Source: Peloplasma aerotolerans
Lineage (GTDB): Bacteria > Bacillota_I > Bacilli_A > Acholeplasmatales > Acholeplasmataceae
Reading direction: 5' to 3'
Assembly (NCBI RefSeq): GCF_030012175.1
Contig: NZ_JASCXW010000001.1
Location: forward strand, 62,001-126,000
DNA length: 64,000 nucleotides
Shown here: in pieces, positions 1 through 64,000 of the stretch
Layout: each line of letters starts with the position of its first letter
Position numbering within the stretch: position 1 is the stretch's first letter
Program-made: the position numbers and the translations under genes
The notes under the pieces: model-generated
Seen by the model: only the letters and a program-made list of their open reading frames with translations
Database searches by the model: none
What the model was told of the DNA's origin: nothing

Positions 1-32
1 GTCAAACGGTAGATCAGATATTGGCTCAGTAA
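1..32 (+). CDS. 3' end of an unidentified upstream gene (partial)
   Basis: The first 32 bases stay open in frame 3 and end with a TAA stop at 30-32. They encode a short tail reading QTVDQILAQ. A strong terminator follows directly and overlaps the stop, as expected for the end of a real gene. Too little is visible to name the product. Confidence 0.4.
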   Translation, partial: QTVDQILAQ

Positions 33-54
33 GCACTCTATGAGTGCTTTTTTT
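31..54 (+). terminator. Rho-independent terminator of the upstream gene
   Basis: AAGCACTC (31-38) pairs with GAGTGCTT (42-49) around a three-base loop and is followed by a run of T. It overlaps the stop of the partial gene at the left edge. Confidence 0.85.
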
Positions 55-74
55 ATTAAAGATGGTGTTAATGG

Positions 75-103
75 TTTAACATTTAAATATGTTTTGATAT
101 AAT
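75..103 (+). promoter_or_regulatory. Promoter for the metal-binding protein/rsmD pair
   Basis: TATAAT at 98-103 lies 17 bases after a weak -35-like TTTAAC at 75-80. It sits about 50 bases upstream of the first start codon, right after the preceding terminator. The -10 box is perfect; the -35 box is poor. Confidence 0.55.
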
Positions 104-153
104 AATGGTGCAGCCAGATTAGATAAATCTTTACCATTTAAGGAGGTTTACAT

Positions 154-345
154 ATGAAAGTAGAAGTTCCAGACATGACATGTAAACGTTGCGTGAAAAA
201 AATTGAAGAAGCTTTACTTGAAGAAGGATTGAAAGCAAAAGTCGAGTTGACTGATAAGAGTATTAGCTTTGAAGGAGAACACGAATTAGATCGTATTCGA
301 GACACTGTTGCTAAGGCTGGTTATTCAATTCGAGTATGCGTATAG
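154..345 (+). CDS. Small heavy-metal-associated (HMA) domain protein, CopZ-like
   Basis: A 63-residue protein that is one HMA (ferredoxin-like) domain. It carries the metal-binding loop DMTCKRC near residues 7-13, with the two cysteines spaced CxxC as in copper chaperones and the N-terminal domains of P-type ATPases. The fold length (about 65 residues) is complete. The start is fixed by an AAGGAGG box seven bases before ATG. It is the first gene of a two-gene unit and its last 10 bases overlap rsmD. No copper ATPase or CopY repressor lies nearby, so the metal and partner are unknown. HMA identity is firm; a copper-chaperone role is inference. Confidence 0.85.
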   Translation: MKVEVPDMTCKRCVKKIEEALLEEGLKAKVELTDKSISFEGEHELDRIRDTVAKAGYSIRVCV

Positions 346-869
346 TTGGTGGAAAACATCGCGGTAGAAATCTCTTAAGAGTAAACAAACCGACAACAAG
401 AGAAACTTCTGATTTTGTAAAAGAGTCTGTATTTGGAATATTAGGTGGTAGAACTCCTGGTATTGTTTTAGATTTGTTTGCTGGTGCAGGATCGTATGGG
501 CTAGAAGCAATTAGTCGAGGAGCAAGTTTATTATATGCAGTTGATAGTGATATTGCAGCGATTTTGACGGTTGTTGAAAATGCAAAAAACATGGGTGAAA
601 CCGATAAGTTAAAGGCACTACACCGTCCTTATGATCGTTTTTTAAATAAATTAAATAAAGATGTTCGATTTGATCTTGTCTTTTTAGATCCTCCCTATTT
701 CATGAATATATGTGAAGATATATTAATCAAGCTCTACGCTTTTTTAAGTCCATCGGCGAAAGTTGTCTGCGAGACCAATAAGTTTACTGAATTAGGCGAT
801 GTTGCTGGATACACGAAAATAAAAGAAAGAGTTTATGGGCGTAAAAAAATAACGATTTATCAAAAATAA
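336..869 (+). CDS. rsmD: 16S rRNA (guanine966-N2)-methyltransferase RsmD
   Basis: A 177-residue class I SAM-dependent methyltransferase matching the RsmD family in length. It methylates G966 of 16S rRNA in the small subunit. The N-terminus reads MRIVGGKHRGR, typical of RsmD. The SAM-binding motif I is VLDLFAGAGSYGLEA (about residues 45-59) and the catalytic motif IV is LDPPY (about residues 123-127). The ATG lies inside the end of the preceding gene in another frame, with no separate strong Shine-Dalgarno, so translation is probably coupled to it. coaD, the usual Bacillus neighbour, is absent here. Confidence 0.93.
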   Translation: MRIVGGKHRGRNLLRVNKPTTRETSDFVKESVFGILGGRTPGIVLDLFAGAGSYGLEAISRGASLLYAVDSDIAAILTVVENAKNMGETDKLKALHRPYDRFLNKLNKDVRFDLVFLDPPYFMNICEDILIKLYAFLSPSAKVVCETNKFTELGDVAGYTKIKERVYGRKKITIYQK

Positions 870-870
870 T

Positions 871-914
871 AAAAAAAGAGAAGTTTCATCAACGGATGGA
901 TTTTCTCTTTTTTC
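871..914. terminator. Bidirectional terminator between rsmD and the VanZ-like gene
   Basis: AAAAAAGAGAA (872-882) pairs with TTCTCTTTTT further right, flanked by A and T runs on both sides. It can end rsmD transcription on plus and the VanZ-like gene on minus. It overlaps the last codons of the latter. Confidence 0.7.
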
Positions 915-1341
915 TTTGTGCAAAATGTGCTGTTATCAATATTGAGAGGGTTGCTCCTAGCTGATCGATTAAAATATCAATGACTGAAAAGACACGGCCA
1001 TCTGAATAGATTTGGATACATTCATCGATAATCGCGGTCATGTAACAAATAACGATTGCTAATAAAACTGATATGCTTATCATTCGCTTAGGTGCATGAA
1101 ATGTTTTAAACCATAGAAACCCTAAGATAAAGAATTGCACAAAGTGTGCTAGTTTCCTAATAATCAGTGATAATAAGCTTAAATCAACTTGGATGCCAAA
1201 TACATTTAAAACACTCATTACATTAGAAACAATGAAACCACTTTGAGCTCCTGAGATGTCTGCTGGTAAAAATGAGTTGAACCAGATGATGACTGTGACT
1301 AAAATCGAGGTTAGCAAATAACCTTTATTGATATTTTTCAT
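889..1341 (-). CDS. VanZ-like family membrane protein
   Basis: A roughly 150-residue integral membrane protein with about four hydrophobic segments. VanZ-family hallmarks are visible: an early NSFLPADISG segment, the IRKLAHFVQFFILG helix with its conserved Lys-His, and DECIQIYSDGR followed by a final helix. VanZ-like proteins are linked to low-level teicoplanin resistance in some Firmicutes, but most have no proven role. A longer frame begins at 1365; I chose the ATG at 1341 because TAAGAGGAT lies just before it. It ends in TGA, supporting the standard genetic code. It is a single gene between terminators. Confidence 0.85.
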   Translation of the reverse strand: MKNINKGYLLTSILVTVIIWFNSFLPADISGAQSGFIVSNVMSVLNVFGIQVDLSLLSLIIRKLAHFVQFFILGFLWFKTFHAPKRMISISVLLAIVICYMTAIIDECIQIYSDGRVFSVIDILIDQLGATLSILITAHFAQRKKRKSIR

Positions 1342-1405
1342 AAGCATCCTCTTAAATAGAATCAAACTTCAGTTTTATTGTATCACCGATTGTTTGATGT
1401 GAATT

Positions 1406-1439
1406 AAAAAAAAGACAAAAACTGTTGTTTAAGTCTTTT
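1406..1439 (-). terminator. Terminator of the unknown membrane protein gene
   Basis: On minus, AAAAGAC (1433-1439) and GTCTTTT (1410-1416) form a stem, followed by a run of eight T (A at 1406-1413 on plus). It lies six bases past the stop of the gene ending at 1445. Confidence 0.7.
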
Positions 1440-1444
1440 GCTTA

Positions 1445-2284
1445 TTACTTAATCAATTTTTCTTTCAACTTAACTATATTTTGACTTTCATCTATTTTAA
1501 ACCATAATTTATTGTAGTGATATTTTTCTAAACTGTCTAGATATTTAGCATAACTGACAGGTTTTATTTTTGTTAATCGTTCATTTTCCATATTGACTTG
1601 ATCACCAGTAGCAATCCAATATAAATAGTGTTTTTCGATCTTTTTATTGTTATGAATTAAAACGACTTCACCAATTGGGTCAACGATATATATATCATTT
1701 TGAAAGAAGTCTTTGATTTCAAGACGGATTTTATCCTTGGGAATGTGATATTCATATGTCAATTCCTTTTTTCTACCGATAAAAAGAATCACATATTCAT
1801 TTTTGATTTTCTTGTTCTCGATTAATATAACGATACCTAATATAAACGCGACTCCTGAAACTGCCATTAAAACATATCGGATAGAATCTTGCATAAAATA
1901 ATACGATCCAATACCTATGAGAACTGAGCCTATTAGGATACCATAACTCATTAAATCATTTAATCTTTTGGTTTGAATATCACTTGAGAAGTTTTTAAGT
2001 TTTTTTCTAAACTTCAGTTTACCAAATTTAAAACCACCGGTAAACATCATAAACAAAACAAATGCGAAAATAACAGGTAAAACACGGCTCATAAAGTATA
2101 GCATGACAATGGTTGATTCATAACCAGCACGAAAAACATTCAGCCAATCAACAAATGATGAAACAAAAAAGACACCTAACATTATGATAGGTATTTTACG
2201 GTTTTTTCGTAGGATACTATATATGAAATAAGAAAGAATAAAATAACTTGCTAAACTCATGACAAAATTGATGAAATCTTGCAT
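1445..2284 (-). CDS. Conserved-looking membrane protein of unknown function
   Basis: A 279-residue protein I do not recognise. Three hydrophobic segments lie within the first 85 residues and two more around residues 110-155. A soluble, charged C-terminal half of about 120 residues then faces one side of the membrane and contains an aromatic-rich KHYLYWIATGD stretch. No catalytic motif is evident. The ATG is supported by AAGGGGTG 6-7 bases upstream. It is monocistronic with its own terminator. It could be a regulatory or scaffolding membrane protein, but nothing in the neighbourhood points to a job. Confidence 0.75.
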   Translation of the reverse strand: MQDFINFVMSLASYFILSYFIYSILRKNRKIPIIMLGVFFVSSFVDWLNVFRAGYESTIVMLYFMSRVLPVIFAFVLFMMFTGGFKFGKLKFRKKLKNFSSDIQTKRLNDLMSYGILIGSVLIGIGSYYFMQDSIRYVLMAVSGVAFILGIVILIENKKIKNEYVILFIGRKKELTYEYHIPKDKIRLEIKDFFQNDIYIVDPIGEVVLIHNNKKIEKHYLYWIATGDQVNMENERLTKIKPVSYAKYLDSLEKYHYNKLWFKIDESQNIVKLKEKLIK

Positions 2285-2363
2285 GTTTTCACCCCTTAAA
2301 ATGTGCTATTCTCCACAATTATAATGAAATTATGTGAATATGTCAAACTTGGCTCTTTAATAC

Positions 2364-2392
2364 TTGTATTTTAGAAGTTAATCAAGTAAAAT
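2364..2392 (+). promoter_or_regulatory. Promoter of the YneF-like gene
   Basis: TTGTAT (2364-2369), a 17-base spacer and TAAAAT (2387-2392). The -10 box lies immediately before the most upstream possible start codon (2393). Transcription would therefore begin after it, which supports the downstream start at 2420. Confidence 0.7.
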
Positions 2393-2419
2393 ATGGTTAG
2401 CAAGTTAGGAGTGATGCAT

Positions 2420-2638
2420 ATGATAGCATTATGGTTAGCAATCGTATTGATGGTCGTAACGTTATTGGTTGGAGGCGTTCTTGGGTTTTTCTTAGCACGT
2501 CGTTGGTTTAAAAAATATCTTGAAAAAAATCCACCAGTTAACGAATTAATGATTCGAGAAATGATGAGACAAATGGGTAGAACCCCATCAGAAAAACAAG
2601 TACGTCAAATCTTAGCTTCAATGAATCAATACAAATAA
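2420..2638 (+). CDS. YneF/UPF0154 family small membrane protein
   Basis: A 72-residue protein with one N-terminal transmembrane helix (residues 1-24, MIALWLAIVLMVVTLLVG) and a conserved basic/amphipathic tail containing NELMIREMMRQMGRTPSEK. This is the UPF0154 (YneF) pattern found across Firmicutes and mollicutes; its function is unknown. The frame extends back to 2393, but that start lies at the promoter -10 box. The ATG at 2420 has AGGAG eight bases upstream. It is monocistronic, bounded by its own promoter and terminator. Confidence 0.88.
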   Translation: MIALWLAIVLMVVTLLVGGVLGFFLARRWFKKYLEKNPPVNELMIREMMRQMGRTPSEKQVRQILASMNQYK

Positions 2639-2655
2639 TTTTATTTCATTAAAAT

Positions 2656-2680
2656 GACATATTTTAATATGTCTTTTTTT
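2656..2680 (+). terminator. Rho-independent terminator of the YneF-like gene
   Basis: GACATAT (2656-2662) pairs with ATATGTC (2667-2673) around a TTTA loop and is followed by seven T. It sits 18 bases past the stop. The next gene begins only 20 bases later, so that gene may depend on read-through. Confidence 0.85.
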
Positions 2681-2699
2681 CTAGAAGGAGATGCTAAAA

Positions 2700-3617
2700 A
2701 TGTTAGAAACAAAAGAGATACAAAGAATGTTAAATATGATCTATCATCATGGTAGACCATTAGAAGAAGCGCGTGTGAAACATCTTTTTTTTGATGGTTC
2801 TGCAGATGATGTCATCAAGGAACTATCGAGATTCCAAAATCCAGATGGGGGATTTGGACACGCATTAGAACCTGACTTATGGAATCCTAATTCAAGTCCT
2901 ATTCAGTGTTGGGCTGCAATTAATATTTTAAGAGAACTAAATTTTGATCGAAATGCACCTTTAGTCAATAAGCTTGTTGACTATTTAGAAAACACATTTG
3001 ATGAAAAAACATTAAGATGGCCTTTATTAATTCCCTCAAACGATGAGTATCCGCATGCACCATGGTGGTCATATCGCGAGATGGAGCCTCAATTTAACCC
3101 ATCAGCATCGATTGCAGGATTTTTGATTAGATATACCAATCCTTTAAATAAAGCGTTTAAATACGCAAATAAGGTTGCTAGAGGAGCAATTGATTATATA
3201 AACAATACAAAAGATGCAATAGAAGTTCATGAACTCAATTGCTTGGTTGAAATGATGAATGATGTCAGTGATTTATTTAAACATTATCAACCTTATATAG
3301 AAGCAAAACAGAACATGATATTGCATATTGAAAACACCATTGAAAAAGATCGATCAAAATGGTTTACTGAATATTCAGTTCGTCCTTCATTTTTGATTAA
3401 CTCTCATCCTTCTATTGGATCTGAATTGTTTTTTGATCTAGTCCTAGAAGAACTTGATTTAGCCGTACAAAACAGAAATGAAGATGGTTTATGGTCTATT
3501 ACATGGACTTGGGATGATTATCCTAGCATTTATAAAGAGGCTGCATTCATTTGGGAAGCCATTATCGCACTCGGTTACTTAAAAATGATGTATGAATTTG
3601 GCTATATAAAAAAATAA
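2700..3617 (+). CDS. Terpenoid-cyclase/prenyltransferase alpha-toroid fold protein, function unknown
   Basis: A 305-residue soluble protein. Near residues 45-60 it has a QNPDGGFGHALEPD stretch and further WxxD/aromatic-rich repeats such as WDDYPSIYKEAAFIWE. These resemble the QW-type repeats of the squalene-cyclase/prenyltransferase alpha-toroid fold. No DXDD or metal-binding catalytic motif is apparent, so enzymatic activity is not supported. Related stand-alone proteins occur as hypotheticals in Firmicutes. The start was moved from 2691 to the ATG at 2700 because AAGGAG abuts the former and lies nine bases before the latter. A bidirectional terminator follows. Confidence 0.7.
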   Translation: MLETKEIQRMLNMIYHHGRPLEEARVKHLFFDGSADDVIKELSRFQNPDGGFGHALEPDLWNPNSSPIQCWAAINILRELNFDRNAPLVNKLVDYLENTFDEKTLRWPLLIPSNDEYPHAPWWSYREMEPQFNPSASIAGFLIRYTNPLNKAFKYANKVARGAIDYINNTKDAIEVHELNCLVEMMNDVSDLFKHYQPYIEAKQNMILHIENTIEKDRSKWFTEYSVRPSFLINSHPSIGSELFFDLVLEELDLAVQNRNEDGLWSITWTWDDYPSIYKEAAFIWEAIIALGYLKMMYEFGYIKK

Positions 3618-3640
3618 AGTGCGAAATTCGCACTTTTTGT
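3616..3640. terminator. Bidirectional terminator between convergent genes
   Basis: AAAGTGCG (3616-3623) pairs with CGCACTTT (3629-3636), with A-rich sequence before and a T run after. It serves the toroid-fold gene on plus and plsY on minus, whose stop is at 3641. Confidence 0.85.
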
Positions 3641-4318
3641 TTACTCAGATTCTTTTGTTTTATTGTTTTTAGGAACAAATTTATATTCAGTACCTAATTG
3701 TAATCGTTTATAATTTGCTTTGTGTCTAATAAATATTAATGTTCCAAGCACAGCTACGACGCATAGATCCATAATCCTGGTCGCTAAGTTAAACTCATGA
3801 ACGTCTAAGAAGACACGAATAATGAAATAAATTAAAGCACTTGATGCAGCAATCGTTGATGATAAACTCACATAACGAGTTGTAAAGAAAACGATAAGGA
3901 AAATAACAATAACTGCAACAGCTAACCATGGTTCAATAGCAAATATCATACCAGCACTGGTTGCGACTGCTTTTCCACCTTTGAAATTGATATAAATTGG
4001 AAATACGTGTCCTAATACAGCTGCCATCCCGTAAATGCTTGAAATATTGATTTGATACTGACTGACTAAATATAAGCTTGTATCACCAATAAAGAAAACT
4101 AACATAATGACTAAAGCACCTTTTAGGGCATCAAAGATAAAGGCAAAGATGCCATATCTAAATCCTAGAACACGGATTGCATTGGTTGCTCCTGTGTTTT
4201 TTGAACCATAATGTCTAATATCTACGTTTTTAAATACTTTTCCAATTACAAGTCCACTTGGTATTGATCCTAGAAAATAGGACAACAACATCAGTAGACC
4301 AATCCATAAATATGTCAT
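3641..4318 (-). CDS. plsY: Acyl-phosphate:glycerol-3-phosphate acyltransferase PlsY
   Basis: A 225-residue polytopic membrane enzyme that transfers an acyl group from acyl-phosphate to glycerol-3-phosphate, the first step of phospholipid synthesis. The three PlsY signature loops are present in order: GSIPSG (near residue 18), GSKNTGATN (near residue 38) and LGHVFPIYINFKGGKAVATSAG-like sequence (near residue 105). Five or more hydrophobic segments fit the family. The C-terminus is about 20 residues longer and more charged than usual. The ATG at 4342 abuts a TATAAT -10 box, so the in-frame ATG at 4318 preceded by GGGGTG is preferred. Confidence 0.93.
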   Translation of the reverse strand: MTYLWIGLLMLLSYFLGSIPSGLVIGKVFKNVDIRHYGSKNTGATNAIRVLGFRYGIFAFIFDALKGALVIMLVFFIGDTSLYLVSQYQINISSIYGMAAVLGHVFPIYINFKGGKAVATSAGMIFAIEPWLAVAVIVIFLIVFFTTRYVSLSSTIAASSALIYFIIRVFLDVHEFNLATRIMDLCVVAVLGTLIFIRHKANYKRLQLGTEYKFVPKNNKTKESE

Positions 4319-4340
4319 ATAAGCACCCCACTCTTTAATC

Positions 4341-4346
4341 ATTATA
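4341..4346 (-). promoter_or_regulatory. -10 box for plsY
   Basis: TATAAT on minus just upstream of the chosen plsY start. No convincing -35 box is present at 16-18 bases. Confidence 0.45.
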
Positions 4347-4405
4347 TCATGAGTGCTTTAAGATTAAAATGAAAAAACAAAACAAAATTAAAACATAATC
4401 AAAGA

Positions 4406-4434
4406 TTGTAGTTGACTATATTTTTTGGTATAAT
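4406..4434 (+). promoter_or_regulatory. Promoter of the parE-parC operon
   Basis: TTGTAG (4406-4411), a 17-base spacer and a perfect TATAAT (4429-4434), 28 bases upstream of the GTG start of parE. Confidence 0.7.
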
Positions 4435-4462
4435 AGAGACATAAAATGAAGATGGTGATGAC

Positions 4463-6427
4463 GTGAATAAAACAAACAAAATTTATGATGAAAAATCGAT
4501 TCAGATACTTGAAGGGTTAGAAGCTGTACGCAAAAGACCTGGGATGTATATCGGATCGACAGATGCAAAGGGATTGCACCATCTCGTATGGGAAATCGTC
4601 GATAATGCAATTGATGAGTCCTTATCGGGATATGGAACTGAAATCACTTTGACAATTAAAGCTGATAATAGCATTGAGGTTTCTGATAATGGTCGAGGTA
4701 TGCCGTATAAAATGCATACGTCAGGCAGACCTACAACAGAAATCATTTTTACTGTTTTACATGCTGGTGGGAAGTTTTCTGATGCAAGTGGTTATAAGGT
4801 ATCTGGTGGACTTCATGGTGTTGGTGGTTCAGTTGTTAATGCATTGTCACAGTTTTTAGAAGTTACGATTTATCGTGACAATGGCATTTGGCATCAACGC
4901 TTTTCTGAAGGTGGATCAAAGATAAGTCCTTTAGTACGCATAGGCGATACTAAAAAATCTGGAACAACCGTTTGGTTTAAACCAGATCCTAAAATATTTT
5001 CAACAACACTTTTTATTTATGATTTGATTAAAGAAAGGCTAAGAGAGGCTGCATTTTTAATTAAAGGGTTGAAAATCAATTTAATTGATCAAAGAAAGCC
5101 TCAAAGAGAGTCTTTTAAATATGATGATGGTATTAAAGCTTATATCGAATTGCTAAATAAAGATAAAAAAGCAATTAATGAAACGTGTTTGATTTCTTCT
5201 ATCTACAATATTCCAGATAAGAAAAAGAAAACAATAGATATTGAAATCGCCTTACAGTTTACGGATGGTTATCAAGAAAATATCTTATCTTTCGTTAATA
5301 ATGTTCGTACCAAAGATGGCGGGACACATGAAATAGGCTTTAAATCAGCACTAACAAGGTCATTAAATGATTATGCAAGAAAATATGCCATTTTAAAAGA
5401 TAAAGATAGCAATTTAGATGGTTCTGATATTCGTGAGGGGTTAACAGCTGTTATATCGCTTAGAATGCCTGAAGATGTCTTAGAGTTTGAAGGACAAACC
5501 AAAGGTAAACTTGGAACACCTGAAGCAAGAAACGCAACCGATACAGTTGTTTATGAAAAAATGACAACGTATATGGAAGAAAACAAAACAGTTGCTAGTC
5601 AAATTATCAATAGAGCTTTATCAGCACAACGTGCTAGAGAAGCTGCAAGAAAAGCAAGAGATGAAGCAAGAAATGGAAAGTCTAAACAGAAAAAAGAAGT
5701 TTCCTTAAGTGGTAAATTGACGCCTGCTCAAGGTAAAGATAAGAGTTTAAACGAATTATTCTTAGTCGAAGGGGATTCAGCTGGAGGTTCAGCTAAACAA
5801 GGTAGAAACCGTCGTTTTCAAGCAATCCTTCCACTGCGTGGTAAAGTCATTAACTCTGAAAGAAGCAGTCTAGATACTATTTTGAAAAACGAAGAAATTT
5901 CAACGATTATTCATACAATAGGTGCTGATTTTGGTGCTGACTTTGACTTAAAGAAATGTAATTATAATAAAGTTATTATTATGACGGATGCAGATACCGA
6001 TGGTGCTCACATTCAAATATTACTATTAACTTTCTTTTTCAGATATATGCGTCCATTAATTGAAGATGGAAGGTTATATTTAGCACAACCACCTTTATAT
6101 AAATTAACGAGAAAAAAAGGTAAAAAAGAAGAAATTTATTATGCATGGAGCGATGAAGAGTTAAAAGCATTATTAGATGGAAATCCATATAACCTTCAAC
6201 GCTACAAAGGTTTAGGCGAAATGAATGCTATCCAACTTTGGGAAACAACAATGAATCCTGAATCACGTTCTTTAATTCAAGTAAAGATTGATGATTTAAG
6301 CGCATCTGATAAACGTATCTCTATTTTAATGGGAGATGATGTTTTACCACGACGTGCTTGGATTGAAGACAATGTAGATTTTGAAATCAGCGATGATTTC
6401 GACTTGCAAAATGGGGGATTAGAATAA
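4463..6427 (+). CDS. parE: DNA topoisomerase IV subunit B (ParE)
   Basis: A 654-residue GHKL ATPase subunit of a type IIA topoisomerase that separates replicated chromosomes. The ATP-binding motifs are EIVDNAIDE and DNGRGMP (residues 45-80) and [15 protein letters not shown] (near 113-127). The TOPRIM domain has [19 protein letters not shown] (near 432-450) and the acidic [10 protein letters not shown] (near 511-520), followed by the C-terminal RYKGLGEMN region. The start is GTG with a weak GGTGAT element. It overlaps parC by one base (TAATG). ParE rather than GyrB is inferred from the adjacent parC-like partner and general similarity, since gyrBA usually sits near dnaA. Confidence 0.93.
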
Positions 6428-9015
6428 TGTCAGTCATTGATCGCATCGACAAATATGTTGAAAAAGTAATTGAATCTACCCTTGAAGATATTGTTTCTGA
6501 GCGTTTTGCAAGATATTCGAAATATATTATTCAAGATCGCGCACTCCCAGATGCTAGAGATGGGCTAAAGCCTGTTCAGCGTCGTATTTTGTATGCCATG
6601 CAACAAATGGGAATGCTTCACAATAAACCTTATAAAAAATCAGCAAGAATTGCTGGAGAAGTTATGGGTAAATATCACCCACATGGTGACTCATCGATTT
6701 ATGAAGCGATGGTACGTTTAAGTCAAGACTTTAAGATGAGAGTTCCTTTAATCGATATGCATGGTAACAATGGGTCTATCGATGGTGACTCAGCAGCTGC
6801 AATGCGTTATACAGAAGCAAGACTTTCAAGAGCTTCTGAAGCCTTATTAGGCGATATTGATAAAAGAACTGTACCTTTCGTTCCTAACTTTGATGATGAA
6901 GAATTAGAACCTACGGTATTACCAGCAAAATTTCCTAATTTATTAGTTAATGGAGCAACCGGTATTAGTGCAGGTTACGCGACTAAAATACCTCCTCATA
7001 ATTTAAGAGAAGTCGTTGAAGCTACGATTGCTTATTTAGATAATGAAAACATAACGATTGAAGAAATTACTAAAATGATTAAGGGTCCTGATTTTCCTAC
7101 AGGTGGTATTGTCCAAGGACAATCTGGTATTTTATCAGCCTTAGATAAGGGATCTGGAAAAGTTGTGATCCGTGCGAAGACAGAAATTGAAGAGATTTCT
7201 AAAAGCCAAGATCGAATTATTGTTACTGAAATACCTTATGAAGTGAATAAAGCAGATTTAGTTAGATCAATTGATGTGCTTCGTATTGATAAAAAAATAG
7301 ATGATATTTTAGAAATAAGAGATGAATCTGATCAGCAAGGCTTAAGAATTGCCATTGATTTAAAAAAAGGTGCAGATGCACAGTTTATTTTAAACTATTT
7401 GTTTAAATCATCAGATTTACAAGTCGCTTATAATTACAATATGGTAGCAATCCTTAATCATCGACCTGTATTAGTCGGTGTTTTACCAATCCTTAAAGCA
7501 TATGTTGATCATCAAAAAGATGTCATAACAAACCGTTCAAATTATGAGCTTGCTAAAGCGAATAAACGTCAACATATCGTTTTAGGTTTAATTAAAATGG
7601 TTTCAGTTGTTGAAGACATTATAAAAATTATTAGAAAATCACAAAACAAGCAAAACGCAAAAGAAAACATTATGGAAGCATTCGGTTTTACTGAAGTTCA
7701 AGCTGAAGCGATTGTTACATTACAACTTTATCGTTTATCAAATACTGATATTTTAGCACTGCAACAAGAAAGCGATAATTTACTTGCTTTTATTAAAGAA
7801 TTAGAACACATCTTATCAAGTGAACAAGCATTAAGACGCGTTATTAAGCGTGAATTAGTTGAAATCGTGAATTTACTTGGTGAAGATCGCAGATCTGAAA
7901 TTGAAGCTGAAATTGATGTGATTAAGATTGATCAAAAAGAGTTAATTAGTGAAGAAAGAGTTATGATAGGTATTACCAAAGAAGGTTATATCAAGCGTGC
8001 TAGTACAAGAAGTCATCAGGCTTCACTAACCATAGGATTAAAAGCACAGGATGCTTTAATCTTTGAAAAAGAATTAAATACTCTTGATACATTATTAATC
8101 TTTACCAATCTAGGTAATTACATCTATTTACCAGTCTTTAAGATTGATGAGCAAAAATGGAAAGATTTAGGTATTTATATCAATAACATTACACCGATCG
8201 AAAAGAATGAAAAAATTATAAAAGTTATCGCGGTTTCTAACTTTAAAACTGATGAAACGATTCTTTTAGCAACGCTTCATGGGATGATGAAACAAGCAAA
8301 ACTTCAAGACTTTGAAGTCACAAGATATAGTAAACCTATTAAAGCGATGAAACTATCTGATGATGATCAGTTAATCCATGTTGATATGCATGAAAAACCA
8401 AACATCTTGTCTTTATCTAAAAAAGGTTATGCTCTACGATTTAGAACTGATGATTTGCCTTTATACGGCTTACAAGCAGGTGGTGTAAAGAGTATGTCTT
8501 TATCAGAAGGAGATCAAGTTGCAGCAGCACTTTACGTGAATACATCCGATGATTTTGTTATATTAACTTCAAGAGGTCACGTGATTAAAGATGTTGTTGA
8601 AGAATTACCAATTTATAACCGTAATAGACGTGGTATCTTAGTCATCGATCATCAAAAAACAAATCCACACTATGCTGTTTCTGGAGCGAGACTATCCAAA
8701 CAGCAACAAAAAGAAAATGTTGATGTTAGAATCGTTACAGAAAACGGATCACTCATGCTTACTGTAAGTGATTTAAAGTATTCTGGAAATAAGTTCGGTA
8801 AAAAACTGTTTGATGAAGAAGCATTAGGCAAAGGCTTTATTATTGAAGTATTTGATGCAAAAGATGATGATATTGAGCTAAAAGTAACAAAGTTACCACC
8901 AAAAAAAACACCTAACCCTATAGAAACCATTGATCTTAAAGAAGAGATTGTTACTGTAGATGATAAGAAGATTCATTTGAATAGACTTGATTTATTCGAT
9001 GAAGATGATGAATAA
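6427..9015 (+). CDS. parC: DNA topoisomerase IV subunit A (ParC)
   Basis: An 862-residue breakage-reunion subunit. The active-site region [15 protein letters not shown] contains the catalytic tyrosine (near residue 122), preceded by the quinolone-resistance region [18 protein letters not shown] long coiled-coil tower and C-terminal beta-pinwheel repeats follow. No intact GyrA-box (QRRGGKG) is visible in the pinwheel, where sequences such as QAGGVKS and NRNRRGIL occur; this supports ParC over GyrA. The start codon overlaps the parE stop by one base, so the subunits are translationally coupled. It is somewhat longer than typical ParC, with an acidic C-terminus ending DEDDE. Confidence 0.92.
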
Positions 9016-9025
9016 GGAGTAAACG

Positions 9026-10663
9026 ATGAAATTAACCATTGATGGAAAAGATTATACATACGAACAGCCATTATCACTTAAGGATGTTGCCAAAGACTTA
9101 AAAGAAAAAGATATGCTTGCAGCAACCGTAAATGGTAGACTCAGAGAATTAAGTTATATTCCAACAAAAGATAGTCATGTTGAGTTCTTAAAGTTTAATC
9201 ATAGTGATGCCATTCGTATTTATGAATCGACGCTACGCTATGTGATCGCCATGGCATTAAGGAACTTGTATCCAAAAGTTAAAATAAAGTTTAATTACAG
9301 TATTTCAAGATCGATTCTAGCTGTATTAGATGGCTTAGATGAGATTTTAAATGCGCAAATCGTTTTAGAAATCGATCAAGAAGTTAAAAGGCTGATTGAA
9401 CAAGATTTAACGATTACTAGAAAACGTGTCTCCATTGGTGAAGCTATTAAAATTTATAATGATTTAGGTATGCAAGATAAAATATCTATTTTAGGATATC
9501 GTGAAGAAGATTACGTCAACTTATATGAATGCTCACAATATATTAACTACATGTTTGGTTATATGTTACCTTCAACAGGATTTTTAAGAGATTACAAGCT
9601 TTTCTTATATCATCCGGGATTCATTATTCAATATCCTAGAGCTGAATTTAACGGGCAAATCCCTGCATTTAATGATGAACCAACTTTTGGTTCAGCACTT
9701 AAAGAAGTTGCTAAGTGGGGTAAGATTATCCAAGGGAATACGATTCCTAAAATTAACGAATATGCTAAAGAAAGAAAACTATCTGTTGATTTTGTTAATA
9801 TGTGTGAAACAAAACATGCACATCAACTTGCAGAATTAGGTGAGATGATCGCAAGTAATATCGATAGTATTCGTTTAATCGGTATTGCTGGGCCATCGTC
9901 ATCAGGTAAAACGACATTTTCAAATCGCTTACGTGTTGAATTAATGACGAGAGGCATTAAGCCTGTTATGATTTCAATCGATGATTATTATTTAGGTAAA
10001 GATAGCGCACCAAAAAATGAAGATGGGTCACCTGATTTAGAGCATGTTGATGCACTTGATGTTGAATTATTCAATCATGATATGCTTGCTTTAATTCAAG
10101 GTCAAACAGTTGTGTTACCACACTTTAATTTTATGTCTGGAAAACGTGAAGCAGGTCATACCATTCACTTGCCTAAAGATTCTCCAATTATTATTGAAGG
10201 TATCCATGCATTGAATGAAAAATTAACAAGCAGTATTCCAAAACATCAAAAATTTAATATATATATATCACCTCAGACGCAATTACATATTGATGATCAT
10301 AATCCAATTAGCATTACTGAATTAAGATTGCTTAGAAGGCTTGTTAGAGACCAAAAATACCGTAATTCTTCTGCAATTGACACACTAGATATGTGGCCAT
10401 CAGTAAGACGTGGCGAGTTCAAGTGGATTTATCCAACCCAGAAACAAGCCAATTATGTTTTCAATTCAGAATTAACTTATGAGTTTGCTGTCTTGAAAAA
10501 ACATGCAGTTCCACAACTACAAGCTATATCTAGAGATAACAGACATTATATAACAGCAAACCGTTTACTCAAATTTTTAAAATATTTTTCTAGCATCGAC
10601 GATGATATCGTCCCATGTAATTCATTACTTCGTGAATTTATTGGAGGATCAAGTTTCAACTAA
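9026..10663 (+). CDS. TGS-domain nucleoside (uridine) kinase-like protein
   Basis: A 545-residue protein combining an N-terminal TGS domain (residues 1-60, as in threonyl-tRNA synthetase and Rel), a middle region related to the tRNA-synthetase editing/SAD domain (KHAHQLAELG near residue 272), and a C-terminal phosphoribulokinase/uridine kinase domain. The kinase P-loop is GPSSSGKTTF (near 290-299), followed by SIDDYYLG and IIIEGIHALN. This architecture is widespread in Firmicutes as a putative nucleoside kinase whose substrate has not been settled. An AAGGAG element lies seven bases before ATG. It lies ten bases after parC and is probably in the same operon. Confidence 0.87.
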   Translation: MKLTIDGKDYTYEQPLSLKDVAKDLKEKDMLAATVNGRLRELSYIPTKDSHVEFLKFNHSDAIRIYESTLRYVIAMALRNLYPKVKIKFNYSISRSILAVLDGLDEILNAQIVLEIDQEVKRLIEQDLTITRKRVSIGEAIKIYNDLGMQDKISILGYREEDYVNLYECSQYINYMFGYMLPSTGFLRDYKLFLYHPGFIIQYPRAEFNGQIPAFNDEPTFGSALKEVAKWGKIIQGNTIPKINEYAKERKLSVDFVNMCETKHAHQLAELGEMIASNIDSIRLIGIAGPSSSGKTTFSNRLRVELMTRGIKPVMISIDDYYLGKDSAPKNEDGSPDLEHVDALDVELFNHDMLALIQGQTVVLPHFNFMSGKREAGHTIHLPKDSPIIIEGIHALNEKLTSSIPKHQKFNIYISPQTQLHIDDHNPISITELRLLRRLVRDQKYRNSSAIDTLDMWPSVRRGEFKWIYPTQKQANYVFNSELTYEFAVLKKHAVPQLQAISRDNRHYITANRLLKFLKYFSSIDDDIVPCNSLLREFIGGSSFN

Positions 10664-10678
10664 GAAAGGAATATATGT

Positions 10679-11731
10679 ATGAAAGCTTTAGCAAATATGG
10701 ATCGCATTCAAATCTCAAATGAAGTGATGTTACTCTTATTGTCACTTTATGAATCAAAAGGTAAATCGTATTATTACGATGACCTTTTTAGTCGGGATGC
10801 CCATGCATTTGAAAAAAACACAATGGAGAGCAACTTAATCGCTTTAGCGCGCTATCTTGATTTAAAAATGACAGATGCAAGAATTAAGTTATTCGCTAAA
10901 AAACCGATGTCTCCAAGAACAAAAGATGAACATTTATTATTCAACTTAAAAACTGCTTTATATCAATTGCATAAGAGTCCTGAATCTTTCGAACTTTTAG
11001 TTAATGAAGTTGGGAATTTGATTAAGCTTTTATCTAAAAATACTGATCCCATTCAATTTAATACTTATGAGATTAAAGAAGAGGGCATGTTAAGACTTAA
11101 GAAACATTCAAAAAAAGAAGATTTAGAACAATTGATGCATTTGTTTGAAAGAAACGTTAAGACTAAAAAATATGAGTTGACCCAACTGATTACCAATTTT
11201 TATGTTGATTTCTTGAATTTAGATATCGTATCGAAACATAATGATTTGGTTGCTTTAATTATGTTATACTCATTATTAGCTAAATATTTCAATGTTTTTA
11301 AATATGTTAGTTTCTTTAAGCACTTTTTAGTCGATAAAGATGGCTGGCAATCAGGCATTGTTACCGCAAATTATTATTGGTCTTCAGGGTTTGCACAAAC
11401 AGAGATGTTATCACGAATGTTATTGAATCTATTATTGAAATCATATGAAGAAGTCGATGATATGGCACATGAATATCGCTTTGAAAAGGATTTGAATAAA
11501 TCTGATAATATTGAAAATACTGTGATGAAACTTGAAGAAATTTTTGCTAAAGAGGACATTAGAAAAAAACATCCAAATGTAAGTGATGCAACCATTGATC
11601 GAACGCTGAAGAGATTAAAGGATGAAGATAAGATACGTCCTTTAGGTAAAGGCAGAAGCTCCAAATGGCAGCGTATCGTTACAGGTAATAAAAAGTATGG
11701 TATGGAACAACTTTCGTTGTTTGGCGATTAA
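10679..11731 (+). CDS. Fic-fold-like protein with lost catalytic motif and C-terminal winged helix
   Basis: A 350-residue protein. The order of segments resembles Fic/DOC AMP-transferase family proteins. A helix rich in TKDEHLLFNLKTALYQL lies near residue 82. An ELTQLITNFYVDF helix (166-178) sits where the Fic helix begins. A post-active-site block FKYVSFFKHFL..DGWQ..NYYW (207-234) and a winged-helix tail DIRKKHPNVSDATIDRTLKR (near 290-310) follow. The HPFxxGNGR catalytic loop is replaced by LDIVSKHND, so AMPylation is unlikely. It lies 15 bases after the kinase gene, with AAAGGA as ribosome-binding site, and a terminator follows. The Fic relationship is my recognition by eye and should be treated as moderate. 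Confidence 0.6.
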   Translation: MKALANMDRIQISNEVMLLLLSLYESKGKSYYYDDLFSRDAHAFEKNTMESNLIALARYLDLKMTDARIKLFAKKPMSPRTKDEHLLFNLKTALYQLHKSPESFELLVNEVGNLIKLLSKNTDPIQFNTYEIKEEGMLRLKKHSKKEDLEQLMHLFERNVKTKKYELTQLITNFYVDFLNLDIVSKHNDLVALIMLYSLLAKYFNVFKYVSFFKHFLVDKDGWQSGIVTANYYWSSGFAQTEMLSRMLLNLLLKSYEEVDDMAHEYRFEKDLNKSDNIENTVMKLEEIFAKEDIRKKHPNVSDATIDRTLKRLKDEDKIRPLGKGRSSKWQRIVTGNKKYGMEQLSLFGD

Positions 11732-11755
11732 AGGCATTAGCCTTTTTTTGTTTTT
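11729..11755 (+). terminator. Terminator of the parE-parC-kinase-Fic-like unit
   Basis: AAAGGC (11730-11735) pairs with GCCTTT (11740-11745) around ATTA and is followed by T runs. It overlaps the stop codon of the Fic-like gene. Confidence 0.8.
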
Positions 11756-11791
11756 AACAAGCATTTAGTCAGCAAAAAGTTAATGATTCGA

Positions 11792-11797
11792 TATAAT
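11792..11797 (+). promoter_or_regulatory. -10 box for the EF-Ts gene
   Basis: TATAAT 24 bases upstream of the tsf ATG and just after the preceding terminator. No good -35 box was found at 16-18 bases. Confidence 0.5.
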
Positions 11798-11820
11798 AGA
11801 TATTGTGACAAGGAGGAACT

Positions 11821-12672
11821 ATGGACACAAATCTTATTAAAAAACTGAGAGAACAAACGAATAGAGGTGTGCTTGAATGTAAAAAAGCATTGGCATTAAA
11901 TCACAACGATTATGACAAAGCTTTAGCGTATTTAAATGAAACATATGAAGCTCCTAAAACAAATGACCGAGTCGCTTCTAAAGGTTTATGTCATGTTGTT
12001 ATAAAAGATGATGAAGCTATTTTATTTGAAGTGAATGCAGAAACTGATTTTGTTGCTAAAAACGAAGACTTTTTGAAACTCGTTAATGACTTAGGTGAAA
12101 GGTTAATCGACTCAGACGTTAGCAATGCTAAATCTGCATTAAAGCTCGACATCTTTGAGACAAATATTGAATCACATATTAAGAAAGTGAGTGCAACGAT
12201 TCAAGAAAAGGTTAATTTGCGACGTTTTTATCGTGTTCTAAAAGCATCAAATCAAACCTTTGGCACTTATTTTCATGGCGGTGGAAGGGTCGTTACTTTA
12301 GTCATCTTAAACCAACAAAATGAAAAGTTAGCACGTGATTTAGCTTTACAGATTGCTGCAACTTCACCTATTTATTTAGATCTATCTTATATTGATATTG
12401 ACACGATGAATTATGAGAAATTTATGTTTGAGAAAAAACACGGTCAGTTTGATGAAAAAGCATTTCATCAATATTTAGAAAGTATTACATTGTATACACA
12501 ACCATTTATTTATGAAGATGATAAAACTGTTGAAGCGATTCTATATGAACATCATGTTCAAATCATCGATTTCTTTAGATTTGAACTCGGTCAAGGTATT
12601 GAAGACAAACTCAATTGCAGATTAGATATACCTTGTGATGGTTCTAAAATAACTGTAACACCCATATATTAG
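11821..12672 (+). CDS. tsf: Elongation factor Ts
   Basis: A 283-residue guanine-nucleotide exchange factor for EF-Tu. The N-terminal UBA-like domain reads LIKKLREQTNRGVLECKKAL (residues 5-24). The highly conserved FEVNAETDFVAKNEDF region (near 69-84) contacts the EF-Tu G domain. A C-terminal FELGQGIEDK ends the core. The length is normal for EF-Ts, but the second half is divergent (GGGRVVTLVILN, QIAATSPIYLDLSYID). It has its own -10 box, an AAGGAGG site and its own terminator, and is not next to rpsB, its usual partner. A second rpsB-linked copy elsewhere cannot be excluded from this window. Confidence 0.9.
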   Translation: MDTNLIKKLREQTNRGVLECKKALALNHNDYDKALAYLNETYEAPKTNDRVASKGLCHVVIKDDEAILFEVNAETDFVAKNEDFLKLVNDLGERLIDSDVSNAKSALKLDIFETNIESHIKKVSATIQEKVNLRRFYRVLKASNQTFGTYFHGGGRVVTLVILNQQNEKLARDLALQIAATSPIYLDLSYIDIDTMNYEKFMFEKKHGQFDEKAFHQYLESITLYTQPFIYEDDKTVEAILYEHHVQIIDFFRFELGQGIEDKLNCRLDIPCDGSKITVTPIY

Positions 12673-12686
12673 GTTTATGATCAGAC

Positions 12687-12710
12687 AAAGGAACTCGTTT
12701 CCTTTTTTTG
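12687..12710 (+). terminator. Terminator of tsf
   Basis: AAAGGAA (12687-12693) pairs with TTCCTTT (12699-12705) and is followed by T. It lies 15 bases past the tsf stop. Confidence 0.8.
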
Positions 12711-12720
12711 TTTTATCACA

Positions 12721-12749
12721 TTTACTTATTGTCTTTTTAATGCTACAAT
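12721..12749 (+). promoter_or_regulatory. Promoter of the fused ABC transporter gene
   Basis: TTTACT (12721-12726), a 17-base spacer and TACAAT (12744-12749), 22 bases upstream of the ATG. Confidence 0.6.
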
Positions 12750-12770
12750 AAGAAAAGCGAGGTACATACG

Positions 12771-15230
12771 ATGATTGAACTTAAATGGGTAACGAAGCTA
12801 TATCCAGCTTCTAAAAAAGAGAGGGTTATTGCCTTACATAACGTGTCTTTAACATTCCCGCAAAAAGGAATGGTTTTTATTATTGGCCCTAAGAAAAGTG
12901 GAAAAACATCATTACTAAAAATCTTAAGTGGTTTAGATAAACCTTCTTTTGGAGATGTTTTTTATGATGGTACTTTAGCTGGCTTTGAACGCAAAGGCGA
13001 AAAAAGCAAGCATTTAATTACTTATGTATCTACGATTTTTGAAAATCATAATGTTAAAAGATTACAAACCGTTAAACAATCTGTTAAACAAGTTAAGCGT
13101 GATCAAGATTTAGTGAATCAATCGCTTCACCAAGCAAAGATTAATGATAAAGCAAAGTCGTTAGGATTACTTCTAACGCGTTTAGAGGGACAAAAAGCAG
13201 GTTTAGCTAAAGCAATAGCAAAAGATTCGAAAGTTATTATCATTGATGATCCTGATATAGATATGATGGATTCATTAAATGAATTATCTAAAGATCGATT
13301 GGTTGTCATTGCAACTGAGCAAAAAGAGCTTGCACAAGTCTATGCTGATCGTGTGATTGAAATTGAATTCGGAAAGATTATATCAGATACTATTATCAAG
13401 AAGAAAAAAATAAAAGGTTCTCTTATTGAGCTTACTAAAGATACTGAAAACACAAAAAACATACCAAACCTTTCTGTTTTGCAGTTGGGTAAAAGAATTG
13501 TTGGATTGATGCTATTTACGTTATCCTTAACGCTTGTGCTTTCATTTCTTGGTTCATTTTTCGCTTTAAGAGATTTTGATTTGAATCAAACCATGGCTTA
13601 TACGATGGAACAAAATGAGTCATATATTGTTCCACTCCAAAAATATCAAGAGCGTGCTTATACATTTGGTTGGCCATTTATTGTCCGTGCTGGAACACAT
13701 GCTATTGATGATGTCAGTTTAAATTATATATCAGGTATTAGAGGTAAAACTGGGAATTTATTACCGGTTTATCCTGCATATTACTTTAATAAGTCAATAC
13801 AGGATTTCTTTGAATATGATTTTTCTGAAGCAACTTTTGATTTTTCAAAGACCTATGATGCTATCCATTTTACTGAGATCATTGTTGTAGACGATTATTC
13901 AAGATTCCATGAACCTTTATTATATGGGTCATTACCAAGTCAATCTCAACAAATTCTCATTTATGATTATATGGCTGACCAATTGCTTCAAACAGGGTTA
14001 TTATCCGTACAAACAAGAGAAGATATGATTGGTTTAGTCTTAAATGATCGAGATACCAATTTAACGATTGAAATATCTGGTATTCTAAAAAGTATTTATA
14101 CACAGTTTGATTATATTAAACAAACCAACCATGTAGATTATCCAATTGAAAAAATATATTTAGCTGAATTGCAATCTATATATGGTAGTTCCTCATTATT
14201 ATCATCTGTCATTGCTGAATCCAAATCATATTCCGTCATGGAAACAGCCTTTTATACTTCTGAACAATATGGTTATATGATTGATACAGATATTAGAAAG
14301 TTAAATGTAGTGACTTCAACTGATCACTTAACATTTATTGGTGATATTTCTCCAGATTTCAGAAATCCTCGTGGAATGTTGATTTCTAATCATCAACTTG
14401 CTCATCTTTTAGGTGTTGATGTTGGTGAAATAACCGAATCGTTTGTCAACGATTTAGATTTATATGAATCTTTTGAATTTAGTGCTGGGACATTTCATTA
14501 TAATTACTTGCAATCTAAGTCACAATATCGTAGTATTTCATTACCCGTATATGGTATATATGAAAGTGATACATTAGATGAAAATCAAATGCATGTTTAC
14601 TTTCCAAATCAAAAACCTTTCAACACAAATGGTGAGTTAAGAAGATTATATTTATCACTAAGTGATGATTGGGAACTCAATGAAAAAATCTTGGCATTAT
14701 TTGTATGGCCAGAAGATAAAGCTGTCGCATTTTTCTATGAAAATGTTGGTTTCTTAAATGAAGATATTGGAATTTATGCTGCTGACCGTTTGATGGCTTC
14801 ACAAACGCAAAGTTACATTAATAGTTTTTCATTAAATTATGCTTTGATTTCATTTGGTTTACTCGTCACAACCCTCATGACATCTTATGTCTTATCTAGA
14901 CTATCTATTAGATGGAGTTATCAAGATACATTGCTGAGTCGTTCAAATGGTTATAGTGATAAAAAATTAAGTTTATTCTACACTTTAAGAATGTCCATAT
15001 GGATGATTTTAGCGATTGGTTTATCCGTGTTGATGCTACGCTATTTATTAAATAATCTTAACCAAAGTGGTCTACAAATTTATGAATATATGTACTTTAA
15101 TTTAGCACCAAAAGCTAGTTACTTAATCTTTGCTACAATCATCATCATTCCAATAATACTACTTACTTTTGGATTGTTAAGACTCATTCATTTAAAAAAG
15201 CTTTCGAAACTCAAAATAAATCATTTATGA
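12771..15230 (+). CDS. ABC ATPase-FtsX/MacB-type permease fusion with degenerate ATPase motifs
   Basis: An 819-residue protein: an N-terminal ABC ATPase domain (1-215), one membrane helix near 240-265, an extracytoplasmic domain of about 430 residues, and three C-terminal helices (roughly 695-720, 745-765, 785-808). This is the four-helix MacB/FtsX permease layout. Walker A is intact (G39-T46, GPKKSGKT). The signature is LEGQK instead of LSGGQ (138-142), the Walker B is followed by Asp160 instead of the catalytic Glu, and the switch His is replaced in ATEQ (181-184). The family exports or mechanically transmits signals rather than importing. Start: GCGAGG with ATG; own promoter. Confidence 0.85.
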   Translation: MIELKWVTKLYPASKKERVIALHNVSLTFPQKGMVFIIGPKKSGKTSLLKILSGLDKPSFGDVFYDGTLAGFERKGEKSKHLITYVSTIFENHNVKRLQTVKQSVKQVKRDQDLVNQSLHQAKINDKAKSLGLLLTRLEGQKAGLAKAIAKDSKVIIIDDPDIDMMDSLNELSKDRLVVIATEQKELAQVYADRVIEIEFGKIISDTIIKKKKIKGSLIELTKDTENTKNIPNLSVLQLGKRIVGLMLFTLSLTLVLSFLGSFFALRDFDLNQTMAYTMEQNESYIVPLQKYQERAYTFGWPFIVRAGTHAIDDVSLNYISGIRGKTGNLLPVYPAYYFNKSIQDFFEYDFSEATFDFSKTYDAIHFTEIIVVDDYSRFHEPLLYGSLPSQSQQILIYDYMADQLLQTGLLSVQTREDMIGLVLNDRDTNLTIEISGILKSIYTQFDYIKQTNHVDYPIEKIYLAELQSIYGSSSLLSSVIAESKSYSVMETAFYTSEQYGYMIDTDIRKLNVVTSTDHLTFIGDISPDFRNPRGMLISNHQLAHLLGVDVGEITESFVNDLDLYESFEFSAGTFHYNYLQSKSQYRSISLPVYGIYESDTLDENQMHVYFPNQKPFNTNGELRRLYLSLSDDWELNEKILALFVWPEDKAVAFFYENVGFLNEDIGIYAADRLMASQTQSYINSFSLNYALISFGLLVTTLMTSYVLSRLSIRWSYQDTLLSRSNGYSDKKLSLFYTLRMSIWMILAIGLSVLMLRYLLNNLNQSGLQIYEYMYFNLAPKASYLIFATIIIIPIILLTFGLLRLIHLKKLSKLKINHL

Positions 15231-15255
15231 CTTTATCTTTAATCTGTAATATAAT
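15227..15255 (+). promoter_or_regulatory. Promoter of the DUF2892 gene
   Basis: ATGACT (15227-15232), a 17-base spacer and perfect TATAAT (15250-15255). The -35 box overlaps the stop codon of the preceding ABC gene, so the small gene has its own transcription start. Confidence 0.6.
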
Positions 15256-15277
15256 ATAGATATAAAGAGGTGATGGT

Positions 15278-15493
15278 ATGAAGTACAATGAAAACATTGG
15301 AACAATTGATCAGTACATTCGTTATTTCTTAGCGATCGTATTCCTTGTATTATCTTTTATTGTAAATTTGTGGTTCTTTGTTGGAACAATCATTATGTTC
15401 GTAACTGGTTACTTCAAATTTAGCGGTCTCTATAAGCTACTTGGTATTAGCACTAACAAAATAAAAGAATCCTCCGAAGAGGACATAGATTAG
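15278..15493 (+). CDS. DUF2892 (YgaP-C-terminal-like) small membrane protein
   Basis: A 71-residue protein with an N-terminal NIGTIDQYIRYFLA motif, two closely spaced hydrophobic segments (about 15-33 and 36-52) and a SGLYKLLGIST end. That is the signature of the DUF2892 inner-membrane family, also found as the membrane part of the YgaP rhodanese. Here there is no rhodanese domain, and the tail is acidic (EESDEE-like). AGAGGTGAT precedes the ATG. The function is unknown. A terminator overlaps the stop. Confidence 0.85.
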   Translation: MKYNENIGTIDQYIRYFLAIVFLVLSFIVNLWFFVGTIIMFVTGYFKFSGLYKLLGISTNKIKESSEEDID

Positions 15494-15513
15494 GCCTGAT
15501 TAAGGCCTTTTTT
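15492..15513 (+). terminator. Terminator of the DUF2892 gene
   Basis: AGGCCT (15492-15497) pairs with AGGCCT (15503-15508) around GATTA, followed by a T run. It overlaps the stop codon. Confidence 0.85.
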
Positions 15514-15516
15514 ATT

Positions 15517-15540
15517 AAAAAAATAAGCTCAATTGAGCTT
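15517..15540 (-). terminator. Terminator of the TetR gene
   Basis: AAGCTC (15525-15530) and GAGCTT (15535-15540) form a stem around AATT. On minus it is followed by a T run (A at 15517-15523). It overlaps the stop of the regulator gene. Confidence 0.75.
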
Positions 15541-16144
15541 ATCTGAACATACCTGATTTTAAGACTTTCATCACATTATCGGTAATATTTTCTAAATCCG
15601 CATCAGTTAAAGTATCTCTAAATAAAACTTGTAACCCGACGAAGTTTGAAATTCCCATTAAAATGTATGATAATGTTTCTAAATCGATATCATCTTTAAC
15701 CTCACCATTTCGAACTGCATGGCTTAACTGTCTGACATAGTCGTGGCTAAATGTTTGATAATATTCTTTGAATAATTCTTTATCTGCAAACATTGATTCC
15801 CAAATGATACGATATGCAAGAGGATCATCCCATGCGAACTTTAAGAATGCTTTTATCCCTAAACGTTCTTTTTCATAACGGGTGTCTGCGTGTTTAATGC
15901 CTTCTGAGATAGCTTTTCTGATGGATCTACGGTATTTGCTTAGTAAATAAGAATATAAAGCGAATTTATCGTCAAAATATAAGTAGAAAGTTCCCGTAGC
16001 AATACGTGATTTTTCAATGATTTCGTTGATTGAAGTTGCTTGATACCCATTTTTAGAAAACAGCTTTCTTGCAGTTTCAATAATGTTATCAAATGTTTTT
16101 TGTCCATCTTTTCGTTTTGGAAGACGATAATTCGTTTGATTCAT
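15539..16144 (-). CDS. TetR/AcrR-family transcriptional regulator
   Basis: A 201-residue one-component regulator. The N-terminal helix-turn-helix (residues 18-62) shows the family pattern: ARKLFSKNGYQATSINEII, then SRIATGTFYLYFDDKFAL. A helical ligand-binding domain of about 135 residues follows, with no recognised ligand motif. It is transcribed divergently from the thiolase/Liv operon across a 435-base intergenic region. In the known FadR/PsrA-type regulators this arrangement means control of acyl-CoA-related genes, so it probably governs that operon and senses an acyl-CoA or acid. That role is inference. ATTAGGTGATAAC precedes the ATG. Confidence 0.9.
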   Translation of the reverse strand: MNQTNYRLPKRKDGQKTFDNIIETARKLFSKNGYQATSINEIIEKSRIATGTFYLYFDDKFALYSYLLSKYRRSIRKAISEGIKHADTRYEKERLGIKAFLKFAWDDPLAYRIIWESMFADKELFKEYYQTFSHDYVRQLSHAVRNGEVKDDIDLETLSYILMGISNFVGLQVLFRDTLTDADLENITDNVMKVLKSGMFR

Positions 16145-16224
16145 GTTATCACCTAATATAAGTGTATATCAAAGATTGAAAAAAAACAATGAAAAAATCT
16201 TTTATAAATTTGCATTTAATTCAT

Positions 16225-16234
16225 TTGATATCAA
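16225..16234. promoter_or_regulatory. Palindrome in the TetR/operon intergenic region (candidate operator)
   Basis: The perfect 10-base palindrome TTGATATCAA lies 80 bases upstream of the tetR start. TetR proteins usually bind palindromes near their own gene, but the site is AT-rich and short enough to be chance. Confidence 0.25.
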
Positions 16235-16403
16235 TCATTTGATGGGTTTTCTTTATGCTTTGTATAACAAAGATATCTACAAAAATGATTATTTTTTATG
16301 GCCTACTTCCATCTTATAATTGTTTTTTTTATATGGATAAGGACAATTGAAATCTTTGTTATTTATAAAGGTGTACAATTATTCATAAAACGCATGCAAA
16401 TCA

Positions 16404-16432
16404 TTGACATTATAGATGCACTATGATAAAAT
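16404..16432 (+). promoter_or_regulatory. Strong promoter of the thiolase-Liv-CoA operon
   Basis: A consensus TTGACA (16404-16409), a 17-base spacer and TAAAAT (16427-16432). Transcription would start near 16439, giving a leader of about 140 bases before the thiolase ATG at 16580. Inside the leader, AACAT/ATGTT (16447-16462) and TTACAC/GTGTAA (16475-16480 with 16524-16529) can pair. The rest of the 435-base gap (16145-16403) holds no gene that I can see. Confidence 0.8.
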
Positions 16433-16549
16433 AAAATCGAAATATGAACATCTATTCATGTTAGGAAATTTGAGTTACACGGTTAAGAACAACTTGATTA
16501 AGCCATTGTATTGTTTTTAATTTGTGTAATCAATTTTTTACGGAGTTAT

Positions 16550-16563
16550 TGAAAACGCTTTTA
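16550..16563 (+). promoter_or_regulatory. CRE-like site in the operon leader
   Basis: TGAAAACGCTTTTA matches the CcpA catabolite-responsive element consensus (TGWAANCGNTNWCA) at every position but one. It lies between the transcription start and the ribosome-binding site of the thiolase gene, a classic road-block position. Whether this organism has CcpA cannot be seen here. A related palindrome occurs at 37812-37828. Confidence 0.45.
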
Positions 16564-16579
16564 AGAAAGGAAATTAAAA

Positions 16580-17788
16580 ATGAAAAAAGTTTTTGTAGTT
16601 GGTGCAAAGCGCAGTGCAATCGGTTCTTTTATGGGTACACTATCACCGATGCATCCCGCTGAATTCGGTTCACAAGTTTTAAAAGTTCTTCTTGAGGAAT
16701 CGAAAGTTGATGTTAAAAAGATTGATGAAGTTTTAGTAGGTAATATTTTACCAGCTGGATTGAAACAAGGTGTCGCACGACAAATCTCGATTTACTCTGG
16801 CATTCCTTCAACTGTACCTGCGTATGGTGTTAATATGGTATGTGGTAGTGGGATGAAAGCTGTGATGAATGGATATTCTAATATCGCATTAGGTTTACAT
16901 GATTTGGTTGTTGCTGGCGGTGTTGAATCTATGAGTGGCACACCTTATTTAGTACCTGCACAGGTAAGATCAGGATTAAAGATGGGTGAACAGCCTTTAA
17001 GAGATCATATGCTTTATGATGCATTAACAGATGCATTTGAAGGTTATCATATGGGTGTTACTGCTGAACATATTGCTCAAAAGTATAGTATTACTCGTGA
17101 AGAGCAAGATGCGTTTGCATGGGATTCACAGCAAAAAGCAGCTAAAGCGCAAGATGAAGGTAAGTTTAAAGAAGAAATCGTACCTATTATTATAAAAACG
17201 AGAAAAGCAGACATCACTTTTGATGCTGATGAATATATTAATAGAAGCACATCTTTGGAGAAGTTAGGAACTTTAAGACCTGCTTTTCAAAAAGATGGTA
17301 CAGTAACTGCTGGTAGTTCCTCAGGAATTAATGATGGTGCTAGTTTTATGATGCTTGCAAGTGAAGATGCTGTTAAAAAATATAATTTAAAACCTTTGGC
17401 TGAAATCGTTGGTGTCGGTCAAGGTGGTGTTGATCCTTCCATTATGGGTTTAGGTCCAACACCTGCTATTCAACAAGCTTTAAAACAAGCAAAATTGAAC
17501 ATTAAAGATATTGGATTGTTTGAATTGAATGAAGCATTTGCTGTTCAATCTCTTGGTGTTGTTAAAGAGTTAACAGACGCATTTGATATTACAAAAGAAG
17601 ATTTAATGTCAAAAACAAATATTAATGGTGGTGCCATTGCATTAGGTCACCCTGTTGGGGCAAGTGGAAATCGTATTATGGTTACACTTCTACACGAAAT
17701 GCTTAAACAACCTAGAATCGAATACGGTTTAGCAAGTCTATGTATTGGTGGCGGTATGGGTACTGCAGTTATTTTAAAAAAAGTTTAA
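16580..17788 (+). CDS. Acetyl-CoA C-acetyltransferase (thiolase)
   Basis: A 402-residue thiolase of normal length, catalysing reversible condensation or thiolysis of acetoacetyl-CoA. The acylated nucleophile is Cys88 in VCGSGMKAV. The C-terminal catalytic set is also present: ELNEAFA, LGHPVGASG (His) and SLCIGGGMG (Cys). The family is the short-chain degradative/biosynthetic type (ThlA/PhaA/AtoB). It is the first gene of a long same-strand operon with a reductase, KAS III-like enzyme, Liv transporter, CoA-transferase and hydrolases. AAGAAAGGA lies eight bases before the ATG. Direction (synthesis or cleavage) cannot be told from sequence. Confidence 0.94.
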   Translation: MKKVFVVGAKRSAIGSFMGTLSPMHPAEFGSQVLKVLLEESKVDVKKIDEVLVGNILPAGLKQGVARQISIYSGIPSTVPAYGVNMVCGSGMKAVMNGYSNIALGLHDLVVAGGVESMSGTPYLVPAQVRSGLKMGEQPLRDHMLYDALTDAFEGYHMGVTAEHIAQKYSITREEQDAFAWDSQQKAAKAQDEGKFKEEIVPIIIKTRKADITFDADEYINRSTSLEKLGTLRPAFQKDGTVTAGSSSGINDGASFMMLASEDAVKKYNLKPLAEIVGVGQGGVDPSIMGLGPTPAIQQALKQAKLNIKDIGLFELNEAFAVQSLGVVKELTDAFDITKEDLMSKTNINGGAIALGHPVGASGNRIMVTLLHEMLKQPRIEYGLASLCIGGGMGTAVILKKV

Positions 17789-17814
17789 GTAAAAAAATAT
17801 AAAGGAGACTTATT

Positions 17815-18537
17815 ATGGGAAGATTAGATAACAAAGTTGCTGTCATTACTGGTGGTGCAAAAGGAATCGGCCAGGCAATCGCTATTGCTTTTGCTAAAGA
17901 AGGTGCAACAGTGATTGCAGCTGATATGGGTGATTTAGAATATACAGAAAAAAATGTATTTGGTTATAAACTCAATGTAACTGATGTACCTGGTGTACAA
18001 ATGTTTTATGATGATGTTGTAGCAAAATATGGTAAAGTTGATATTTTAGTAAACAACGCAGGCATTACACGTGATGCGATGACAAGAAAAATGACGGACG
18101 ATCAATGGAATGCTGTTATTGATGTGAACCTAAAAGGCGTATTTAATATGACACGCTTATTTGGTCCACTGATGGAAACGAATCAATATGGTTCAATCAT
18201 TAACATCTCATCTGTTGTTGGACTATTTGGAAATATCGGTCAAGCAAACTATGCAGCAACTAAAGCAGGCGTTATTGGCTTAACCATGACTTGGGCTAAA
18301 GAATTTGCTAGGAAAGGTGCTAACGTTAGAGTAAACGCAATCGCTCCTGGATACATCATGACTGACATCTTAAAAACAGTTCCTCAAGAATTATTAGATA
18401 GTTTTGCAAAAATGACAATGTTAGGACGCCTTGGACAACCTGAAGAAATCGCTGATGCTGCAGTATTCTTAGCATCAAAGGAATCATCATATATTACTGG
18501 TCAAACATTAAATGTTAATGGTGGCATGCGTTTATAA
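17815..18537 (+). CDS. Short-chain dehydrogenase: 3-oxoacyl-ACP/acetoacetyl-CoA reductase
   Basis: A 240-residue classical SDR of the FabG/PhaB type. The Rossmann glycine motif is TGGAKGIGQ (near residues 11-19), NNAGITRDAM follows near residue 81, and the catalytic Ser (INISSVVG) and YAATK (Tyr and Lys) are present. The C-terminus NVNGGMRL is typical of FabG. A dedicated fatty-acid reductase would normally sit with fab genes. Here it directly follows thiolase, so acetoacetyl-CoA reductase (PhaB-like, giving 3-hydroxybutyryl-CoA) is at least as likely. AAAGGAG precedes the ATG. Confidence 0.9.
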   Translation: MGRLDNKVAVITGGAKGIGQAIAIAFAKEGATVIAADMGDLEYTEKNVFGYKLNVTDVPGVQMFYDDVVAKYGKVDILVNNAGITRDAMTRKMTDDQWNAVIDVNLKGVFNMTRLFGPLMETNQYGSIINISSVVGLFGNIGQANYAATKAGVIGLTMTWAKEFARKGANVRVNAIAPGYIMTDILKTVPQELLDSFAKMTMLGRLGQPEEIADAAVFLASKESSYITGQTLNVNGGMRL

Positions 18538-18569
18538 TCGAAAATTTCAAAAGAAAGAAGGGGTTCCTT

Positions 18570-19595
18570 GTGAATCAAAACAATGTAGGAATCGTCGGAA
18601 CAGGTATCTATTTACCAAAAGATAGAATGCAAGCTAGCAAGATTGCTGAAGCTACAAAAGGTATATGGAGTGAACAAGCTGTTATTGACAAGTTAGGCAT
18701 TAGAGAAAAAGTGGTTCCAGGAAAACTTCCTATGGATGGAACTCAAGAAATGGGTGCACTTGCTGCATTAGATGCCATTAAGAATACTGGTATCGACCCA
18801 TTGACCATCGACGTTATTTTAAGTGTCACTGAAGAATGGAAAGAATATCCATTAACAACTTCAGCTTTATATATTCAAGATCGTATTGGTGCATTGAATG
18901 CTTGGGGCATAGATGTTCAAAACCGTTGTTGTACTACTGTATCTGCGATGAAGATGGCTAAGGATATGTTGATTTCTGATGATGAAATCAATATCATTAT
19001 GGTCGTTGGTGGATACCGCAATGGAGATTTTGTGGACTATGCTGATAAAGATATGTCAATGATGTACAATCTTGGAGCTGGTGGTGGTGCAATTATTTTA
19101 AAGAAAAACCACAACAAAAACATACTTTTAGGATCTCATATGATTTCAGATGGTTCATTATCAAGAACTGCAGGTGTTGAAATTGGGGGCTTATGCAATC
19201 CAATTACGCCTGAAAATCTAAAAGAATCTAAAAAATCATTAAGATTAATGGATCCTATTAAAATGAAAAATCGATTAAATGAGGTTTCAATGCCGAATTG
19301 GTATAAATGTATTGATGAAGCACTTAGAAAATCTAATATGACGAGAAAAGATATTGATTACTTAGGTATACTACATATCAAACGCTCTGGTCATGAAGCA
19401 ATGCTTAAGGAATTAGGTTTAACAAGTAAACAATCGATTTATCTAGAAGATTATGGTCATATTGGTCAAATTGATCAAATATTATCACTTCATTTAGCTC
19501 TAGAGACTGGACAAGTAAAAGATGGTAGCGTCGTTTGTATGCTAGCAGCTGGTATTGGCTATGTTTGGGCTGCAAACATAATAAGGTGGGGTTGA
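18570..19595 (+). CDS. KAS III-like beta-ketoacyl synthase with an altered active site
   Basis: A 341-residue thiolase-fold protein of the FabH/OleA/HMG-CoA-synthase-like group. The N-terminus IVGTGIYLPKDRM and the expected nucleophile Cys120 (in NRCCTTVSAM) fit the family, as does His269 (in LHIKRSG). The asparagine that normally follows glycine in the GN pair is replaced by His297 (YGHIGQ). It lies inside the thiolase/Liv operon and not with acpP or fab genes, so a specialised acyl-CoA condensation or acyl-transfer role is more likely than housekeeping initiation. GTG start after GAAGAAAGAAGGGG. The exact substrate is unknown. Confidence 0.8.
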   Translation: MNQNNVGIVGTGIYLPKDRMQASKIAEATKGIWSEQAVIDKLGIREKVVPGKLPMDGTQEMGALAALDAIKNTGIDPLTIDVILSVTEEWKEYPLTTSALYIQDRIGALNAWGIDVQNRCCTTVSAMKMAKDMLISDDEINIIMVVGGYRNGDFVDYADKDMSMMYNLGAGGGAIILKKNHNKNILLGSHMISDGSLSRTAGVEIGGLCNPITPENLKESKKSLRLMDPIKMKNRLNEVSMPNWYKCIDEALRKSNMTRKDIDYLGILHIKRSGHEAMLKELGLTSKQSIYLEDYGHIGQIDQILSLHLALETGQVKDGSVVCMLAAGIGYVWAANIIRWG

Positions 19596-19596
19596 C

Positions 19597-20526
19597 ATGA
19601 CTTTACAGCAAATTTTATCAATGTTTTTCCAAGGATTAACCGGTGCAGCATTCTTAGCACTTGTTACCATGGCAATAGTTTTAATCTTTAGAACATCGTT
19701 TACAACGAACTTTGCACAAGGTTCGATAGCGATGTTTTCGGCATATACAATAACTTCACTGTTTAGCAAATTCTTTATTGTGCAATTTCCTAATATGAGT
19801 TCTTTGATACTATTAATAATTTCAATATTAATTGGGATTATTGTTGGATTTCTATTTGGAATGTTTATTGATGTCTTTATTATTCGAAAAGCGAAGTATT
19901 CAAATGCTGTAACCAAGCAAATGATTACAATGGGTATTATTTTAGTGATTTCAGGTATATTACCAATTGTTTTTGGAATATTTCCTTTAGCAACGCCAAG
20001 ATTTTTATCAACTAAAGTATTTAGAGTCAACGTTGGCGGTACAGTTCCTTGGTTTATTCCTAGTCATAACTTGATATCTATTATTATTGCAGCAGTTGTT
20101 TTAATCGTCTTATTCGTTATGCTTAAGTATACGAAATGGGGTCTTGGTGTACGCGCAACTGCATCTAATGAAGTTGTTGCGAGCATGATGGGCGTCAACA
20201 CGAAGTTCATTACTGCAATGAGTTGGGGTATTGCTGGTGGTCTTGGAGCTTTAGCTGCAGCATTATATGCACCAACTGTTTATACATTAGCTCCAGATAT
20301 GATGATTGGTCTTCAGGTTAATGGTTTCTTAGCAGCCATTTTAGGTGGTTTCTCATCATTTGGTGGTCCAGTTATAGCTGCAATCATTATTCCATTTGCT
20401 AGAGTATTGGCATGGCAATTTATCTCTAATACGTGGGCAAACGCCATTGTATATATCTTAGTTTTATTACTCATCTTAATTAAACCTGTTGGTTTATTTG
20501 GGAAAAAGATAGCGAAGAAGGTGTAA
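19597..20526 (+). CDS. livH: Branched-chain amino acid-type ABC permease LivH
   Basis: A 309-residue inner-membrane permease of the BPD_transp_2 (LivH) family with about eight hydrophobic segments. Diagnostic stretches include TNFAQGSIAMFSAY near the N-terminus and the EAA-like ATASNEVVASMMGVN followed by WGIAGGLGALAAALY. It begins one base after the preceding stop with GGTGGGG as ribosome-binding site. It pairs with LivM in the next frame. Liv-type importers carry branched-chain amino acids, but homologues also import amides, urea, aromatic acids and other short carboxylates. The neighbouring CoA-enzymes favour an acid substrate here. Confidence 0.92.
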   Translation: MTLQQILSMFFQGLTGAAFLALVTMAIVLIFRTSFTTNFAQGSIAMFSAYTITSLFSKFFIVQFPNMSSLILLIISILIGIIVGFLFGMFIDVFIIRKAKYSNAVTKQMITMGIILVISGILPIVFGIFPLATPRFLSTKVFRVNVGGTVPWFIPSHNLISIIIAAVVLIVLFVMLKYTKWGLGVRATASNEVVASMMGVNTKFITAMSWGIAGGLGALAAALYAPTVYTLAPDMMIGLQVNGFLAAILGGFSSFGGPVIAAIIIPFARVLAWQFISNTWANAIVYILVLLLILIKPVGLFGKKIAKKV

Positions 20527-21605
20527 TGATGATACTTGAAAAATATAAAACAAGCAAAGAGAATAAAATACACCAAAAAATAGTTCAATTCACGAAGCAT
20601 CCATTTTTCGGAATCTTTATCGCAGCATTATTAATGATTTTAGTTCAAGTTTTAGGTACCGCTGGTCTCATTAGACCATCAGCTGTGGATATATTAGCAA
20701 ACATGTGGATTTATATGATTGTTGGTTTAGGGTTTACATTATTACTTGGTTATGCAGGTTTAGCATCATTAGGGACTGCTGGTTTCATTGGTGTTGGCTC
20801 TTATGTAGTAGCCTTTAGCTTAGGCAAACTAGGACTACCTTTATTGGTTGCATTTATTATGGGTATCGTTATCGCAATCATCTTAGGGACGATTGTTGGG
20901 TTTATTTCGCTTAGGATTGAAGGTATGTATCTAGCAATCATTACATTGGGGTTATCAGAAGTCTTAGTTGAATTCTTTAAATTTGCAACCCCTATTACAA
21001 ATGGTTTACTAGGGTTTCAAATTGATCGCTTTTCTATCTTTGGCATTCTATTTCGAGAACATATGGTTTATTATATTTTAGTCTTATTCTTGATTTTAAC
21101 GATGATTGCTGTTGTCAATCTTGTGAACAGCCCTACGGGTAGAGCAATGTTATCGATTAAAAACTCGACATCAGCCGCACAGGCAATGGGTATAAGCGTT
21201 TTAAAATATCGTTTATTAACCTTTGTTATCGCAACCGTTCTTGCTGTTATTGGTGGTATGCTCTATATGTCATATAGTCGATCAACGATTCCTAACTTGT
21301 GGAATTTAGCTTTATCACTGAATATATTGGCAGCCATAGTTATTGGAGGATCTAAATCTATTTGGGGTGTAGGTTTAGGGACATTTATTATTTTTGGTTT
21401 TGATCAACTCGTTTTAAAGAGTATTCCATTTTTCCAAACCTATGGTAATGCTTCTTATATCATTAATGGTGTATTAATCATCTTAGTGGTTATGTATTAT
21501 CCAGGTGGTTTAATAAGACTCTTTAAAGATTTAAGTGGATATGCAAAACGACTCTACAACAAACTAGCGACATCATGGAAGGAGTATCGTTATGGCAAAA
21601 ATTAA
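20526..21605 (+). CDS. livM: Branched-chain amino acid-type ABC permease LivM
   Basis: A 359-residue permease of the LivM family with roughly ten hydrophobic segments. The typical LLLGYAGLASLGTAGFIGVG stretch lies near residue 70, the EAA-like loop TGRAMLSIKNSTSAAQAMGI follows near residue 205, and IVIGGSKSIWG lies near residue 270. The start overlaps the livH stop by one base (TAATG), and its last 14 bases overlap livG. Two adjacent ATGs make the exact start uncertain by one codon. A charged 35-residue N-terminal extension precedes the first helix. Confidence 0.92.
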   Translation: MMILEKYKTSKENKIHQKIVQFTKHPFFGIFIAALLMILVQVLGTAGLIRPSAVDILANMWIYMIVGLGFTLLLGYAGLASLGTAGFIGVGSYVVAFSLGKLGLPLLVAFIMGIVIAIILGTIVGFISLRIEGMYLAIITLGLSEVLVEFFKFATPITNGLLGFQIDRFSIFGILFREHMVYYILVLFLILTMIAVVNLVNSPTGRAMLSIKNSTSAAQAMGISVLKYRLLTFVIATVLAVIGGMLYMSYSRSTIPNLWNLALSLNILAAIVIGGSKSIWGVGLGTFIIFGFDQLVLKSIPFFQTYGNASYIINGVLIILVVMYYPGGLIRLFKDLSGYAKRLYNKLATSWKEYRYGKN

Positions 21606-23025
21606 ATCAACATTTGAAAACAAGTTATTAAACCAAAAAATTGAAAATATTAGACAAAAGATTGAAAACAACACATCTTATCCAGATGTCTTAAATGAAA
21701 AGTATACTGAAAAAAGAGAAAAAAGTCTTCAAGTACTCAAAGATAAACATCACGCGTATTTACTAGAATTGGTAAGTAAGACATTATCTAAAAAAGAGTA
21801 TCTAGAAACATTTTCAAAAAAAGAGATGGATCAACTTGATCAATGGTTTTATTGGAAGAAAAGAGCAATCAATCAAACATTAAAGAGAAAAACCAAAAAA
21901 CAACCCGATCAAATGAAGAGACATGAAGAAAAACATTTAGAACAACTCAACCACCTCAATGAAGCTTATAACGAAAAGAAAGAAAAAATCGTTACTAAGT
22001 ATGAAATTGAAGGTTATTCACCTGAAGAAATTGAAGAAAATAAAAAATTCTTTAACGCTGAAGAACAAAGACTTAATCTTGAATATCAAGCATATGAGCA
22101 AAAATTGATTCAAGAAGATAACGAAAAATTGATAAACCAACAAGAAAAAGTGAATCAAGCTAATGAATTATTAAACAAAAAACTGATTCGAGCAATTGAA
22201 AAGAAAAAAGATCTACAAAAAGATCTCCCTCTACTAGAAATGAATGATGATGTCATTTTAAAACTAGAAGGACTAACGATGAAGTTTGGTGGTTTAACAG
22301 CAGTAAATCAATTATCATTTGATGTAAAAAAAGGTGAAATATTCGGACTGATCGGACCAAACGGTGCTGGTAAAACAACAGTCTTCAACTGTATCACACA
22401 GTTTTATAAACAAACTGGTGGTCGGATGTTATATCGTGATAAAACCAATGATGTTGTTGATCTATCACAATATCATGTTCACGATGTCATCAAACATGGT
22501 ATTGTGAGAACTTTTCAAAATGTTGAACTTATTTGGGAATTATCCATACTAGATAACTTACTGGTTGCTTCACATCGTCAATATCAAACAGGATTTTTCG
22601 GTCATCTAATTCACAGTCCAAAATTTAAACGTGAAGATGAAATCCTAAAAGCTAAAGCTATTAAAATCTTAACCGATTTGGAACTCATAGCGTATAAAGA
22701 TTTTTATCCAATCGGTCTACCTTATGGTGTCTTAAAACTCATAGAACTTGCAAGAACATTAATGTCAAATCCAAATTTGATTATTCTTGACGAACCTGCA
22801 GCTGGTCTAAATGATCTAGAATCTAAAAAATTAGTGAAAACGATTAGAAAGATTCAAAAAGAGTATGACTGCACAATCTTCTTAGTTGAACACGATATGG
22901 GATTAGTTATGGAACTTTGCGATACCATCTGTGCAATATCATTTGGTAAGAAACTTGCAATTGGTACTCCAAAAGAAATTAAGACCAACAAAGTTGTTCA
23001 AGAAGCTTATTTAGGAGGCGAATAA
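21592..23025 (+). CDS. livG: LivG-type ABC ATPase with a long N-terminal coiled-coil extension
   Basis: A 477-residue protein, almost twice the usual LivG length of about 255. Residues 1-215 are a highly charged Lys/Glu/Gln-rich, strongly helical region predicted by eye to form coiled coil, with no known domain. The ATPase begins near residue 220. Walker A is GPNGAGKTT (255-263), the signature region is LPYGVLKLIELARTL (a degenerate LSGGQ typical of LivG), Walker B reads LIILDEPAAGL and the switch His is in VEHDMGLV. AAGGAG lies seven bases before the ATG, and there is no internal strong start before the ATPase. The extension is real reading frame, in step with its neighbours. Confidence 0.9.
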   Translation: MAKIKSTFENKLLNQKIENIRQKIENNTSYPDVLNEKYTEKREKSLQVLKDKHHAYLLELVSKTLSKKEYLETFSKKEMDQLDQWFYWKKRAINQTLKRKTKKQPDQMKRHEEKHLEQLNHLNEAYNEKKEKIVTKYEIEGYSPEEIEENKKFFNAEEQRLNLEYQAYEQKLIQEDNEKLINQQEKVNQANELLNKKLIRAIEKKKDLQKDLPLLEMNDDVILKLEGLTMKFGGLTAVNQLSFDVKKGEIFGLIGPNGAGKTTVFNCITQFYKQTGGRMLYRDKTNDVVDLSQYHVHDVIKHGIVRTFQNVELIWELSILDNLLVASHRQYQTGFFGHLIHSPKFKREDEILKAKAIKILTDLELIAYKDFYPIGLPYGVLKLIELARTLMSNPNLIILDEPAAGLNDLESKKLVKTIRKIQKEYDCTIFLVEHDMGLVMELCDTICAISFGKKLAIGTPKEIKTNKVVQEAYLGGE

Positions 23026-23026
23026 T

Positions 23027-23800
23027 ATGGCAATCTTAGAAATACGTGACTTAATCATTGACTATGGTATTATTCGTGCAGTTAAAGGTATCAATATGGA
23101 CGTTAATGAAGGCAGTATTGTTGCTATCTTAGGTGCGAATGGCGCAGGAAAATCAACAACCATTCGATCCATATCTGGTGTTGTCAAAGTTAAATCAGGA
23201 CATATTCGCTTTGATGGAGAGAACATTGAAAACAAAGATCCTTTTAGAATCACAGCAAAAGGTATTGTCCAAGCACCTGAAGGACGTATGATCTTAAATG
23301 GTTTAACGGTTGAAGAAAACTTATTGGTTGGTGCATACTCGTTAAAGAACACCAAAAAAACAGTTAAAGACCAAGATGGTGTAGAGAAAATTGAAGTTAC
23401 AAAAAGAAAAAACTTAGTCAATCAACTGCTTAATGAAGTCTATGGCTATTTCCCAATCTTAAGAGAAAGAAAAAAACAACAAGCATCTACACTATCAGGT
23501 GGTGAACAACAAATGCTAGCCATCGGTAGAGCATTAATGGGAAATCCAAAAGTCTTATTGTTAGATGAACCATCACTAGGTTTAGCACCACTGATTGTAA
23601 GAGACATATTTGACATTGTTAAACGGATCAAGGACGAAGGACGAACCATCTTGATCGTAGAGCAAAATGCTTATCAAACGCTTAAAATTGCTGATTATGC
23701 TTATATATTAGAATTAGGCAAAATCATCACAGAAGGCACTGGAGAAAAGCTACTCAACGACGAGCAGCTCATCAACGCTTATTTAGGTTCATCACATTAG
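23027..23800 (+). CDS. livF: Branched-chain amino acid-type ABC ATPase LivF
   Basis: A 257-residue second ATPase of the importer, forming a heterodimer with LivG. Walker A is GANGAGKST (near residues 34-42). The LivF-typical PEGRMILNGLTVEENL follows, then an intact LSGGEQQMLAIGRALM signature, LLLDEPSLGLAP and IVEQN. A lysine-rich insertion of about 20 residues (KNTKKTVKDQDGVEK) sits after the NLLVGAY segment and lengthens the protein. AGGAGG overlaps the end of livG. The two-ATPase arrangement with LivH, LivM and a binding protein is complete. Confidence 0.93.
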   Translation: MAILEIRDLIIDYGIIRAVKGINMDVNEGSIVAILGANGAGKSTTIRSISGVVKVKSGHIRFDGENIENKDPFRITAKGIVQAPEGRMILNGLTVEENLLVGAYSLKNTKKTVKDQDGVEKIEVTKRKNLVNQLLNEVYGYFPILRERKKQQASTLSGGEQQMLAIGRALMGNPKVLLLDEPSLGLAPLIVRDIFDIVKRIKDEGRTILIVEQNAYQTLKIADYAYILELGKIITEGTGEKLLNDEQLINAYLGSSH

Positions 23801-23807
23801 GGTTCAA

Positions 23808-23835
23808 TTGTTTCAAAGAAACAAGAAAATATAAT
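23808..23835 (+). promoter_or_regulatory. Possible internal promoter and hairpins ahead of the binding-protein gene
   Basis: TATAAT (23830-23835) lies 16 bases after TTGTTT (23808-23813). The same gap contains two small inverted repeats, TTGTTTC/GAAACAA (23808-23824) and TTGCC/GGCAA (23839-23853). Either could boost expression or protect the 5' end of the binding-protein message. Confidence 0.35.
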
Positions 23836-23875
23836 AACTTGCCAATAAGGCAAAAGAAAGAGGAGAAAAATATTT

Positions 23876-25618
23876 ATGAAAAGAATCGTAGCTTTATTTA
23901 TCGTATTACTTGCTACATTCGGTTTGGCTGCTTGCGGCGAAACAGAAGTCGGAGTTGACCGCATAACTGTAACTCCACCAACAAAAGTAGAATACATCAT
24001 TGGTGAAGAGTTTAGTTCTGCTGGTATGGTTGTCACTGTCATTTTTACAGATGGCACTGATCGTGTATTAACGTCTTCAGAATATACTGTAAGTGGATTT
24101 AATTCTGCAACTACAGGTTTAAAAACTGTAACAGTAACTCATGAAGGCAAAACTGCAACATTTGGTGTTGCTGTATTTGATCCAGAAGCTGAGGAAGAAG
24201 CATTAGGATTGAACATCTTATCTGTTCCTACTCAACAAATCTACAATCGTCAAGAAGAATTTAATCCTGCTGGTTTATCTGTAGAAGTTATTTACAATAC
24301 AGGTAGAAAAGCTGTTCTTAATTCAACTGATTACACACTTTCAGGATTTGTTGCTGGTGTTGTTGGTATCTACGATGTTACTGTAACATTTGAAGATGTT
24401 TCAACTAGTTTCTATGCTGAAGTTCGTGCAGTAACTGTTCAAGGTATCACTGACACAACAATCAAAGTTGGTAATACTGCAGTACTAGCTGGTCCTTTAT
24501 CATTTGTAGGTTTGCCATTTAGTTATGGTATGCGTGCTGCATTTGAAGAAGTGAATGAAGCTGGTGGTATTGGTGGTCGTGAAATCCAATATGTTAATAG
24601 AGATGATGGATTTGATGGTACAGTTGGTTTAACAAACACAAGACAATTGATTAATGAAGACAAAGTCTTCGCATTAGTTGGACATTTTGGAACACCTACA
24701 GTAAGTAGTACACTTGGTGTCATTAGAGAAGCTGGTATACCTATGGTATATGCTGCAACAGGTGTTAACGTTCTATATAGTGAAAGAGCTCCTTTAGATC
24801 CTGTTATGCCAGTTCAACCAATCTACTTAACTGATGGTCGTATTATGACTGCTCGTGCAATCAATGAAGAAGTTTATGGAGCTGCTGGCAATCAAGCACT
24901 TCCTGCAAATGCAAAAATTGGTGTACTATACACTTTAACAGATGATGGCGTTTCAATTAGAGATGGTATTGAAATTGAAGCTAAAACATTAGGCGTAAAT
25001 GCAAACTTTATTTACAGTTCATTTGCTGCTGCTGAAACTGCTGCATTAAGTACTGCGATTGAAAACTTCCGTTCTCAAGGTGTAGCTGCAGTTATCGTTG
25101 CAAGTAACCAAGCTCCATTCAAGGCTGCTATTGGTGTTATGGAAACTCTAGATATGGAAGTTCCAGTATTCACATCATATGTAAATGCTGATCCAACTGC
25201 TGTTGATCCTGATACTGATTATGGTTTCCCAATTTATACAAACGCATGGGTTGATGTATTCAGTACATCTGGACAAGCTGACGTTGTTGATTTTGCGACT
25301 GCAATTAATAATGCATCATTCTTAGATCAACCTACTAAAGAACAAATGTTGGTGAACTCATTTGCAATTGCTGGTTATATCGCAGCGAAAGTATTTATTC
25401 AAGGTTTAGAACGTGTTGGTGATGACACATTAACTTGGGAATCATTTATCAAGGCAATGGAATCAGCTCCAATCAATATCCCTATGGGTGGTACTGTAGA
25501 TTTCGGTGGCGGTAAACGTCATGGTATCGATGCAATGTCATTATTGTTATTCAATACAACTACAAACACATTCGACAAAGTTAGAGAAATCGAAACTATC
25601 GGACAAATTAGAGGATAA
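23876..25618 (+). CDS. livK: Liv-type substrate-binding lipoprotein with two Ig-like domains
   Basis: A 580-residue surface lipoprotein. The signal peptide ends in a lipobox with Cys20 (FGLAAC). Two bacterial Ig-like domains (Big_3 type) follow, roughly residues 26-103 and 110-190. Each has the pattern of a hydrophobic GEEF/QEEF strand, then V..TDG or V..NTG and a YTVSGF or YTLSGF strand. From about residue 195 a type I periplasmic-binding fold begins (TIKVGNTAVLAGPLS, then AFEEVNEAGGIGGR), ending with ESFIKAMES. The Ig stalk probably lifts the binding domain off the wall-less cell surface; that is inference. GAGGAG precedes the ATG. It is the substrate receptor of LivHMGF. Confidence 0.92.
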   Translation: MKRIVALFIVLLATFGLAACGETEVGVDRITVTPPTKVEYIIGEEFSSAGMVVTVIFTDGTDRVLTSSEYTVSGFNSATTGLKTVTVTHEGKTATFGVAVFDPEAEEEALGLNILSVPTQQIYNRQEEFNPAGLSVEVIYNTGRKAVLNSTDYTLSGFVAGVVGIYDVTVTFEDVSTSFYAEVRAVTVQGITDTTIKVGNTAVLAGPLSFVGLPFSYGMRAAFEEVNEAGGIGGREIQYVNRDDGFDGTVGLTNTRQLINEDKVFALVGHFGTPTVSSTLGVIREAGIPMVYAATGVNVLYSERAPLDPVMPVQPIYLTDGRIMTARAINEEVYGAAGNQALPANAKIGVLYTLTDDGVSIRDGIEIEAKTLGVNANFIYSSFAAAETAALSTAIENFRSQGVAAVIVASNQAPFKAAIGVMETLDMEVPVFTSYVNADPTAVDPDTDYGFPIYTNAWVDVFSTSGQADVVDFATAINNASFLDQPTKEQMLVNSFAIAGYIAAKVFIQGLERVGDDTLTWESFIKAMESAPINIPMGGTVDFGGGKRHGIDAMSLLLFNTTTNTFDKVREIETIGQIRG

Positions 25619-25638
25619 TTTATAAAAAATGTTAAAAT

Positions 25639-25667
25639 GATGGGGAGGGGAAACTCTCCCCTCATCT
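25639..25667 (+). other. G/C-rich hairpin after the binding-protein gene
   Basis: GATGGGGAG pairs with CTCCCCTCATC with one bulge, unusually GC-rich for this sequence. No T run follows, so it is not a normal terminator. It may stabilise the 3' end of the upstream message or partly attenuate the downstream genes. Confidence 0.5.
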
Positions 25668-25695
25668 TAATTTAAATTAAGAAAAGAGGCATACT

Positions 25696-27006
25696 ATGAA
25701 ATCTCCAAAAACAATCACAGTGCAAGAAGCAATCAAACTTGTTAAGTCAAACGATATCATTGTATCTGGTATGGCAGGTGCTGAACCTAAAGAATTTCTA
25801 AAGATTTTGCACATGAGTGCAAATGAAGTTAAAGGCGTTCGCGTCACAAATTGTTTACCATTTGAAAATGCTGAGTTTTTTACAAATCCTGTTTATAAAT
25901 CATCATTTTCAGTTGACAGCTGGTTCTATGCAGCATCGTTAAGAAAAGCGCATGAGAATGGAAATATAAGCTTTATACCTAATCATTTACACCTAGCTGG
26001 TCGTAAACGATTTGAACATGCAAGACCTAATTTATATGTAGGCACTGCAACACCACCTGACAAACACGGATTTGTTTCTTTGTCACTATCTAATGTCTAT
26101 GAAAAAGAAGCGTTGAGACTTGCAGATATTTCGATATTAGAAGTGAACCCAAACTTCCCAAGAACTTTTGGTGATTTAGAAGTTCACGTCAGTGAAGTCG
26201 ATTATTTAATTGAAGTCGATTATCCAGCCCCAGTACTTCCAAATATTGAGCCTAATGAAAAAGACATTAAGATTGGTAACTACATTGCTGATAAAATTAA
26301 AGACGGTTCTACATTGCAACTTGGCATTGGTGGTATACCTAATGCTGTTGCACATGCCTTATTGCATAAAAAAGATTTAGGTATTCATACCGAAATGTTT
26401 ACAACTGGTTTAATGGAGTTAGTTAAATCAGGTGCAGCAAACGGACTCAAGAAGAAAATACATAATGGTAAACATGTTTGTTGTTTCGCTTTAGGTACTC
26501 AAGAACTTTATGATTTTATTGATAACAATCCAAGTGTTCAAATTCTTAATGGTCACTACGTTAACGATCCAGCAATCATTGGACTTAATGATAACCAAGT
26601 ATCCATTAATACAACCATTGAAGTTGATCTAACTGGACAAGTGGCATCAGAGTCTATTGGACACAAACAGTTTTCAGGAACTGGTGGTCAAAGTGACACA
26701 GCAGTTGGTGCTCAAAATTCAAAAGGTGGCATGAGCTTTATAACACTCTATTCGACTGCAAATGTTAAGAATCCTGAAACAGGAGAAAGAGAAGAAATCT
26801 CTAAAATCGTTCCTTTCTTAAAACCAGGTGCAGCGGTAACATTATCTAGAGCTGATGTTGATTATGTTGTTACTGAATATGGTTGTGTCTCACTAAGGGG
26901 TACATCAATTTCAGAACGTGTAGAACTCTTAATTAGTATTGCTCATCCTAAGTTTAGAGATGAACTAAGACGTGAAGCTATTAGACTTCAATATATAGGT
27001 GCGTAA
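25696..27006 (+). CDS. Acetyl-CoA hydrolase/4-hydroxybutyrate CoA-transferase family protein
   Basis: A 436-residue class I CoA-transferase. Motifs include LQLGIGGIPNAVAHAL, then GQVASESIG with its probable catalytic glutamate (near residue 320), FSGTGGQSDTAVGAQ, and the C-terminal VVTEYGCVSLRGTSISER. The length matches Cat1/Cat2/AbfT-type enzymes, which move CoA between acetyl-CoA and short carboxylates. Coming directly after a complete importer, it is the likely activation step for the imported acid. AAAAGAGGC precedes the ATG. Substrate choice among acetate, butyrate, 4-hydroxybutyrate and similar acids cannot be read from sequence. Confidence 0.9.
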   Translation: MKSPKTITVQEAIKLVKSNDIIVSGMAGAEPKEFLKILHMSANEVKGVRVTNCLPFENAEFFTNPVYKSSFSVDSWFYAASLRKAHENGNISFIPNHLHLAGRKRFEHARPNLYVGTATPPDKHGFVSLSLSNVYEKEALRLADISILEVNPNFPRTFGDLEVHVSEVDYLIEVDYPAPVLPNIEPNEKDIKIGNYIADKIKDGSTLQLGIGGIPNAVAHALLHKKDLGIHTEMFTTGLMELVKSGAANGLKKKIHNGKHVCCFALGTQELYDFIDNNPSVQILNGHYVNDPAIIGLNDNQVSINTTIEVDLTGQVASESIGHKQFSGTGGQSDTAVGAQNSKGGMSFITLYSTANVKNPETGEREEISKIVPFLKPGAAVTLSRADVDYVVTEYGCVSLRGTSISERVELLISIAHPKFRDELRREAIRLQYIGA

Positions 27007-27008
27007 TC

Positions 27009-27830
27009 ATGGCTCTAATGAATTTTAAAGGAAGAAACATATATTATGAAGTTAACGGTACAGGAACGCCTATACTCATTTTAAACGGCATTATGATGTC
27101 TACGAAATCATGGGAACCTTTCTTGAAAAGTTTTACACATCAAAACCAATTAGTCCGTCTAGATTTTATAGATCAAGGTCAAAGTGATAAGTTAGAAAAT
27201 AGTGAATATACACAATCCATCCAAGTTGATATTATTGAAGCCTTATTAAAAGAATTAAAGATTTCAAAAATCAATATTGTAGGTATTTCATATGGCGGTG
27301 AAGTCGCGATATTATTCGCGATAAAACATCCTGAGTTAGTTGAACGTTTGGTCTTGTTCAACACAACGCCTTACACGTCACCTTGGCTACAAGAAATTGG
27401 TAGACAATGGAATGCGATTGGAAAATTAAGAGATGGTGCTACTTATTATAAGGCAACCATACCAGTCATCTATTCACCAAGTTATTATGCATCAAAATTA
27501 GACTGGATGAAAAAGCGTGAAGCATTCTTAATTCCAATCTTTTCAAATCCAGTTTTCTTAGATGCTATGGAAAGATTGACAAACAGTGCTGAATCTTATG
27601 ATGCTAGAAATGGGCTAGATCAAATTAGTGCACCAACATTGATTGTTGCTGCTGATGAAGATTACTTAACACCGATTGCAAATCAAAAAGAATTACATCA
27701 AGCAATCAAAAATTCTGAGCTTGTAATATTACCTGGAGTTGGTCATGCATCCATGTATGAAGTTCCATTACTTTTTGTAAGTTTAGTTTTAGGATTTATC
27801 AACACACTAGAAACAAAATATCAAATATAA
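27009..27830 (+). CDS. Alpha/beta-hydrolase
   Basis: A 273-residue alpha/beta-hydrolase. The nucleophile elbow is GISYGGE (Ser near residue 96), the acid is probably the Asp in AADEDYLTP, and the His is in GVGHASMYE. An oxyanion segment LNGIMMSTKSW lies near residue 25. It starts two bases after the CoA-transferase stop, with TAGGTGCG as ribosome-binding site, so it belongs to the operon. Such enzymes hydrolyse esters, lactones or thioesters; the substrate is not evident. Confidence 0.87.
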   Translation: MALMNFKGRNIYYEVNGTGTPILILNGIMMSTKSWEPFLKSFTHQNQLVRLDFIDQGQSDKLENSEYTQSIQVDIIEALLKELKISKINIVGISYGGEVAILFAIKHPELVERLVLFNTTPYTSPWLQEIGRQWNAIGKLRDGATYYKATIPVIYSPSYYASKLDWMKKREAFLIPIFSNPVFLDAMERLTNSAESYDARNGLDQISAPTLIVAADEDYLTPIANQKELHQAIKNSELVILPGVGHASMYEVPLLFVSLVLGFINTLETKYQI

Positions 27831-27847
27831 AAAAGCAGGTGAGATTT

Positions 27848-28735
27848 ATGGAAAAAAGAGAAATAGTTTTATCGAATGGAGAAGTCATCAAATACTTAGA
27901 ACAAGGTCAAGGTGAAAAAACCATTATCTTAATTCATGGTAACTTTTCATCGAGTCAGCACTTTTCACCATTCTTTGAGCGATGTCCTAAAGATATAAAA
28001 GTGCTTGCACCTGATCTAAGAGGTTATGGTGATTCAAGTTATTATCGGAGGATTTCTAGCTTGTCAGACTTCGCACAAGATATCTATTTATTCATGAAAG
28101 AAAAGGACATTAAAAAAGCTTTTATAGTTGGTTGGTCACTAGGTGGTGGAGTAGCATTAGAACTTGCTGCAGCACATCCTAAAGCTGTTGAGAAAATGGT
28201 ACTTATTAACTCGACTACACACCGAGGATATCCAATATTTAAGAAGGATAAAAACGGAGGATTTTTGGTAGGACAAACCTATGAGTCTCCAGAAGCATTA
28301 GCTAAAGATCCAATCCAAGTTGTTCCACTTTTAGAAGCTCAAAAAAATAAGAATTTTGATGTAATGAGTTATATATTTGACAAGACCATTTATACTGTTA
28401 AAAAACCTACAAAAGAACAAAACGAATTATGGATTAATGAATCGTTAAAACAAAGAAATTTAATTGATGCTGATTGGGCACTTGCAAACTTAAATATGTC
28501 GGATCAACATAACTTCTATAATGCTGGTACACAAAACATTAATAAGATTAAATGTCCTATATTACATACTTGGGGAAAGAAGGACATTGTCGTTCCTGAG
28601 TATATGGTATTGGAAAATGTAAAGGCATTAGAGAAGATATCAAAACTCGTTGTATATGAAGATTGTGGTCACTCACCATTGGTTGATGTACCTGATCAAT
28701 TGACAAAAAACATCTTAGAATTTATAAATGAATAA
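27848..28735 (+). CDS. Alpha/beta-hydrolase resembling intracellular short-chain PHA depolymerase
   Basis: A 295-residue alpha/beta-hydrolase. HGNFSSSQHF near residue 27, the elbow GWSLGGGVA (Ser near residue 96), the segment DPIQVVPLLEAQKN, then KQRNLIDADWAL, GKKDIVVP and DCGHSPLVDVPDQ closely recall the Bacillus-type intracellular short-chain polyhydroxyalkanoate depolymerase family. This is recognition from memory, not a search. Such enzymes cleave poly- or oligo-3-hydroxybutyrate. It is the last gene of the operon; no PHA synthase is present in the window. The ATG at 27848 is preferred over a GTG nine bases earlier because AGGTGAG precedes it. Confidence 0.82.
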   Translation: MEKREIVLSNGEVIKYLEQGQGEKTIILIHGNFSSSQHFSPFFERCPKDIKVLAPDLRGYGDSSYYRRISSLSDFAQDIYLFMKEKDIKKAFIVGWSLGGGVALELAAAHPKAVEKMVLINSTTHRGYPIFKKDKNGGFLVGQTYESPEALAKDPIQVVPLLEAQKNKNFDVMSYIFDKTIYTVKKPTKEQNELWINESLKQRNLIDADWALANLNMSDQHNFYNAGTQNINKIKCPILHTWGKKDIVVPEYMVLENVKALEKISKLVVYEDCGHSPLVDVPDQLTKNILEFINE

Positions 28736-28755
28736 GGGGGTAAAACCCTTTTTTT
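28734..28755 (+). terminator. Terminator of the thiolase-Liv-hydrolase operon
   Basis: AAGGG (28734-28738) pairs with CCCTT (28746-28750), followed by a T run. It overlaps the last stop codon. Confidence 0.75.
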
Positions 28756-29055
28756 GTTATATATCCTCTTATATAGATAGAAAGAAGACATTAGGAAAAA
28801 CAAACAATAAAAAATATATGTTTAGTATTTATAAACATTTTTGCTGTTTTTGATTATTTGAATTATTTCTATTTAAATTAATTTTAAGTAGGTGGATATA
28901 AAAATAAACATAATTCTAGTAGATCAAAAAGAGCTGATGATGTTATATAATAATAGTAGATGTAAGGTATGTATCCTAGCAAATTAAATAGTTGATCGAA
29001 TCAAATCCATCATGACATCAGAATCTTAAACAATAAAAACGAACTGTAATTAGAT

Positions 29056-29446
29056 CAATGGATAAAAACAAAAGATGTGAAATACGATATAGTAGATCAT
29101 TTGAAAATTCTATGTGAGAAAAATACAATCGCGTATAAAAATCAATTCTGATAAAAATCTACATATCAAAAATTTTGAGAATCATAAAATAGGAATACCT
29201 GAAACCTCCAATAACAAAAGGTAACAATTTGTAAGTGACAAGAAATCTAAGTTTACAAAAATCAAACTTTACAGTTACATCCATAAACTATGATTGTCAA
29301 ATTTTATAAAACGAAAATAAAGGTCATCGCAATTATGCAAATTTAGACAACGTGATTTGAGCAATCGAATTTTTATAAACAGTACATTGACCAATTCTAA
29401 ATCATACACACATGTATACCCATCAAAAGAAGAAGAACTTGAGTGA
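29056..29446 (+). pseudogene. Decayed phage-type tyrosine integrase (candidate)
   Basis: Three degenerate fragments lie in order on plus with frameshifts and stops. At 29059 onward, WIKTKDVKYDIVDHLK and, after a shift, KNLHIKNFENHKI resemble the integrase core-binding domain. At 29319-29378, KGHRNYANLDNVI then AIEFL resembles the catalytic RHSHASLLIxNGV..AI segment. At 29405-29443, YTHVYPSKEEELE closely matches the C-terminal end of many phage/ICE integrases, with the nucleophile Tyr encoded at 29405-29407. The total length is too short for a 350-residue integrase, so parts are deleted. Recognition is by eye in shifted frames, so moderate confidence only. Confidence 0.42.
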
Positions 29447-29641
29447 AACTAGAGAAAGTTCGAAAATAGCAAAAAACACTAAAATACGTAATTTCAGCCT
29501 GTGAAAGCTCCAGAAGGACAATAATACGTGTTTTATATTTTCAATCCCTTAAAACGTACTCTCCACATTCTTTATTATACTCATATCGAATATATGAGCA
29601 TATTTATCAACAATAGAAGCACCCAAAAGTGTTAACAAACA

Positions 29642-29691
29642 TATGAATGAGGAAATCATAAAGATGATTAAACCTCTATTCATACATTTTT
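29642..29691 (+). terminator. Long imperfect hairpin with T run, orphan
   Basis: TATGAAT-GAGG (29642-29652) pairs with CCTC-TATTCATA (29673-29684), and inside it AATCAT pairs with ATGATT around AAAG. A T run follows at 29687-29693. It has the form of a rho-independent terminator, but no intact gene lies upstream. It may end the decayed integrase or an unannotated small RNA. Confidence 0.5.
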
Positions 29692-29892
29692 TTAATCTTT
29701 ATTTGTTCGTATAATATATATTATGTTAACCTATAGTTAATACACTAGTTGTGCGAACATTGGGTTTTATGTGGATATGTTTGTTAATCGCTTACCTTCT
29801 AATTTCGGCTTCTTGATGGTGTGTATGGTGTGAACTATCGAAAATTGACTATTAGTAAACTTATCTTTTTCAATACTCAATAAATGGCTTTT

Positions 29893-29903
29893 TATGATAC
29901 AAT
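29893..29903 (+). promoter_or_regulatory. Extended -10 promoter of the asparaginase gene
   Basis: TATGATACAAT combines a TATG extension with TACAAT (29898-29903). Transcription would start only about ten bases before the ATG at 29919. Confidence 0.5.
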
Positions 29904-29918
29904 ATTGATGGTGATCAT

Positions 29919-30899
29919 ATGAAAAATAAGACGATTTTAATCATTTTTACTGGTGGAACCATATCCATGGCGAAAAATATTGAGACCAGTAAAACAATAC
30001 TTAAAGATAATAAAGATGAGCTCTTGCAGAGTATATCCTCGGAACTAAGCGATATTTCCTTATTGTCAATTCAGTTTTCGCTTAAACCATCTCCAGCGAT
30101 TACGCCTGAAGATATGTTTACGCTTGCTAAACTTACCAAAGAACAATTGAATAATCCTGAGATTGATGGTATCGTTATTACCCATGGAACCGATACTCTA
30201 GAGGAAACAGCTTACTTCTTGGACCTCTATTTAGACATTACAAAACCTGTAGTTTTTACAGGATCTATGCGCAACTTTTCAGAGCTTGGATTTGATGGAT
30301 TAAGTAATTTGCTTTCCTCAATTCTTGTCGCTGCGTCTCCTGAATCAACCAAAAGAGGTGTTGTTGTGATGATGAATGACGAGATCAATTCTGCAGCTGA
30401 AGTTACAAAATCTCACACTTTAGCACTTGATACTTTCAAGTCAATGGAGTTTGGTCCTATCGGAATTGTTGAGCAAGAGAACGTTTTATACTATAGACAA
30501 ACACATTATCCACGCGTTTTATTATCTCCAAAATATATCATCCCTGAAATTGAAATTGTTAAAGTCTACTCAGGATCTAGTTCACTTATACTAAACTTAC
30601 TTATAGACAGTCATGTAAAAGGAATTGTTCTCGAAGCACTAGGCAGAGGTAACGTTCCTCCACAAATGATACCTGGTATAACAAGGGCAATTGAAAAGGG
30701 TATTCCTGTTCTTATAACTTCTCGATGCCCGAAAGGTAGAGTACTTGATAGCTACGGATATGAAGGTGGTGGACATCACCTCAAACAACTTGGTGTAATT
30801 TTTACTAATAATCTATCAAGTCAAAAAGCGAGAATTAAATTAATGCTTGCATTAGGTATGACAAGTGACCTTACAAAACTAGTCCAATATTTTAAATGA
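29919..30899 (+). CDS. L-asparaginase
   Basis: A 326-residue asparaginase/glutaminase family enzyme converting asparagine to aspartate and ammonia. The first catalytic Thr lies in FTGGTIS (near residue 13), and the second motif is THGTDTLEETAYFLD (near residues 89-103), supplying Thr, Asp and the adjacent catalytic relay. There is no signal peptide, so it acts in the cytoplasm (type I-like). The ribosome-binding site is weak (GGTGAT). It lies downstream of the gene desert and 16 bases before a membrane-protein gene, probably co-transcribed. Its codon use looks slightly less AT-biased than neighbouring genes, though this was not computed. Confidence 0.92.
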   Translation: MKNKTILIIFTGGTISMAKNIETSKTILKDNKDELLQSISSELSDISLLSIQFSLKPSPAITPEDMFTLAKLTKEQLNNPEIDGIVITHGTDTLEETAYFLDLYLDITKPVVFTGSMRNFSELGFDGLSNLLSSILVAASPESTKRGVVVMMNDEINSAAEVTKSHTLALDTFKSMEFGPIGIVEQENVLYYRQTHYPRVLLSPKYIIPEIEIVKVYSGSSSLILNLLIDSHVKGIVLEALGRGNVPPQMIPGITRAIEKGIPVLITSRCPKGRVLDSYGYEGGGHHLKQLGVIFTNNLSSQKARIKLMLALGMTSDLTKLVQYFK

Positions 30900-30915
30900 G
30901 ATTGAGTGATGAATA

Positions 30916-31599
30916 TTGAGTAACGCATATCTTAAAATTAGAAACAATGATTACCTAAAATTTTATTATTCTCTTTTCGTTTTTCTATGGGGAATTACAG
31001 GTATTGTACTTCTCATTTTAAGAGCACTTTTAGCGGAAGATACTTCCGCTTCATTTATTATTACAGCGACATATTTTACAACTCAAAGTAATGTGTTAAT
31101 CACAATCATTTCATTACTAGTTCTTCTAGGATTTTCAAAAAAATATTGGTTTAAATATCTGTCTTTTATTGGACTGATAAACATAGTTATTACATGTCTC
31201 ATTTTTCATATATTGCTTGTGCCATATATGACAGAAGTTTCATTTTTACAGCAAGTATTACATACGATTATTCCCATCCTTTATTTCGGTCTATACTTCA
31301 TCTTTTTAGATGACCAAATCCAGTACAAGTATTTTTGGATTTCCTTGATTCACCCACTTATTTTCCTTCTATTTTTATACACATTAATCGAACCAATATT
31401 CGGTGATATGTTTGAAAACATGTTAGGTGATATATCAGGTATTAGATATGTATACCCTTTCTTGGATCCTGGAAATTATGAAAGAAGTTTTCTCGGTTTG
31501 ATAGGTTTTATTTTTGGTATACTAACACCAATCATATGTACTACATCTCTTTTAATCATTTATTTTAAACGACTATTTGATAAAAAATTCAATCAATAA
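30916..31599 (+). CDS. Pr6Pr-family membrane protein
   Basis: A 227-residue protein with six hydrophobic segments. The YFTTQSNVLI motif near residue 52, an HILLVPYM segment near residue 98, a second histidine in VLHTIIP (near residue 116) and a YPFLDP motif near residue 175 match the Pr6Pr (FAR-17a/AIG1-like) group. Eukaryotic members of the wider family hydrolyse fatty-acid esters via conserved Thr and His; a bacterial role is unproved. The only plausible start is TTG at 30916, with GAGTGATG upstream, 16 bases after the asparaginase stop. A terminator follows. Confidence 0.75.
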   Translation: MSNAYLKIRNNDYLKFYYSLFVFLWGITGIVLLILRALLAEDTSASFIITATYFTTQSNVLITIISLLVLLGFSKKYWFKYLSFIGLINIVITCLIFHILLVPYMTEVSFLQQVLHTIIPILYFGLYFIFLDDQIQYKYFWISLIHPLIFLLFLYTLIEPIFGDMFENMLGDISGIRYVYPFLDPGNYERSFLGLIGFIFGILTPIICTTSLLIIYFKRLFDKKFNQ

Positions 31600-31608
31600 G
31601 AACATGAA

Positions 31609-31648
31609 AAAAAGACTATTTTAACATGAAAATTAATAGTCTTCTTTT
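31609..31648. terminator. Bidirectional terminator between convergent genes
   Basis: AGACTATT (31613-31620) pairs with AATAGTCT (31635-31642), flanked by an A run before and TTCTTTT after. It serves the Pr6Pr gene on plus and the coiled-coil protein gene on minus. Confidence 0.75.
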
Positions 31649-31674
31649 GTTATATTTGATTGTATTATTAAAAA

Positions 31675-32643
31675 TTATTTCCCATCTTCCTCATCTATTT
31701 TCGACGATTTTCCCTGTGTGCTATCTTCTTCAGCATTAACTTTTTCTTCATTCAACTTCGCTTTTTGAGCATCATCTTTAACTGTTTTTTTATCAGATTC
31801 AATCTTTTCTTCTGAGGCTATTTTTGCTTCTTTCTCATCGTTTCGTTCATCTTCTTTACGTTGCAATGCAGCTTGTCTAACGTCAACACCTTTAGCTTTT
31901 CTTTCCTCATTGATTCGTGCTTCTACTTCAACCATTTCTTTTTCATGTCTTTCTTCATCAGCTAAAAGTTGCATTTCAATTTGATGTTTTTTCTCTTTTT
32001 TTCTAATCTCAACTCTAACTTCTCGCTCTTTAAATTTACGGTTTGTCCATACTCTAAATGCTCTTACACCTTTAGTTATTGGACTAAAAATAAACTTAAA
32101 TGCAAGTCCGATCCGTTCGAAAAACAGGTAATTACCGCTCTCGAATCTTTCACGTTTTGCTTCTTTTCTTGCTAATTTTCTTTCAGTTCTCATTATTTTT
32201 TTTAGCATCCTCATGCTGTTTTTTGCTTTCTTGAAACTACGTCTTCCTAGTGTATCTTCAACATAAATACTAACCCTTTTAACTCTATCACTTGTACCTA
32301 ATACAAACGATCTCAAGTCTTTCAAAGGGATAGAAATCTTATGCGTATTTCTAGCAAGCACCATAATTCCTTCCTCGTTAAGAGGTAACAAAACCTTCTT
32401 GTAGACAAACCCAATTCCACCGGTTTCTACATTCACAAAACTCGTGTTTGCGATGATAATGTCAACGACATCTTCACCGTCTCTAACCAATAAATCCTCT
32501 GTTAAGTTTAAAGCTCTTTTTCCAATTAAGTTTAAAACTCTTTGTACTTTTCCGATTGTAAATATTGAAAATACTAACAAGAAAAACAAAGTAATAAATA
32601 TAATTAGAAACTCTGGTTCTAACTCCTGAATCCATTCTAGCAT
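31675..32643 (-). CDS. Membrane-anchored protein with long charged coiled-coil tail, function unknown
   Basis: A 322-residue protein I do not recognise. One N-terminal membrane helix (about residues 10-32, LIIFITLFFLLVFSIFTIG) is followed by a roughly 90-residue globular-looking region (DLLVRDGEDVVDIIIANTS..). After that comes a very basic, then Lys/Glu-rich helical tail from about residue 140 to the end, with many EE/KK/ER repeats. It resembles no catalytic family. GGAGG lies nine bases before the ATG at 32643. An alternative ATG six bases earlier forms an ATGA overlap with the deoB stop. Either way it is translationally linked to deoB. Confidence 0.75.
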   Translation of the reverse strand: MLEWIQELEPEFLIIFITLFFLLVFSIFTIGKVQRVLNLIGKRALNLTEDLLVRDGEDVVDIIIANTSFVNVETGGIGFVYKKVLLPLNEEGIMVLARNTHKISIPLKDLRSFVLGTSDRVKRVSIYVEDTLGRRSFKKAKNSMRMLKKIMRTERKLARKEAKRERFESGNYLFFERIGLAFKFIFSPITKGVRAFRVWTNRKFKEREVRVEIRKKEKKHQIEMQLLADEERHEKEMVEVEARINEERKAKGVDVRQAALQRKEDERNDEKEAKIASEEKIESDKKTVKDDAQKAKLNEEKVNAEEDSTQGKSSKIDEEDGK

Positions 32644-32645
32644 AA

Positions 32646-33827
32646 TCATTTACCTCCGATATGCTTCAAAAACGAGCTTCCATTTTTCGGTTTCTCGGTT
32701 CCAAAATTGTCAGCAATTGTATAACCAACATCCGCAAAAGTTTTCAATATCGGCATCTTGTTACCGACCAAATATTTCTTAGAATAGACAAGTAATGGAA
32801 CGTATTCCCTTGTATGATCTGTCCCAGGTGCTGTAGGGTCATTTCCATGATCTGCAGTCAAAATTAGTAAGTCATCTTCTTTAAGCTCTTTAATTAATTT
32901 AGGAAGTTGTTCATCAAATTTTTCTATAGCTTTGCCATAACCTAGTGGGTCTCTACGGTGACCATATAGTGCATCAAAGTCCACTAAATTTAAGAAGCAT
33001 AATCCTGTAAACTCTCGTTTTGCGGTTTTTGTAACTTGTCTCATTCCGTCATCATTAGAGACAGTTTTACTATATTCTGTTATACCATAACCATCAAAAA
33101 TATCGTTGATTTTCCCCAATGCAATGACGTCATATCCTGCTTCACTCAAAAAGTTAAGTGTTGTTTTTTCACTTGGTTTTAAAGCATAATCATGTCTATT
33201 TGAAGTTCTTGCAAAATCTTTTTTGTTCTTTCCTTTGAATGGTCTTGCGATAACTCTACCGACTTTCCATTCTGGTTTCATCGTTATTTCTCTTGCTATT
33301 TCACAAATTCGATATTGTTCTTCAATCGGAATAATGTCTTCATGCATCGCAATTTGTAACACTGAATCAGCGGAAGTATAGACGATTATATCTCCAGTTT
33401 TCATGTGTTGTTCACCAAGTTCTTTGATGATTTCCGTACCTGATGCACTAACATTCCCAATTATTTTCCGACCTGTCTTTTTTTCTAGTTCATCAATTAA
33501 TGCTTTAGGAAATCCTGTTTCAGTGAAGGTTTGAAAAGGTTTAGTTATGTATAAACCCATCAATTCCCAGTGACCTGTCATGGTATCCTTACCTAAAGAT
33601 GCTTCCTGCATTTTTGTAAAAAAAGCTTTTGGTGTATCTACTGGTTCTACATTTTTAATAGGAGCAATATTACCTAAACCAAACCCTTGTAAATTAGGTA
33701 TATTTAGGTTCATAAACTCTGCAATATGTCCTAGTGTATTAGCTCCTTCATCGTTATAAGCTTTAGCATCTGGAGCTTCTCCAATTCCCAAACTATCCAA
33801 GATGATTAAAAATATTCTATTATACAT
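32646..33827 (-). CDS. deoB: Phosphopentomutase DeoB
   Basis: A 393-residue alkaline-phosphatase-superfamily mutase interconverting (deoxy)ribose 1- and 5-phosphates in nucleoside breakdown. The metal and phosphate motifs are [13 protein letters not shown] (near residues 8-20), KDTMTGHWE with the phosphorylated Thr (near 85-93), and [19 protein letters not shown] (near 320-338). The length is normal. It follows xerD with an 8-base overlap, the order seen in Bacillus (ripX-drm), and precedes the membrane coiled-coil gene. AGGAAGAAC lies before the ATG. Confidence 0.95.
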
Positions 33828-34731
33828 GTTCTTCCTCCTTCTTTTGAGCGCGTGGATGTGCGCCTTTATAAATCTCTTTTATTCTTTTTTGACTTATGTG
33901 TGTATATATTTGAGTTGTTGATATATCCTCATGACCTAATAATGACTGCAAAGTCCTTAAGTCCATACCATTTTCCAATAGGTGTGTGGCAAATGAATGC
34001 CTAAGCGTATGTGGTGAACAATCAGTTTCAACACCAGCATCTTGAGCAAGTCTTTTCAATACCTTAAAGAAGCCTTGTCTCGATAATCGCTGTCCATTTT
34101 GATTCACAAACAGATAATTAACCTTTGTATCTGCTATAAGTTGATCTCTAGATTTAACGATATAATTTCTTAATGCAATTGTTGACATATCAGAAATAGG
34201 TACCATACGTTCTTTACTACCTTTGCCTTTAACCATAATGTATCCTTGGTTTAAATGAATGTCTTCCATGAGTATATCTAAGAGCTCACTAACTCTTAAT
34301 CCTGAACCATAAATTAGTTCTAATAAAGCTAGGTTTCTTAACCCTAAAGGTTTACTTTTATCGACTTGTTCTAGGATTGCTACAACCTCATCTACCGATA
34401 AAACCTTAGGTAAAGACTTTTGAACTTTAGGCGACACTATTTTTTTTGTAATATCTTCTTCAATCTCATTTTCAATACTTAAAAAATGATGAAAACTCTT
34501 GAGTGCTGTCAACTTTCTTGCTAAACTCTTAGATCCAACTTGTTTCTTTAAACTTTTTAGGAATCCTTCAATATGTTTTTTTTCGATATCTCTAGGTTTA
34601 GTAATTGAATGATATTTTTCCAGAAATAGTGCATATTGTTTTAAATCTCTTAAGTAGGACTCAATGGTATTTTTACTAGAACCTTTTTCGTTTTTTAAAT
34701 AATACTCAAAATCTTTTAACAAATATTTCAT
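33820..34731 (-). CDS. xerD: Tyrosine recombinase XerD
   Basis: A 303-residue chromosome-dimer-resolving recombinase. The N-terminal core-binding domain covers residues 1-85. The catalytic set is visible: Arg in [10 protein letters not shown], Lys in [40 protein letters not shown] with the nucleophile Tyr. The position ahead of deoB favours XerD over XerC. The ATG overlaps the hemW stop as ATGA. GGTG is the only ribosome-binding element, consistent with coupling. Confidence 0.93.
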
Positions 34732-35825
34732 ATAAACACCATAAAGACTTGATTTCCTAAGAATATGCCTTTATCCGTTAGCATCAGTCGTCCATCCTCA
34801 ATTTTAATAAGTCCTAGTTCTATTTTTTCTTTAAGTCTGGGGTATTTAACAAAAATATCTACATCATATCTTTCTTTTAAATACGACAATGAAATACCCT
34901 TCATTTTTCTTAATCCAAAAATCATTTCATCTTGCAGCATCGTTTCTTGATTTTGTAGATCTTTTTTCTCAAGAGGTTGACTTAAGTATTTAGGTAAAGC
35001 TTTATGATTTAGAGTCCGATACTGATCAATAAAGCCATGAGCCCCTAAACCAACGCCAATATATTCACCTAATGTCCAGTAGATCATATTGTGTAATGAA
35101 TAATGATTTTGTTTTGCATAATTAGATATTTCATAATGTTCAAAACCTTGTTTTTTTAACTCATCCATAACAATTTGATACATTTTCGCTTCCATATCTT
35201 CATCCATTTGTTCGAATTTACCACGTAAATATTGATGATAAAAATATGTTTTTTCTTCTAATATTAATGAATAACATGAAACATGTGTAATGTCTAATTC
35301 ATTGATATATTCAAGATCTTTATATAAAACATCTAGTGTCTGTCCAGGAATTGCATAAATTAAATCAACGCTGATCTTTGGTATGTCTATCGATTTTAGA
35401 TGTTTAACAACATCAAAAACATGTTCTTTTGTATGTTTCCTATTTAAATAATCTAATAATTTTTGATTAAACGTTTGAACGCCTAAACTGATTCGATTGA
35501 TTCCATATTTCTTAAAAAGATTTCCCTTTTCTTTTGTATAACTTTCTGGATTGACTTCTACTGTATACTCAACTGGAGATATGTCCTTAATCGATTCAAA
35601 TAATAATTCGAACTGATTAACATCTAACATGCTTGGTGTTCCTCCACCAATATAGATCGTTTCAATAGTTTTGAAGTGATCTTTATAGCTTTTAATCTCT
35701 TTAATCAGCGCATTTATATATGTTTCAATCATTTCTTTATTTTTAGGAACCCTCTTGACAAAATCACAATAATGGCAAATCGATTCACAAAATGGAATAT
35801 GGATATAAAGTCCCTTCAAAATCAA
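34728..35825 (-). CDS. hemW: HemW-type radical SAM protein
   Basis: A 365-residue radical SAM protein of the HemW group (heme chaperone, often mis-annotated as HemN). The cluster motif is CESICHYCDF (CxxxCxxC, about residues 13-22), followed by YIGGGTPSMLD, and the HemW C-terminal domain is present. The family's proposed role is heme trafficking or insertion. No heme-synthesis gene is visible, so the role here is open. The start is TTG at 35825, with AAGGA six bases upstream and a -10 box at 35844-35849 just behind it. It leads the hemW-xerD-deoB operon. Confidence 0.88.
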   Translation of the reverse strand: MILKGLYIHIPFCESICHYCDFVKRVPKNKEMIETYINALIKEIKSYKDHFKTIETIYIGGGTPSMLDVNQFELLFESIKDISPVEYTVEVNPESYTKEKGNLFKKYGINRISLGVQTFNQKLLDYLNRKHTKEHVFDVVKHLKSIDIPKISVDLIYAIPGQTLDVLYKDLEYINELDITHVSCYSLILEEKTYFYHQYLRGKFEQMDEDMEAKMYQIVMDELKKQGFEHYEISNYAKQNHYSLHNMIYWTLGEYIGVGLGAHGFIDQYRTLNHKALPKYLSQPLEKKDLQNQETMLQDEMIFGLRKMKGISLSYLKERYDVDIFVKYPRLKEKIELGLIKIEDGRLMLTDKGIFLGNQVFMVFI

Positions 35826-35843
35826 TCACGTCCTTCTATATTC

Positions 35844-35849
35844 ATTATA
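35844..35849 (-). promoter_or_regulatory. -10 box for the hemW-xerD-deoB operon
   Basis: TATAAT on minus, 18 bases upstream of the TTG start. It lies after the lepA terminator. No clear -35 box. Confidence 0.45.
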
Positions 35850-35874
35850 CCCTATTTGGTTTACATAATAAAGA

Positions 35875-35904
35875 AATAGCGAAGAGTAATTACTCATCGC
35901 TATT
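35875..35904 (-). terminator. Terminator of lepA, long near-perfect palindrome
   Basis: AATAGCGA (35875-35882) and TCGCTATT (35897-35904) close a stem, and GAGTAA/TTACTC continues it after a single mismatch. On minus it is followed by TTTCTTTATT. It overlaps the lepA stop. Confidence 0.75.
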
Positions 35905-37713
35905 GGATAGGATTGCCATAAATGCTTCTTGAGGTACGTCTACACGCCCAATTGACTTCATTTTCTTCTTACCTTCTTTTTGCTTGGACAGAAGTTTTTT
36001 CTTTCTAGTAATATCTCCACCATAACATTTCGCTAAGACATCTTTACGCATTGCCTTGATGGTTGATCTTGCTATAATTTTATTACCTAAAGCAGCTTGT
36101 ACAGGAATTTCAAACATTTGTCTTGGAACTAATTTAACCATTTTTTCACAAATGATTTTTCCTCTTTGATAAGCAAAGTCTCTATGTACGATGACTGATA
36201 ATGCATCTACCACTTCGTTATTTAATAAGATATCCATCTTTTGTAATTTTGATGTTCTATACCCTGACATTTCATAATCAAATGATGCATAACCTTTTGT
36301 TGATGATTTTAATTTATCAAAGAAGTCATAAACAATTTCTGATAGCGGAAGCTCATAGGTGATATGAACTCTGTTTTGGTCAACATAATTCATGTTGCCA
36401 AATATACCTCGTTTCTTTTGTGAGATATCCATAACGGCTCCAACATATTCTTTAGGCGTCATAATAGATGCTTTGACATATGGTTCTTGAATATAATCTA
36501 TTCTTTGAGGATCCGGAAGTTTAGACGGGTTATCAATACTCATCATTGATCCATCCGTTAAGTAAATATTATAGATTACCGATGGTGCGGTTGCGATTAA
36601 TTCAATATTAAACTCACGACTAATACGTTCTTGGACGATTTCCATGTGAAGTAATCCTAAGAAACCAGTTCTAAATCCAAAACCCAGGGCTTGCGAAGTC
36701 TCAGGTTCATAGATTAAAGATGCGTCATTTAATTTGAGTTTTTCCAATGCTTCTTTTAAATCATTGAATCGGTCACTATCAATTGGATATAATCCACAAA
36801 ATACAACAGAGTTCATCGTTCTATAACCAGGTAAAGCAGTTTTTGCACGATTATGTAAACCAGTGATTGTATCACCTACACGGACAGTATTAATGTCTTT
36901 AATAGCTGCTGTTAGATATCCTACATCACCCGGACCTAATACATCTCTTTTTAAAATTTTAGGTGTAAGTACACCAACTTCAACAACTTCGTATTTTGCT
37001 CCAGATGCCATAAACTGAATTTGATCACCTTTTGCTATTGTACCATTTACAACTCTTACAGAAGGAATTACACCTTTATAGGCATCAAATAATGAGTCGA
37101 AAACAAGTGCCTGCAAAGGTTCTTCTGAATCTCCTTTTGGAGCAGGAATATCAGTTATAATTCTTTCCAATATTTCTTCAATTCCAATGCCCTCTTTTGC
37201 TGAAGCTAATACTGCATTTTGAGCTGGAATACCAATGATATCTTCAATTTCTTTTTTTACTTTCTCAGGTTCAGCACTTGGCAAGTCAATTTTATTAATT
37301 ACAGGGATGATTTCTAGATCATTATCAATCGCCAAATAGACATTCGCTAATGTTTGTGCTTCAATACCTTGAGCAGCGTCTACGACTAAAATAGCACCTT
37401 CACAAGCTGCTAGTGATCTTGAGACTTCATAAGTGAAATCGACATGACCTGGAGTGTCAATTAAATGCATAATATACTCTTCACCATTTTTGGCTTTATA
37501 AAGCATCTCAACTGCGTTTAATTTAATCGTTATTCCACGTTCTCTTTCAAGATCCATAGAGTCTAAAAGTTGCTCTTTCATTTCTCTTGCACTCACAGTA
37601 TTTGTCATTTGTAACAAACGATCAGCAAGCGTAGATTTGCCATGATCGATGTGAGCAATAATCGAAAAGTTTCTGATTTTCTTTTGTCTTTCATTCAAAG
37701 TTGTTTTATTCAT
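35890..37713 (-). CDS. lepA: Translation elongation factor 4 (LepA)
   Basis: A 607-residue ribosome-associated GTPase of the usual LepA length. G motifs: [10 protein letters not shown] (G1, near residue 20), RERGITI (G2), DTPGHVDF (G3), NKIDLPSA (G4) and ASAKEGIG (G5). The LepA-specific C-terminal domain includes [21 protein letters not shown] and the basic [23 protein letters not shown] region near the end. It is monocistronic with its own terminator. It is thought to help 30S assembly or ribosome back-translocation under stress. Confidence 0.96.
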
Positions 37714-37811
37714 TTATACACATACCTTTCCGCTTAATTATTGTATCATTATTTTATATAATATGAAAGTATAAATCGCTCATTTTGTTAAATATCTTCT
37801 ATTTGTTAACT

Positions 37812-37828
37812 AGTAAAACGCTTTTACT
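37812..37828. promoter_or_regulatory. Perfect inverted repeat upstream of the FMN-binding-like lipoprotein gene
   Basis: AGTAAAA and TTTTACT flank CGC, giving 7-base perfect arms. It lies 20 bases upstream of the -35 box for the lipoprotein gene. Its core AAAACGCTTTTA (37815-37826) is identical to that of the CRE-like site at 16552-16563, pointing to one LacI/GalR-type regulator for both. Confidence 0.5.
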
Positions 37829-37847
37829 TAATTATGCATAAAATAGA

Positions 37848-37877
37848 TTGCAAATTACTTGACATTTGTAGTATAAT
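37848..37877 (+). promoter_or_regulatory. Promoter of the lipoprotein gene
   Basis: TTGCAA (37848-37853), an 18-base spacer and perfect TATAAT (37872-37877), 40 bases upstream of the ATG. Confidence 0.65.
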
Positions 37878-37916
37878 AAGTGTGTTAAGAAACAATTCAT
37901 AGGAGGAATTTAATAA

Positions 37917-38861
37917 ATGAAAAAAGTATTATTGATGTTTTTTGTTGCGTTTGCAGCAATTACGCTAATCGGTTGCAACAGCAGCGAGTTTAAAGTAGAT
38001 GGTGAATTCATGGCATATGAAGAAACAGTTGCTAGAAATGCACCACAAGTTACAATGGTTACAGTTACCATTGAAGATGGAAAAATTGTAGGTTACAATA
38101 TTGACACACGCCAAGCTCGTAGAACAGCTACGACTACTGGTGAAGGTGAAGATGCTGTAACAACTTATTCATGGGCATGGAATGCTATGACTAAGAAAGA
38201 ATTAGGTGATGATTATGGTATGGTTACTGAACCAGATCAACTTGAATGGTACGAACAAGCTGCTTTAATTGAAGCACATTTACTTGAAAATGGTGTTGAT
38301 TCTATCACTTTTGATAATGATGGATATACAACTGATTTAGGTGCAAGCGTTTCTATTACTGTTGATCAATACATCAAGTTAGCTCAAGAAGCAGTTGAAC
38401 TTGCTAAATTAGGAAAATTCCAAGCTGTTTACACTTCTGGAACTGACTTATACAGTGCTCATATGATCGTTACACCAAAAGGTGAAATTGAAGAGTTACT
38501 ATTAGATGTACGTCAATCAACTAGAGATGCTTCTGCTGGTACATTCGTATGGAATGAAAAAACTAAGCAAGAATTAGGATTTGATTATGGTATGGTTGGA
38601 GCTGGTGGTTATGCATTCGTTGATGGTGCATGGGTTGCTCAAGGAACTTGTACATTAGAGTGGTTTGAACAAGCTGCATTAATTACTGATTATGTTTTAG
38701 CAAATGGCTGGAATGATAATTTACAACCTGTTGCTCAACGTGGTGGATCACTTAATGGAACTACGTTAATTGATGAATTAGCAGCTGCAACAATCCGCAC
38801 TGGTGGTTACTTCACTATTCTTAAGACTTTATTTGATTTTGCTGGAGATTCAGTAAAATAA
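37917..38861 (+). CDS. Surface lipoprotein with two FMN-binding-like domains
   Basis: A 314-residue lipoprotein with Cys20 in the lipobox (TLIGC). It contains two related repeats. Each has a VTIEDGKIV- or TPKGEIEEL-type strand, then an aromatic WN..TKKELG(D/F)DYGM segment and a WYEQ/WFEQAALI helix. This pattern matches tandem FMN-binding domains of Firmicute surface proteins such as PplA. The usual flavin-attachment site [ST]GA[TS] appears changed to LGASVS in repeat one and AAATIRT in repeat two, so covalent flavin is uncertain. AGGAGG precedes the ATG. It is monocistronic, flanked by its own promoter and a GNRA-loop terminator. Confidence 0.75.
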   Translation: MKKVLLMFFVAFAAITLIGCNSSEFKVDGEFMAYEETVARNAPQVTMVTVTIEDGKIVGYNIDTRQARRTATTTGEGEDAVTTYSWAWNAMTKKELGDDYGMVTEPDQLEWYEQAALIEAHLLENGVDSITFDNDGYTTDLGASVSITVDQYIKLAQEAVELAKLGKFQAVYTSGTDLYSAHMIVTPKGEIEELLLDVRQSTRDASAGTFVWNEKTKQELGFDYGMVGAGGYAFVDGAWVAQGTCTLEWFEQAALITDYVLANGWNDNLQPVAQRGGSLNGTTLIDELAAATIRTGGYFTILKTLFDFAGDSVK

Positions 38862-38886
38862 ATAACTAGTAGTTATCTAAAAAATT

Positions 38887-38915
38887 AAGGTTGTACGAAA
38901 GTACAGCCTTTTTTT
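38887..38915 (+). terminator. Terminator of the lipoprotein gene
   Basis: AAGGTTGTAC (38887-38896) pairs with GTACAGCCTT (38901-38910) around a GAAA tetraloop and is followed by T. One of the strongest terminators in the window. Confidence 0.9.
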
Positions 38916-38930
38916 GTTTATTTTTGAATT

Positions 38931-38955
38931 AAAAAAATAGAGTTAAAAACTCTAT
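38931..38955 (-). terminator. Terminator of the CNNM/CorC gene pair
   Basis: ATAGAGTT (38937-38944) and AACTCTAT (38948-38955) form a stem. On minus a T run follows (A at 38931-38937). It overlaps the stop of the second gene of the pair. Confidence 0.75.
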
Positions 38956-40220
38956 TCTTCCATATTTTCCTTTGTTTTAGGTAAAACTTCTATATTAACT
39001 TCAAGAACTCTTTTCGTATCTGCACTTGTCACTGTAATCTTGAAATTTTTATACTCAAACATATCACCAATAACTGGAATTCTTCCTAACTCATCAAGAA
39101 CCCAACCGTTAACTGTAGAATATTCTAACTCGTCTTCGTCTTCATCGATATGGAGCTGCTCGAATACATCTTCTAGATCAGCTGTTCCCTTAACTCGATA
39201 ATTGTTTTCATCAATTTCATTTATTTGTTCGACAATTTCATCATGCTCATCCCAAATATCACCAACAATTTCTTCTAAGATATCTTCCATTGTCACGACA
39301 CCTAGCGTTCCCCCAAATTCATCTTTTACAATTGCCATATGTGATTTATGTTCTTTAAGCATTTCTAATAAATTCGTAACACGCATATATTCTGTAACAA
39401 AAACTGGAGGTTTTATAATCGAATCTAGTGGTTCTTTATCGATTAAAACTTTATTATAGTAATCCTTATGATTGATTGTTCCAACAATATGATCGATATT
39501 GGTCCCATATACTGGTAATCTAGAATACCCTGAATGTTTAAATGCATGAGTTATTTTTTTATAATCATCTTTTTCATTCACAGCAATAACTTTAACCCGT
39601 GGAGTGAAAATATCTTCTACTTTTAAATCATCAAAATCGATAACACTACGAATTAACTCACCTTCGTTTTCGTTAATCCCACCTTCTTGTTGAACTTCAG
39701 ATACATAAGTTAAAAGTTCATCTTCAGTAATAGCCGGCTCTTTCTTAAATTTAAACCATTTATTCATTAACTTCTGAATTAAGCCAAAAATTAAGTTTAG
39801 CGGCATTAAGAGATAGATAAAAAACACTAAAATTGGTGTCACTGCAATCGCAAATTGTTCTGGCATTTTTTTAGCAATACTTTTTGGTGTTATTTCACCA
39901 AAAATAAGAACTAATGTTGTCATAACAGCTGTAGAAATGGTTACACCTGCATTTCCCCAATATTGAACAAATAACACTGTAGCAAGCGATGCAGCAGCAA
40001 TATTTACGATATTATTTCCGATTAAGATTGTTGTTAATACTTTCTCAAAATCATATGTTAAAGCTAAAGTTTTATTAGCTCTATGTTCTTTATTTTGAAT
40101 GCGATGTTTCAATTTAATAGGATTTAGTGATGAAAAAGCTGTCTCAGTTGCAGAAAAAAATGATGACAACAAGATCAATACTGCAAGTATACCTATTTTT
40201 ATAAACTCTTCTTTACCCAT
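38952..40220 (-). CDS. CNNM/CorC-family membrane protein (second of a pair)
   Basis: A 422-residue protein with the HlyC/CorC (CNNM) layout. An N-terminal DUF21 domain with three to four helices starts with the SATETAFSSLNPIKL motif. Two CBS domains (about residues 200-325, with FTPRVKVIAV and KDEFGGTLGVVTMEDILEEIVGDIWDE) and a C-terminal CorC_HlyC domain (IPVIGDMFEY) follow. The family is linked to Mg2+/Co2+ efflux or Mg2+ homeostasis. It lies 11 bases after its paralogue and is co-transcribed from the leader region upstream of that gene. The CBS pair probably binds Mg-ATP, as in other members. Confidence 0.9.
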   Translation of the reverse strand: MGKEEFIKIGILAVLILLSSFFSATETAFSSLNPIKLKHRIQNKEHRANKTLALTYDFEKVLTTILIGNNIVNIAAASLATVLFVQYWGNAGVTISTAVMTTLVLIFGEITPKSIAKKMPEQFAIAVTPILVFFIYLLMPLNLIFGLIQKLMNKWFKFKKEPAITEDELLTYVSEVQQEGGINENEGELIRSVIDFDDLKVEDIFTPRVKVIAVNEKDDYKKITHAFKHSGYSRLPVYGTNIDHIVGTINHKDYYNKVLIDKEPLDSIIKPPVFVTEYMRVTNLLEMLKEHKSHMAIVKDEFGGTLGVVTMEDILEEIVGDIWDEHDEIVEQINEIDENNYRVKGTADLEDVFEQLHIDEDEDELEYSTVNGWVLDELGRIPVIGDMFEYKNFKITVTSADTKRVLEVNIEVLPKTKENMEE

Positions 40221-40231
40221 AATACCTCACT

Positions 40232-41539
40232 CTACAATGCATCATTGCTATCTTCAAAGATTTCTGGTCTTGTAACTTTTATCTTAGAAATCACTTTATC
40301 TTCTGCTTTAATCACTTCAAATGTAAACTGATTATATACGATTGATACATGCTCATTTTCTTCAGGAAATCTTCCTAACTGCCCTAACATAAAACCACTT
40401 AATGTATCATAATCATCGACTGGTAGATTCGCATCTAAGAAATCTTCAGCGTCATGAATATTGATTAACCCATGAATTTCATAAACTAAATCATCAACTT
40501 GTTTAATCTCATCTTCATCAATATCGTACTCATCAAATATATTACCAACGATTTCTTCTATTAAATCTTCAATCGTTACAATACCTGCCGTCCCACCATA
40601 TTCATCAAGTACAATAGCGATATGGTTTTTTTGCTGTTGCATTTCTTTAAAAAGTTCACTTGTATTTTTTGATTCAGGAATAAAATAAGGTGGTCTAAGT
40701 AATGCTCTAATTGAAAATGTTTCTTCATTGTTATCTATGTATTTAAGTAAATCTTTAACGTGCAAAGTTCCAACAATATGATCGATATCTTTCTCATACA
40801 CTGGAAATCTTGTGAATTGCTCCTTACTTACATATTCAAATAATTCCTTTTTAGTTGCATTAACATCTAATGCAGATATTTCAGTACGATGTGTCATAAT
40901 ATCATCGACATCAGTATCACTGAAATCAAATATATTTTGAATCATTTCACTTTCTTGTTCATCGATATTTCCGGTTTTACTACTTTCCTCAACAATTGTT
41001 CTAATTTCTTCTTCAGTAACCGTTCTAGTCCCTTCGTTTGGTGCCAATCCAACTAACCGACCTACAAGGCTTGAAAGCTTGTCAAGAACCCAAACAAACG
41101 GTGAAATAAATTTAGTCATTGAAGTGACAAAACCAATCGTTCCATAAGCGATTTGATTAGGGTATTTATTGGCTAATCTTGTTGGAATCATTTGACCCAA
41201 AACAACGTGAAAAACAAGCAATATCAAAGCTATAATTGTAATAACTAATGGCTCAACAATCGGGTTCGTTACATTAAACCAACTGATAACATGAAGACTA
41301 AATGTATCTAAGGCAATCGCACCATTAACAATGGCTATTAATGTTATAAGAACTCTTAACGTTGTAATATAACTTTTAGGGTTTTCTGTATATCGTTGAA
41401 CTTTTAAAGCTCTTTTATTTCCGGTTTCTGCATCAACATTAACTTTGTTGTCACTAATCGCAACCAAAGCGACTTCTGATGCTGCAAAAACAGCAGACAT
41501 AATAATCAAAAAGAGCATGAAAACACTAGATGTTATCAT
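40232..41539 (-). CDS. CNNM/CorC-family membrane protein (first of a pair)
   Basis: A 435-residue paralogue of the next gene with the same layout. A DUF21 membrane domain opens with SAVFAASEVALVAISDNKV. The CBS pair includes MTHRTEISALDV and LDEYGGTAGIVTIEDLIEEIVGNIFDE. The C-terminal domain includes LDANLPVDDYDTLSGFMLGQLGRFPEE. It has one proline/asparagine-rich membrane loop (FNVTNPIVEP). It is the first gene of the pair and follows a 142-base leader with a terminator, so its expression is probably attenuated. AGGAGCATAT precedes the ATG. Mg2+ or other divalent cation transport is the family inference. Confidence 0.9.
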   Translation of the reverse strand: MITSSVFMLFLIIMSAVFAASEVALVAISDNKVNVDAETGNKRALKVQRYTENPKSYITTLRVLITLIAIVNGAIALDTFSLHVISWFNVTNPIVEPLVITIIALILLVFHVVLGQMIPTRLANKYPNQIAYGTIGFVTSMTKFISPFVWVLDKLSSLVGRLVGLAPNEGTRTVTEEEIRTIVEESSKTGNIDEQESEMIQNIFDFSDTDVDDIMTHRTEISALDVNATKKELFEYVSKEQFTRFPVYEKDIDHIVGTLHVKDLLKYIDNNEETFSIRALLRPPYFIPESKNTSELFKEMQQQKNHIAIVLDEYGGTAGIVTIEDLIEEIVGNIFDEYDIDEDEIKQVDDLVYEIHGLINIHDAEDFLDANLPVDDYDTLSGFMLGQLGRFPEENEHVSIVYNQFTFEVIKAEDKVISKIKVTRPEIFEDSNDAL

Positions 41540-41561
41540 ATATGCTCCTCACTCTCTAAAC

Positions 41562-41687
41562 AAAAAAAGACACCAAAAAAAGCGTCATGCTCATTCGTTT
41601 TAAGACTCGGATATATTGGATCGTCGATCCTACTACTGCAATCTTCCATTTTAGTTGTTCAGTCCTCCATCACATGGTGATAGATAT
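41562..41687 (-). ncRNA. Terminator-containing 5' leader of the CNNM/CorC operon (unassigned cis-regulatory RNA)
   Basis: Transcription from the promoter at 41688-41716 would give a leader of about 142 bases. It contains hairpins ATCAC/GTGAT (41669-41681) and GGATC/GATCC (41618-41630), a possible closing helix AGGACU/AGUCUU (41661-41666 with 41602-41607), and a terminator: GACGCT (41581-41586) pairs with GGTGTC (41569-41574), then seven T. It does not match the M-box, NiCo or yybP-ykoY consensus known to me. An unexplained 37-codon frame (41536-41649) crosses it. Confidence 0.5.
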
Positions 41688-41716
41688 ATCATACTATTTT
41701 TTGTCGTATAAGTCAA
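41688..41716 (-). promoter_or_regulatory. Promoter of the CNNM/CorC operon leader
   Basis: TTGACT (41711-41716 on minus), a 17-base spacer and TATGAT (41688-41693). It is divergent from, and about 50 bases away from, the promoter of the Mn2+ riboswitch. Confidence 0.65.
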
Positions 41717-41762
41717 TAAAATGATTGGATTAAGAGCCAGAATAACATTATTTTATTTAATA

Positions 41763-41791
41763 TTGTCATGTGTTATAAAGTATGCTAAAAT
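41763..41791 (+). promoter_or_regulatory. Promoter of the exchanger gene
   Basis: TTGTCA (41763-41768), a 17-base spacer and TAAAAT (41786-41791) with a TATG extension. It feeds the riboswitch directly. Confidence 0.75.
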
Positions 41792-41797
41792 AGAGAC

Positions 41798-41915
41798 ATG
41801 AAGGGGAGTAGTTAGCCCTAAATTAATCGTCAGTACGGTTGAAAAACCCGGTTAATTTCAAGTATACCTTGTAACGAGACCTTCAAGACTTTTTTCTTGT
41901 CTTGAATGGTTTTTA
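41798..41915 (+). ncRNA. yybP-ykoY (Mn2+) riboswitch with transcription-terminator platform
   Basis: The aptamer shows the class hallmarks: AAGGGGAGTAGTTA (41801-41814), a CGTCAGTACGG segment (41828-41838) and GTAACGAGACCTTC (41871-41884), closed by GAAGG with CCTTC. The expression platform is a hairpin TTCAAGAC (41882-41889) with GTCTTGAA (41899-41906), followed by a T-rich tail. The TTC of the aptamer closing helix is shared with the terminator stem. Mn2+ binding would therefore disrupt the terminator and switch the gene on, as known for this class. Confidence 0.9.
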
Positions 41916-41974
41916 TTTATATATGGGAAAGACAAAAGTCAATCAAATTATCAGATCATCAGGAGGTTAACATT

Positions 41975-42976
41975 TTGGATATATTTATTCATATTTTGTT
42001 TTTACTTGTGGGATTTGCTTTTCTAATAAAAGGTGCAGACTTCTTTATCGTCTCATCTGTGTCCATTGCAAAAAAACTAAATGTTTCTCCTTTAATTATT
42101 GGTTTAACATTAGTCGCATTTGGTACTAGTTTACCTGAGTTGGCAGTGAGTTTTGCAGCATCCATTTCAGCTAGAGCAGCTGGGACAACAGCTGACATTG
42201 CAATGGGTAATGTCATTGGTTCTAATGTTGCTAATTTAACGTTGATTTTAGGTTTCAGTGCGATTATGATGCCAATTGCTGTTAGAAAATCCATGCACAA
42301 ACAAGAGTTCCCATTTTTAGTTATTATTACGATATTAATCTCAGTACTTGCATTCTTTTTTCAAAGTGATGCACAAATCGTTTGGTGGGAATCACTAATT
42401 TTACTTTTATTCTTTGCTTTTTATATGTATTTAATGTTTAGAACTAAACGAACGCCTTCTGAGGTTGATGAGATACACGTTGTTGACACTAAAAAAGCTA
42501 TTGTTTTGTTACTTATTGGTTTAGGTGGTGTATCATTAGGCGGATATTTAGTTACTACTGGTGCTGAGTTTATAGCCATTGAACTCTTGGTTTCTGCATT
42601 TTCAATGAATATATCAAGAGCAACGACACTTGTTGGTTTATCGATTGTCGCATTAGGTACATCACTTCCAGAACTTGTAACATCCATTATGGCAGCTAAA
42701 AAAGGTGAAGGTGAAATTGCATTAGGTAACGTTATTGGATCGAATGTATTTAATACGCTTCTTATCGTAGGTCTAGCTGGATTAGTGACACCATTAGGGC
42801 TTAACAATGATGTCTTAATTGATACAGTCTTACTGATTGGTATAACTGCAATAACCATTTTCTTTTGTATCACGGGTAGTAAAATATCAAAACTTGAAGG
42901 TTATATCTTACTAGGTATTTACTTCTCATATATTTTGTATATCATCCTTAGAGCATTAAGTATTCTACCATTTTAA
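41975..42976 (+). CDS. CaCA-family Na+/Ca2+ (cation) exchanger, YrbG-like, Mn2+-riboswitch controlled
   Basis: A 333-residue membrane antiporter with two inverted halves. The alpha repeats appear as LVAFGTSLPELAVSFAA...GNVIGSNVANL in the first half and IVALGTSLPELVTSIMAA...GNVIGSNVFN in the second, the CaCA signature. Ten or so helices are expected. A longer frame begins within the riboswitch terminator at 41906. The true start is TTG at 41975, preceded by AGGAGG eight bases upstream. Riboswitch control points to Mn2+ (or Ca2+/Mn2+) efflux, not Na+/Ca2+ exchange alone. Its own terminator follows. Confidence 0.9.
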   Translation: MDIFIHILFLLVGFAFLIKGADFFIVSSVSIAKKLNVSPLIIGLTLVAFGTSLPELAVSFAASISARAAGTTADIAMGNVIGSNVANLTLILGFSAIMMPIAVRKSMHKQEFPFLVIITILISVLAFFFQSDAQIVWWESLILLLFFAFYMYLMFRTKRTPSEVDEIHVVDTKKAIVLLLIGLGGVSLGGYLVTTGAEFIAIELLVSAFSMNISRATTLVGLSIVALGTSLPELVTSIMAAKKGEGEIALGNVIGSNVFNTLLIVGLAGLVTPLGLNNDVLIDTVLLIGITAITIFFCITGSKISKLEGYILLGIYFSYILYIILRALSILPF

Positions 42977-42983
42977 TCAAACA

Positions 42984-43009
42984 AACCTCCACATGGAGGT
43001 TTTTTTTTA
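42984..43009 (+). terminator. Terminator of the exchanger gene
   Basis: AACCTCC pairs with GGAGGTT around ACAT and is followed by a run of nine T. Confidence 0.9.
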
Positions 43010-43015
43010 CATAAG

Positions 43016-43036
43016 AAAAAGGTCCCGCGAGGGACC
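43016..43036 (-). terminator. Terminator of rnpB
   Basis: GGTCCC (43021-43026) and GGGACC (43031-43036) form a stem around GCGA. On minus a T run follows (A at 43016-43020). Confidence 0.85.
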
Positions 43037-43044
43037 TAATTTTT

Positions 43045-43386
43045 GTCAATGTTCATAAGCCATGTTCTGTTCCCTTAAAAAGGGTGTGACCATTTATCTC
43101 TACATAAGTAGCGTATATCGATTTTGATTCATCTATATACGTGCCCCTACCAAATTTGGGTTGCTAGCTTGAGGGGTTTACCGCGTTTCATCTATTTATT
43201 TCTAAATAGCTCGTCTCTGTGGCACATTAAGTCTAGATCATAGTTTCCCTTAGATCATCGATCGCCGTTACGATTTCTCGTACCCTAGGTTATGATTTCC
43301 CTAGGCACAAACACTACATCCATCTCAGGATGTGCTAGCATGGACTTTCCTAACCTGTTAAAACAGGCTCGATCACTTCCACTGAC
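43045..43386 (-). ncRNA. rnpB: RNase P RNA, bacterial type B
   Basis: The minus strand shows the universal RNase P core: AGGAAAGTCCATGC near the 5' end, GTAGTGTTTGTGCC, GTGCCACAGAGACGA, AACGCGGTAAACCCCTC, CCCAAATTTGGTAGGGG and ACATGGCTTATGAAC at the 3' end. These match the Bacillus-type (B) RNA. The ends are set by P1: GTCAGTG (43380-43386) pairs with CATTGAC (43045-43051). The total of about 342 bases is shorter than the roughly 400 of Bacillus, chiefly in the 3' half. A TATAAT box (43393-43398) and a terminator flank it. It is the catalytic subunit for tRNA 5' maturation. Confidence 0.95.
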
Positions 43387-43392
43387 TGAATT

Positions 43393-43398
43393 ATTATA
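43393..43398 (-). promoter_or_regulatory. -10 box for rnpB
   Basis: TATAAT on minus, seven bases before the deduced 5' end of RNase P RNA, the expected spacing to a transcription start. Confidence 0.7.
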
Positions 43399-43422
43399 TC
43401 ATATTCATTTTTGAATTGATAG

Positions 43423-44049
43423 TTACTCTTTTTCTTTTGTATCTTCTTCTTGAGCTTCTTGTTCTTCTCTAATCATATCGCCTAATGCATCTGTATCTTC
43501 AGTAACTTCTTCTTCCTCAACGATATGAACTTCCTTCATGACAACGATTGCCTTATCAGGATCTTCTTTTAATGTGACATTTTCACCAATGACTAAGTCT
43601 TTGACATAAACAACATCACCCAATACAAGGTTTGATACATCAATGTCAATATGTGACATACCTTGACCTGGAACGTATTCAGCTACAATCTCATTTAATT
43701 GTAAATCTGGATATACATCAGTGTCATGAAATTGCTCTTTACCGATCAATTCAATACGAATGTGTGCTGAAATCTTTTCAGTAGCGGTAACACGATGTAA
43801 ATCAAAGTGTATGATTTCACTAGGCTTTAAAATATTTGATTGAAAGTTTTTAATGTATACGTTATGTGTTTTCCCATCAAGTTTTGCTTTAAATGTCATA
43901 CTTGTTCCAAATTCTTTTAATGCATTTTTAAAGTCTTTATCTAGTGCTTGTACAGAAGTCGATTGAATTGATTTTCCATACATAACACCAGGTACATAAC
44001 CTTGTTTTCTTACTTCTCTTAATTTCTGAGTTCTTAATTCTAATTTCAT
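43423..44049 (-). CDS. rplY: Ribosomal protein bL25 (Ctc/TL5 form)
   Basis: A 208-residue two-domain bL25. The N-terminal 5S-rRNA-binding domain starts LELRTQKLREVRKQGYVPGVMYG, and IIHFDLHRV follows near residue 84. A TL5/Ctc-type C-terminal beta domain (GMSHIDIDVSNLVLGD) and an acidic tail complete it. The frame extends to 44076, but the ATG at 44049 has AAGGAG eight bases upstream and the promoter -10 box lies beyond the longer start. It is monocistronic between rnpB and pnp. Confidence 0.93.
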   Translation of the reverse strand: MKLELRTQKLREVRKQGYVPGVMYGKSIQSTSVQALDKDFKNALKEFGTSMTFKAKLDGKTHNVYIKNFQSNILKPSEIIHFDLHRVTATEKISAHIRIELIGKEQFHDTDVYPDLQLNEIVAEYVPGQGMSHIDIDVSNLVLGDVVYVKDLVIGENVTLKEDPDKAIVVMKEVHIVEEEEVTEDTDALGDMIREEQEAQEEDTKEKE

Positions 44050-44079
44050 ATTAGTGCTCCTTTTATTGTTCTCCATAAT

Positions 44080-44108
44080 ATTATATCATTTTTATCATTT
44101 GTTGTAAA
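44080..44108 (-). promoter_or_regulatory. Promoter of rplY
   Basis: TTTACA (44103-44108 on minus), a 17-base spacer and TATAAT (44080-44085). It places transcription start near 44073 and decides the rplY start. Confidence 0.75.
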
Positions 44109-44160
44109 TTAACAAACATAAATACTTTAAATATAAAGGCTTAATAAGGCCGTTTTGTTA

Positions 44161-44188
44161 AAAAATGAAGTTCATTGAACTTCATTTT
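44161..44188 (-). terminator. Terminator of pnp
   Basis: AAATGAAGTTC (44163-44173) and GAACTTCATTT (44177-44187) form an 11-base-pair stem. On minus a T run follows. It lies ten bases past the pnp stop. Confidence 0.85.
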
Positions 44189-44197
44189 CTATTGTTT

Positions 44198-46330
44198 TTA
44201 TTTGGCAACCAATGCATCTTTTCTTGATAAATCAACTCTACCTTTGTCATCGATACCTATACATTTAACTAAAATTTGATCTCCAACTGATACGATATCC
44301 TCAACTTTTTCGACACGTTCTTTAGCTAATCTAGAGATGTGAACAAGACCTTCTGTTCCTGGCCATAACTCAACAAAGCAACCGAATTTTTCAACTCTTG
44401 TAACTTTACCTTCATAGATTTCGCCAACAATAGCTACTCTAACTAATTGCTTGATTTTTTCTGCTGCCTTAAGTAACCATGCGCGATCGTAATGCATTAA
44501 GAATACACGTCCATCTTGTTCAATATCAATTTTAACTTGATTGTTATCTTCGATAATTTGAGTAATAATTTTTCCACCAGCACCGATAACATCTCTAATC
44601 TTATCAGGATTGATTTGAATCATCATCACCTTAGGTGCATATTGAGACAATTCTTCACGTACTGTAGGTATTGTTTCGTTCATATGATCAAGAATGTGCA
44701 ATCTAGCAATTCTTGCTTGTTCTAATGCTTCTTTTAAGATTTCTTTAGTAATCCCTGAAATCTTAATATCCATTTGAAGCGCTGTAATACCATCTTTAGT
44801 ACCAGCAACTTTGAAGTCCATATCACCTTCATGATCTTCCATTCCTTGGATATCACTTAAAATCGTATAATGTTTACCTTCCATGATTAAACCCATTGCA
44901 ATACCTGCAACTGGAGCTTTAATTGGTACACCTGCTGCCATTAATGCTAGTGAACCAGCACAAATAGTTGCTTGTGAACTAGAACCGTTAGATTCTAATA
45001 TTTCAGATACGATACGAATTGAATATGGGAACTCTTCTTCATTTGGTAAAACTTGAAGTAATGCACGTTCTCCAAGTGCTCCATGTCCAACTTCACGACG
45101 TCCTACGAAACCGTAACGACCTGTTTCTCCAACACTAAATGGTGGGAAGTTGTAATGTAACATGAAACGTTTTCTATCTTCTAAACCAAGTCCATCAATG
45201 ATTTGATTTTCACCTAATGAACCTAATGTTACAACTCCTAAAGCTTGTGTTTGACCACGAGTAAATAGTGCTGAACCATGTGTTCTAGGTAATACATCAA
45301 CTCTAGAAAATAAGGGTCTGATTTCATCAACTTTACGACCATCTGGACGTACTTTGTCTTCAGTAATCAATCTTCTTAGTTCTTTTGTTACGATTTGATT
45401 TAATGTTTTTTCAACTTGTTCTAAATATTCTTTTTGAGCTTTTTCATCGTAAACTTTGATGCCATCAATTTCTTTAAAAAACGACTTTTTAGAGAAATGT
45501 TCTACAGTTTCTTCTGTAATTGCATCTAGTGCTTGATATCTTTCTAATTTATCAAAAATAGATACTGCTTTAACCAAACGTTTTTCTGCAAAGTTAGAAA
45601 CATCTTTTTGAATATCTTCAGGGATCGCAAAATCATCAAATGCCATTTTTTCCTTAGGATTTTCTGCTTGAATCTTTTCTTGGAATGCAACTAATTCTTT
45701 AATCGCTTCATGTGCAAACATCATAGCATCTAACATAACATCTTCAGCGATTTGTTTTGCACCTGCTTCAACCATGTTGATCGCAGTTTTTGTCCCAGCA
45801 ACAATCAAATCAATATCACTTAATAATTCTTGTTCCGGTGTTGGATTGATGATAAATTCTCCATCAATACGACCAACCATTACAGCTGCTACTGGACCAT
45901 TAAATGGAATGTTAGAAATACCTAATACTAGGGATGAACCTAGCATTGCAGCCATTTCAGTAGTACATTGTGGATCACTAGATAATACCGTATTAATGAT
46001 TTGTACGTCATGCTTGAATCCTTCTGGAAACAATGGACGAAGTGGTCTATCAATCAAACGAGAAGTTAATGTCTCGTGTTCTGATGGTCTACCTTCTCTT
46101 CTTAAAAATCCTCCAGGAATCTTACCTGCTGCATAAAGCTTCTCTTGATAAACTACCATTAAAGGGAAAAAATCTTGAGCTGAAGCTTCACTTTTTGCTG
46201 TTACAACACTTAATACTGTAGAGTCTCCGTAAGTTATCAATGCAGCACCATTTGCCTGCTTTGCTACCTCACCAATTTCGACACGTAGAACTCTACCGCC
46301 AAGCGTCGTTTCATAAATTTTTCTTTCCAT
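44198..46330 (-). CDS. pnp: Polyribonucleotide nucleotidyltransferase (PNPase)
   Basis: A 710-residue phosphorolytic 3'-5' exoribonuclease. Two RNase PH-like domains are visible, the first with [20 protein letters not shown] (near residue 77) and the second with [30 protein letters not shown] (near 385-415) and [29 protein letters not shown] domain ([16 protein letters not shown]) and a C-terminal S1 domain ([16 protein letters not shown]) follow. Length and domain order are standard. It follows rpsO as in most bacteria, but a terminator after rpsO suggests partial transcriptional separation. Confidence 0.97.
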
Positions 46331-46417
46331 GATATAAAATCTCCTTCATTTTATATGTCTATTTTCTTATCTATAGCCTTATATATATTACCACAAAAAC
46401 ACCTAGATGTATAGAAA

Positions 46418-46444
46418 TTAAAAAAAAAGATTGCATAAGCAACC
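46418..46444 (-). terminator. Terminator or attenuator between rpsO and pnp
   Basis: On minus, GGTTGC and GCAATC (46429-46444) form a stem around TTAT, followed by eight or more T. It follows the rpsO stop by a few bases, so pnp is reached by read-through or a separate promoter. Confidence 0.8.
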
Positions 46445-46447
46445 TTT

Positions 46448-46717
46448 TTACCGACGTAATCCTAATTTTTGTATCAATTGTTGATAACGATCAACATCTT
46501 TACTACGTAAGTACTTAAGTAAACGACGTCTTTGCCCAATCTTCATATAAAGACCGCGACGTGAATGGAAATCATGAATGTGAATTTGTAAGTGAGCGTT
46601 TAAATCAGCAATTTCTTGACTAAGAACTGCGATTTGAACTTCTGGCGAACCAGTGTCACCTTCTTTGGTTGCGTATTTCTTAATGATTTCTGTCTTCTTT
46701 TCTTTTAATAGTGCCAT
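46448..46717 (-). CDS. rpsO: Ribosomal protein uS15
   Basis: An 89-residue small-subunit protein of exact family length. [21 protein letters not shown] (residues 14-34 region), [28 protein letters not shown] and the C-terminal [12 protein letters not shown] are diagnostic. It binds the 16S central domain and, in several bacteria, represses its own leader. The mRNA leader here contains a strong hairpin just upstream. GAAAGGAAG precedes the ATG. Confidence 0.97.
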
Positions 46718-46746
46718 ATGATGTATTCTTCCTTTCTCGAATAACT

Positions 46747-46775
46747 AAAGATTGGGTTGGCTTTCCCTAATCCTT
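46747..46775 (-). promoter_or_regulatory. rpsO leader hairpin (candidate S15 autoregulatory element)
   Basis: On minus, AAGGATTAGGG and CCCAATCTTT (46765-46775 and 46747-46756) form a ten-base-pair stem with wobble pairs. It lies in the 5' leader 30 bases upstream of the rpsO ATG. S15 leaders are known autoregulatory sites in several phyla; that this is one is inference. Confidence 0.45.
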
Positions 46776-46790
46776 GTTACCGCCTTTTAT

Positions 46791-46818
46791 ATTGTAGCAT
46801 TTTTTTGTTTAAATGCAA
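46791..46818 (-). promoter_or_regulatory. Promoter of rpsO
   Basis: TTGCAT (46813-46818 on minus), a 16-base spacer and TACAAT (46791-46796). Confidence 0.6.
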
Positions 46819-46828
46819 CGATATTCAA

Positions 46829-47152
46829 TTATATTTTTACAAATTGGTCTACATTGACCACAAATACAGTTGCTCCTCCTACTTCAACCTCAATTGGTAG
46901 AGCAGAGAATGAACCAAATTCGTTTACGATTGTGTTTGGTACCAGTTTTGTACGTTTTTTACTGTGTGCTTCGATAATTTCCAAGGCTTGTGGAACTTTT
47001 TCATCATTGACACCAATGAGGAATGTCACATTACCAGCTCTTAAGAAACCACCTGTAGTTGACAAGCGAGTTGAAAAGAATCTGTCTTTCACTAATGCTT
47101 TTTGAACTTTGTTTGCATCATCATTGGATACAATAGCAATGATCAACTTCAT
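46829..47152 (-). CDS. darA: Cyclic di-AMP receptor DarA (PII-like)
   Basis: A 107-residue PII-like protein of the DarA/PstA/YaaQ family. It begins MKLIIAIVSNDDANKV and has the typical TRLSTTGGFLRAGNVTFLIGV stretch (near residues 28-48), whose Thr and Gly/Phe residues line the c-di-AMP pocket. In the family, ligand binding changes long T- and B-loops to pass on second-messenger status, often linked to K+ homeostasis. It sits between ribF and rpsO, 36 bases after ribF, while in Bacillus it lies near tmk. GAGGTGGT precedes the ATG. Confidence 0.93.
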   Translation of the reverse strand: MKLIIAIVSNDDANKVQKALVKDRFFSTRLSTTGGFLRAGNVTFLIGVNDEKVPQALEIIEAHSKKRTKLVPNTIVNEFGSFSALPIEVEVGGATVFVVNVDQFVKI

Positions 47153-47188
47153 AATACCACCTCGTTATAATTATTATAGCATATTTTT

Positions 47189-48079
47189 TTAAATTGTTAA
47201 TTTCCGTACTGAAGTTTCATCTTTTTTTAGTTGTTCTATCAGTTCATTTCGGGATTTAAACTTCAATTCGTTGCGTAAGTAGTGCATAAATACGATATTT
47301 ATGTTTTTACCATAAATGTTTTTGTTAAAATCTAGGATGTAGATTTCAAGCCTTTTTTCAAAGGTAAAATTTAAAGTCGGATTATTTCCGATGTTCGCCA
47401 TTGCATGATACCAAACATCATCAACAAGTACTTTTACATAGTATACACCACTCATTGGTAAAAAGTAATGATCATAATCAATATTCGCTGTTGGAAAACC
47501 TAATTTATGACCGACTTTGTTACCATGAACGACATAACCTTTTATATGATAGTGACGATTTAACAGCTTTCTTGCTGATCCCAGGTCTCCTGTTGATAAA
47601 AAGTCTTTAATATACGTAGTAGAGACTCTTGTGTGGTTATATACGAGATCAGGAACGACATCAACTATAAAATATCTTTTTAAATCTTGGATTGTGCCCT
47701 CTCCACGATACCCAAACCGTGCATCACGTCCGATGACTAATCTTTTAACATTGATACCTCGTAAAAAATCGATAAAATCTTTTGTCGATAACTCTGAAAA
47801 TTTCGAATCAAAATCAACAATAAATGCGTAATCTAATGGGTATCTTGCGAATAACTCTATTTTGTCATCTTTTTGGGTTAGTGTACGAAAAGGTTGTTTT
47901 CTCAAAACTAATGAAGGATGTGGATCAAATGTTAATACAGCATGTTTAGTATCTTTATAAGACAAAACACGCTCAATAAGCTGTTGATGACCTAAATGTA
48001 AGCCATCAAAATTACCTAGCGTTAATGTTAATGCATCTGTATTTTGTATTAAATTGTAAGCTGCGGAAATAATTTTCAT
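47189..48079 (-). CDS. ribF: Bifunctional riboflavin kinase/FAD synthetase
   Basis: A 296-residue enzyme making FMN and FAD. The N-terminal FAD synthetase nucleotidyltransferase domain shows LGNFDGLHLGHQQLI (residues 22-36) and VIGRDARFGYRGEG. The C-terminal flavokinase domain shows GKxxGxxLGFPTANI-like sequence (KVGHKLGFPTANID, near residue 187) and SGVYYVKV. The length is normal. It starts eight bases after truB and belongs to the truB-ribF-darA run. The ribosome-binding site AGGAGTTTAC precedes the ATG. Confidence 0.95.
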   Translation of the reverse strand: MKIISAAYNLIQNTDALTLTLGNFDGLHLGHQQLIERVLSYKDTKHAVLTFDPHPSLVLRKQPFRTLTQKDDKIELFARYPLDYAFIVDFDSKFSELSTKDFIDFLRGINVKRLVIGRDARFGYRGEGTIQDLKRYFIVDVVPDLVYNHTRVSTTYIKDFLSTGDLGSARKLLNRHYHIKGYVVHGNKVGHKLGFPTANIDYDHYFLPMSGVYYVKVLVDDVWYHAMANIGNNPTLNFTFEKRLEIYILDFNKNIYGKNINIVFMHYLRNELKFKSRNELIEQLKKDETSVRKLTI

Positions 48080-48087
48080 GTAAACTC

Positions 48088-48936
48088 CTAAAAAATAAGC
48101 ATAGGTTTATATTTGTTAAGCCCAATAACATCATAAAATGCAATCATTTGATTATGCTCATCAATAACAATAAAAGGCTTGTTTATCGTTGTTTGTCTTT
48201 CATCAAGATATACACCATTCTTTACTAATTTTATCATATAATCGTTTAATGCAATTTTTGGATATGTCTTGAAGTAATCATTTAAAGATATTAAATGTTC
48301 TGGCGCTACATTTTCAATCGTTTTTGCATCTTTAAGATGATAATTACCAATAGATAAACGATTTAATGATGATAATGCAGCAAACGTATTAAGTTTTTTA
48401 GCTAAATCAACAGCTAAGCTTCTAATATAAGTACCTTTAGAAACTGATGTATAAAAACCAAATTGATTAGTGCTCAATTTGGACTTCATATCAAACTCAT
48501 AAATTTGGACTTCTCTAGTATCTCTTTCAACATCTAGACCTTTTCTAGCAAGTTGATAAAGTTTTTGACCATCTACTTTTATCGCAGAATACATTGGTGG
48601 TAATTGCTGATATCTACCTTTAAGTGAATCCATTGCATTCTTTAAGTCTTCTTCATTAAAAAGAGGTTCTTTTTCATCCATGATTTGACCGGTTGTATCA
48701 TATGTGTCATAATGCTTGCCAAAAACAATAGTCCCCTCATATGCTTTATCTAAATCTGAAAACATATACGCAAGTTTAGTCGCTTTACCAAGGCATAAAA
48801 TCAAAAGACCACAAGCAAATGGATCTAAGGTTCCTGTATGACCAATTTTATCAACATGAAGCTTTTTCTTAATCTTGAAAACGACATCATGTGATGTCAA
48901 TCCTTTAGGCTTATTAATTAATAAGAATCCATCCAT
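48088..48936 (-). CDS. truB: tRNA pseudouridine55 synthase TruB
   Basis: A 282-residue pseudouridine synthase making the T-loop pseudouridine 55. It begins MDGFLLINKPKGLTSHDVV. The catalytic Asp is in GHTGTLDPFACGLL (near residue 39), followed by KAYEGTIVFG and KGTYIRSLAVDLAKKL. The length is slightly below the Bacillus protein, with a reduced C-terminal PUA-like part. It opens the truB-ribF-darA group. GGTGATATC precedes the ATG. Confidence 0.95.
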   Translation of the reverse strand: MDGFLLINKPKGLTSHDVVFKIKKKLHVDKIGHTGTLDPFACGLLILCLGKATKLAYMFSDLDKAYEGTIVFGKHYDTYDTTGQIMDEKEPLFNEEDLKNAMDSLKGRYQQLPPMYSAIKVDGQKLYQLARKGLDVERDTREVQIYEFDMKSKLSTNQFGFYTSVSKGTYIRSLAVDLAKKLNTFAALSSLNRLSIGNYHLKDAKTIENVAPEHLISLNDYFKTYPKIALNDYMIKLVKNGVYLDERQTTINKPFIVIDEHNQMIAFYDVIGLNKYKPMLIF

Positions 48937-48973
48937 GATATCACCATATCTATTATACTAAATTTATAACAAT

Positions 48974-48995
48974 AAAAAAAGCACCAAAGTGCTTT
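48974..48995 (-). terminator. Terminator of trxA
   Basis: AAAGCAC (48978-48984) and GTGCTTT (48989-48995) form a stem. On minus a T run follows. It overlaps the region just past the trxA stop at 48998. Confidence 0.75.
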
Positions 48996-48997
48996 AA

Positions 48998-49306
48998 TTA
49001 TTTGTATTGATCCATCCAAGCAGAAATTCTTTCTTTTGGTTGATATCCACTTTGACGATCTACTTCTTCTCCATCTTTGTATAAAACAACTGTAGGAACG
49101 CTACGAATACCAGCTTCGATTGCTTGTGTTCTATAAAGATCGATGTCTAAGCGGTAAAACTTAATTTCTTGCATCTCAGTACTTAAAGCATCTAAAACTG
49201 GTTTAAGCATCTTACATGGTCCACACCATGTTGCATAATACTGAACAACAACTAACCCTTGTTGTCCAATGACTTCTTGATACTCTTGTCCTTGATATTC
49301 AATCAT
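48998..49306 (-). CDS. trxA: Thioredoxin
   Basis: A 102-residue thioredoxin of standard length. The redox active site is ATWCGPCKM (near residues 27-35), the cis-Pro loop is RSVPTVVLYKDG (near 69-80), and the C-terminal helix is KERISAWMDQ. It reduces disulphides in cytoplasmic proteins and can serve as electron donor for MsrA, encoded about 7 kb away in this window. It is monocistronic between mutS2 and truB, with its own terminator; AGGAAAATTG precedes the ATG. Confidence 0.95.
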   Translation of the reverse strand: MIEYQGQEYQEVIGQQGLVVVQYYATWCGPCKMLKPVLDALSTEMQEIKFYRLDIDLYRTQAIEAGIRSVPTVVLYKDGEEVDRQSGYQPKERISAWMDQYK

Positions 49307-49383
49307 TCAATTTTCCTCATTTCTTTATCAATTTTATATATCTCATTATATGCTATATAAGTGATTAATTCAAGCCTTTCGCA

Positions 49384-51705
49384 TTATTTTAGGGTAATAA
49401 TAGTAACCCCATTTAATCCTTCTCCCTCACCGCCAAATCGATGAGTTTTAACATATGGAGAACTCTTGATATAATCATATACAGCTTTCCTGACTGCTCC
49501 GCTACCGAAGCCATGAATAACTCTTAAAGATGATAAGCCGCTAAGTAAAGCACGATCGATAGCTTGTTCCATCGCATCTTTAACTTCTTCGAATCTATAG
49601 CCTCTTAAATCAAGCTCAAGTTTTGCATTTCTTTCTGGTGTTTCTCCTTGTGTTGTCTTTACTGGTTGTACTCGCTTTTTTGAATCTATCTTAGGTTGTT
49701 CTTTTCTCAAATTTGATGCTTGAAACTCTAGATCGAATTTTCCAAAGATGACTCGATACTCATCATTTTTAATTGATTCTATTTTACCATATTGTTGATA
49801 AGGAATGATATAAACTTCGTCACCAATTTTTAATTCATCGATGAATCGATGTGATTGATCTGGATCTATACCTTGATTTATTTGGTGTTTCAAGGCTGCA
49901 ACTTCTGGTTTTGATAGTTCTTGCTTATTTTGAAGTTCCTTGATAAGATCCCTGACTTCATCTTTTAAATCATCCCATTTTTTCTGTTCTTTTATCTTAA
50001 TGTTTTCGATAATTCTTTCTTGATCTTTCATTAACTTTTCGCGAGATAGTTGATATTCTTGCTTCGCTGTTTTAAGTTCATTAATCTCTTGACCGAGCTT
50101 TTCTTTTTGCTTTTCAATATATAGCATTTCATCATTTAACTTTTCCATCACTTTGGCCAAGTCAGTTTGTCTGCCTTGATAAACTGTTTCAGCATCAGCA
50201 ACAACTTCTTCTTTTAACCCTAATCGTCTTGCAATTAAGAAAGCATGTGATGATCCTGTTGTTCCCATTTGAAGATAATATAATGGTTTTAAAGTTTTTT
50301 TGTCAAAGGCTACTGAAGCAGTTCCCATATGACTCTGTTCATAAGCATAGCTTTTTAGTTCAGAATAATGAGTAGTTACCATCATCCGAACATCAAATGA
50401 TTTAAAATAATTTAATAAAGCTATTGCTAAAGAAACACCTTCATTAGGATCTGTACCACTTCCGATTTCATCTAAAAGAACTAAAGTATTATCTTGAACA
50501 TGGTTAATCATTTCTATAATCTTATTTAAATGTGATGAAAATGTTGATAAAGATTGTAAGATGGATTGCTCATCACCAATATCTGCGAACACTTGATCAA
50601 ATATAGCGATATTTGAAGCTTCATTTGCTGGTATTAGAATACCAGATTGTGTCATTAATGTTAATAACCCAACGGTTTTTAAAGCTACTGTTTTACCACC
50701 TGTATTTGGACCTGTTATCAAAAGCGTTTTAAAATCTTTATTCAGCTCCATCTGAATAGGTATCGCTGTTTTTTGATCTAATAAGGGGTGTTTTGCCTTA
50801 ATTAATGAAATCGTTCCTTCAGTATTTACTTTGGGTTTCACGGCATTTAATAAAATGCCATATTGTGCTTTTGCTGAAATGAAATCAAATGTTAAAAATA
50901 AATCTAAGTTATCCTTTAAAGATGCGTGAGCTTGGTGTACTTCTTCACTCATCATTGCAATAATTTTCTGAATTTCTTTTTCCTGTTGGATTTTTAATTG
51001 CTCAATTTCTGCTGTGATTTGTCTAGTAGCTTCTGGTTCGATATAAACTGTTTGCTTACTAGATGAAACATCATGGATAACACCTTTAATTCGATTCTTA
51101 AATGTATCTTTTACTGGAATGCAATACCGTTCATTACGAATAACAATAACCATTTCATTTAAATATGAACTATATGTTGTTAAAAGTTTCTGTAATTTAT
51201 CTTGAAGATTTTTATCAAATCTACTCAAATCTCTTCTAATTTTTAGCAGCTCTGGTGTTGCATCATCCAATATTTGTCCATCTTCATCTATTTTAGATTG
51301 AATATACTCTAATAATCTTTCATGTGAATGTAGAGATGAAAAATACTCAGATAAAGACAATGTTGATATCTTATTTTTTTGAATCTCTTTATAGTATTTT
51401 AATATATCTCTTTCCATAACTAAAAACAATCTAATATAGAGTAATTCCTGAATTGAAAAAACACGGTCCATACCTGCATATTTCAACAATTCATGGACAT
51501 CATAATCTTCAATTAACGGTAAAAGACCAGCTCTTTGGATAAGCGTGGTCATGTCCATGACTTCATCAAGCTGCTTATTAATCATAACTAAATCTGTCAT
51601 AGGTTCTATGTTTAGAATTTCATTTCTAATCGTATCCGATTTGGCATATTTAGAAATCATATCCAAAATTTGGGGTAATTCTAATGTTTTTGTCATGAAT
51701 CGCAT
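49384..51705 (-). CDS. mutS2: Endonuclease MutS2
   Basis: A 773-residue MutS2 protein lacking the mismatch-recognition domain of MutS. A helical core domain is followed by the ATPase with GPNTGGKTVALKT (Walker A, near residue 333) and VLLDEIGSGTDPNEG (Walker B). A coiled-coil region follows, then a C-terminal Smr domain with LDLRGYRFEEV and IHGFGSGAVRKAV. The family is implicated in suppressing recombination and in rescue of collided ribosomes. An in-frame extension to 51771 exists; the ATG at 51705 has AAGGTG six bases upstream. It is divergent from rnhC across a short AT-rich region. Confidence 0.95.
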   Translation of the reverse strand: MRFMTKTLELPQILDMISKYAKSDTIRNEILNIEPMTDLVMINKQLDEVMDMTTLIQRAGLLPLIEDYDVHELLKYAGMDRVFSIQELLYIRLFLVMERDILKYYKEIQKNKISTLSLSEYFSSLHSHERLLEYIQSKIDEDGQILDDATPELLKIRRDLSRFDKNLQDKLQKLLTTYSSYLNEMVIVIRNERYCIPVKDTFKNRIKGVIHDVSSSKQTVYIEPEATRQITAEIEQLKIQQEKEIQKIIAMMSEEVHQAHASLKDNLDLFLTFDFISAKAQYGILLNAVKPKVNTEGTISLIKAKHPLLDQKTAIPIQMELNKDFKTLLITGPNTGGKTVALKTVGLLTLMTQSGILIPANEASNIAIFDQVFADIGDEQSILQSLSTFSSHLNKIIEMINHVQDNTLVLLDEIGSGTDPNEGVSLAIALLNYFKSFDVRMMVTTHYSELKSYAYEQSHMGTASVAFDKKTLKPLYYLQMGTTGSSHAFLIARRLGLKEEVVADAETVYQGRQTDLAKVMEKLNDEMLYIEKQKEKLGQEINELKTAKQEYQLSREKLMKDQERIIENIKIKEQKKWDDLKDEVRDLIKELQNKQELSKPEVAALKHQINQGIDPDQSHRFIDELKIGDEVYIIPYQQYGKIESIKNDEYRVIFGKFDLEFQASNLRKEQPKIDSKKRVQPVKTTQGETPERNAKLELDLRGYRFEEVKDAMEQAIDRALLSGLSSLRVIHGFGSGAVRKAVYDYIKSSPYVKTHRFGGEGEGLNGVTIITLK

Positions 51706-51734
51706 AAGTAACACCTTTTTTTCGTTTTTTATGG

Positions 51735-51740
51735 TATAAT
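51735..51740 (+). promoter_or_regulatory. -10 box of rnhC, overlapping a possible mutS2 promoter
   Basis: TATAAT on plus, 22 bases before the rnhC ATG. The complementary strand reads TATATTATAC over the same bases, so divergent promoters may share this site. Confidence 0.45.
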
Positions 51741-51762
51741 ATACTTTGATAGGAGATTTTAA

Positions 51763-52620
51763 ATGAAACATTATACTATATCTGTTACAGATAGCGAACT
51801 AGAAAAACTCAATCGTGTATATCAATATCACCAAATAGAGGATAATAACCCCTATTTGCTTTTTCATGCTGTTCATAATGGCATCGATATTCTTGCATAT
51901 AAGACCGGAAAGGTGTTAATGCAAGGTAAGGAAGTCACTCATGAATTAGTATCAATTAAAACTCATCTAAATCGTGAAGATTATGCAGCAATCGGATCAG
52001 ATGAAGTTGGTACTGGTGATGTCTTCGGACCTATTGTGGTTTGTGCAGCATACGCAAGTGAAACAGACATTACATATTTAGAAAGTCTTAACGTAAGAGA
52101 TTCTAAAAATATGAATGATAAAGCAATTATTGCTGTTGCACCTAAAATTGCAAAGCGTTTGATTCACTCATTACTTATTTTAACACCTAAGAAGTATAAC
52201 TCATTAGTAGCAAAAGGTTATAACTTAAATAAAATAAAGGCGTTGCTTCATAATCAAGCAATTGTCAAGACTTCTTCTAAGTTAAAAGAAACAGTCCCTG
52301 TAATTGTTGACCAATTCTGCACACCTCAATTATACTTTAATTATATTAAAGATGAAACCCTAATTTATAGAGATATTGATTTTCATGTTAGGGCTGAACA
52401 AATTCACTTAAGTGTTGCTGCAGCTTCAATCGTAGCAAGATATGCATTTTTAGTGAAAATGAATGAATATAGTGAAAAAGTTGGAGTGACATTACTCAAA
52501 GGTGCAAGTAAAGAAGTTGATGAACAAATTAATGAACTTCATGACAAGAAGGGATTACAAACTTTAGGTTTGATCGCGAAAATGAATTTCAAAAATATTA
52601 CGAAACAGAATCTTTCTTAA
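51763..52620 (+). CDS. rnhC: Ribonuclease HIII
   Basis: A 285-residue RNase H type 2 family enzyme (HIII). A TBP-like N-terminal substrate-binding domain covers residues 1-75. The catalytic core starts IGSDEVGTGDVFGPIVVCAAY (near residues 79-99), giving the first Asp-Glu, with RDSKNM and RAEQIHLSVAAASIVARYAF following. It removes RNA from RNA-DNA hybrids. AGGAG lies eight bases before ATG. Its 3' end overlaps the end of rluD on the opposite strand by 23 bases, so neither has a private terminator. Confidence 0.94.
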   Translation: MKHYTISVTDSELEKLNRVYQYHQIEDNNPYLLFHAVHNGIDILAYKTGKVLMQGKEVTHELVSIKTHLNREDYAAIGSDEVGTGDVFGPIVVCAAYASETDITYLESLNVRDSKNMNDKAIIAVAPKIAKRLIHSLLILTPKKYNSLVAKGYNLNKIKALLHNQAIVKTSSKLKETVPVIVDQFCTPQLYFNYIKDETLIYRDIDFHVRAEQIHLSVAAASIVARYAFLVKMNEYSEKVGVTLLKGASKEVDEQINELHDKKGLQTLGLIAKMNFKNITKQNLS

Positions 52621-53518
52621 GTTCCGTTATAAAATCTGTAAACACTTGGGGCAACTCGGCTGTAAAAGTCATTTGCTCTTTTTTTGTCGGATGCATGAAG
52701 GATAGTTTTTGAGCATGTAAAAACTGACCAGTTGAGCCAACAACTTCTTTTGGACCATAGATTGGGTCACCTACAACAGGATGGTTAATGTAAGCCATGT
52801 GCACTCTGATTTGATGTGTTCTTCCAGTTTCCAATTTACATGATACTAAAGTATACTTACCATATCTTTCAAGAACTTTAAAATGTGTTATTGCTTTTTT
52901 TCCACCTGAAATAACAGCCATTTTTAATCTGTTTTTAGGATGTCTTTGAATCGGGGCTGTGATTGTTCCTTCAGTTTCTGTGAAATCACCATAAACTAAA
53001 GCAATGTATTCTCTTTCAATCTCATGAAGTGCTAAATCGGAACTCAAAGATTGATGTGCTGTATCATTTTTAGCTACAACAAGCAATCCTGAAGTATCTT
53101 TATCAATGCGATGAACGATTCCTGGTCGAATAATTCCATTGATTGAACTTAACTCATCTACTTGATGAAGTAATCCATGTACTAAAGTAGGTTCATGATA
53201 AGACGAAGCAGGATGAACAACCATTCCTTGAGGTTTATTAATCACTAATAAGTCATCATCTTCATAAACAATATCAAGGTTTAAATCGACTGCTTTTAAG
53301 TCCAGTTCTTTCGCTTCGATTTCTTCTATTTGAATAAAATCATCAGTTTTAAGTGTATAACCTGTTTTAACTTTTTGATCATTAACCGTTACAAAACCAT
53401 CTTTAATGGCATGTTGAACATAACTTCTACTTTGATTAGTATAATAGTTTTCAAGTAAAAAAAGGTCTAAGCGAAGACCTTGATACTCTTCTTTAACTTT
53501 AATGACTCTCTTGGACAT
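52598..53518 (-). CDS. rluD: RluD-family 23S rRNA pseudouridine synthase
   Basis: A 306-residue RsuA/RluA-type pseudouridine synthase. An N-terminal S4 RNA-binding domain covers residues 14-75 (RLDLFLLENYY...QSRSYVQHAIKDGFVTVN). The catalytic HRIDKDTSGLLVVAKND holds the Asp (near residue 140), and LETGRTHQIRVHMAYINHPVVGDPIYG follows. The position directly after lspA is the same as in many Firmicutes (ylyB). RluD-type specificity for helix 69 is likely but not certain. Its start overlaps lspA by 20 bases. Confidence 0.92.
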   Translation of the reverse strand: MSKRVIKVKEEYQGLRLDLFLLENYYTNQSRSYVQHAIKDGFVTVNDQKVKTGYTLKTDDFIQIEEIEAKELDLKAVDLNLDIVYEDDDLLVINKPQGMVVHPASSYHEPTLVHGLLHQVDELSSINGIIRPGIVHRIDKDTSGLLVVAKNDTAHQSLSSDLALHEIEREYIALVYGDFTETEGTITAPIQRHPKNRLKMAVISGGKKAITHFKVLERYGKYTLVSCKLETGRTHQIRVHMAYINHPVVGDPIYGPKEVVGSTGQFLHAQKLSFMHPTKKEQMTFTAELPQVFTDFITELKKDSVS

Positions 53519-54008
53519 TGATTTTCTCCTTCTTTAATCTTTTAGGTTCTAAAAAGAATAAATCAATAGAAAACAAAACAATAGCCGCACTTAAAAATAA
53601 GTCAGCGAAATTATTATGAAAACTACCATATCTTCCTAAAATCATTTCTAGAAATGGATAATGCATAAAATCGATAACATAAGCATGCATTGCACGGTCG
53701 ATTGCATTACCAAAGGTTCCACCAATAAATAAAGCGATAGCAATACTATATGCTTTTTTATTTTTAAAATCTGATGATAAAAATAAATATCCAAAAATAC
53801 CTAGGGCAAAAACAGTAATGATCATAAATGTAAACTGCTCTCCTGCAAGTATATTTAAAGATGCACCGTCATTTTCTACATATCCAAATTCAAGAATATA
53901 GGGGATAAATGTTCGTCCCGAAGTTCCAGCAAATGCAGCTTGTGCGGCATATTTAGTTGTTTGATCGATGATAATACATAATATAATGATAATTAATCCG
54001 ATAAGCAT
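53499..54008 (-). CDS. lspA: Lipoprotein signal peptidase (signal peptidase II)
   Basis: A 169-residue aspartic membrane protease with four hydrophobic helices. The catalytic Asp residues are in FGNAIDRAMHAYVIDFMHY (near residue 106) and NNFADLFLSAAI (near residue 137). It removes signal peptides from prolipoproteins such as the two lipoproteins in this window. The C-terminus KRLKKEKINVQESH is basic. It starts after a 128-residue membrane protein gene and overlaps rluD, forming a tight unit. Confidence 0.95.
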   Translation of the reverse strand: MLIGLIIIILCIIIDQTTKYAAQAAFAGTSGRTFIPYILEFGYVENDGASLNILAGEQFTFMIITVFALGIFGYLFLSSDFKNKKAYSIAIALFIGGTFGNAIDRAMHAYVIDFMHYPFLEMILGRYGSFHNNFADLFLSAAIVLFSIDLFFLEPKRLKKEKINVQESH

Positions 54009-54017
54009 AGTATTCTC

Positions 54018-54404
54018 CTAAAATATTATTGATAAGACAACGATACCAACAACTAAGAAAAATGTTGCTACCATGGTACTTTCTGTTAGTTGTGGTAATA
54101 AAGTGTTGATGTTTTTAATTTTATCGTGATAACTCTTTAATAGTCTGTAATAAAAGAAATAATATAAAAAACTCCATCCCATAATGATGATAACCAAAAA
54201 AATTGATAAAATAAATGTAAGTTTAGTATATATAAACATATTGACAACCACCAAAACGGGGATTGCTATCGAAAATAATGACAACACGAGTGCACCAGCA
54301 ACTGATTTTAGAACGCTTTTCATTGTTGTCTCTCGATCAATTAACCTTAACAGCTTTTTATACCTTCTAAAAAATGAAAATATTTTGTTAATCATTGTAT
54401 TCAT
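54018..54404 (-). CDS. Small membrane protein of unknown function
   Basis: A 128-residue protein with a basic N-terminus (FRRYKKLLRLIDRE), two adjacent hydrophobic segments (about residues 36-54 and 62-82) and a third at the C-terminus (108-128). I do not recognise it. Its start lies 17 bases inside the end of the SepM-like gene, and lspA begins ten bases past its stop, so it belongs to a sepM-lspA-rluD run. It may assist membrane protein quality control or lipoprotein processing, but that is only context. Confidence 0.7.
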   Translation of the reverse strand: MNTMINKIFSFFRRYKKLLRLIDRETTMKSVLKSVAGALVLSLFSIAIPVLVVVNMFIYTKLTFILSIFLVIIIMGWSFLYYFFYYRLLKSYHDKIKNINTLLPQLTESTMVATFFLVVGIVVLSIIF

Positions 54405-55383
54405 TAAGCCACTGCACCGCCTCTTCTATCGTGTCAACTATAACCAATTCATATGGGAAAATAACACCAGGGATATCATCGATATGTGCTTCTGGAACGA
54501 TGAAAACATCAATATTTTGATACAAACCGGTGTACATTTTTTGTGGTACACCACCGACTCTTCCGATCTTTCCAGACATCTCAATCGTGCCTGTTCCAGC
54601 TATTTTCAAATCTCCAATGTTTAGTTTTAGTAAACTTGCGTAAATACTGAGTGTTTGAATCATACCCCCGCTAGGTCCGCCTACTAAACCATCTAAGCCT
54701 GGTAAAGTAAAGTTTGGAGACGCACTCTCAATCTCATAATTGGGATAAAAAATCATCCGTGGGTCATCTTCATCATACTGATAAGTTACTGTATGATAAA
54801 CACCTAAATCCTCTTCTGTCCTCAATATCGTAAATGTCACTTCATTTTGATAAGCTAGCGCAAGGAAACTTTCATGTGTATGTCCAGAATAATTAATACC
54901 ATTAATCGCAACAATTTTATCTCCTACTTTTAAATCAGTTAATCGACTAGGTCTATACGTTAAATACAACCCTGCATAATAATAATCAATACTTATACGA
55001 TTATCTTGATCATGAGCTAAATCATAAGCTTTAATAATAGATGTTTTTAGTGATACCAATTTTTGGATCTGTCCGGCAGTATAATCATCTTTCCACGAAG
55101 TATCCCTTTGTCTTGCTGTCATTTCATAAACATTCATTGTTTTATCATTTGATAGTACAAATGATTGAAATGGTGTTATCGGGTTATATGAATATACGTA
55201 AACTGTATTAAAATTGTCTACAAACTCTACATTTTCTAATTGGATTGAATCAACAACTCGAGTTAACCCTCCTGGAGCAGTCACTGCCATTTGTGTCGGC
55301 ATGACCAACACCATCAATAAATAAACATATGGGAAACTTAAAATAATAAGAATTTTTTTATATTGCTTAAGTAATTTTATCAT
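54388..55383 (-). CDS. SepM/YlbL-type membrane protease (PDZ plus Lon-like S16 domain)
   Basis: A 331-residue protein with an N-terminal signal anchor (residues 9-32), a PDZ domain (near 130-210, DLKVGDKIVAINGINYSG) and a Lon-type S16 protease domain. The catalytic Ser is in VGGPSGGMIQTL (near residue 238) and the Lys in VGGVPQKMYTG (near residue 285). In streptococci SepM trims competence pheromone outside the cell, and YlbL takes part in checkpoint recovery in Bacillus. The substrate here is unknown. Its ATG overlaps the end of comEB by 17 bases; GGAGAG precedes it. Confidence 0.9.
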   Translation of the reverse strand: MIKLLKQYKKILIILSFPYVYLLMVLVMPTQMAVTAPGGLTRVVDSIQLENVEFVDNFNTVYVYSYNPITPFQSFVLSNDKTMNVYEMTARQRDTSWKDDYTAGQIQKLVSLKTSIIKAYDLAHDQDNRISIDYYYAGLYLTYRPSRLTDLKVGDKIVAINGINYSGHTHESFLALAYQNEVTFTILRTEEDLGVYHTVTYQYDEDDPRMIFYPNYEIESASPNFTLPGLDGLVGGPSGGMIQTLSIYASLLKLNIGDLKIAGTGTIEMSGKIGRVGGVPQKMYTGLYQNIDVFIVPEAHIDDIPGVIFPYELVIVDTIEEAVQWLNEYND

Positions 55384-55840
55384 ATCTCAACTCTCCAACC
55401 TGAATCTGTCTAAAGTTGACATGAGAAGCTTTTAGCATTTTTACAGCTGCCTCATGTTCTTTTGAACTTTGATATTTATTGGACTCATAGATAATCTCAG
55501 TAATACCACTTTGAATAATGAGTTTAGTACATTCATTACATGGAAATAATGTAACATACATCGTTGATCCCTTTAGGTTCGTTGTTGCATTTAAGATAGC
55601 ATTTGCTTCTGCATGGACGACAAAAGGGTATTTTGTTTGAAGAAAATCACCTTCATTACCCCATGGAAATTCATCATCTTTACATCCTTGTGGCAAACCA
55701 TTATAACCAATCCCAACAATACGCTTACCAGCATTTATAATACAAGCACCAACTTGTGTGCCTGGATCTTTACTACGCATCGCAGATAGCTTAGCAACGC
55801 CCATAAAATACTGGTCCCATGTAATATAATCTTTACGCAT
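55367..55840 (-). CDS. comEB: dCMP deaminase (ComEB-like)
   Basis: A 157-residue zinc-dependent cytidine/deoxycytidylate deaminase. The zinc site is HAEANAILNA (near residues 77-86) together with LFPCNECTKLI (near 98-108), the HAE...PCxxC set. The N-terminal SKDPGTQVGACI and GYNGLPQGC segments are typical of dCMP deaminases. It supplies dUMP for thymidylate synthesis. The gene name follows Bacillus comEB, where it sits in the competence operon; no comE uptake genes are near here. It overlaps msrA by one base. Confidence 0.92.
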   Translation of the reverse strand: MRKDYITWDQYFMGVAKLSAMRSKDPGTQVGACIINAGKRIVGIGYNGLPQGCKDDEFPWGNEGDFLQTKYPFVVHAEANAILNATTNLKGSTMYVTLFPCNECTKLIIQSGITEIIYESNKYQSSKEHEAAVKMLKASHVNFRQIQVGELRYDKIT

Positions 55841-56337
55841 TACTTGATTTCCTCCTTTTTAGCGAGGTTTAAGTCAACGTGGCAATATCCACCTGGGTTT
55901 TTCTTTAAATAGTCTTGGTGATAAGGTTCAGCTAAATCATAATCAACATTCTTTTTAACTTCAGTTTGAACACGATCATAATCTTTTCCAAAATGGTTTT
56001 TAATATATTCAACAATTTTATTTTCGTCTTCTTCATAATCAAAATAAATACCTGATCTATATTGTCTTCCGATATCATGTCCTTGACGATTTCTAACAAA
56101 CGGATCAATGATTCTGAAAAATTGTTCTAAAACATTTTCTAATTTGATGATATTTTCATCATAAAATATTTGGCATGCTTCAGTATGTGAAGCTACACCA
56201 CCACATACTTCTTGATATGTAGGGTTTCGTTTATTGCCATCAACATAACCAACAGACGTTTCTACAACGCCTTTAAGTTGTTTAAAATAGGCTTCAACAC
56301 CCCAAAAACATCCTCCACCTAAAACGATACTCTTCAT
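55840..56337 (-). CDS. msrA: Peptide-methionine (S)-S-oxide reductase MsrA
   Basis: A 165-residue MsrA of normal length. The catalytic Cys is in GGGCFWGVEAYF (near residue 9), with GYVDGNKRNPTYQEVCGG and HTEACQIFYD following, and a C-terminal PYHQDYLKKNPGGYC carrying the last Cys. It repairs oxidised methionine, drawing electrons from thioredoxin. It starts one base after aspS ends. There is no MsrB domain or gene here. Confidence 0.94.
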   Translation of the reverse strand: MKSIVLGGGCFWGVEAYFKQLKGVVETSVGYVDGNKRNPTYQEVCGGVASHTEACQIFYDENIIKLENVLEQFFRIIDPFVRNRQGHDIGRQYRSGIYFDYEEDENKIVEYIKNHFGKDYDRVQTEVKKNVDYDLAEPYHQDYLKKNPGGYCHVDLNLAKKEEIK

Positions 56338-56338
56338 A

Positions 56339-58054
56339 TTACTTACCTACCTTTAATTCAAGCTCATCTAATTGTTTTTGATCCACATCAGATGGTGATT
56401 GCATCATCATATCCTTTGCACTTTGAGTTTTAGGAAACGCAATGACGTCTTTAATATTCGTTGTATTTGTCATTAACATAACAATTCGATCTAAACCTAA
56501 TGCAAGTCCACCGTGTGGTGGAGTCCCATATTTTAATGCATCAACAAAGAATCCAAAACGATGTTGCACATCTTCTTTAGTTAAGCCCAGTGTATCAAAC
56601 ATCAATCTTTGAACATCTTGATTATGAATTCTAATGGATCCTCCACCAATTTCATAACCATTTAAAACGATATCATACGCCTTTGCCATTGCTTGATGTG
56701 GGTTATTTTTTAAGACTAATGCATTCACAGGAGCTGTGAATGGATGATGCTTGGCATAAAATCTTTTTTCTTCTTCGTCATATTCTAATAATGGCCATTC
56801 ATTAATCCATATGAACTTATAAACATCTTTAGGTATTAAATTAAACTGGTTTGCTAACTCGATTCTTAAAGCTCCTAAACTTGATGAAACATCATCGAAA
56901 CTACCAGGAACTAAGAATAGCACATGATCTTCTCCAAGATTTAATGACTGAAGTTGTTCTTCATTTAAATATTTAATGATGCTTCCAGTATATGAGCCTT
57001 TACTATACTTAACAAAAGCTAATGCTTTTCCATGATTTTTCTTGACATGTTCTGTTAGTTGATCCACTTTCTTTCTAGATATACTTTCACCATGTTCGAG
57101 AATCAATCCTTTTACCATAGGTTCATCATTAAATAGAGGTATATCTATACCTTTGAAAAATTCAGTATAATCCTTAAGCAACATTTCATAACGAAGATCT
57201 GGTTTATCTGTTCCATAAAGTTCCATTGCTTTGTGATAGGTCATGATTTCAAATGGTGCTTTAACTTCTTCATTCAAAACTTTCTTAAATGTATTTACCA
57301 TAATTTTTTCAATGATTTCTCTTACATCTTCTTCCTCGACAAATGATGACTCAATATCGATTTGAGTAAACTCAGGTTGACGGTCAGATCTAAGGTCTTC
57401 ATCTCTAAAACATCTTGCAACTTGGAAATATTTCTCAAATCCAGCAATCATAAATAATTGCTTATAAATTTGTGGTGATTGAGGTAATGCATAAAAACTG
57501 CCTGGGTATAATCTTGAAGGTACTAAATAATCTCTTGCTCCTTCAGGAGTTGATTTTCCTAAAATTGGTGTTTCTAGTTCATAAAAACCTTCATCAACGA
57601 GTGTTTGACGAATGGATTGTACAATCTCATGTCGTTTAATTAAAAAGTTTTGCATAACAGGTCTTCTTAAATCTAGATATCTATATTTAAGTCTAGTATC
57701 TTCTAATGCATCTGTATCATTTGCTATGATTAAAGGAGGATTATCAGAAGTGTTTAGGATAACTAAGTCAAAAACATCAACTTCAATTTCTCCTGTTGGC
57801 ATATTTAAATTTTTATTTTCACGTTCAATAACGATGCCTTTCGCTTCTATAACAAACTCGTTTCTAATCTTCAAAGCTGTTTCATAATTCTTATTTTCAG
57901 GTTTGACAACGAGTTGTGTCATTCCAAATCGGTCTCTTAGGTCAATGAAAAGTAAACCTCCAAGATTTCTCGTCTTAGCAACCCAACCTTTAAGATAAAC
58001 TTCTATACCTATATGATTTTTATTTAATTCATGATTATGGTGCGTATACTTCAT
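56339..58054 (-). CDS. aspS: Aspartyl-tRNA synthetase
   Basis: A 571-residue class II synthetase of the bacterial type. An OB-fold anticodon-binding domain occupies residues 1-105 (GWVAKTRNLGGLLFIDLRDR). Motif 2 is YFQVARCFRDEDLRSDRQPEFTQID (near 210-235), a GAD insertion domain lies at about 285-400, and motif 3 is GGLALGLDRIVMLM (near 525). The bacterial-type GAD insert supports direct Asp-tRNA charging. It follows hisS by one base in the hisS-aspS order common in Firmicutes, and probably shares the T-box leader upstream of the acetyltransferase gene. Confidence 0.96.
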   Translation of the reverse strand: MKYTHHNHELNKNHIGIEVYLKGWVAKTRNLGGLLFIDLRDRFGMTQLVVKPENKNYETALKIRNEFVIEAKGIVIERENKNLNMPTGEIEVDVFDLVILNTSDNPPLIIANDTDALEDTRLKYRYLDLRRPVMQNFLIKRHEIVQSIRQTLVDEGFYELETPILGKSTPEGARDYLVPSRLYPGSFYALPQSPQIYKQLFMIAGFEKYFQVARCFRDEDLRSDRQPEFTQIDIESSFVEEEDVREIIEKIMVNTFKKVLNEEVKAPFEIMTYHKAMELYGTDKPDLRYEMLLKDYTEFFKGIDIPLFNDEPMVKGLILEHGESISRKKVDQLTEHVKKNHGKALAFVKYSKGSYTGSIIKYLNEEQLQSLNLGEDHVLFLVPGSFDDVSSSLGALRIELANQFNLIPKDVYKFIWINEWPLLEYDEEEKRFYAKHHPFTAPVNALVLKNNPHQAMAKAYDIVLNGYEIGGGSIRIHNQDVQRLMFDTLGLTKEDVQHRFGFFVDALKYGTPPHGGLALGLDRIVMLMTNTTNIKDVIAFPKTQSAKDMMMQSPSDVDQKQLDELELKVGK

Positions 58055-58055
58055 T

Positions 58056-59327
58056 TTATTTCTTCTCCAGTTTTTCTGTCATATATTTTTTAATTTTAGA
58101 AATCACGACTTCTTCTTGTTTTTCTGTTTTCGTATTTTTAATACCAACAACACCTTTTTGATACTCATCATCACCTAATATAATTAAGTATTTAGAATTC
58201 ATTTTTAGTGCTTGTTTTAATTGTGCCTTAAATGATTTCTGTGTATAGTTCATATCTGCTTTAACACCAGATACTCTAAGTTCATAAAGTATCTTTGTAG
58301 CAACCACTTTTAAATCCTCACTAAAAACTATGACATATGCATCTAGTTCACTTTCTTTAGCAAATGCTACATTTTCAGCTTCCAAAGCTAAAAGTAATCT
58401 TTCCATACCACAAGCAAACCCAATACCCCCTAAGTCTGGTCCACCAAGTTCTGAAACAAGTTTTTGATAACGGCCACCACCACCAAGTGCGTTTTGAGCC
58501 CCAAAACCTTCAATATCAGCCTCTATTTCAAAAACTGTATGACTATAGTAGTCTAGACCACGAACAAGCTTATGCGCGATTTCATAGCTTATTTTTGCAG
58601 CATTTAAATGTTGTAGCACTTTTTGGAAATAAGCTCTTGAAACTTCATTTAAATAATCTTGTGGTGTTGGTGCTTCTTTAACTGCTTTATGTTTTTGATC
58701 GACTTTGCAATCCAATATTCTTAAAGGATTTTTTGTAATTCTTTGTTGGCAATCACTACATAGTTCATGAACGTGTGGTTGAAAGTGGTCTTCTAGAGCT
58801 TTACGGTAGTTTTGTCTTGACTCTTCATCACCTAAACTATTGATTTTAACTCTGACCCCTTTTAACCCTAACCTTTTCATAAAATCATAGGCTAATATAA
58901 TCATTTCAGCATCTAAAGCAGAATCGACTGTACCAATAGCTTCAACGCCAAATTGATAAAATTGGCGATATCTACCTTTTTGAGGACGTTCATATCTAAA
59001 ATTAGGTCCGATGTAATAGACTTTTTCTAGCTCTTGACTTGTATAAAGTTTGTTTTCAACATAACTTCGAATCACACCTGCAGTACCCTCTGGTCTAAGT
59101 GTCAATTTTCTGTCTCCACGGTCATCAAAGTCATAAGTTTCTTTGGTGACCATATCGGATAGTTCAGTATGACGGTGAAAAACTTCACTGTACTCCATAA
59201 TAGGTGTTCTGATTTCTTTAAAGTTATATTGCCCTAGAACCTCTCTTATTTGATTTTCTAATGCTTGCCATAAATATGATTCACTTGGTAATACATCATA
59301 GGTTCCTTTGACTTTGTTGACTGCCAT
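58056..59327 (-). CDS. hisS: Histidyl-tRNA synthetase
   Basis: A 423-residue class II synthetase of normal length. VKGTYDVLPSES starts the catalytic domain, motif 2 is YIGPNFRYERPQKGRYRQFYQFG (near residue 105), the HisRS signatures LVRGLDYYSHTVFE (near 252) and GGGGRYQKLV are present, and the anticodon-binding domain ends the protein. The frame continues to 59366, but the ATG at 59327 has AAGGAGG six bases upstream. It overlaps the acetyltransferase gene by 32 bases and is read from the same T-box-controlled transcript. Confidence 0.96.
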   Translation of the reverse strand: MAVNKVKGTYDVLPSESYLWQALENQIREVLGQYNFKEIRTPIMEYSEVFHRHTELSDMVTKETYDFDDRGDRKLTLRPEGTAGVIRSYVENKLYTSQELEKVYYIGPNFRYERPQKGRYRQFYQFGVEAIGTVDSALDAEMIILAYDFMKRLGLKGVRVKINSLGDEESRQNYRKALEDHFQPHVHELCSDCQQRITKNPLRILDCKVDQKHKAVKEAPTPQDYLNEVSRAYFQKVLQHLNAAKISYEIAHKLVRGLDYYSHTVFEIEADIEGFGAQNALGGGGRYQKLVSELGGPDLGGIGFACGMERLLLALEAENVAFAKESELDAYVIVFSEDLKVVATKILYELRVSGVKADMNYTQKSFKAQLKQALKMNSKYLIILGDDEYQKGVVGIKNTKTEKQEEVVISKIKKYMTEKLEKK

Positions 59328-59886
59328 AATAATCCTCCTTGGTAAGCTCATATGTGAGCATCTCATCTTCTAATATTGAATTGCTTTTTTCTAAAACATA
59401 TTTTTCTTTTTGGATAAATTTAAATGGTGTTTTTTCAATAACTTTTTGACTTGCTACATTTTTCTTTAAATGTCTAATTCTTAATAAATCAAAATTGAGG
59501 TAATCAAAACCTATTTCTATCATTTTCTTAATGGCTTGTGACATAATACCTTGATTCCAATAGTTTTGATGTAAGACGTAGCCAATTTCAGCTCCGTTTT
59601 CACCTCTTATTTTACTATGAAAATCAATAGTTCCAATCATTTTAGAGGTCTTCACATCTACAATGGCATAACCAATTGGCAATCCATGTCTAATTCTTGG
59701 ATAGAAAATTTGTGAAATCGAGCGTCTAGCTTCTGATGGCATAACAAAAGGTCCCCATGACAAATACCTTGTAACCTCAGGATCTCTTCCGTAGTCATAC
59801 ATGTCTTTGTAATCGGTTTTTTTCAGTGTTCTTAGTACATAGTTATCAAAATAAACAACAGGCATCAATTTGTACGGTTTCTTCAT
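59296..59886 (-). CDS. GNAT-family N-acetyltransferase (RimJ/RimL-like)
   Basis: A 196-residue acetyltransferase of the RimJ/RimL/ribosomal-protein type. NYVLRTLKKTDYKDMYDYGRD lies at the start, IGYVLHQNYWNQGIMSQAIKKMI holds the acetyl-CoA-binding R/Q-x-x-G-like motif A region, and a LLRIRHLKKNVASQKVIEK segment fits motif B. Such enzymes acetylate protein N-termini, ribosomal proteins or small molecules; the target is unknown. The ATG at 59886 is chosen because GAGGTG precedes it; the longer frame starts at TTG. It stands between the T-box and hisS, so tRNA charging controls it. Confidence 0.87.
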   Translation of the reverse strand: MKKPYKLMPVVYFDNYVLRTLKKTDYKDMYDYGRDPEVTRYLSWGPFVMPSEARRSISQIFYPRIRHGLPIGYAIVDVKTSKMIGTIDFHSKIRGENGAEIGYVLHQNYWNQGIMSQAIKKMIEIGFDYLNFDLLRIRHLKKNVASQKVIEKTPFKFIQKEKYVLEKSNSILEDEMLTYELTKEDYYGSQQSQRNL

Positions 59887-59900
59887 GATCCACCTCAATC

Positions 59901-60053
59901 AAAATAAAAACGTCCTCAAAAAAACTCTAAGGACGTAAAATATACGCGGTACCACCTTAGTTCTAGAAAAGTTTCTAGCCCTCAATGTCTTGTTTTTGCC
60001 TCAAAAGGTGTCACTGCTCTATTAGAGCTCCTTTATCATTGACGATTTATTTA
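59901..60053 (-). ncRNA. T-box leader upstream of the acetyltransferase-hisS-aspS operon
   Basis: On minus the leader holds the T-box sequence AAGGTGGTACCGCG (59944-59957), which pairs with the uncharged tRNA acceptor end. It is followed by a terminator (ACGTCC with GGACGT, 59910-59936, then a T run at 59901-59910). Upstream, TCAATG and CATTGA close a short stem I. On its 3' side AAGACATTGAGG aligns with the specifier region of known T-boxes, giving candidate specifier GAC (Asp), which fits aspS. Stem I lacks the usual long distal arm. Read-through occurs when tRNA-Asp is uncharged. Confidence 0.88.
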
Positions 60054-60060
60054 TAGTTCA

Positions 60061-60089
60061 ATATTATCTTAAAAAGATAATTTTGTCAA
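60061..60089 (-). promoter_or_regulatory. Promoter of the T-box operon
   Basis: A perfect TTGACA (60084-60089 on minus), a 17-base spacer and TAATAT (60061-60066). It lies right after the dtd stop, so the synthetase operon starts its own transcript. Confidence 0.75.
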
Positions 60090-60524
60090 TTAGAATTCAA
60101 TCAGGATTGTCACCGGTCCATCATTAATTGAATGAACTTTCATATGCGCCTGAAAAACGCCTTGTTCGACATGATGATGTTTTTTAAGTTCATTGACAAA
60201 CAATAGATATAGTTTTTCTGCTTGATCAGGTCTTGCTGCTTGAATAAATGATGGTCTATTGTTGCCTTTAGTATCTCCATATAGCGTAAATTGGGATATT
60301 GCTAATATGCTCCCATTTTTATTTGCTAAAGGTAGATTCATCTTTTGCTCATCATCTTCGAAAACTCTTAGATTGTGCACTTTTTCAGCCATTTTAATCA
60401 CTTTTTGTTCATCATCTTCTACGTGGATACCAACATAAAGTAAATAACCCTGATCAATACGTCCTACAACTTTTGAATCAACCTCAACTTTTGCGCTTTC
60501 AACTCTTTGAACGATGACTCTCAT
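60090..60524 (-). CDS. dtd: D-aminoacyl-tRNA deacylase
   Basis: A 144-residue DTD of exact family length. It begins MRVIVQRVESAKVEVDSKVVG. The active-site SQFTLYGDTKGNNRPSF (near residues 76-92) and GPVTILIE with the Gly-cis-Pro motif near the C-terminus are diagnostic. It removes D-amino acids from tRNA. The start overlaps the rel stop by four bases (ATGA). The order rel-dtd is conserved across Firmicutes. Confidence 0.96.
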   Translation of the reverse strand: MRVIVQRVESAKVEVDSKVVGRIDQGYLLYVGIHVEDDEQKVIKMAEKVHNLRVFEDDEQKMNLPLANKNGSILAISQFTLYGDTKGNNRPSFIQAARPDQAEKLYLLFVNELKKHHHVEQGVFQAHMKVHSINDGPVTILIEF

Positions 60525-62698
60525 TTGTAATCTCTTTCCACTGAATAGATTTCACTAATTTTTCTTAAATTAACCATCAGTGATTGTAATGCATTTAAGT
60601 TTGTAATCGATACTTTGACTTTAATTATTATTTCTAAACTTGAGGTTGTAATTGCATTGACCTCAGCAATCGCTACACTTGATGCATTAATGGTGGTAAC
60701 GACTTCAGTCAATAACGTGGCTTTATTGCCACCGACTATTTTTATCCATGTCGGGTATTTTCTTGTAATTTCTTGTGTCCAAAAAGCTTCAATTAAACGA
60801 TTTTCTTCAAATTGTTTAGTGTTAGGACAATCTTTAGTATGAATAACAATACCACTTTGCTTACTAACATATCCTAAAATTGAATCTCCAGGAATCGGCA
60901 GACAACAATTAGATAATTTAAGTTGTGGGCTTGATAGTCCTTCAATAACGACACCTGTTTCATGATGTGTCGTTAATTGTTTAGAAGCTTTTTCCATTTG
61001 TCTTTGTAACATCAGATTTGGATCAACTTCATGACCTAACATCTTACTGACAACAGTTTTCGGACTGACATTTCCTTTTCCGACTTCTAAATATAAATCA
61101 GAGACGGTTGTAATCATATTCTTTTCGAAATGCTTTTTAACAAATGCATCGTCTAGTGACTCATTAATCTTATTAGCTGTAAACTCACGATCAATGGTTT
61201 CTTTACCTGTTTGCATTAAAGAATCTTTGTTTAACTTATTTAGGAAACTTTTGATTTTATGTCTCGCATGAGAAGACTTAGCTACTTTTAACCAATCCTC
61301 ACTTGGGCCATAAGAGTTCTTATTTATTTTAACACTAACAATATCGCCAGTATTAAGTTCATAATCAAGTGTTACGATTCGATTATTAACTAAGGCTCCA
61401 ACCATCTTATTTCCAATATCCGTATGGATTCTATAAGCAAAATCAATTGGTGTTGAACCTTTTGGAAGTTCTATGACTTCACCTTTAGGTGTAAAAACAT
61501 AAACGTTAGCATCAAGAATATCGCCTTTAATCGTTCCAACGAACTCTTCTGCCCCACCTTCGGTTTCATCCGTATCTTCACTCATTTTTAGAAGCTCACC
61601 ATACCACTTAAGTTTTTGAGCAATTTCAAATTGTTCTCTTTCTTTTGAGTATGTTTTATTTTCTTTATAAGCCCAGTGTGCAGCAACCCCAAATTCTGCA
61701 ATTTGGTCCATTTCAGGTGTCCTAATTTGCACTTCAAAAAGTGTTCCATCATCAGATAAAACAGTTGTGTGAAGCGATTGATACATATTGGGTTTAGGTA
61801 CTGCTATATAGTCTTTAAATCGTCTTGGAATTGGTGTGAAGTTAGCATGAATAATACCTAGTGCTTGGTAACATGTTTCTACACGATCAACAATTACTCT
61901 AACTGCTAAAAGATCATAAATATCTTCAAATTGCTTTTGATCTTTAACCATTTTTTTATAGATACTATATATATTTTTGATGCGACCTTTGATTTCAAAA
62001 TCGATCAGCTCACTTATTTGAAATAATTCTGTAATATGTTCGATCACATGACCAATTGATGCTTCACGTTCAGCTTTTTTAGCTTGAATCATATTAGAAA
62101 CACGATAATACATTGGTGGATCTGTATACCGAAGCGAACGATCTTCTAATTCAGCCTTAATTCTAAAGATACCTAATCGATGGGCAAGTGGTGCATAAAT
62201 TTCTAATGTTTCAGTTGCGATTTTATATTGTTTATCTGGAGACATAGAATCAAGTGTACGCACATTATGCAATCTATCCGCAATTTTAATTAAGATCACA
62301 CGAATATCTTTAGCCATCGCTAACAACATTTTTTGATGATTATCAGCTTGAGATGCTTGTGTATTAAATGAAAGCTTACTAATTTTAGTTACGCCATCAA
62401 CGAGTAGTGCAATATCTTTTCCAAAAGTTTTTTCAACATCTGCTAATGTTAGAATAGTATCTTCTACCGTATCGTGAAGTAATGCAGCTATTAAGGTTGC
62501 AGGACCACCTCTTAGATCAGCTAAGATTTTAGCGACTGCAACAGGGTGTGTAATATAAGGTTCTCCACTCTTTCGCATTTGCCCCTCATGTTTTTCTTTC
62601 GACAAAAAATAAGCTTTTTTAATAAGCTCAATGTCAGACTCTCTTTTGATGTAAGAATCGAAAGATTCGAAGAGGGATTGAAACAGTGGATCGTTCAT
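60521..62698 (-). CDS. rel: Bifunctional (p)ppGpp synthetase/hydrolase Rel
   Basis: A 725-residue RelA/SpoT homologue. The HD hydrolase domain carries HDTVED (near residue 75) and IKIADRLHNVRTL. The synthetase domain carries RFKDYIAVPKPNMYQSLH; the RFKD form is that of bifunctional Rel, not EFDD-type RelA. A TGS domain (NVYVFTPKGEVIELPKGSTPIDFAYRIH), helical and zinc-finger-like segments with SNCCLPIPGD and TKDCPN, and a C-terminal ACT domain complete the usual long form. It controls the stringent response. AAAGGAAGTG precedes the ATG. It lies 13 bases after apt. Confidence 0.96.
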   Translation of the reverse strand: MNDPLFQSLFESFDSYIKRESDIELIKKAYFLSKEKHEGQMRKSGEPYITHPVAVAKILADLRGGPATLIAALLHDTVEDTILTLADVEKTFGKDIALLVDGVTKISKLSFNTQASQADNHQKMLLAMAKDIRVILIKIADRLHNVRTLDSMSPDKQYKIATETLEIYAPLAHRLGIFRIKAELEDRSLRYTDPPMYYRVSNMIQAKKAEREASIGHVIEHITELFQISELIDFEIKGRIKNIYSIYKKMVKDQKQFEDIYDLLAVRVIVDRVETCYQALGIIHANFTPIPRRFKDYIAVPKPNMYQSLHTTVLSDDGTLFEVQIRTPEMDQIAEFGVAAHWAYKENKTYSKEREQFEIAQKLKWYGELLKMSEDTDETEGGAEEFVGTIKGDILDANVYVFTPKGEVIELPKGSTPIDFAYRIHTDIGNKMVGALVNNRIVTLDYELNTGDIVSVKINKNSYGPSEDWLKVAKSSHARHKIKSFLNKLNKDSLMQTGKETIDREFTANKINESLDDAFVKKHFEKNMITTVSDLYLEVGKGNVSPKTVVSKMLGHEVDPNLMLQRQMEKASKQLTTHHETGVVIEGLSSPQLKLSNCCLPIPGDSILGYVSKQSGIVIHTKDCPNTKQFEENRLIEAFWTQEITRKYPTWIKIVGGNKATLLTEVVTTINASSVAIAEVNAITTSSLEIIIKVKVSITNLNALQSLMVNLRKISEIYSVERDYK

Positions 62699-62711
62699 AA
62701 AAACACTTCCT

Positions 62712-63224
62712 TTAGTAAGTGATTAATGTTAATATATCATAATTTCTTAAATTGTCTCTACCTTTTAGTTCAGAAAGTTCTATAAGAAATGCTAAACCAA
62801 CAACTTCTCCACCTAGTTTTTCAACTAACTTGACGGTTGCATCCATCGTTCCGCCTGTAGCAAGTAAATCATCGACGACTAAAACTCTATCACCTTTTTT
62901 GATAGAATCAGAATGTAAACATAGTTCATTAGAGCCATATTCTAAATCATAGGATACACTAACATATTCTCTAGGTAATTTGCCAGGTTTTCTTACAGGA
63001 GCAAATCCAATACCTAAACCAGCTGCAACAGGACATCCAAAAATAAAGCCCCTTGCTTCAGGACCAACAATTAATGTTGCTTTTTTATCTTTAGCAAATT
63101 GAATAAATTGGTCAGCAGCATATTGAAATGCTTTGCCGTTTAACATGAGTGGTGTTATGTCTCTAAAAAGGATACCTTTTTTGGGAAAATCAGGCACATC
63201 TGCAATGTAATCTTTTAAATTCAT
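62712..63224 (-). CDS. apt: Adenine phosphoribosyltransferase
   Basis: A 170-residue type I phosphoribosyltransferase. The PRPP-binding motif is [14 protein letters not shown] (near residues 115-128), preceded by [11 protein letters not shown] and [11 protein letters not shown]. It salvages adenine to AMP, and in Firmicutes it lies ahead of rel as here. AGGAGG lies before the ATG. The apt-rel-dtd block is divergent from rarA. Confidence 0.96.
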
Positions 63225-63315
63225 TAATAAATCCTCCTAGGTGTCTCTTTTATAAAAAAAGAGCATTGTTATACCGTTCTATTTTAACTCATTTCTAAAC
63301 TTTTAGCAAGTATGC

Positions 63316-63321
63316 TATAAT
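63316..63321 (+). promoter_or_regulatory. -10 box of rarA
   Basis: TATAAT 16 bases before the ATG of rarA; no strong -35 box at the right distance. Confidence 0.45.
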
Positions 63322-63337
63322 CTAAATAGGTGATGAA

Positions 63338-64000
63338 ATGAAGCCATTAGCTTATCGTATGCGACCACAAAAATTTGAAGATGTTTTTGGACAAGACCAT
63401 CTGGTTGGACATGATGGTGTTTTAGTTTCCATGTTAGAAAAAAAGAAACTACTTTCATTTATTTTACATGGTCCTCCTGGTACAGGAAAAACGACGATTG
63501 CTCAACTGTTTGCACAACAATCAGAACTCGATTTTTATTTTTTTAATGCTTCTACAGATAGTAAAGCTAAATTAAAAGATATTATTGAAACGACCAATTA
63601 TCATGATATCTTAATCGTTATCGATGAAATTCATCGAATGAAGACAGATGTTCAAGATTATTTATTACCTTATATGGAAAATGGTAATGCTACAGTTATT
63701 GGTTTAACAACCTTAAATCCATATCAAAGCATCAATATGGCGATTAGATCAAGGTGTCATTTGTATGAAGTAAAGAAATTGGATGATGAAGCGATTGAAA
63801 AAGCCTTAATGAGTGCAATTAAAGAATTAGATGTTGATATTAGAATTGATAAAAATGCGTTAAGTGCTATAACAAGGTACTCAAACTCTGAGGTAAGAAC
63901 AGCATTAAATATTTTGGAAAGTGCATCTTTAGTTTTAAATGATGGCGACCTTTTAACAGCACAAACCGTTTATCGTGTTGCTGGTAAGGTGAGCCATGAT
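63338..64000 (+). CDS. rarA: Replication-associated recombination protein RarA/MgsA (partial, runs off the end)
   Basis: The first 221 residues of an AAA+ ATPase of the RarA/MgsA/WRNIP1 type, open to the window edge. PLAYRMRPQKFEDVFGQDHLVG starts the protein (the family's typical LAxRMRP opening). Walker A is HGPPGTGKTT (near residue 44), Walker B IVIDEIHRM (near 89), sensor 1 IGLTTLNP, and an SRCHLYEV arginine-finger region follows. Family members act at stalled forks and interact with SSB and polymerase clamp loaders. AGGTGAT precedes the ATG. Confidence 0.93.
   Translation, partial: MKPLAYRMRPQKFEDVFGQDHLVGHDGVLVSMLEKKKLLSFILHGPPGTGKTTIAQLFAQQSELDFYFFNASTDSKAKLKDIIETTNYHDILIVIDEIHRMKTDVQDYLLPYMENGNATVIGLTTLNPYQSINMAIRSRCHLYEVKKLDDEAIEKALMSAIKELDVDIRIDKNALSAITRYSNSEVRTALNILESASLVLNDGDLLTAQTVYRVAGKVSHD

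Follow-up and report, generated by a model that had tools for sequence, protein, structure and literature searches.

Organization of the CNNM/CorC-type operon and its leader

The window analyzed here is a 64,000-nt stretch of the Peloplasma aerotolerans contig NZ_JASCXW010000001.1 (positions 62,001 to 126,000), and positions are counted from its first letter. On its minus strand lie two genes of one operon, the first at 40232–41539 (Pfam CNNM, 7.1e-39), which is taken as the controlled gene, and the second at 38952–40220 (Pfam CNNM, 1.8e-50); both encode CNNM/CorC-type transporters with CNNM, CBS and CorC_HlyC domains, confirming the divalent-cation protein pair that an initial annotation of this DNA had placed here. 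The promoter TTGACT-17-TATGAT claimed by that annotation was read at 41716–41688 (minus strand), and TTGACTT...TATGATA recurs when leaders from other genera are aligned. The leader is ~142 nt, the length given before, and leads to the CNNM start codon at 41539. It is spanned, again as annotated, by a 37-codon upstream open reading frame (uORF) at exactly 41649–41536 (minus strand), which encodes the leader peptide MEDCSSRIDDPIYPSLKTNEHDAFFGVFFCLESEEHI and whose TGA overlaps the CNNM ATG (ATGA).

The uORF begins with MEDCSSRIDDP in the window, a form of the conserved peptide core MED-x-SSR-I-D-D-P (codons 1–11, 41617–41649, minus strand) that was used for the pN/pS test below and that has AGG as codon 7. 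Inside the core, codons 7–11 could form a small hairpin, GGAUC-GAC-GAUCC (41618–41630, minus strand). Further downstream the uORF contains an intrinsic terminator (41562–41586, minus strand), a terminator-like hairpin with its stem at 41586–41569 and a T7 (U7) tail at 41568–41562, where the earlier claim had put it; terminator-like sites numbered 9 in the 5-kb region vs. 1.7 in shuffles. The Shine–Dalgarno sequence of the CNNM gene, GAGGAG, was found by direct reading within the last codons of the uORF (41545–41550, minus strand). Judged from sequence, an attenuator arrangement appears to be present, that is, a predicted terminator between promoter and gene that is overlapped by a conserved coding frame. 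The segment CTTTTTTTGGTGTCTTTTTTTG (41562–41582, minus strand) holds two T7 tracts and is nearly invariant across genera, while termination needs the second tract only.

The uORF had been described as lacking a Shine–Dalgarno sequence, which is incorrect, as GGAGG lies at 41668–41664 (minus strand), 14 nt 5′ of its ATG. This spacing is 12–14 nt in most relatives, compared with 4–10 nt for the other strong Shine–Dalgarno sequences of the window, and such a conserved poor spacing (41664–41668 and its counterparts in relatives) is an odd feature of the uORF. Genetic code 4 was ruled out by long genes free of in-frame TGA. An extension of the uORF from the ATG of ATGGAGG was also rejected, being in frame in some relatives only, out of frame in others, and blocked by a TGA in the window. 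Likewise rejected was a peptide–CNNM fusion by programmed −1 frameshifting at the T7 tracts, since a CNNM-frame stop lies between tract and start (TGA at −12 in the window; L005 and L009 by eye).

Selection on the uORF and its specificity for CNNM genes

The pN/pS of codons 1–11 in 33 leaders was 0.26 in frame vs. 1.07 and 0.83 in the shifted frames. In the same leaders Ser4 alternates between AGC and TCA, and Asp and Glu interchange at codons 3 and 9. The terminator part (codons 23–30) showed a pN/pS of 1.28 with no frame preference, and two groups, L010 and g14, are frame-shifted there, the uORF still reaching CNNM. Conservation as a peptide is confined to the first ~14 residues; the second half is terminator code and is missing in genus g2.

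Using as criteria a length of at least 14 codons and an end ≤20 nt from the CNNM start, ATG-[DE]-[DE] uORFs touching the CNNM start were found at 55 of 66 CNNM loci vs. 0.20 expected from order-1 shuffles, with the caveat that the genomes are related and the counts not independent. No overlapping uORF with an ATG-[DE]-[DE] start was found for the other window genes examined (0/51). Some overlapping small frame precedes 25 of 52 window genes, the two-acidic start occurring before CNNM only; overlap alone being common, the distinctive feature is the acidic, conserved start. Consistently, the uORFs carry a mean of 3.4 D/E in residues 2–12 vs. 1.1 in window proteins, and their acidic and Pro residues fall in the first ~10–15, with DDP or EDP among the early residues of most.

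When 84,980 species genomes were scanned with the pattern ATGGARGANNNNAGYNGTAGGNTCGANGATCC, it was found in 26 contigs, all titled Acholeplasmataceae, Acholeplasma, Acholeplasmatales, Tenericutes, Mycoplasmatota or Bacillota. A CNNM gene lies downstream in all 26 (24 by tblastn and 2 by direct reading), usually 107–110 nt past the uORF ATG. For L161, apparently the contig of G029, the 84 nt obtained does not measure the real spacing, as only the second piece of a two-piece CNNM match was used (compare −113 for L095), and the 170 nt of L157 depends on the choice of CNNM start. The uORF DNA pattern was absent from viral contigs.

The initial annotation had offered a leader-peptide system as one option, and this option is supported: the peptide is conserved, its own reading frame bears the mark of purifying selection, and the uORF nearly always abuts the CNNM start. 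We consider it nearly certain that the uORF is a genuine conserved coding element, and quite likely that it controls CNNM in cis.

Distribution of the uORF among relatives

The leader DNA is conserved in 20/20 genomes of the genus and in many of the family, and nearly every CNNM orthologue whose upstream region was read is preceded by a uORF that stops at the CNNM start or close to it. Homologues of the form MED/E-x-SSR-I-D/E-DP precede orthologous CNNM genes in most genera of the Acholeplasmatales-type family. In detail, genera g1, g4, g10, g12, g13 and g15 share ME[DE]-x-SS-R-I-[DE]-D-P...AFFGVFFC with small variations, genera g3, g5, g8 and g9 have acidic Ser-rich variants, and the variant uORFs of g6 and g14 still run through a U-tract. 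In genus g2 the uORF, M[ED]D-x-SSGQRT...[DE][DE]P, has no terminator and runs straight to its stop on CNNM, one such terminator-less uORF being MEDSSSGQRTTLSDDPHEGVTF of the g2 genome G005, while the phytoplasma-like genus g11, with genomes of 0.5–0.9 Mb, carries MDDSDS... or MENDD.... Beyond this family the uORF occurs in families f5, f12, f9 and f22. Another family of the order has MEESNRLIEDP and MED[IF]PSYRC, and weaker cousins precede CNNM in other families of the class, where uORFs such as MDDSCCNRNL, MKDSSDEDSKGDP, MSDEGSGERR and MSDDGSDERK were found. At locus L185 of family f22, the uORF MNDGDSSHNVIFKT is followed after its stop by a separate strong intrinsic terminator before CNNM; this uORF starts ~7 nt past a TTGACA-TAGAAT promoter and may be leaderless.

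NCBIfam and Pfam hold no family for the uORF peptide. No published report of a CNNM-linked uORF was found in the leader-peptide, Mg2+ exporter and Acholeplasma literature, subscription papers being largely outside the scope of that search.

Structure of the leader RNA

A metal-sensing riboswitch, to which the reading frame would be incidental, was the other option of the initial annotation, and it would suit a terminator ahead of a cation-transporter operon as well as the conserved synonymous sites and the GGAUC-GAN-GAUCC hairpin. The accompanying statement that the leader matches no known riboswitch class was borne out, as no Rfam family matched the leader, whether the gathering score or E ≤ 10 was the cutoff, and none reached the gathering score at ten related loci. 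The defined hairpins that had been ascribed to the leader were not recovered: the folding of the whole leader is on a par with that of shuffled sequences (z = −0.77), and z is +0.16 when the terminator is left out. In 26 aligned leaders, 0 pairs were changed on both sides. The small hairpin is paired in 99% of cells without compensatory change, the terminator shows one-sided G-U changes, and the two together are paired in 94.6% of cells vs. 43–52% when slid. In relatives the partner of GGUGUCUUU moves with the terminator pairing retained, and where AAAGACA is lost, as in some of them, another arm pairs with GGUGUC. The RNA core and the terminator are both gone in genera g2, g3 and g5, which keep the uORF. 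As to conserved structure in homologous leaders, on which the annotation had staked its metal-sensing RNA, none was found for an aptamer, whereas that of the terminator is retained. Given no covariation, folding at chance level, no Rfam match, and genera that retain the uORF without terminator or hairpin, the riboswitch reading is rejected in favor of the leader peptide; we regard a metal-sensing riboswitch as highly improbable.

No M-box was found with the Rfam model in the 20 genomes of the genus, an absence by model that is not proof, as the possible miss of RF00080 next door illustrates. There, the divergent gene at 41975–42976 (plus strand) is of the calcium/sodium antiporter type (TIGR00367), and its leader (41800–41888, plus strand), GGGGAGUAG...CGUCAGUACGG...CCCGG...CGAGACCUUC, resembles by eye a yybP-ykoY Mn2+ riboswitch. 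Rfam RF00080 gave no match at 41800–41888 or in the 20 genomes of the genus. Of 61 relatives, 26 carry DNA 74–100% identical to this element, in many cases next to the CNNM gene but at further loci as well, and the element is possibly a divergent class missed by the RF00080 model. CNNM leaders of family f17 (L127, L136 and L176), which read ...ATCG[AT]CA[TC]CACGC...AGCCGG...AACGAGACTTTT... and carry a terminator, resemble the same yybP-ykoY-like element. A class B RNase P RNA lies beyond, at 43051–43383 (minus strand, 258 bits).

Synonymous constraint and the rare AGG codon

Synonymous sites of codons 1–11 are more conserved than those of CNNM (pS of 0.31 vs. 0.70), and this low pS points to some constraint at the RNA or codon level beyond the peptide. 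Arg7 is AGG in 32 of 33 leaders, AGG being 1.75% of the Arg codons in CNNM genes; Ile8 is encoded by ATC and Asp9 mostly by GAC. In hairpin-bearing genera the conservation of AGG, ATC and GAC could reflect the GGAUC-GAN-GAUCC hairpin. AGG is also found where the hairpin is absent (g2, g3, g6, f5 and f12), and it is possible that it is kept as a slow or drop-off-prone codon.

A model for leader-peptide control of the CNNM operon

The model starts from what the locus holds, namely the uORF with its conservation and coding constraint, its overlap with CNNM, and the terminator. Since the acidic core lies upstream of the 5′ arm of the terminator and the uORF stop overlaps the CNNM start, completed uORF translation is predicted to turn the operon on. 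Ribosomes would load at GGAGG and translate the acidic, proline-containing MEDxSSRIDDP... with its rare AGG. A ribosome that moves beyond codon ~14 would cover the 5′ arm of the terminator (codons 17–19 in most relatives), so that RNA polymerase would read through, and on terminating exactly on the CNNM start codon it would re-initiate there. A pause or drop-off in the acidic core (codons 2–11), in contrast, would leave the 5′ arm free; the terminator would form, coupled initiation would not occur, and the operon would be off.

Acidic residues near the N-terminus destabilize ribosomes and lead to abortion of translation, which is relieved by Mg2+, although not all acidic starts abort (PMC9718836; PMC11282234). 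Because Mg2+ relieves the abortion at acidic starts in E. coli, it is the most likely signal: at high Mg2+ the uORF would be completed and the exporter on, while at low Mg2+ the ribosome would be destabilized and the exporter off. We infer that translation is needed, that attenuation occurs and that Mg2+ is the signal, and Mg2+ transport by these CNNM proteins is assumed from homology. The acidic load of the uORF is moderate, usually 3–4 D/E, which counts against abortion. Also against the model, ribosomes running close behind RNA polymerase, as coupled attenuation needs, are to our knowledge not general in Bacillota. Overall, we lean by a narrow balance to the view that the CNNM operon is expressed only when translation of the leader peptide is completed, with Mg2+ as the likely signal; that Mg2+ would act through ribosome destabilization is more tentative and stands somewhat short of an even chance.

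The same leader peptide could instead be a tRNA- or codon-sensing attenuator, responding for example to charged tRNA-Arg at AGG or to the Ser run, rather than an Mg2+ sensor. The near-fixation of AGG despite its rarity among the Arg codons of CNNM genes favors such a device, as do its recurrence in hairpin-less genera and in families f5 and f12 and the Phe-codon uORF attenuator proposed 5′ of aroF in Acholeplasma (PMC8632094). However, there is a single Arg codon and no run save 2–3 Ser, AGG is missing at this place in most phytoplasma-type and f9/f22 leaders, and the target gene is unconnected to Arg or Ser metabolism, so that we find codon sensing unlikely. A uORF that senses nothing and only couples translation, raising or lowering CNNM initiation by a fixed amount, would agree with the stop/start overlap being the most constant feature and with some genera having no terminator; it leaves unaccounted for both the strong conservation and acidity of the first residues and the placing of a terminator within the uORF in many genera, and we judge it rather unlikely. 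That the conserved product acts in trans as a small protein, e.g., a partner of CNNM, is scarcely credible, as its conservation stops after the first ~14 residues and the terminator-coding second half is frame-shifted in L010 and g14 and missing in g2.

Acidic N-termini of CNNM proteins

Acidic starts were also compared at the CNNM proteins themselves. CNNM proteins preceded by the acidic uORF open directly into the membrane helix, while those without it mostly begin acidic, with starts such as MDPEPTS, MDVDPES and LDSIPxQ. D/E in residues 2–9 was found in 4 of 67 CNNM proteins with the acidic uORF vs. 48 of 55 without it. This distribution suggests that one acidic motif may be used in two arrangements, as a uORF or as the CNNM N-terminus. 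The two sets consist in part of different paralogues, however, come from related genomes and have start codons assigned by rule, and the acidic N-terminus of CNNM may just serve membrane topology, so that the contrast is to be taken as a lead rather than a test. As a speculative extension of the leader-peptide model, bacterial CNNM/CorC-type Mg2+ exporters might generally be gated by an abortion-prone acidic start, lying in their own N-terminus or in a uORF whose end falls on their start codon, with ribosome stability reporting Mg2+ and the exporter made only at plentiful Mg2+; the Acholeplasmatales, which apparently lack an M-box, would then represent the uORF form, in many genera with an added intrinsic terminator. 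We hold this generalization to be conceivable but doubtful.

Significance

Little is known of how bacteria switch on Mg2+ export, and a conserved CNNM leader peptide would supply a definite regulator for relatives of the mollicutes, some of them with phytoplasma-sized genomes. A paper of 2022 on MpfA, the exporter of B. subtilis, when searched for regulation, describes that of the importer gene (PMC8844918), and the authors of work on Salmonella CorC and MgpA term the regulation of those proteins unclear (PMC12421838). The rule could be tested elsewhere, by asking whether Mg2+ exporters begin with an acidic stretch of their own or are overlapped by a uORF that does.

Comparison with known systems

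By analogy, the CNNM leader would be a variant, of opposite sign, of the abortion-prone acidic leader logic known from MgtL, the leader peptide of mgtA in Enterobacteriaceae. MgtL, with its EPDP motif, likewise has acidic and Pro residues early in a short frame before an Mg2+ transporter gene, and its proposed sensor is the ribosome itself, through intrinsic ribosome destabilization (PMC11282234), as we propose for the CNNM uORF. In MgtL, however, abortion turns an importer on via a Rho-dependent terminator, whereas completion of the CNNM uORF would turn an exporter on via an intrinsic terminator and stop/start coupling; the likeness is one of logic, and sequence homology is not claimed. The abortion logic serves importers in both MgtL and mgtQ (PMC11282234; PMC8092293). 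The latter, a uORF between mgtC and mgtB of Salmonella, aborts translation at Asp/Glu codons and controls an Mg2+ transporter (PMC8092293), but it has 8 codons, an importer as target and alternative stem-loops acting on the ribosome-binding site.

Closer to the exporters, CorC (YbeX) of E. coli and Salmonella has an N-terminal IRD sequence, an acidic Ser-rich start like that of the uORF: E. coli CorC begins with MSDDNSHSSD, and the f22 uORFs with MSDEGS or MSDDGS. The Salmonella authors inferred that CorC increases with high Mg2+, its N-terminus holding an abortion-type sequence (PMC12421838). The acidic start of CorC lies within the protein itself, while the CNNM leader has a separate uORF. 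The uORF YoaL overlaps the start of yoaE/mgpA, which encodes a CorC-domain transporter, and MgpA reaches its full level only when YoaL is translated (PMC12421838); YoaL differs in lacking this kind of acidic start and in its target, a TerC-type protein. Within the same bacterial group, uORFC-13-1 of the Acholeplasma aroF leader also combines a uORF with an intrinsic terminator (PMC8632094), although its target is an amino-acid gene and Phe codons are its likely signal.
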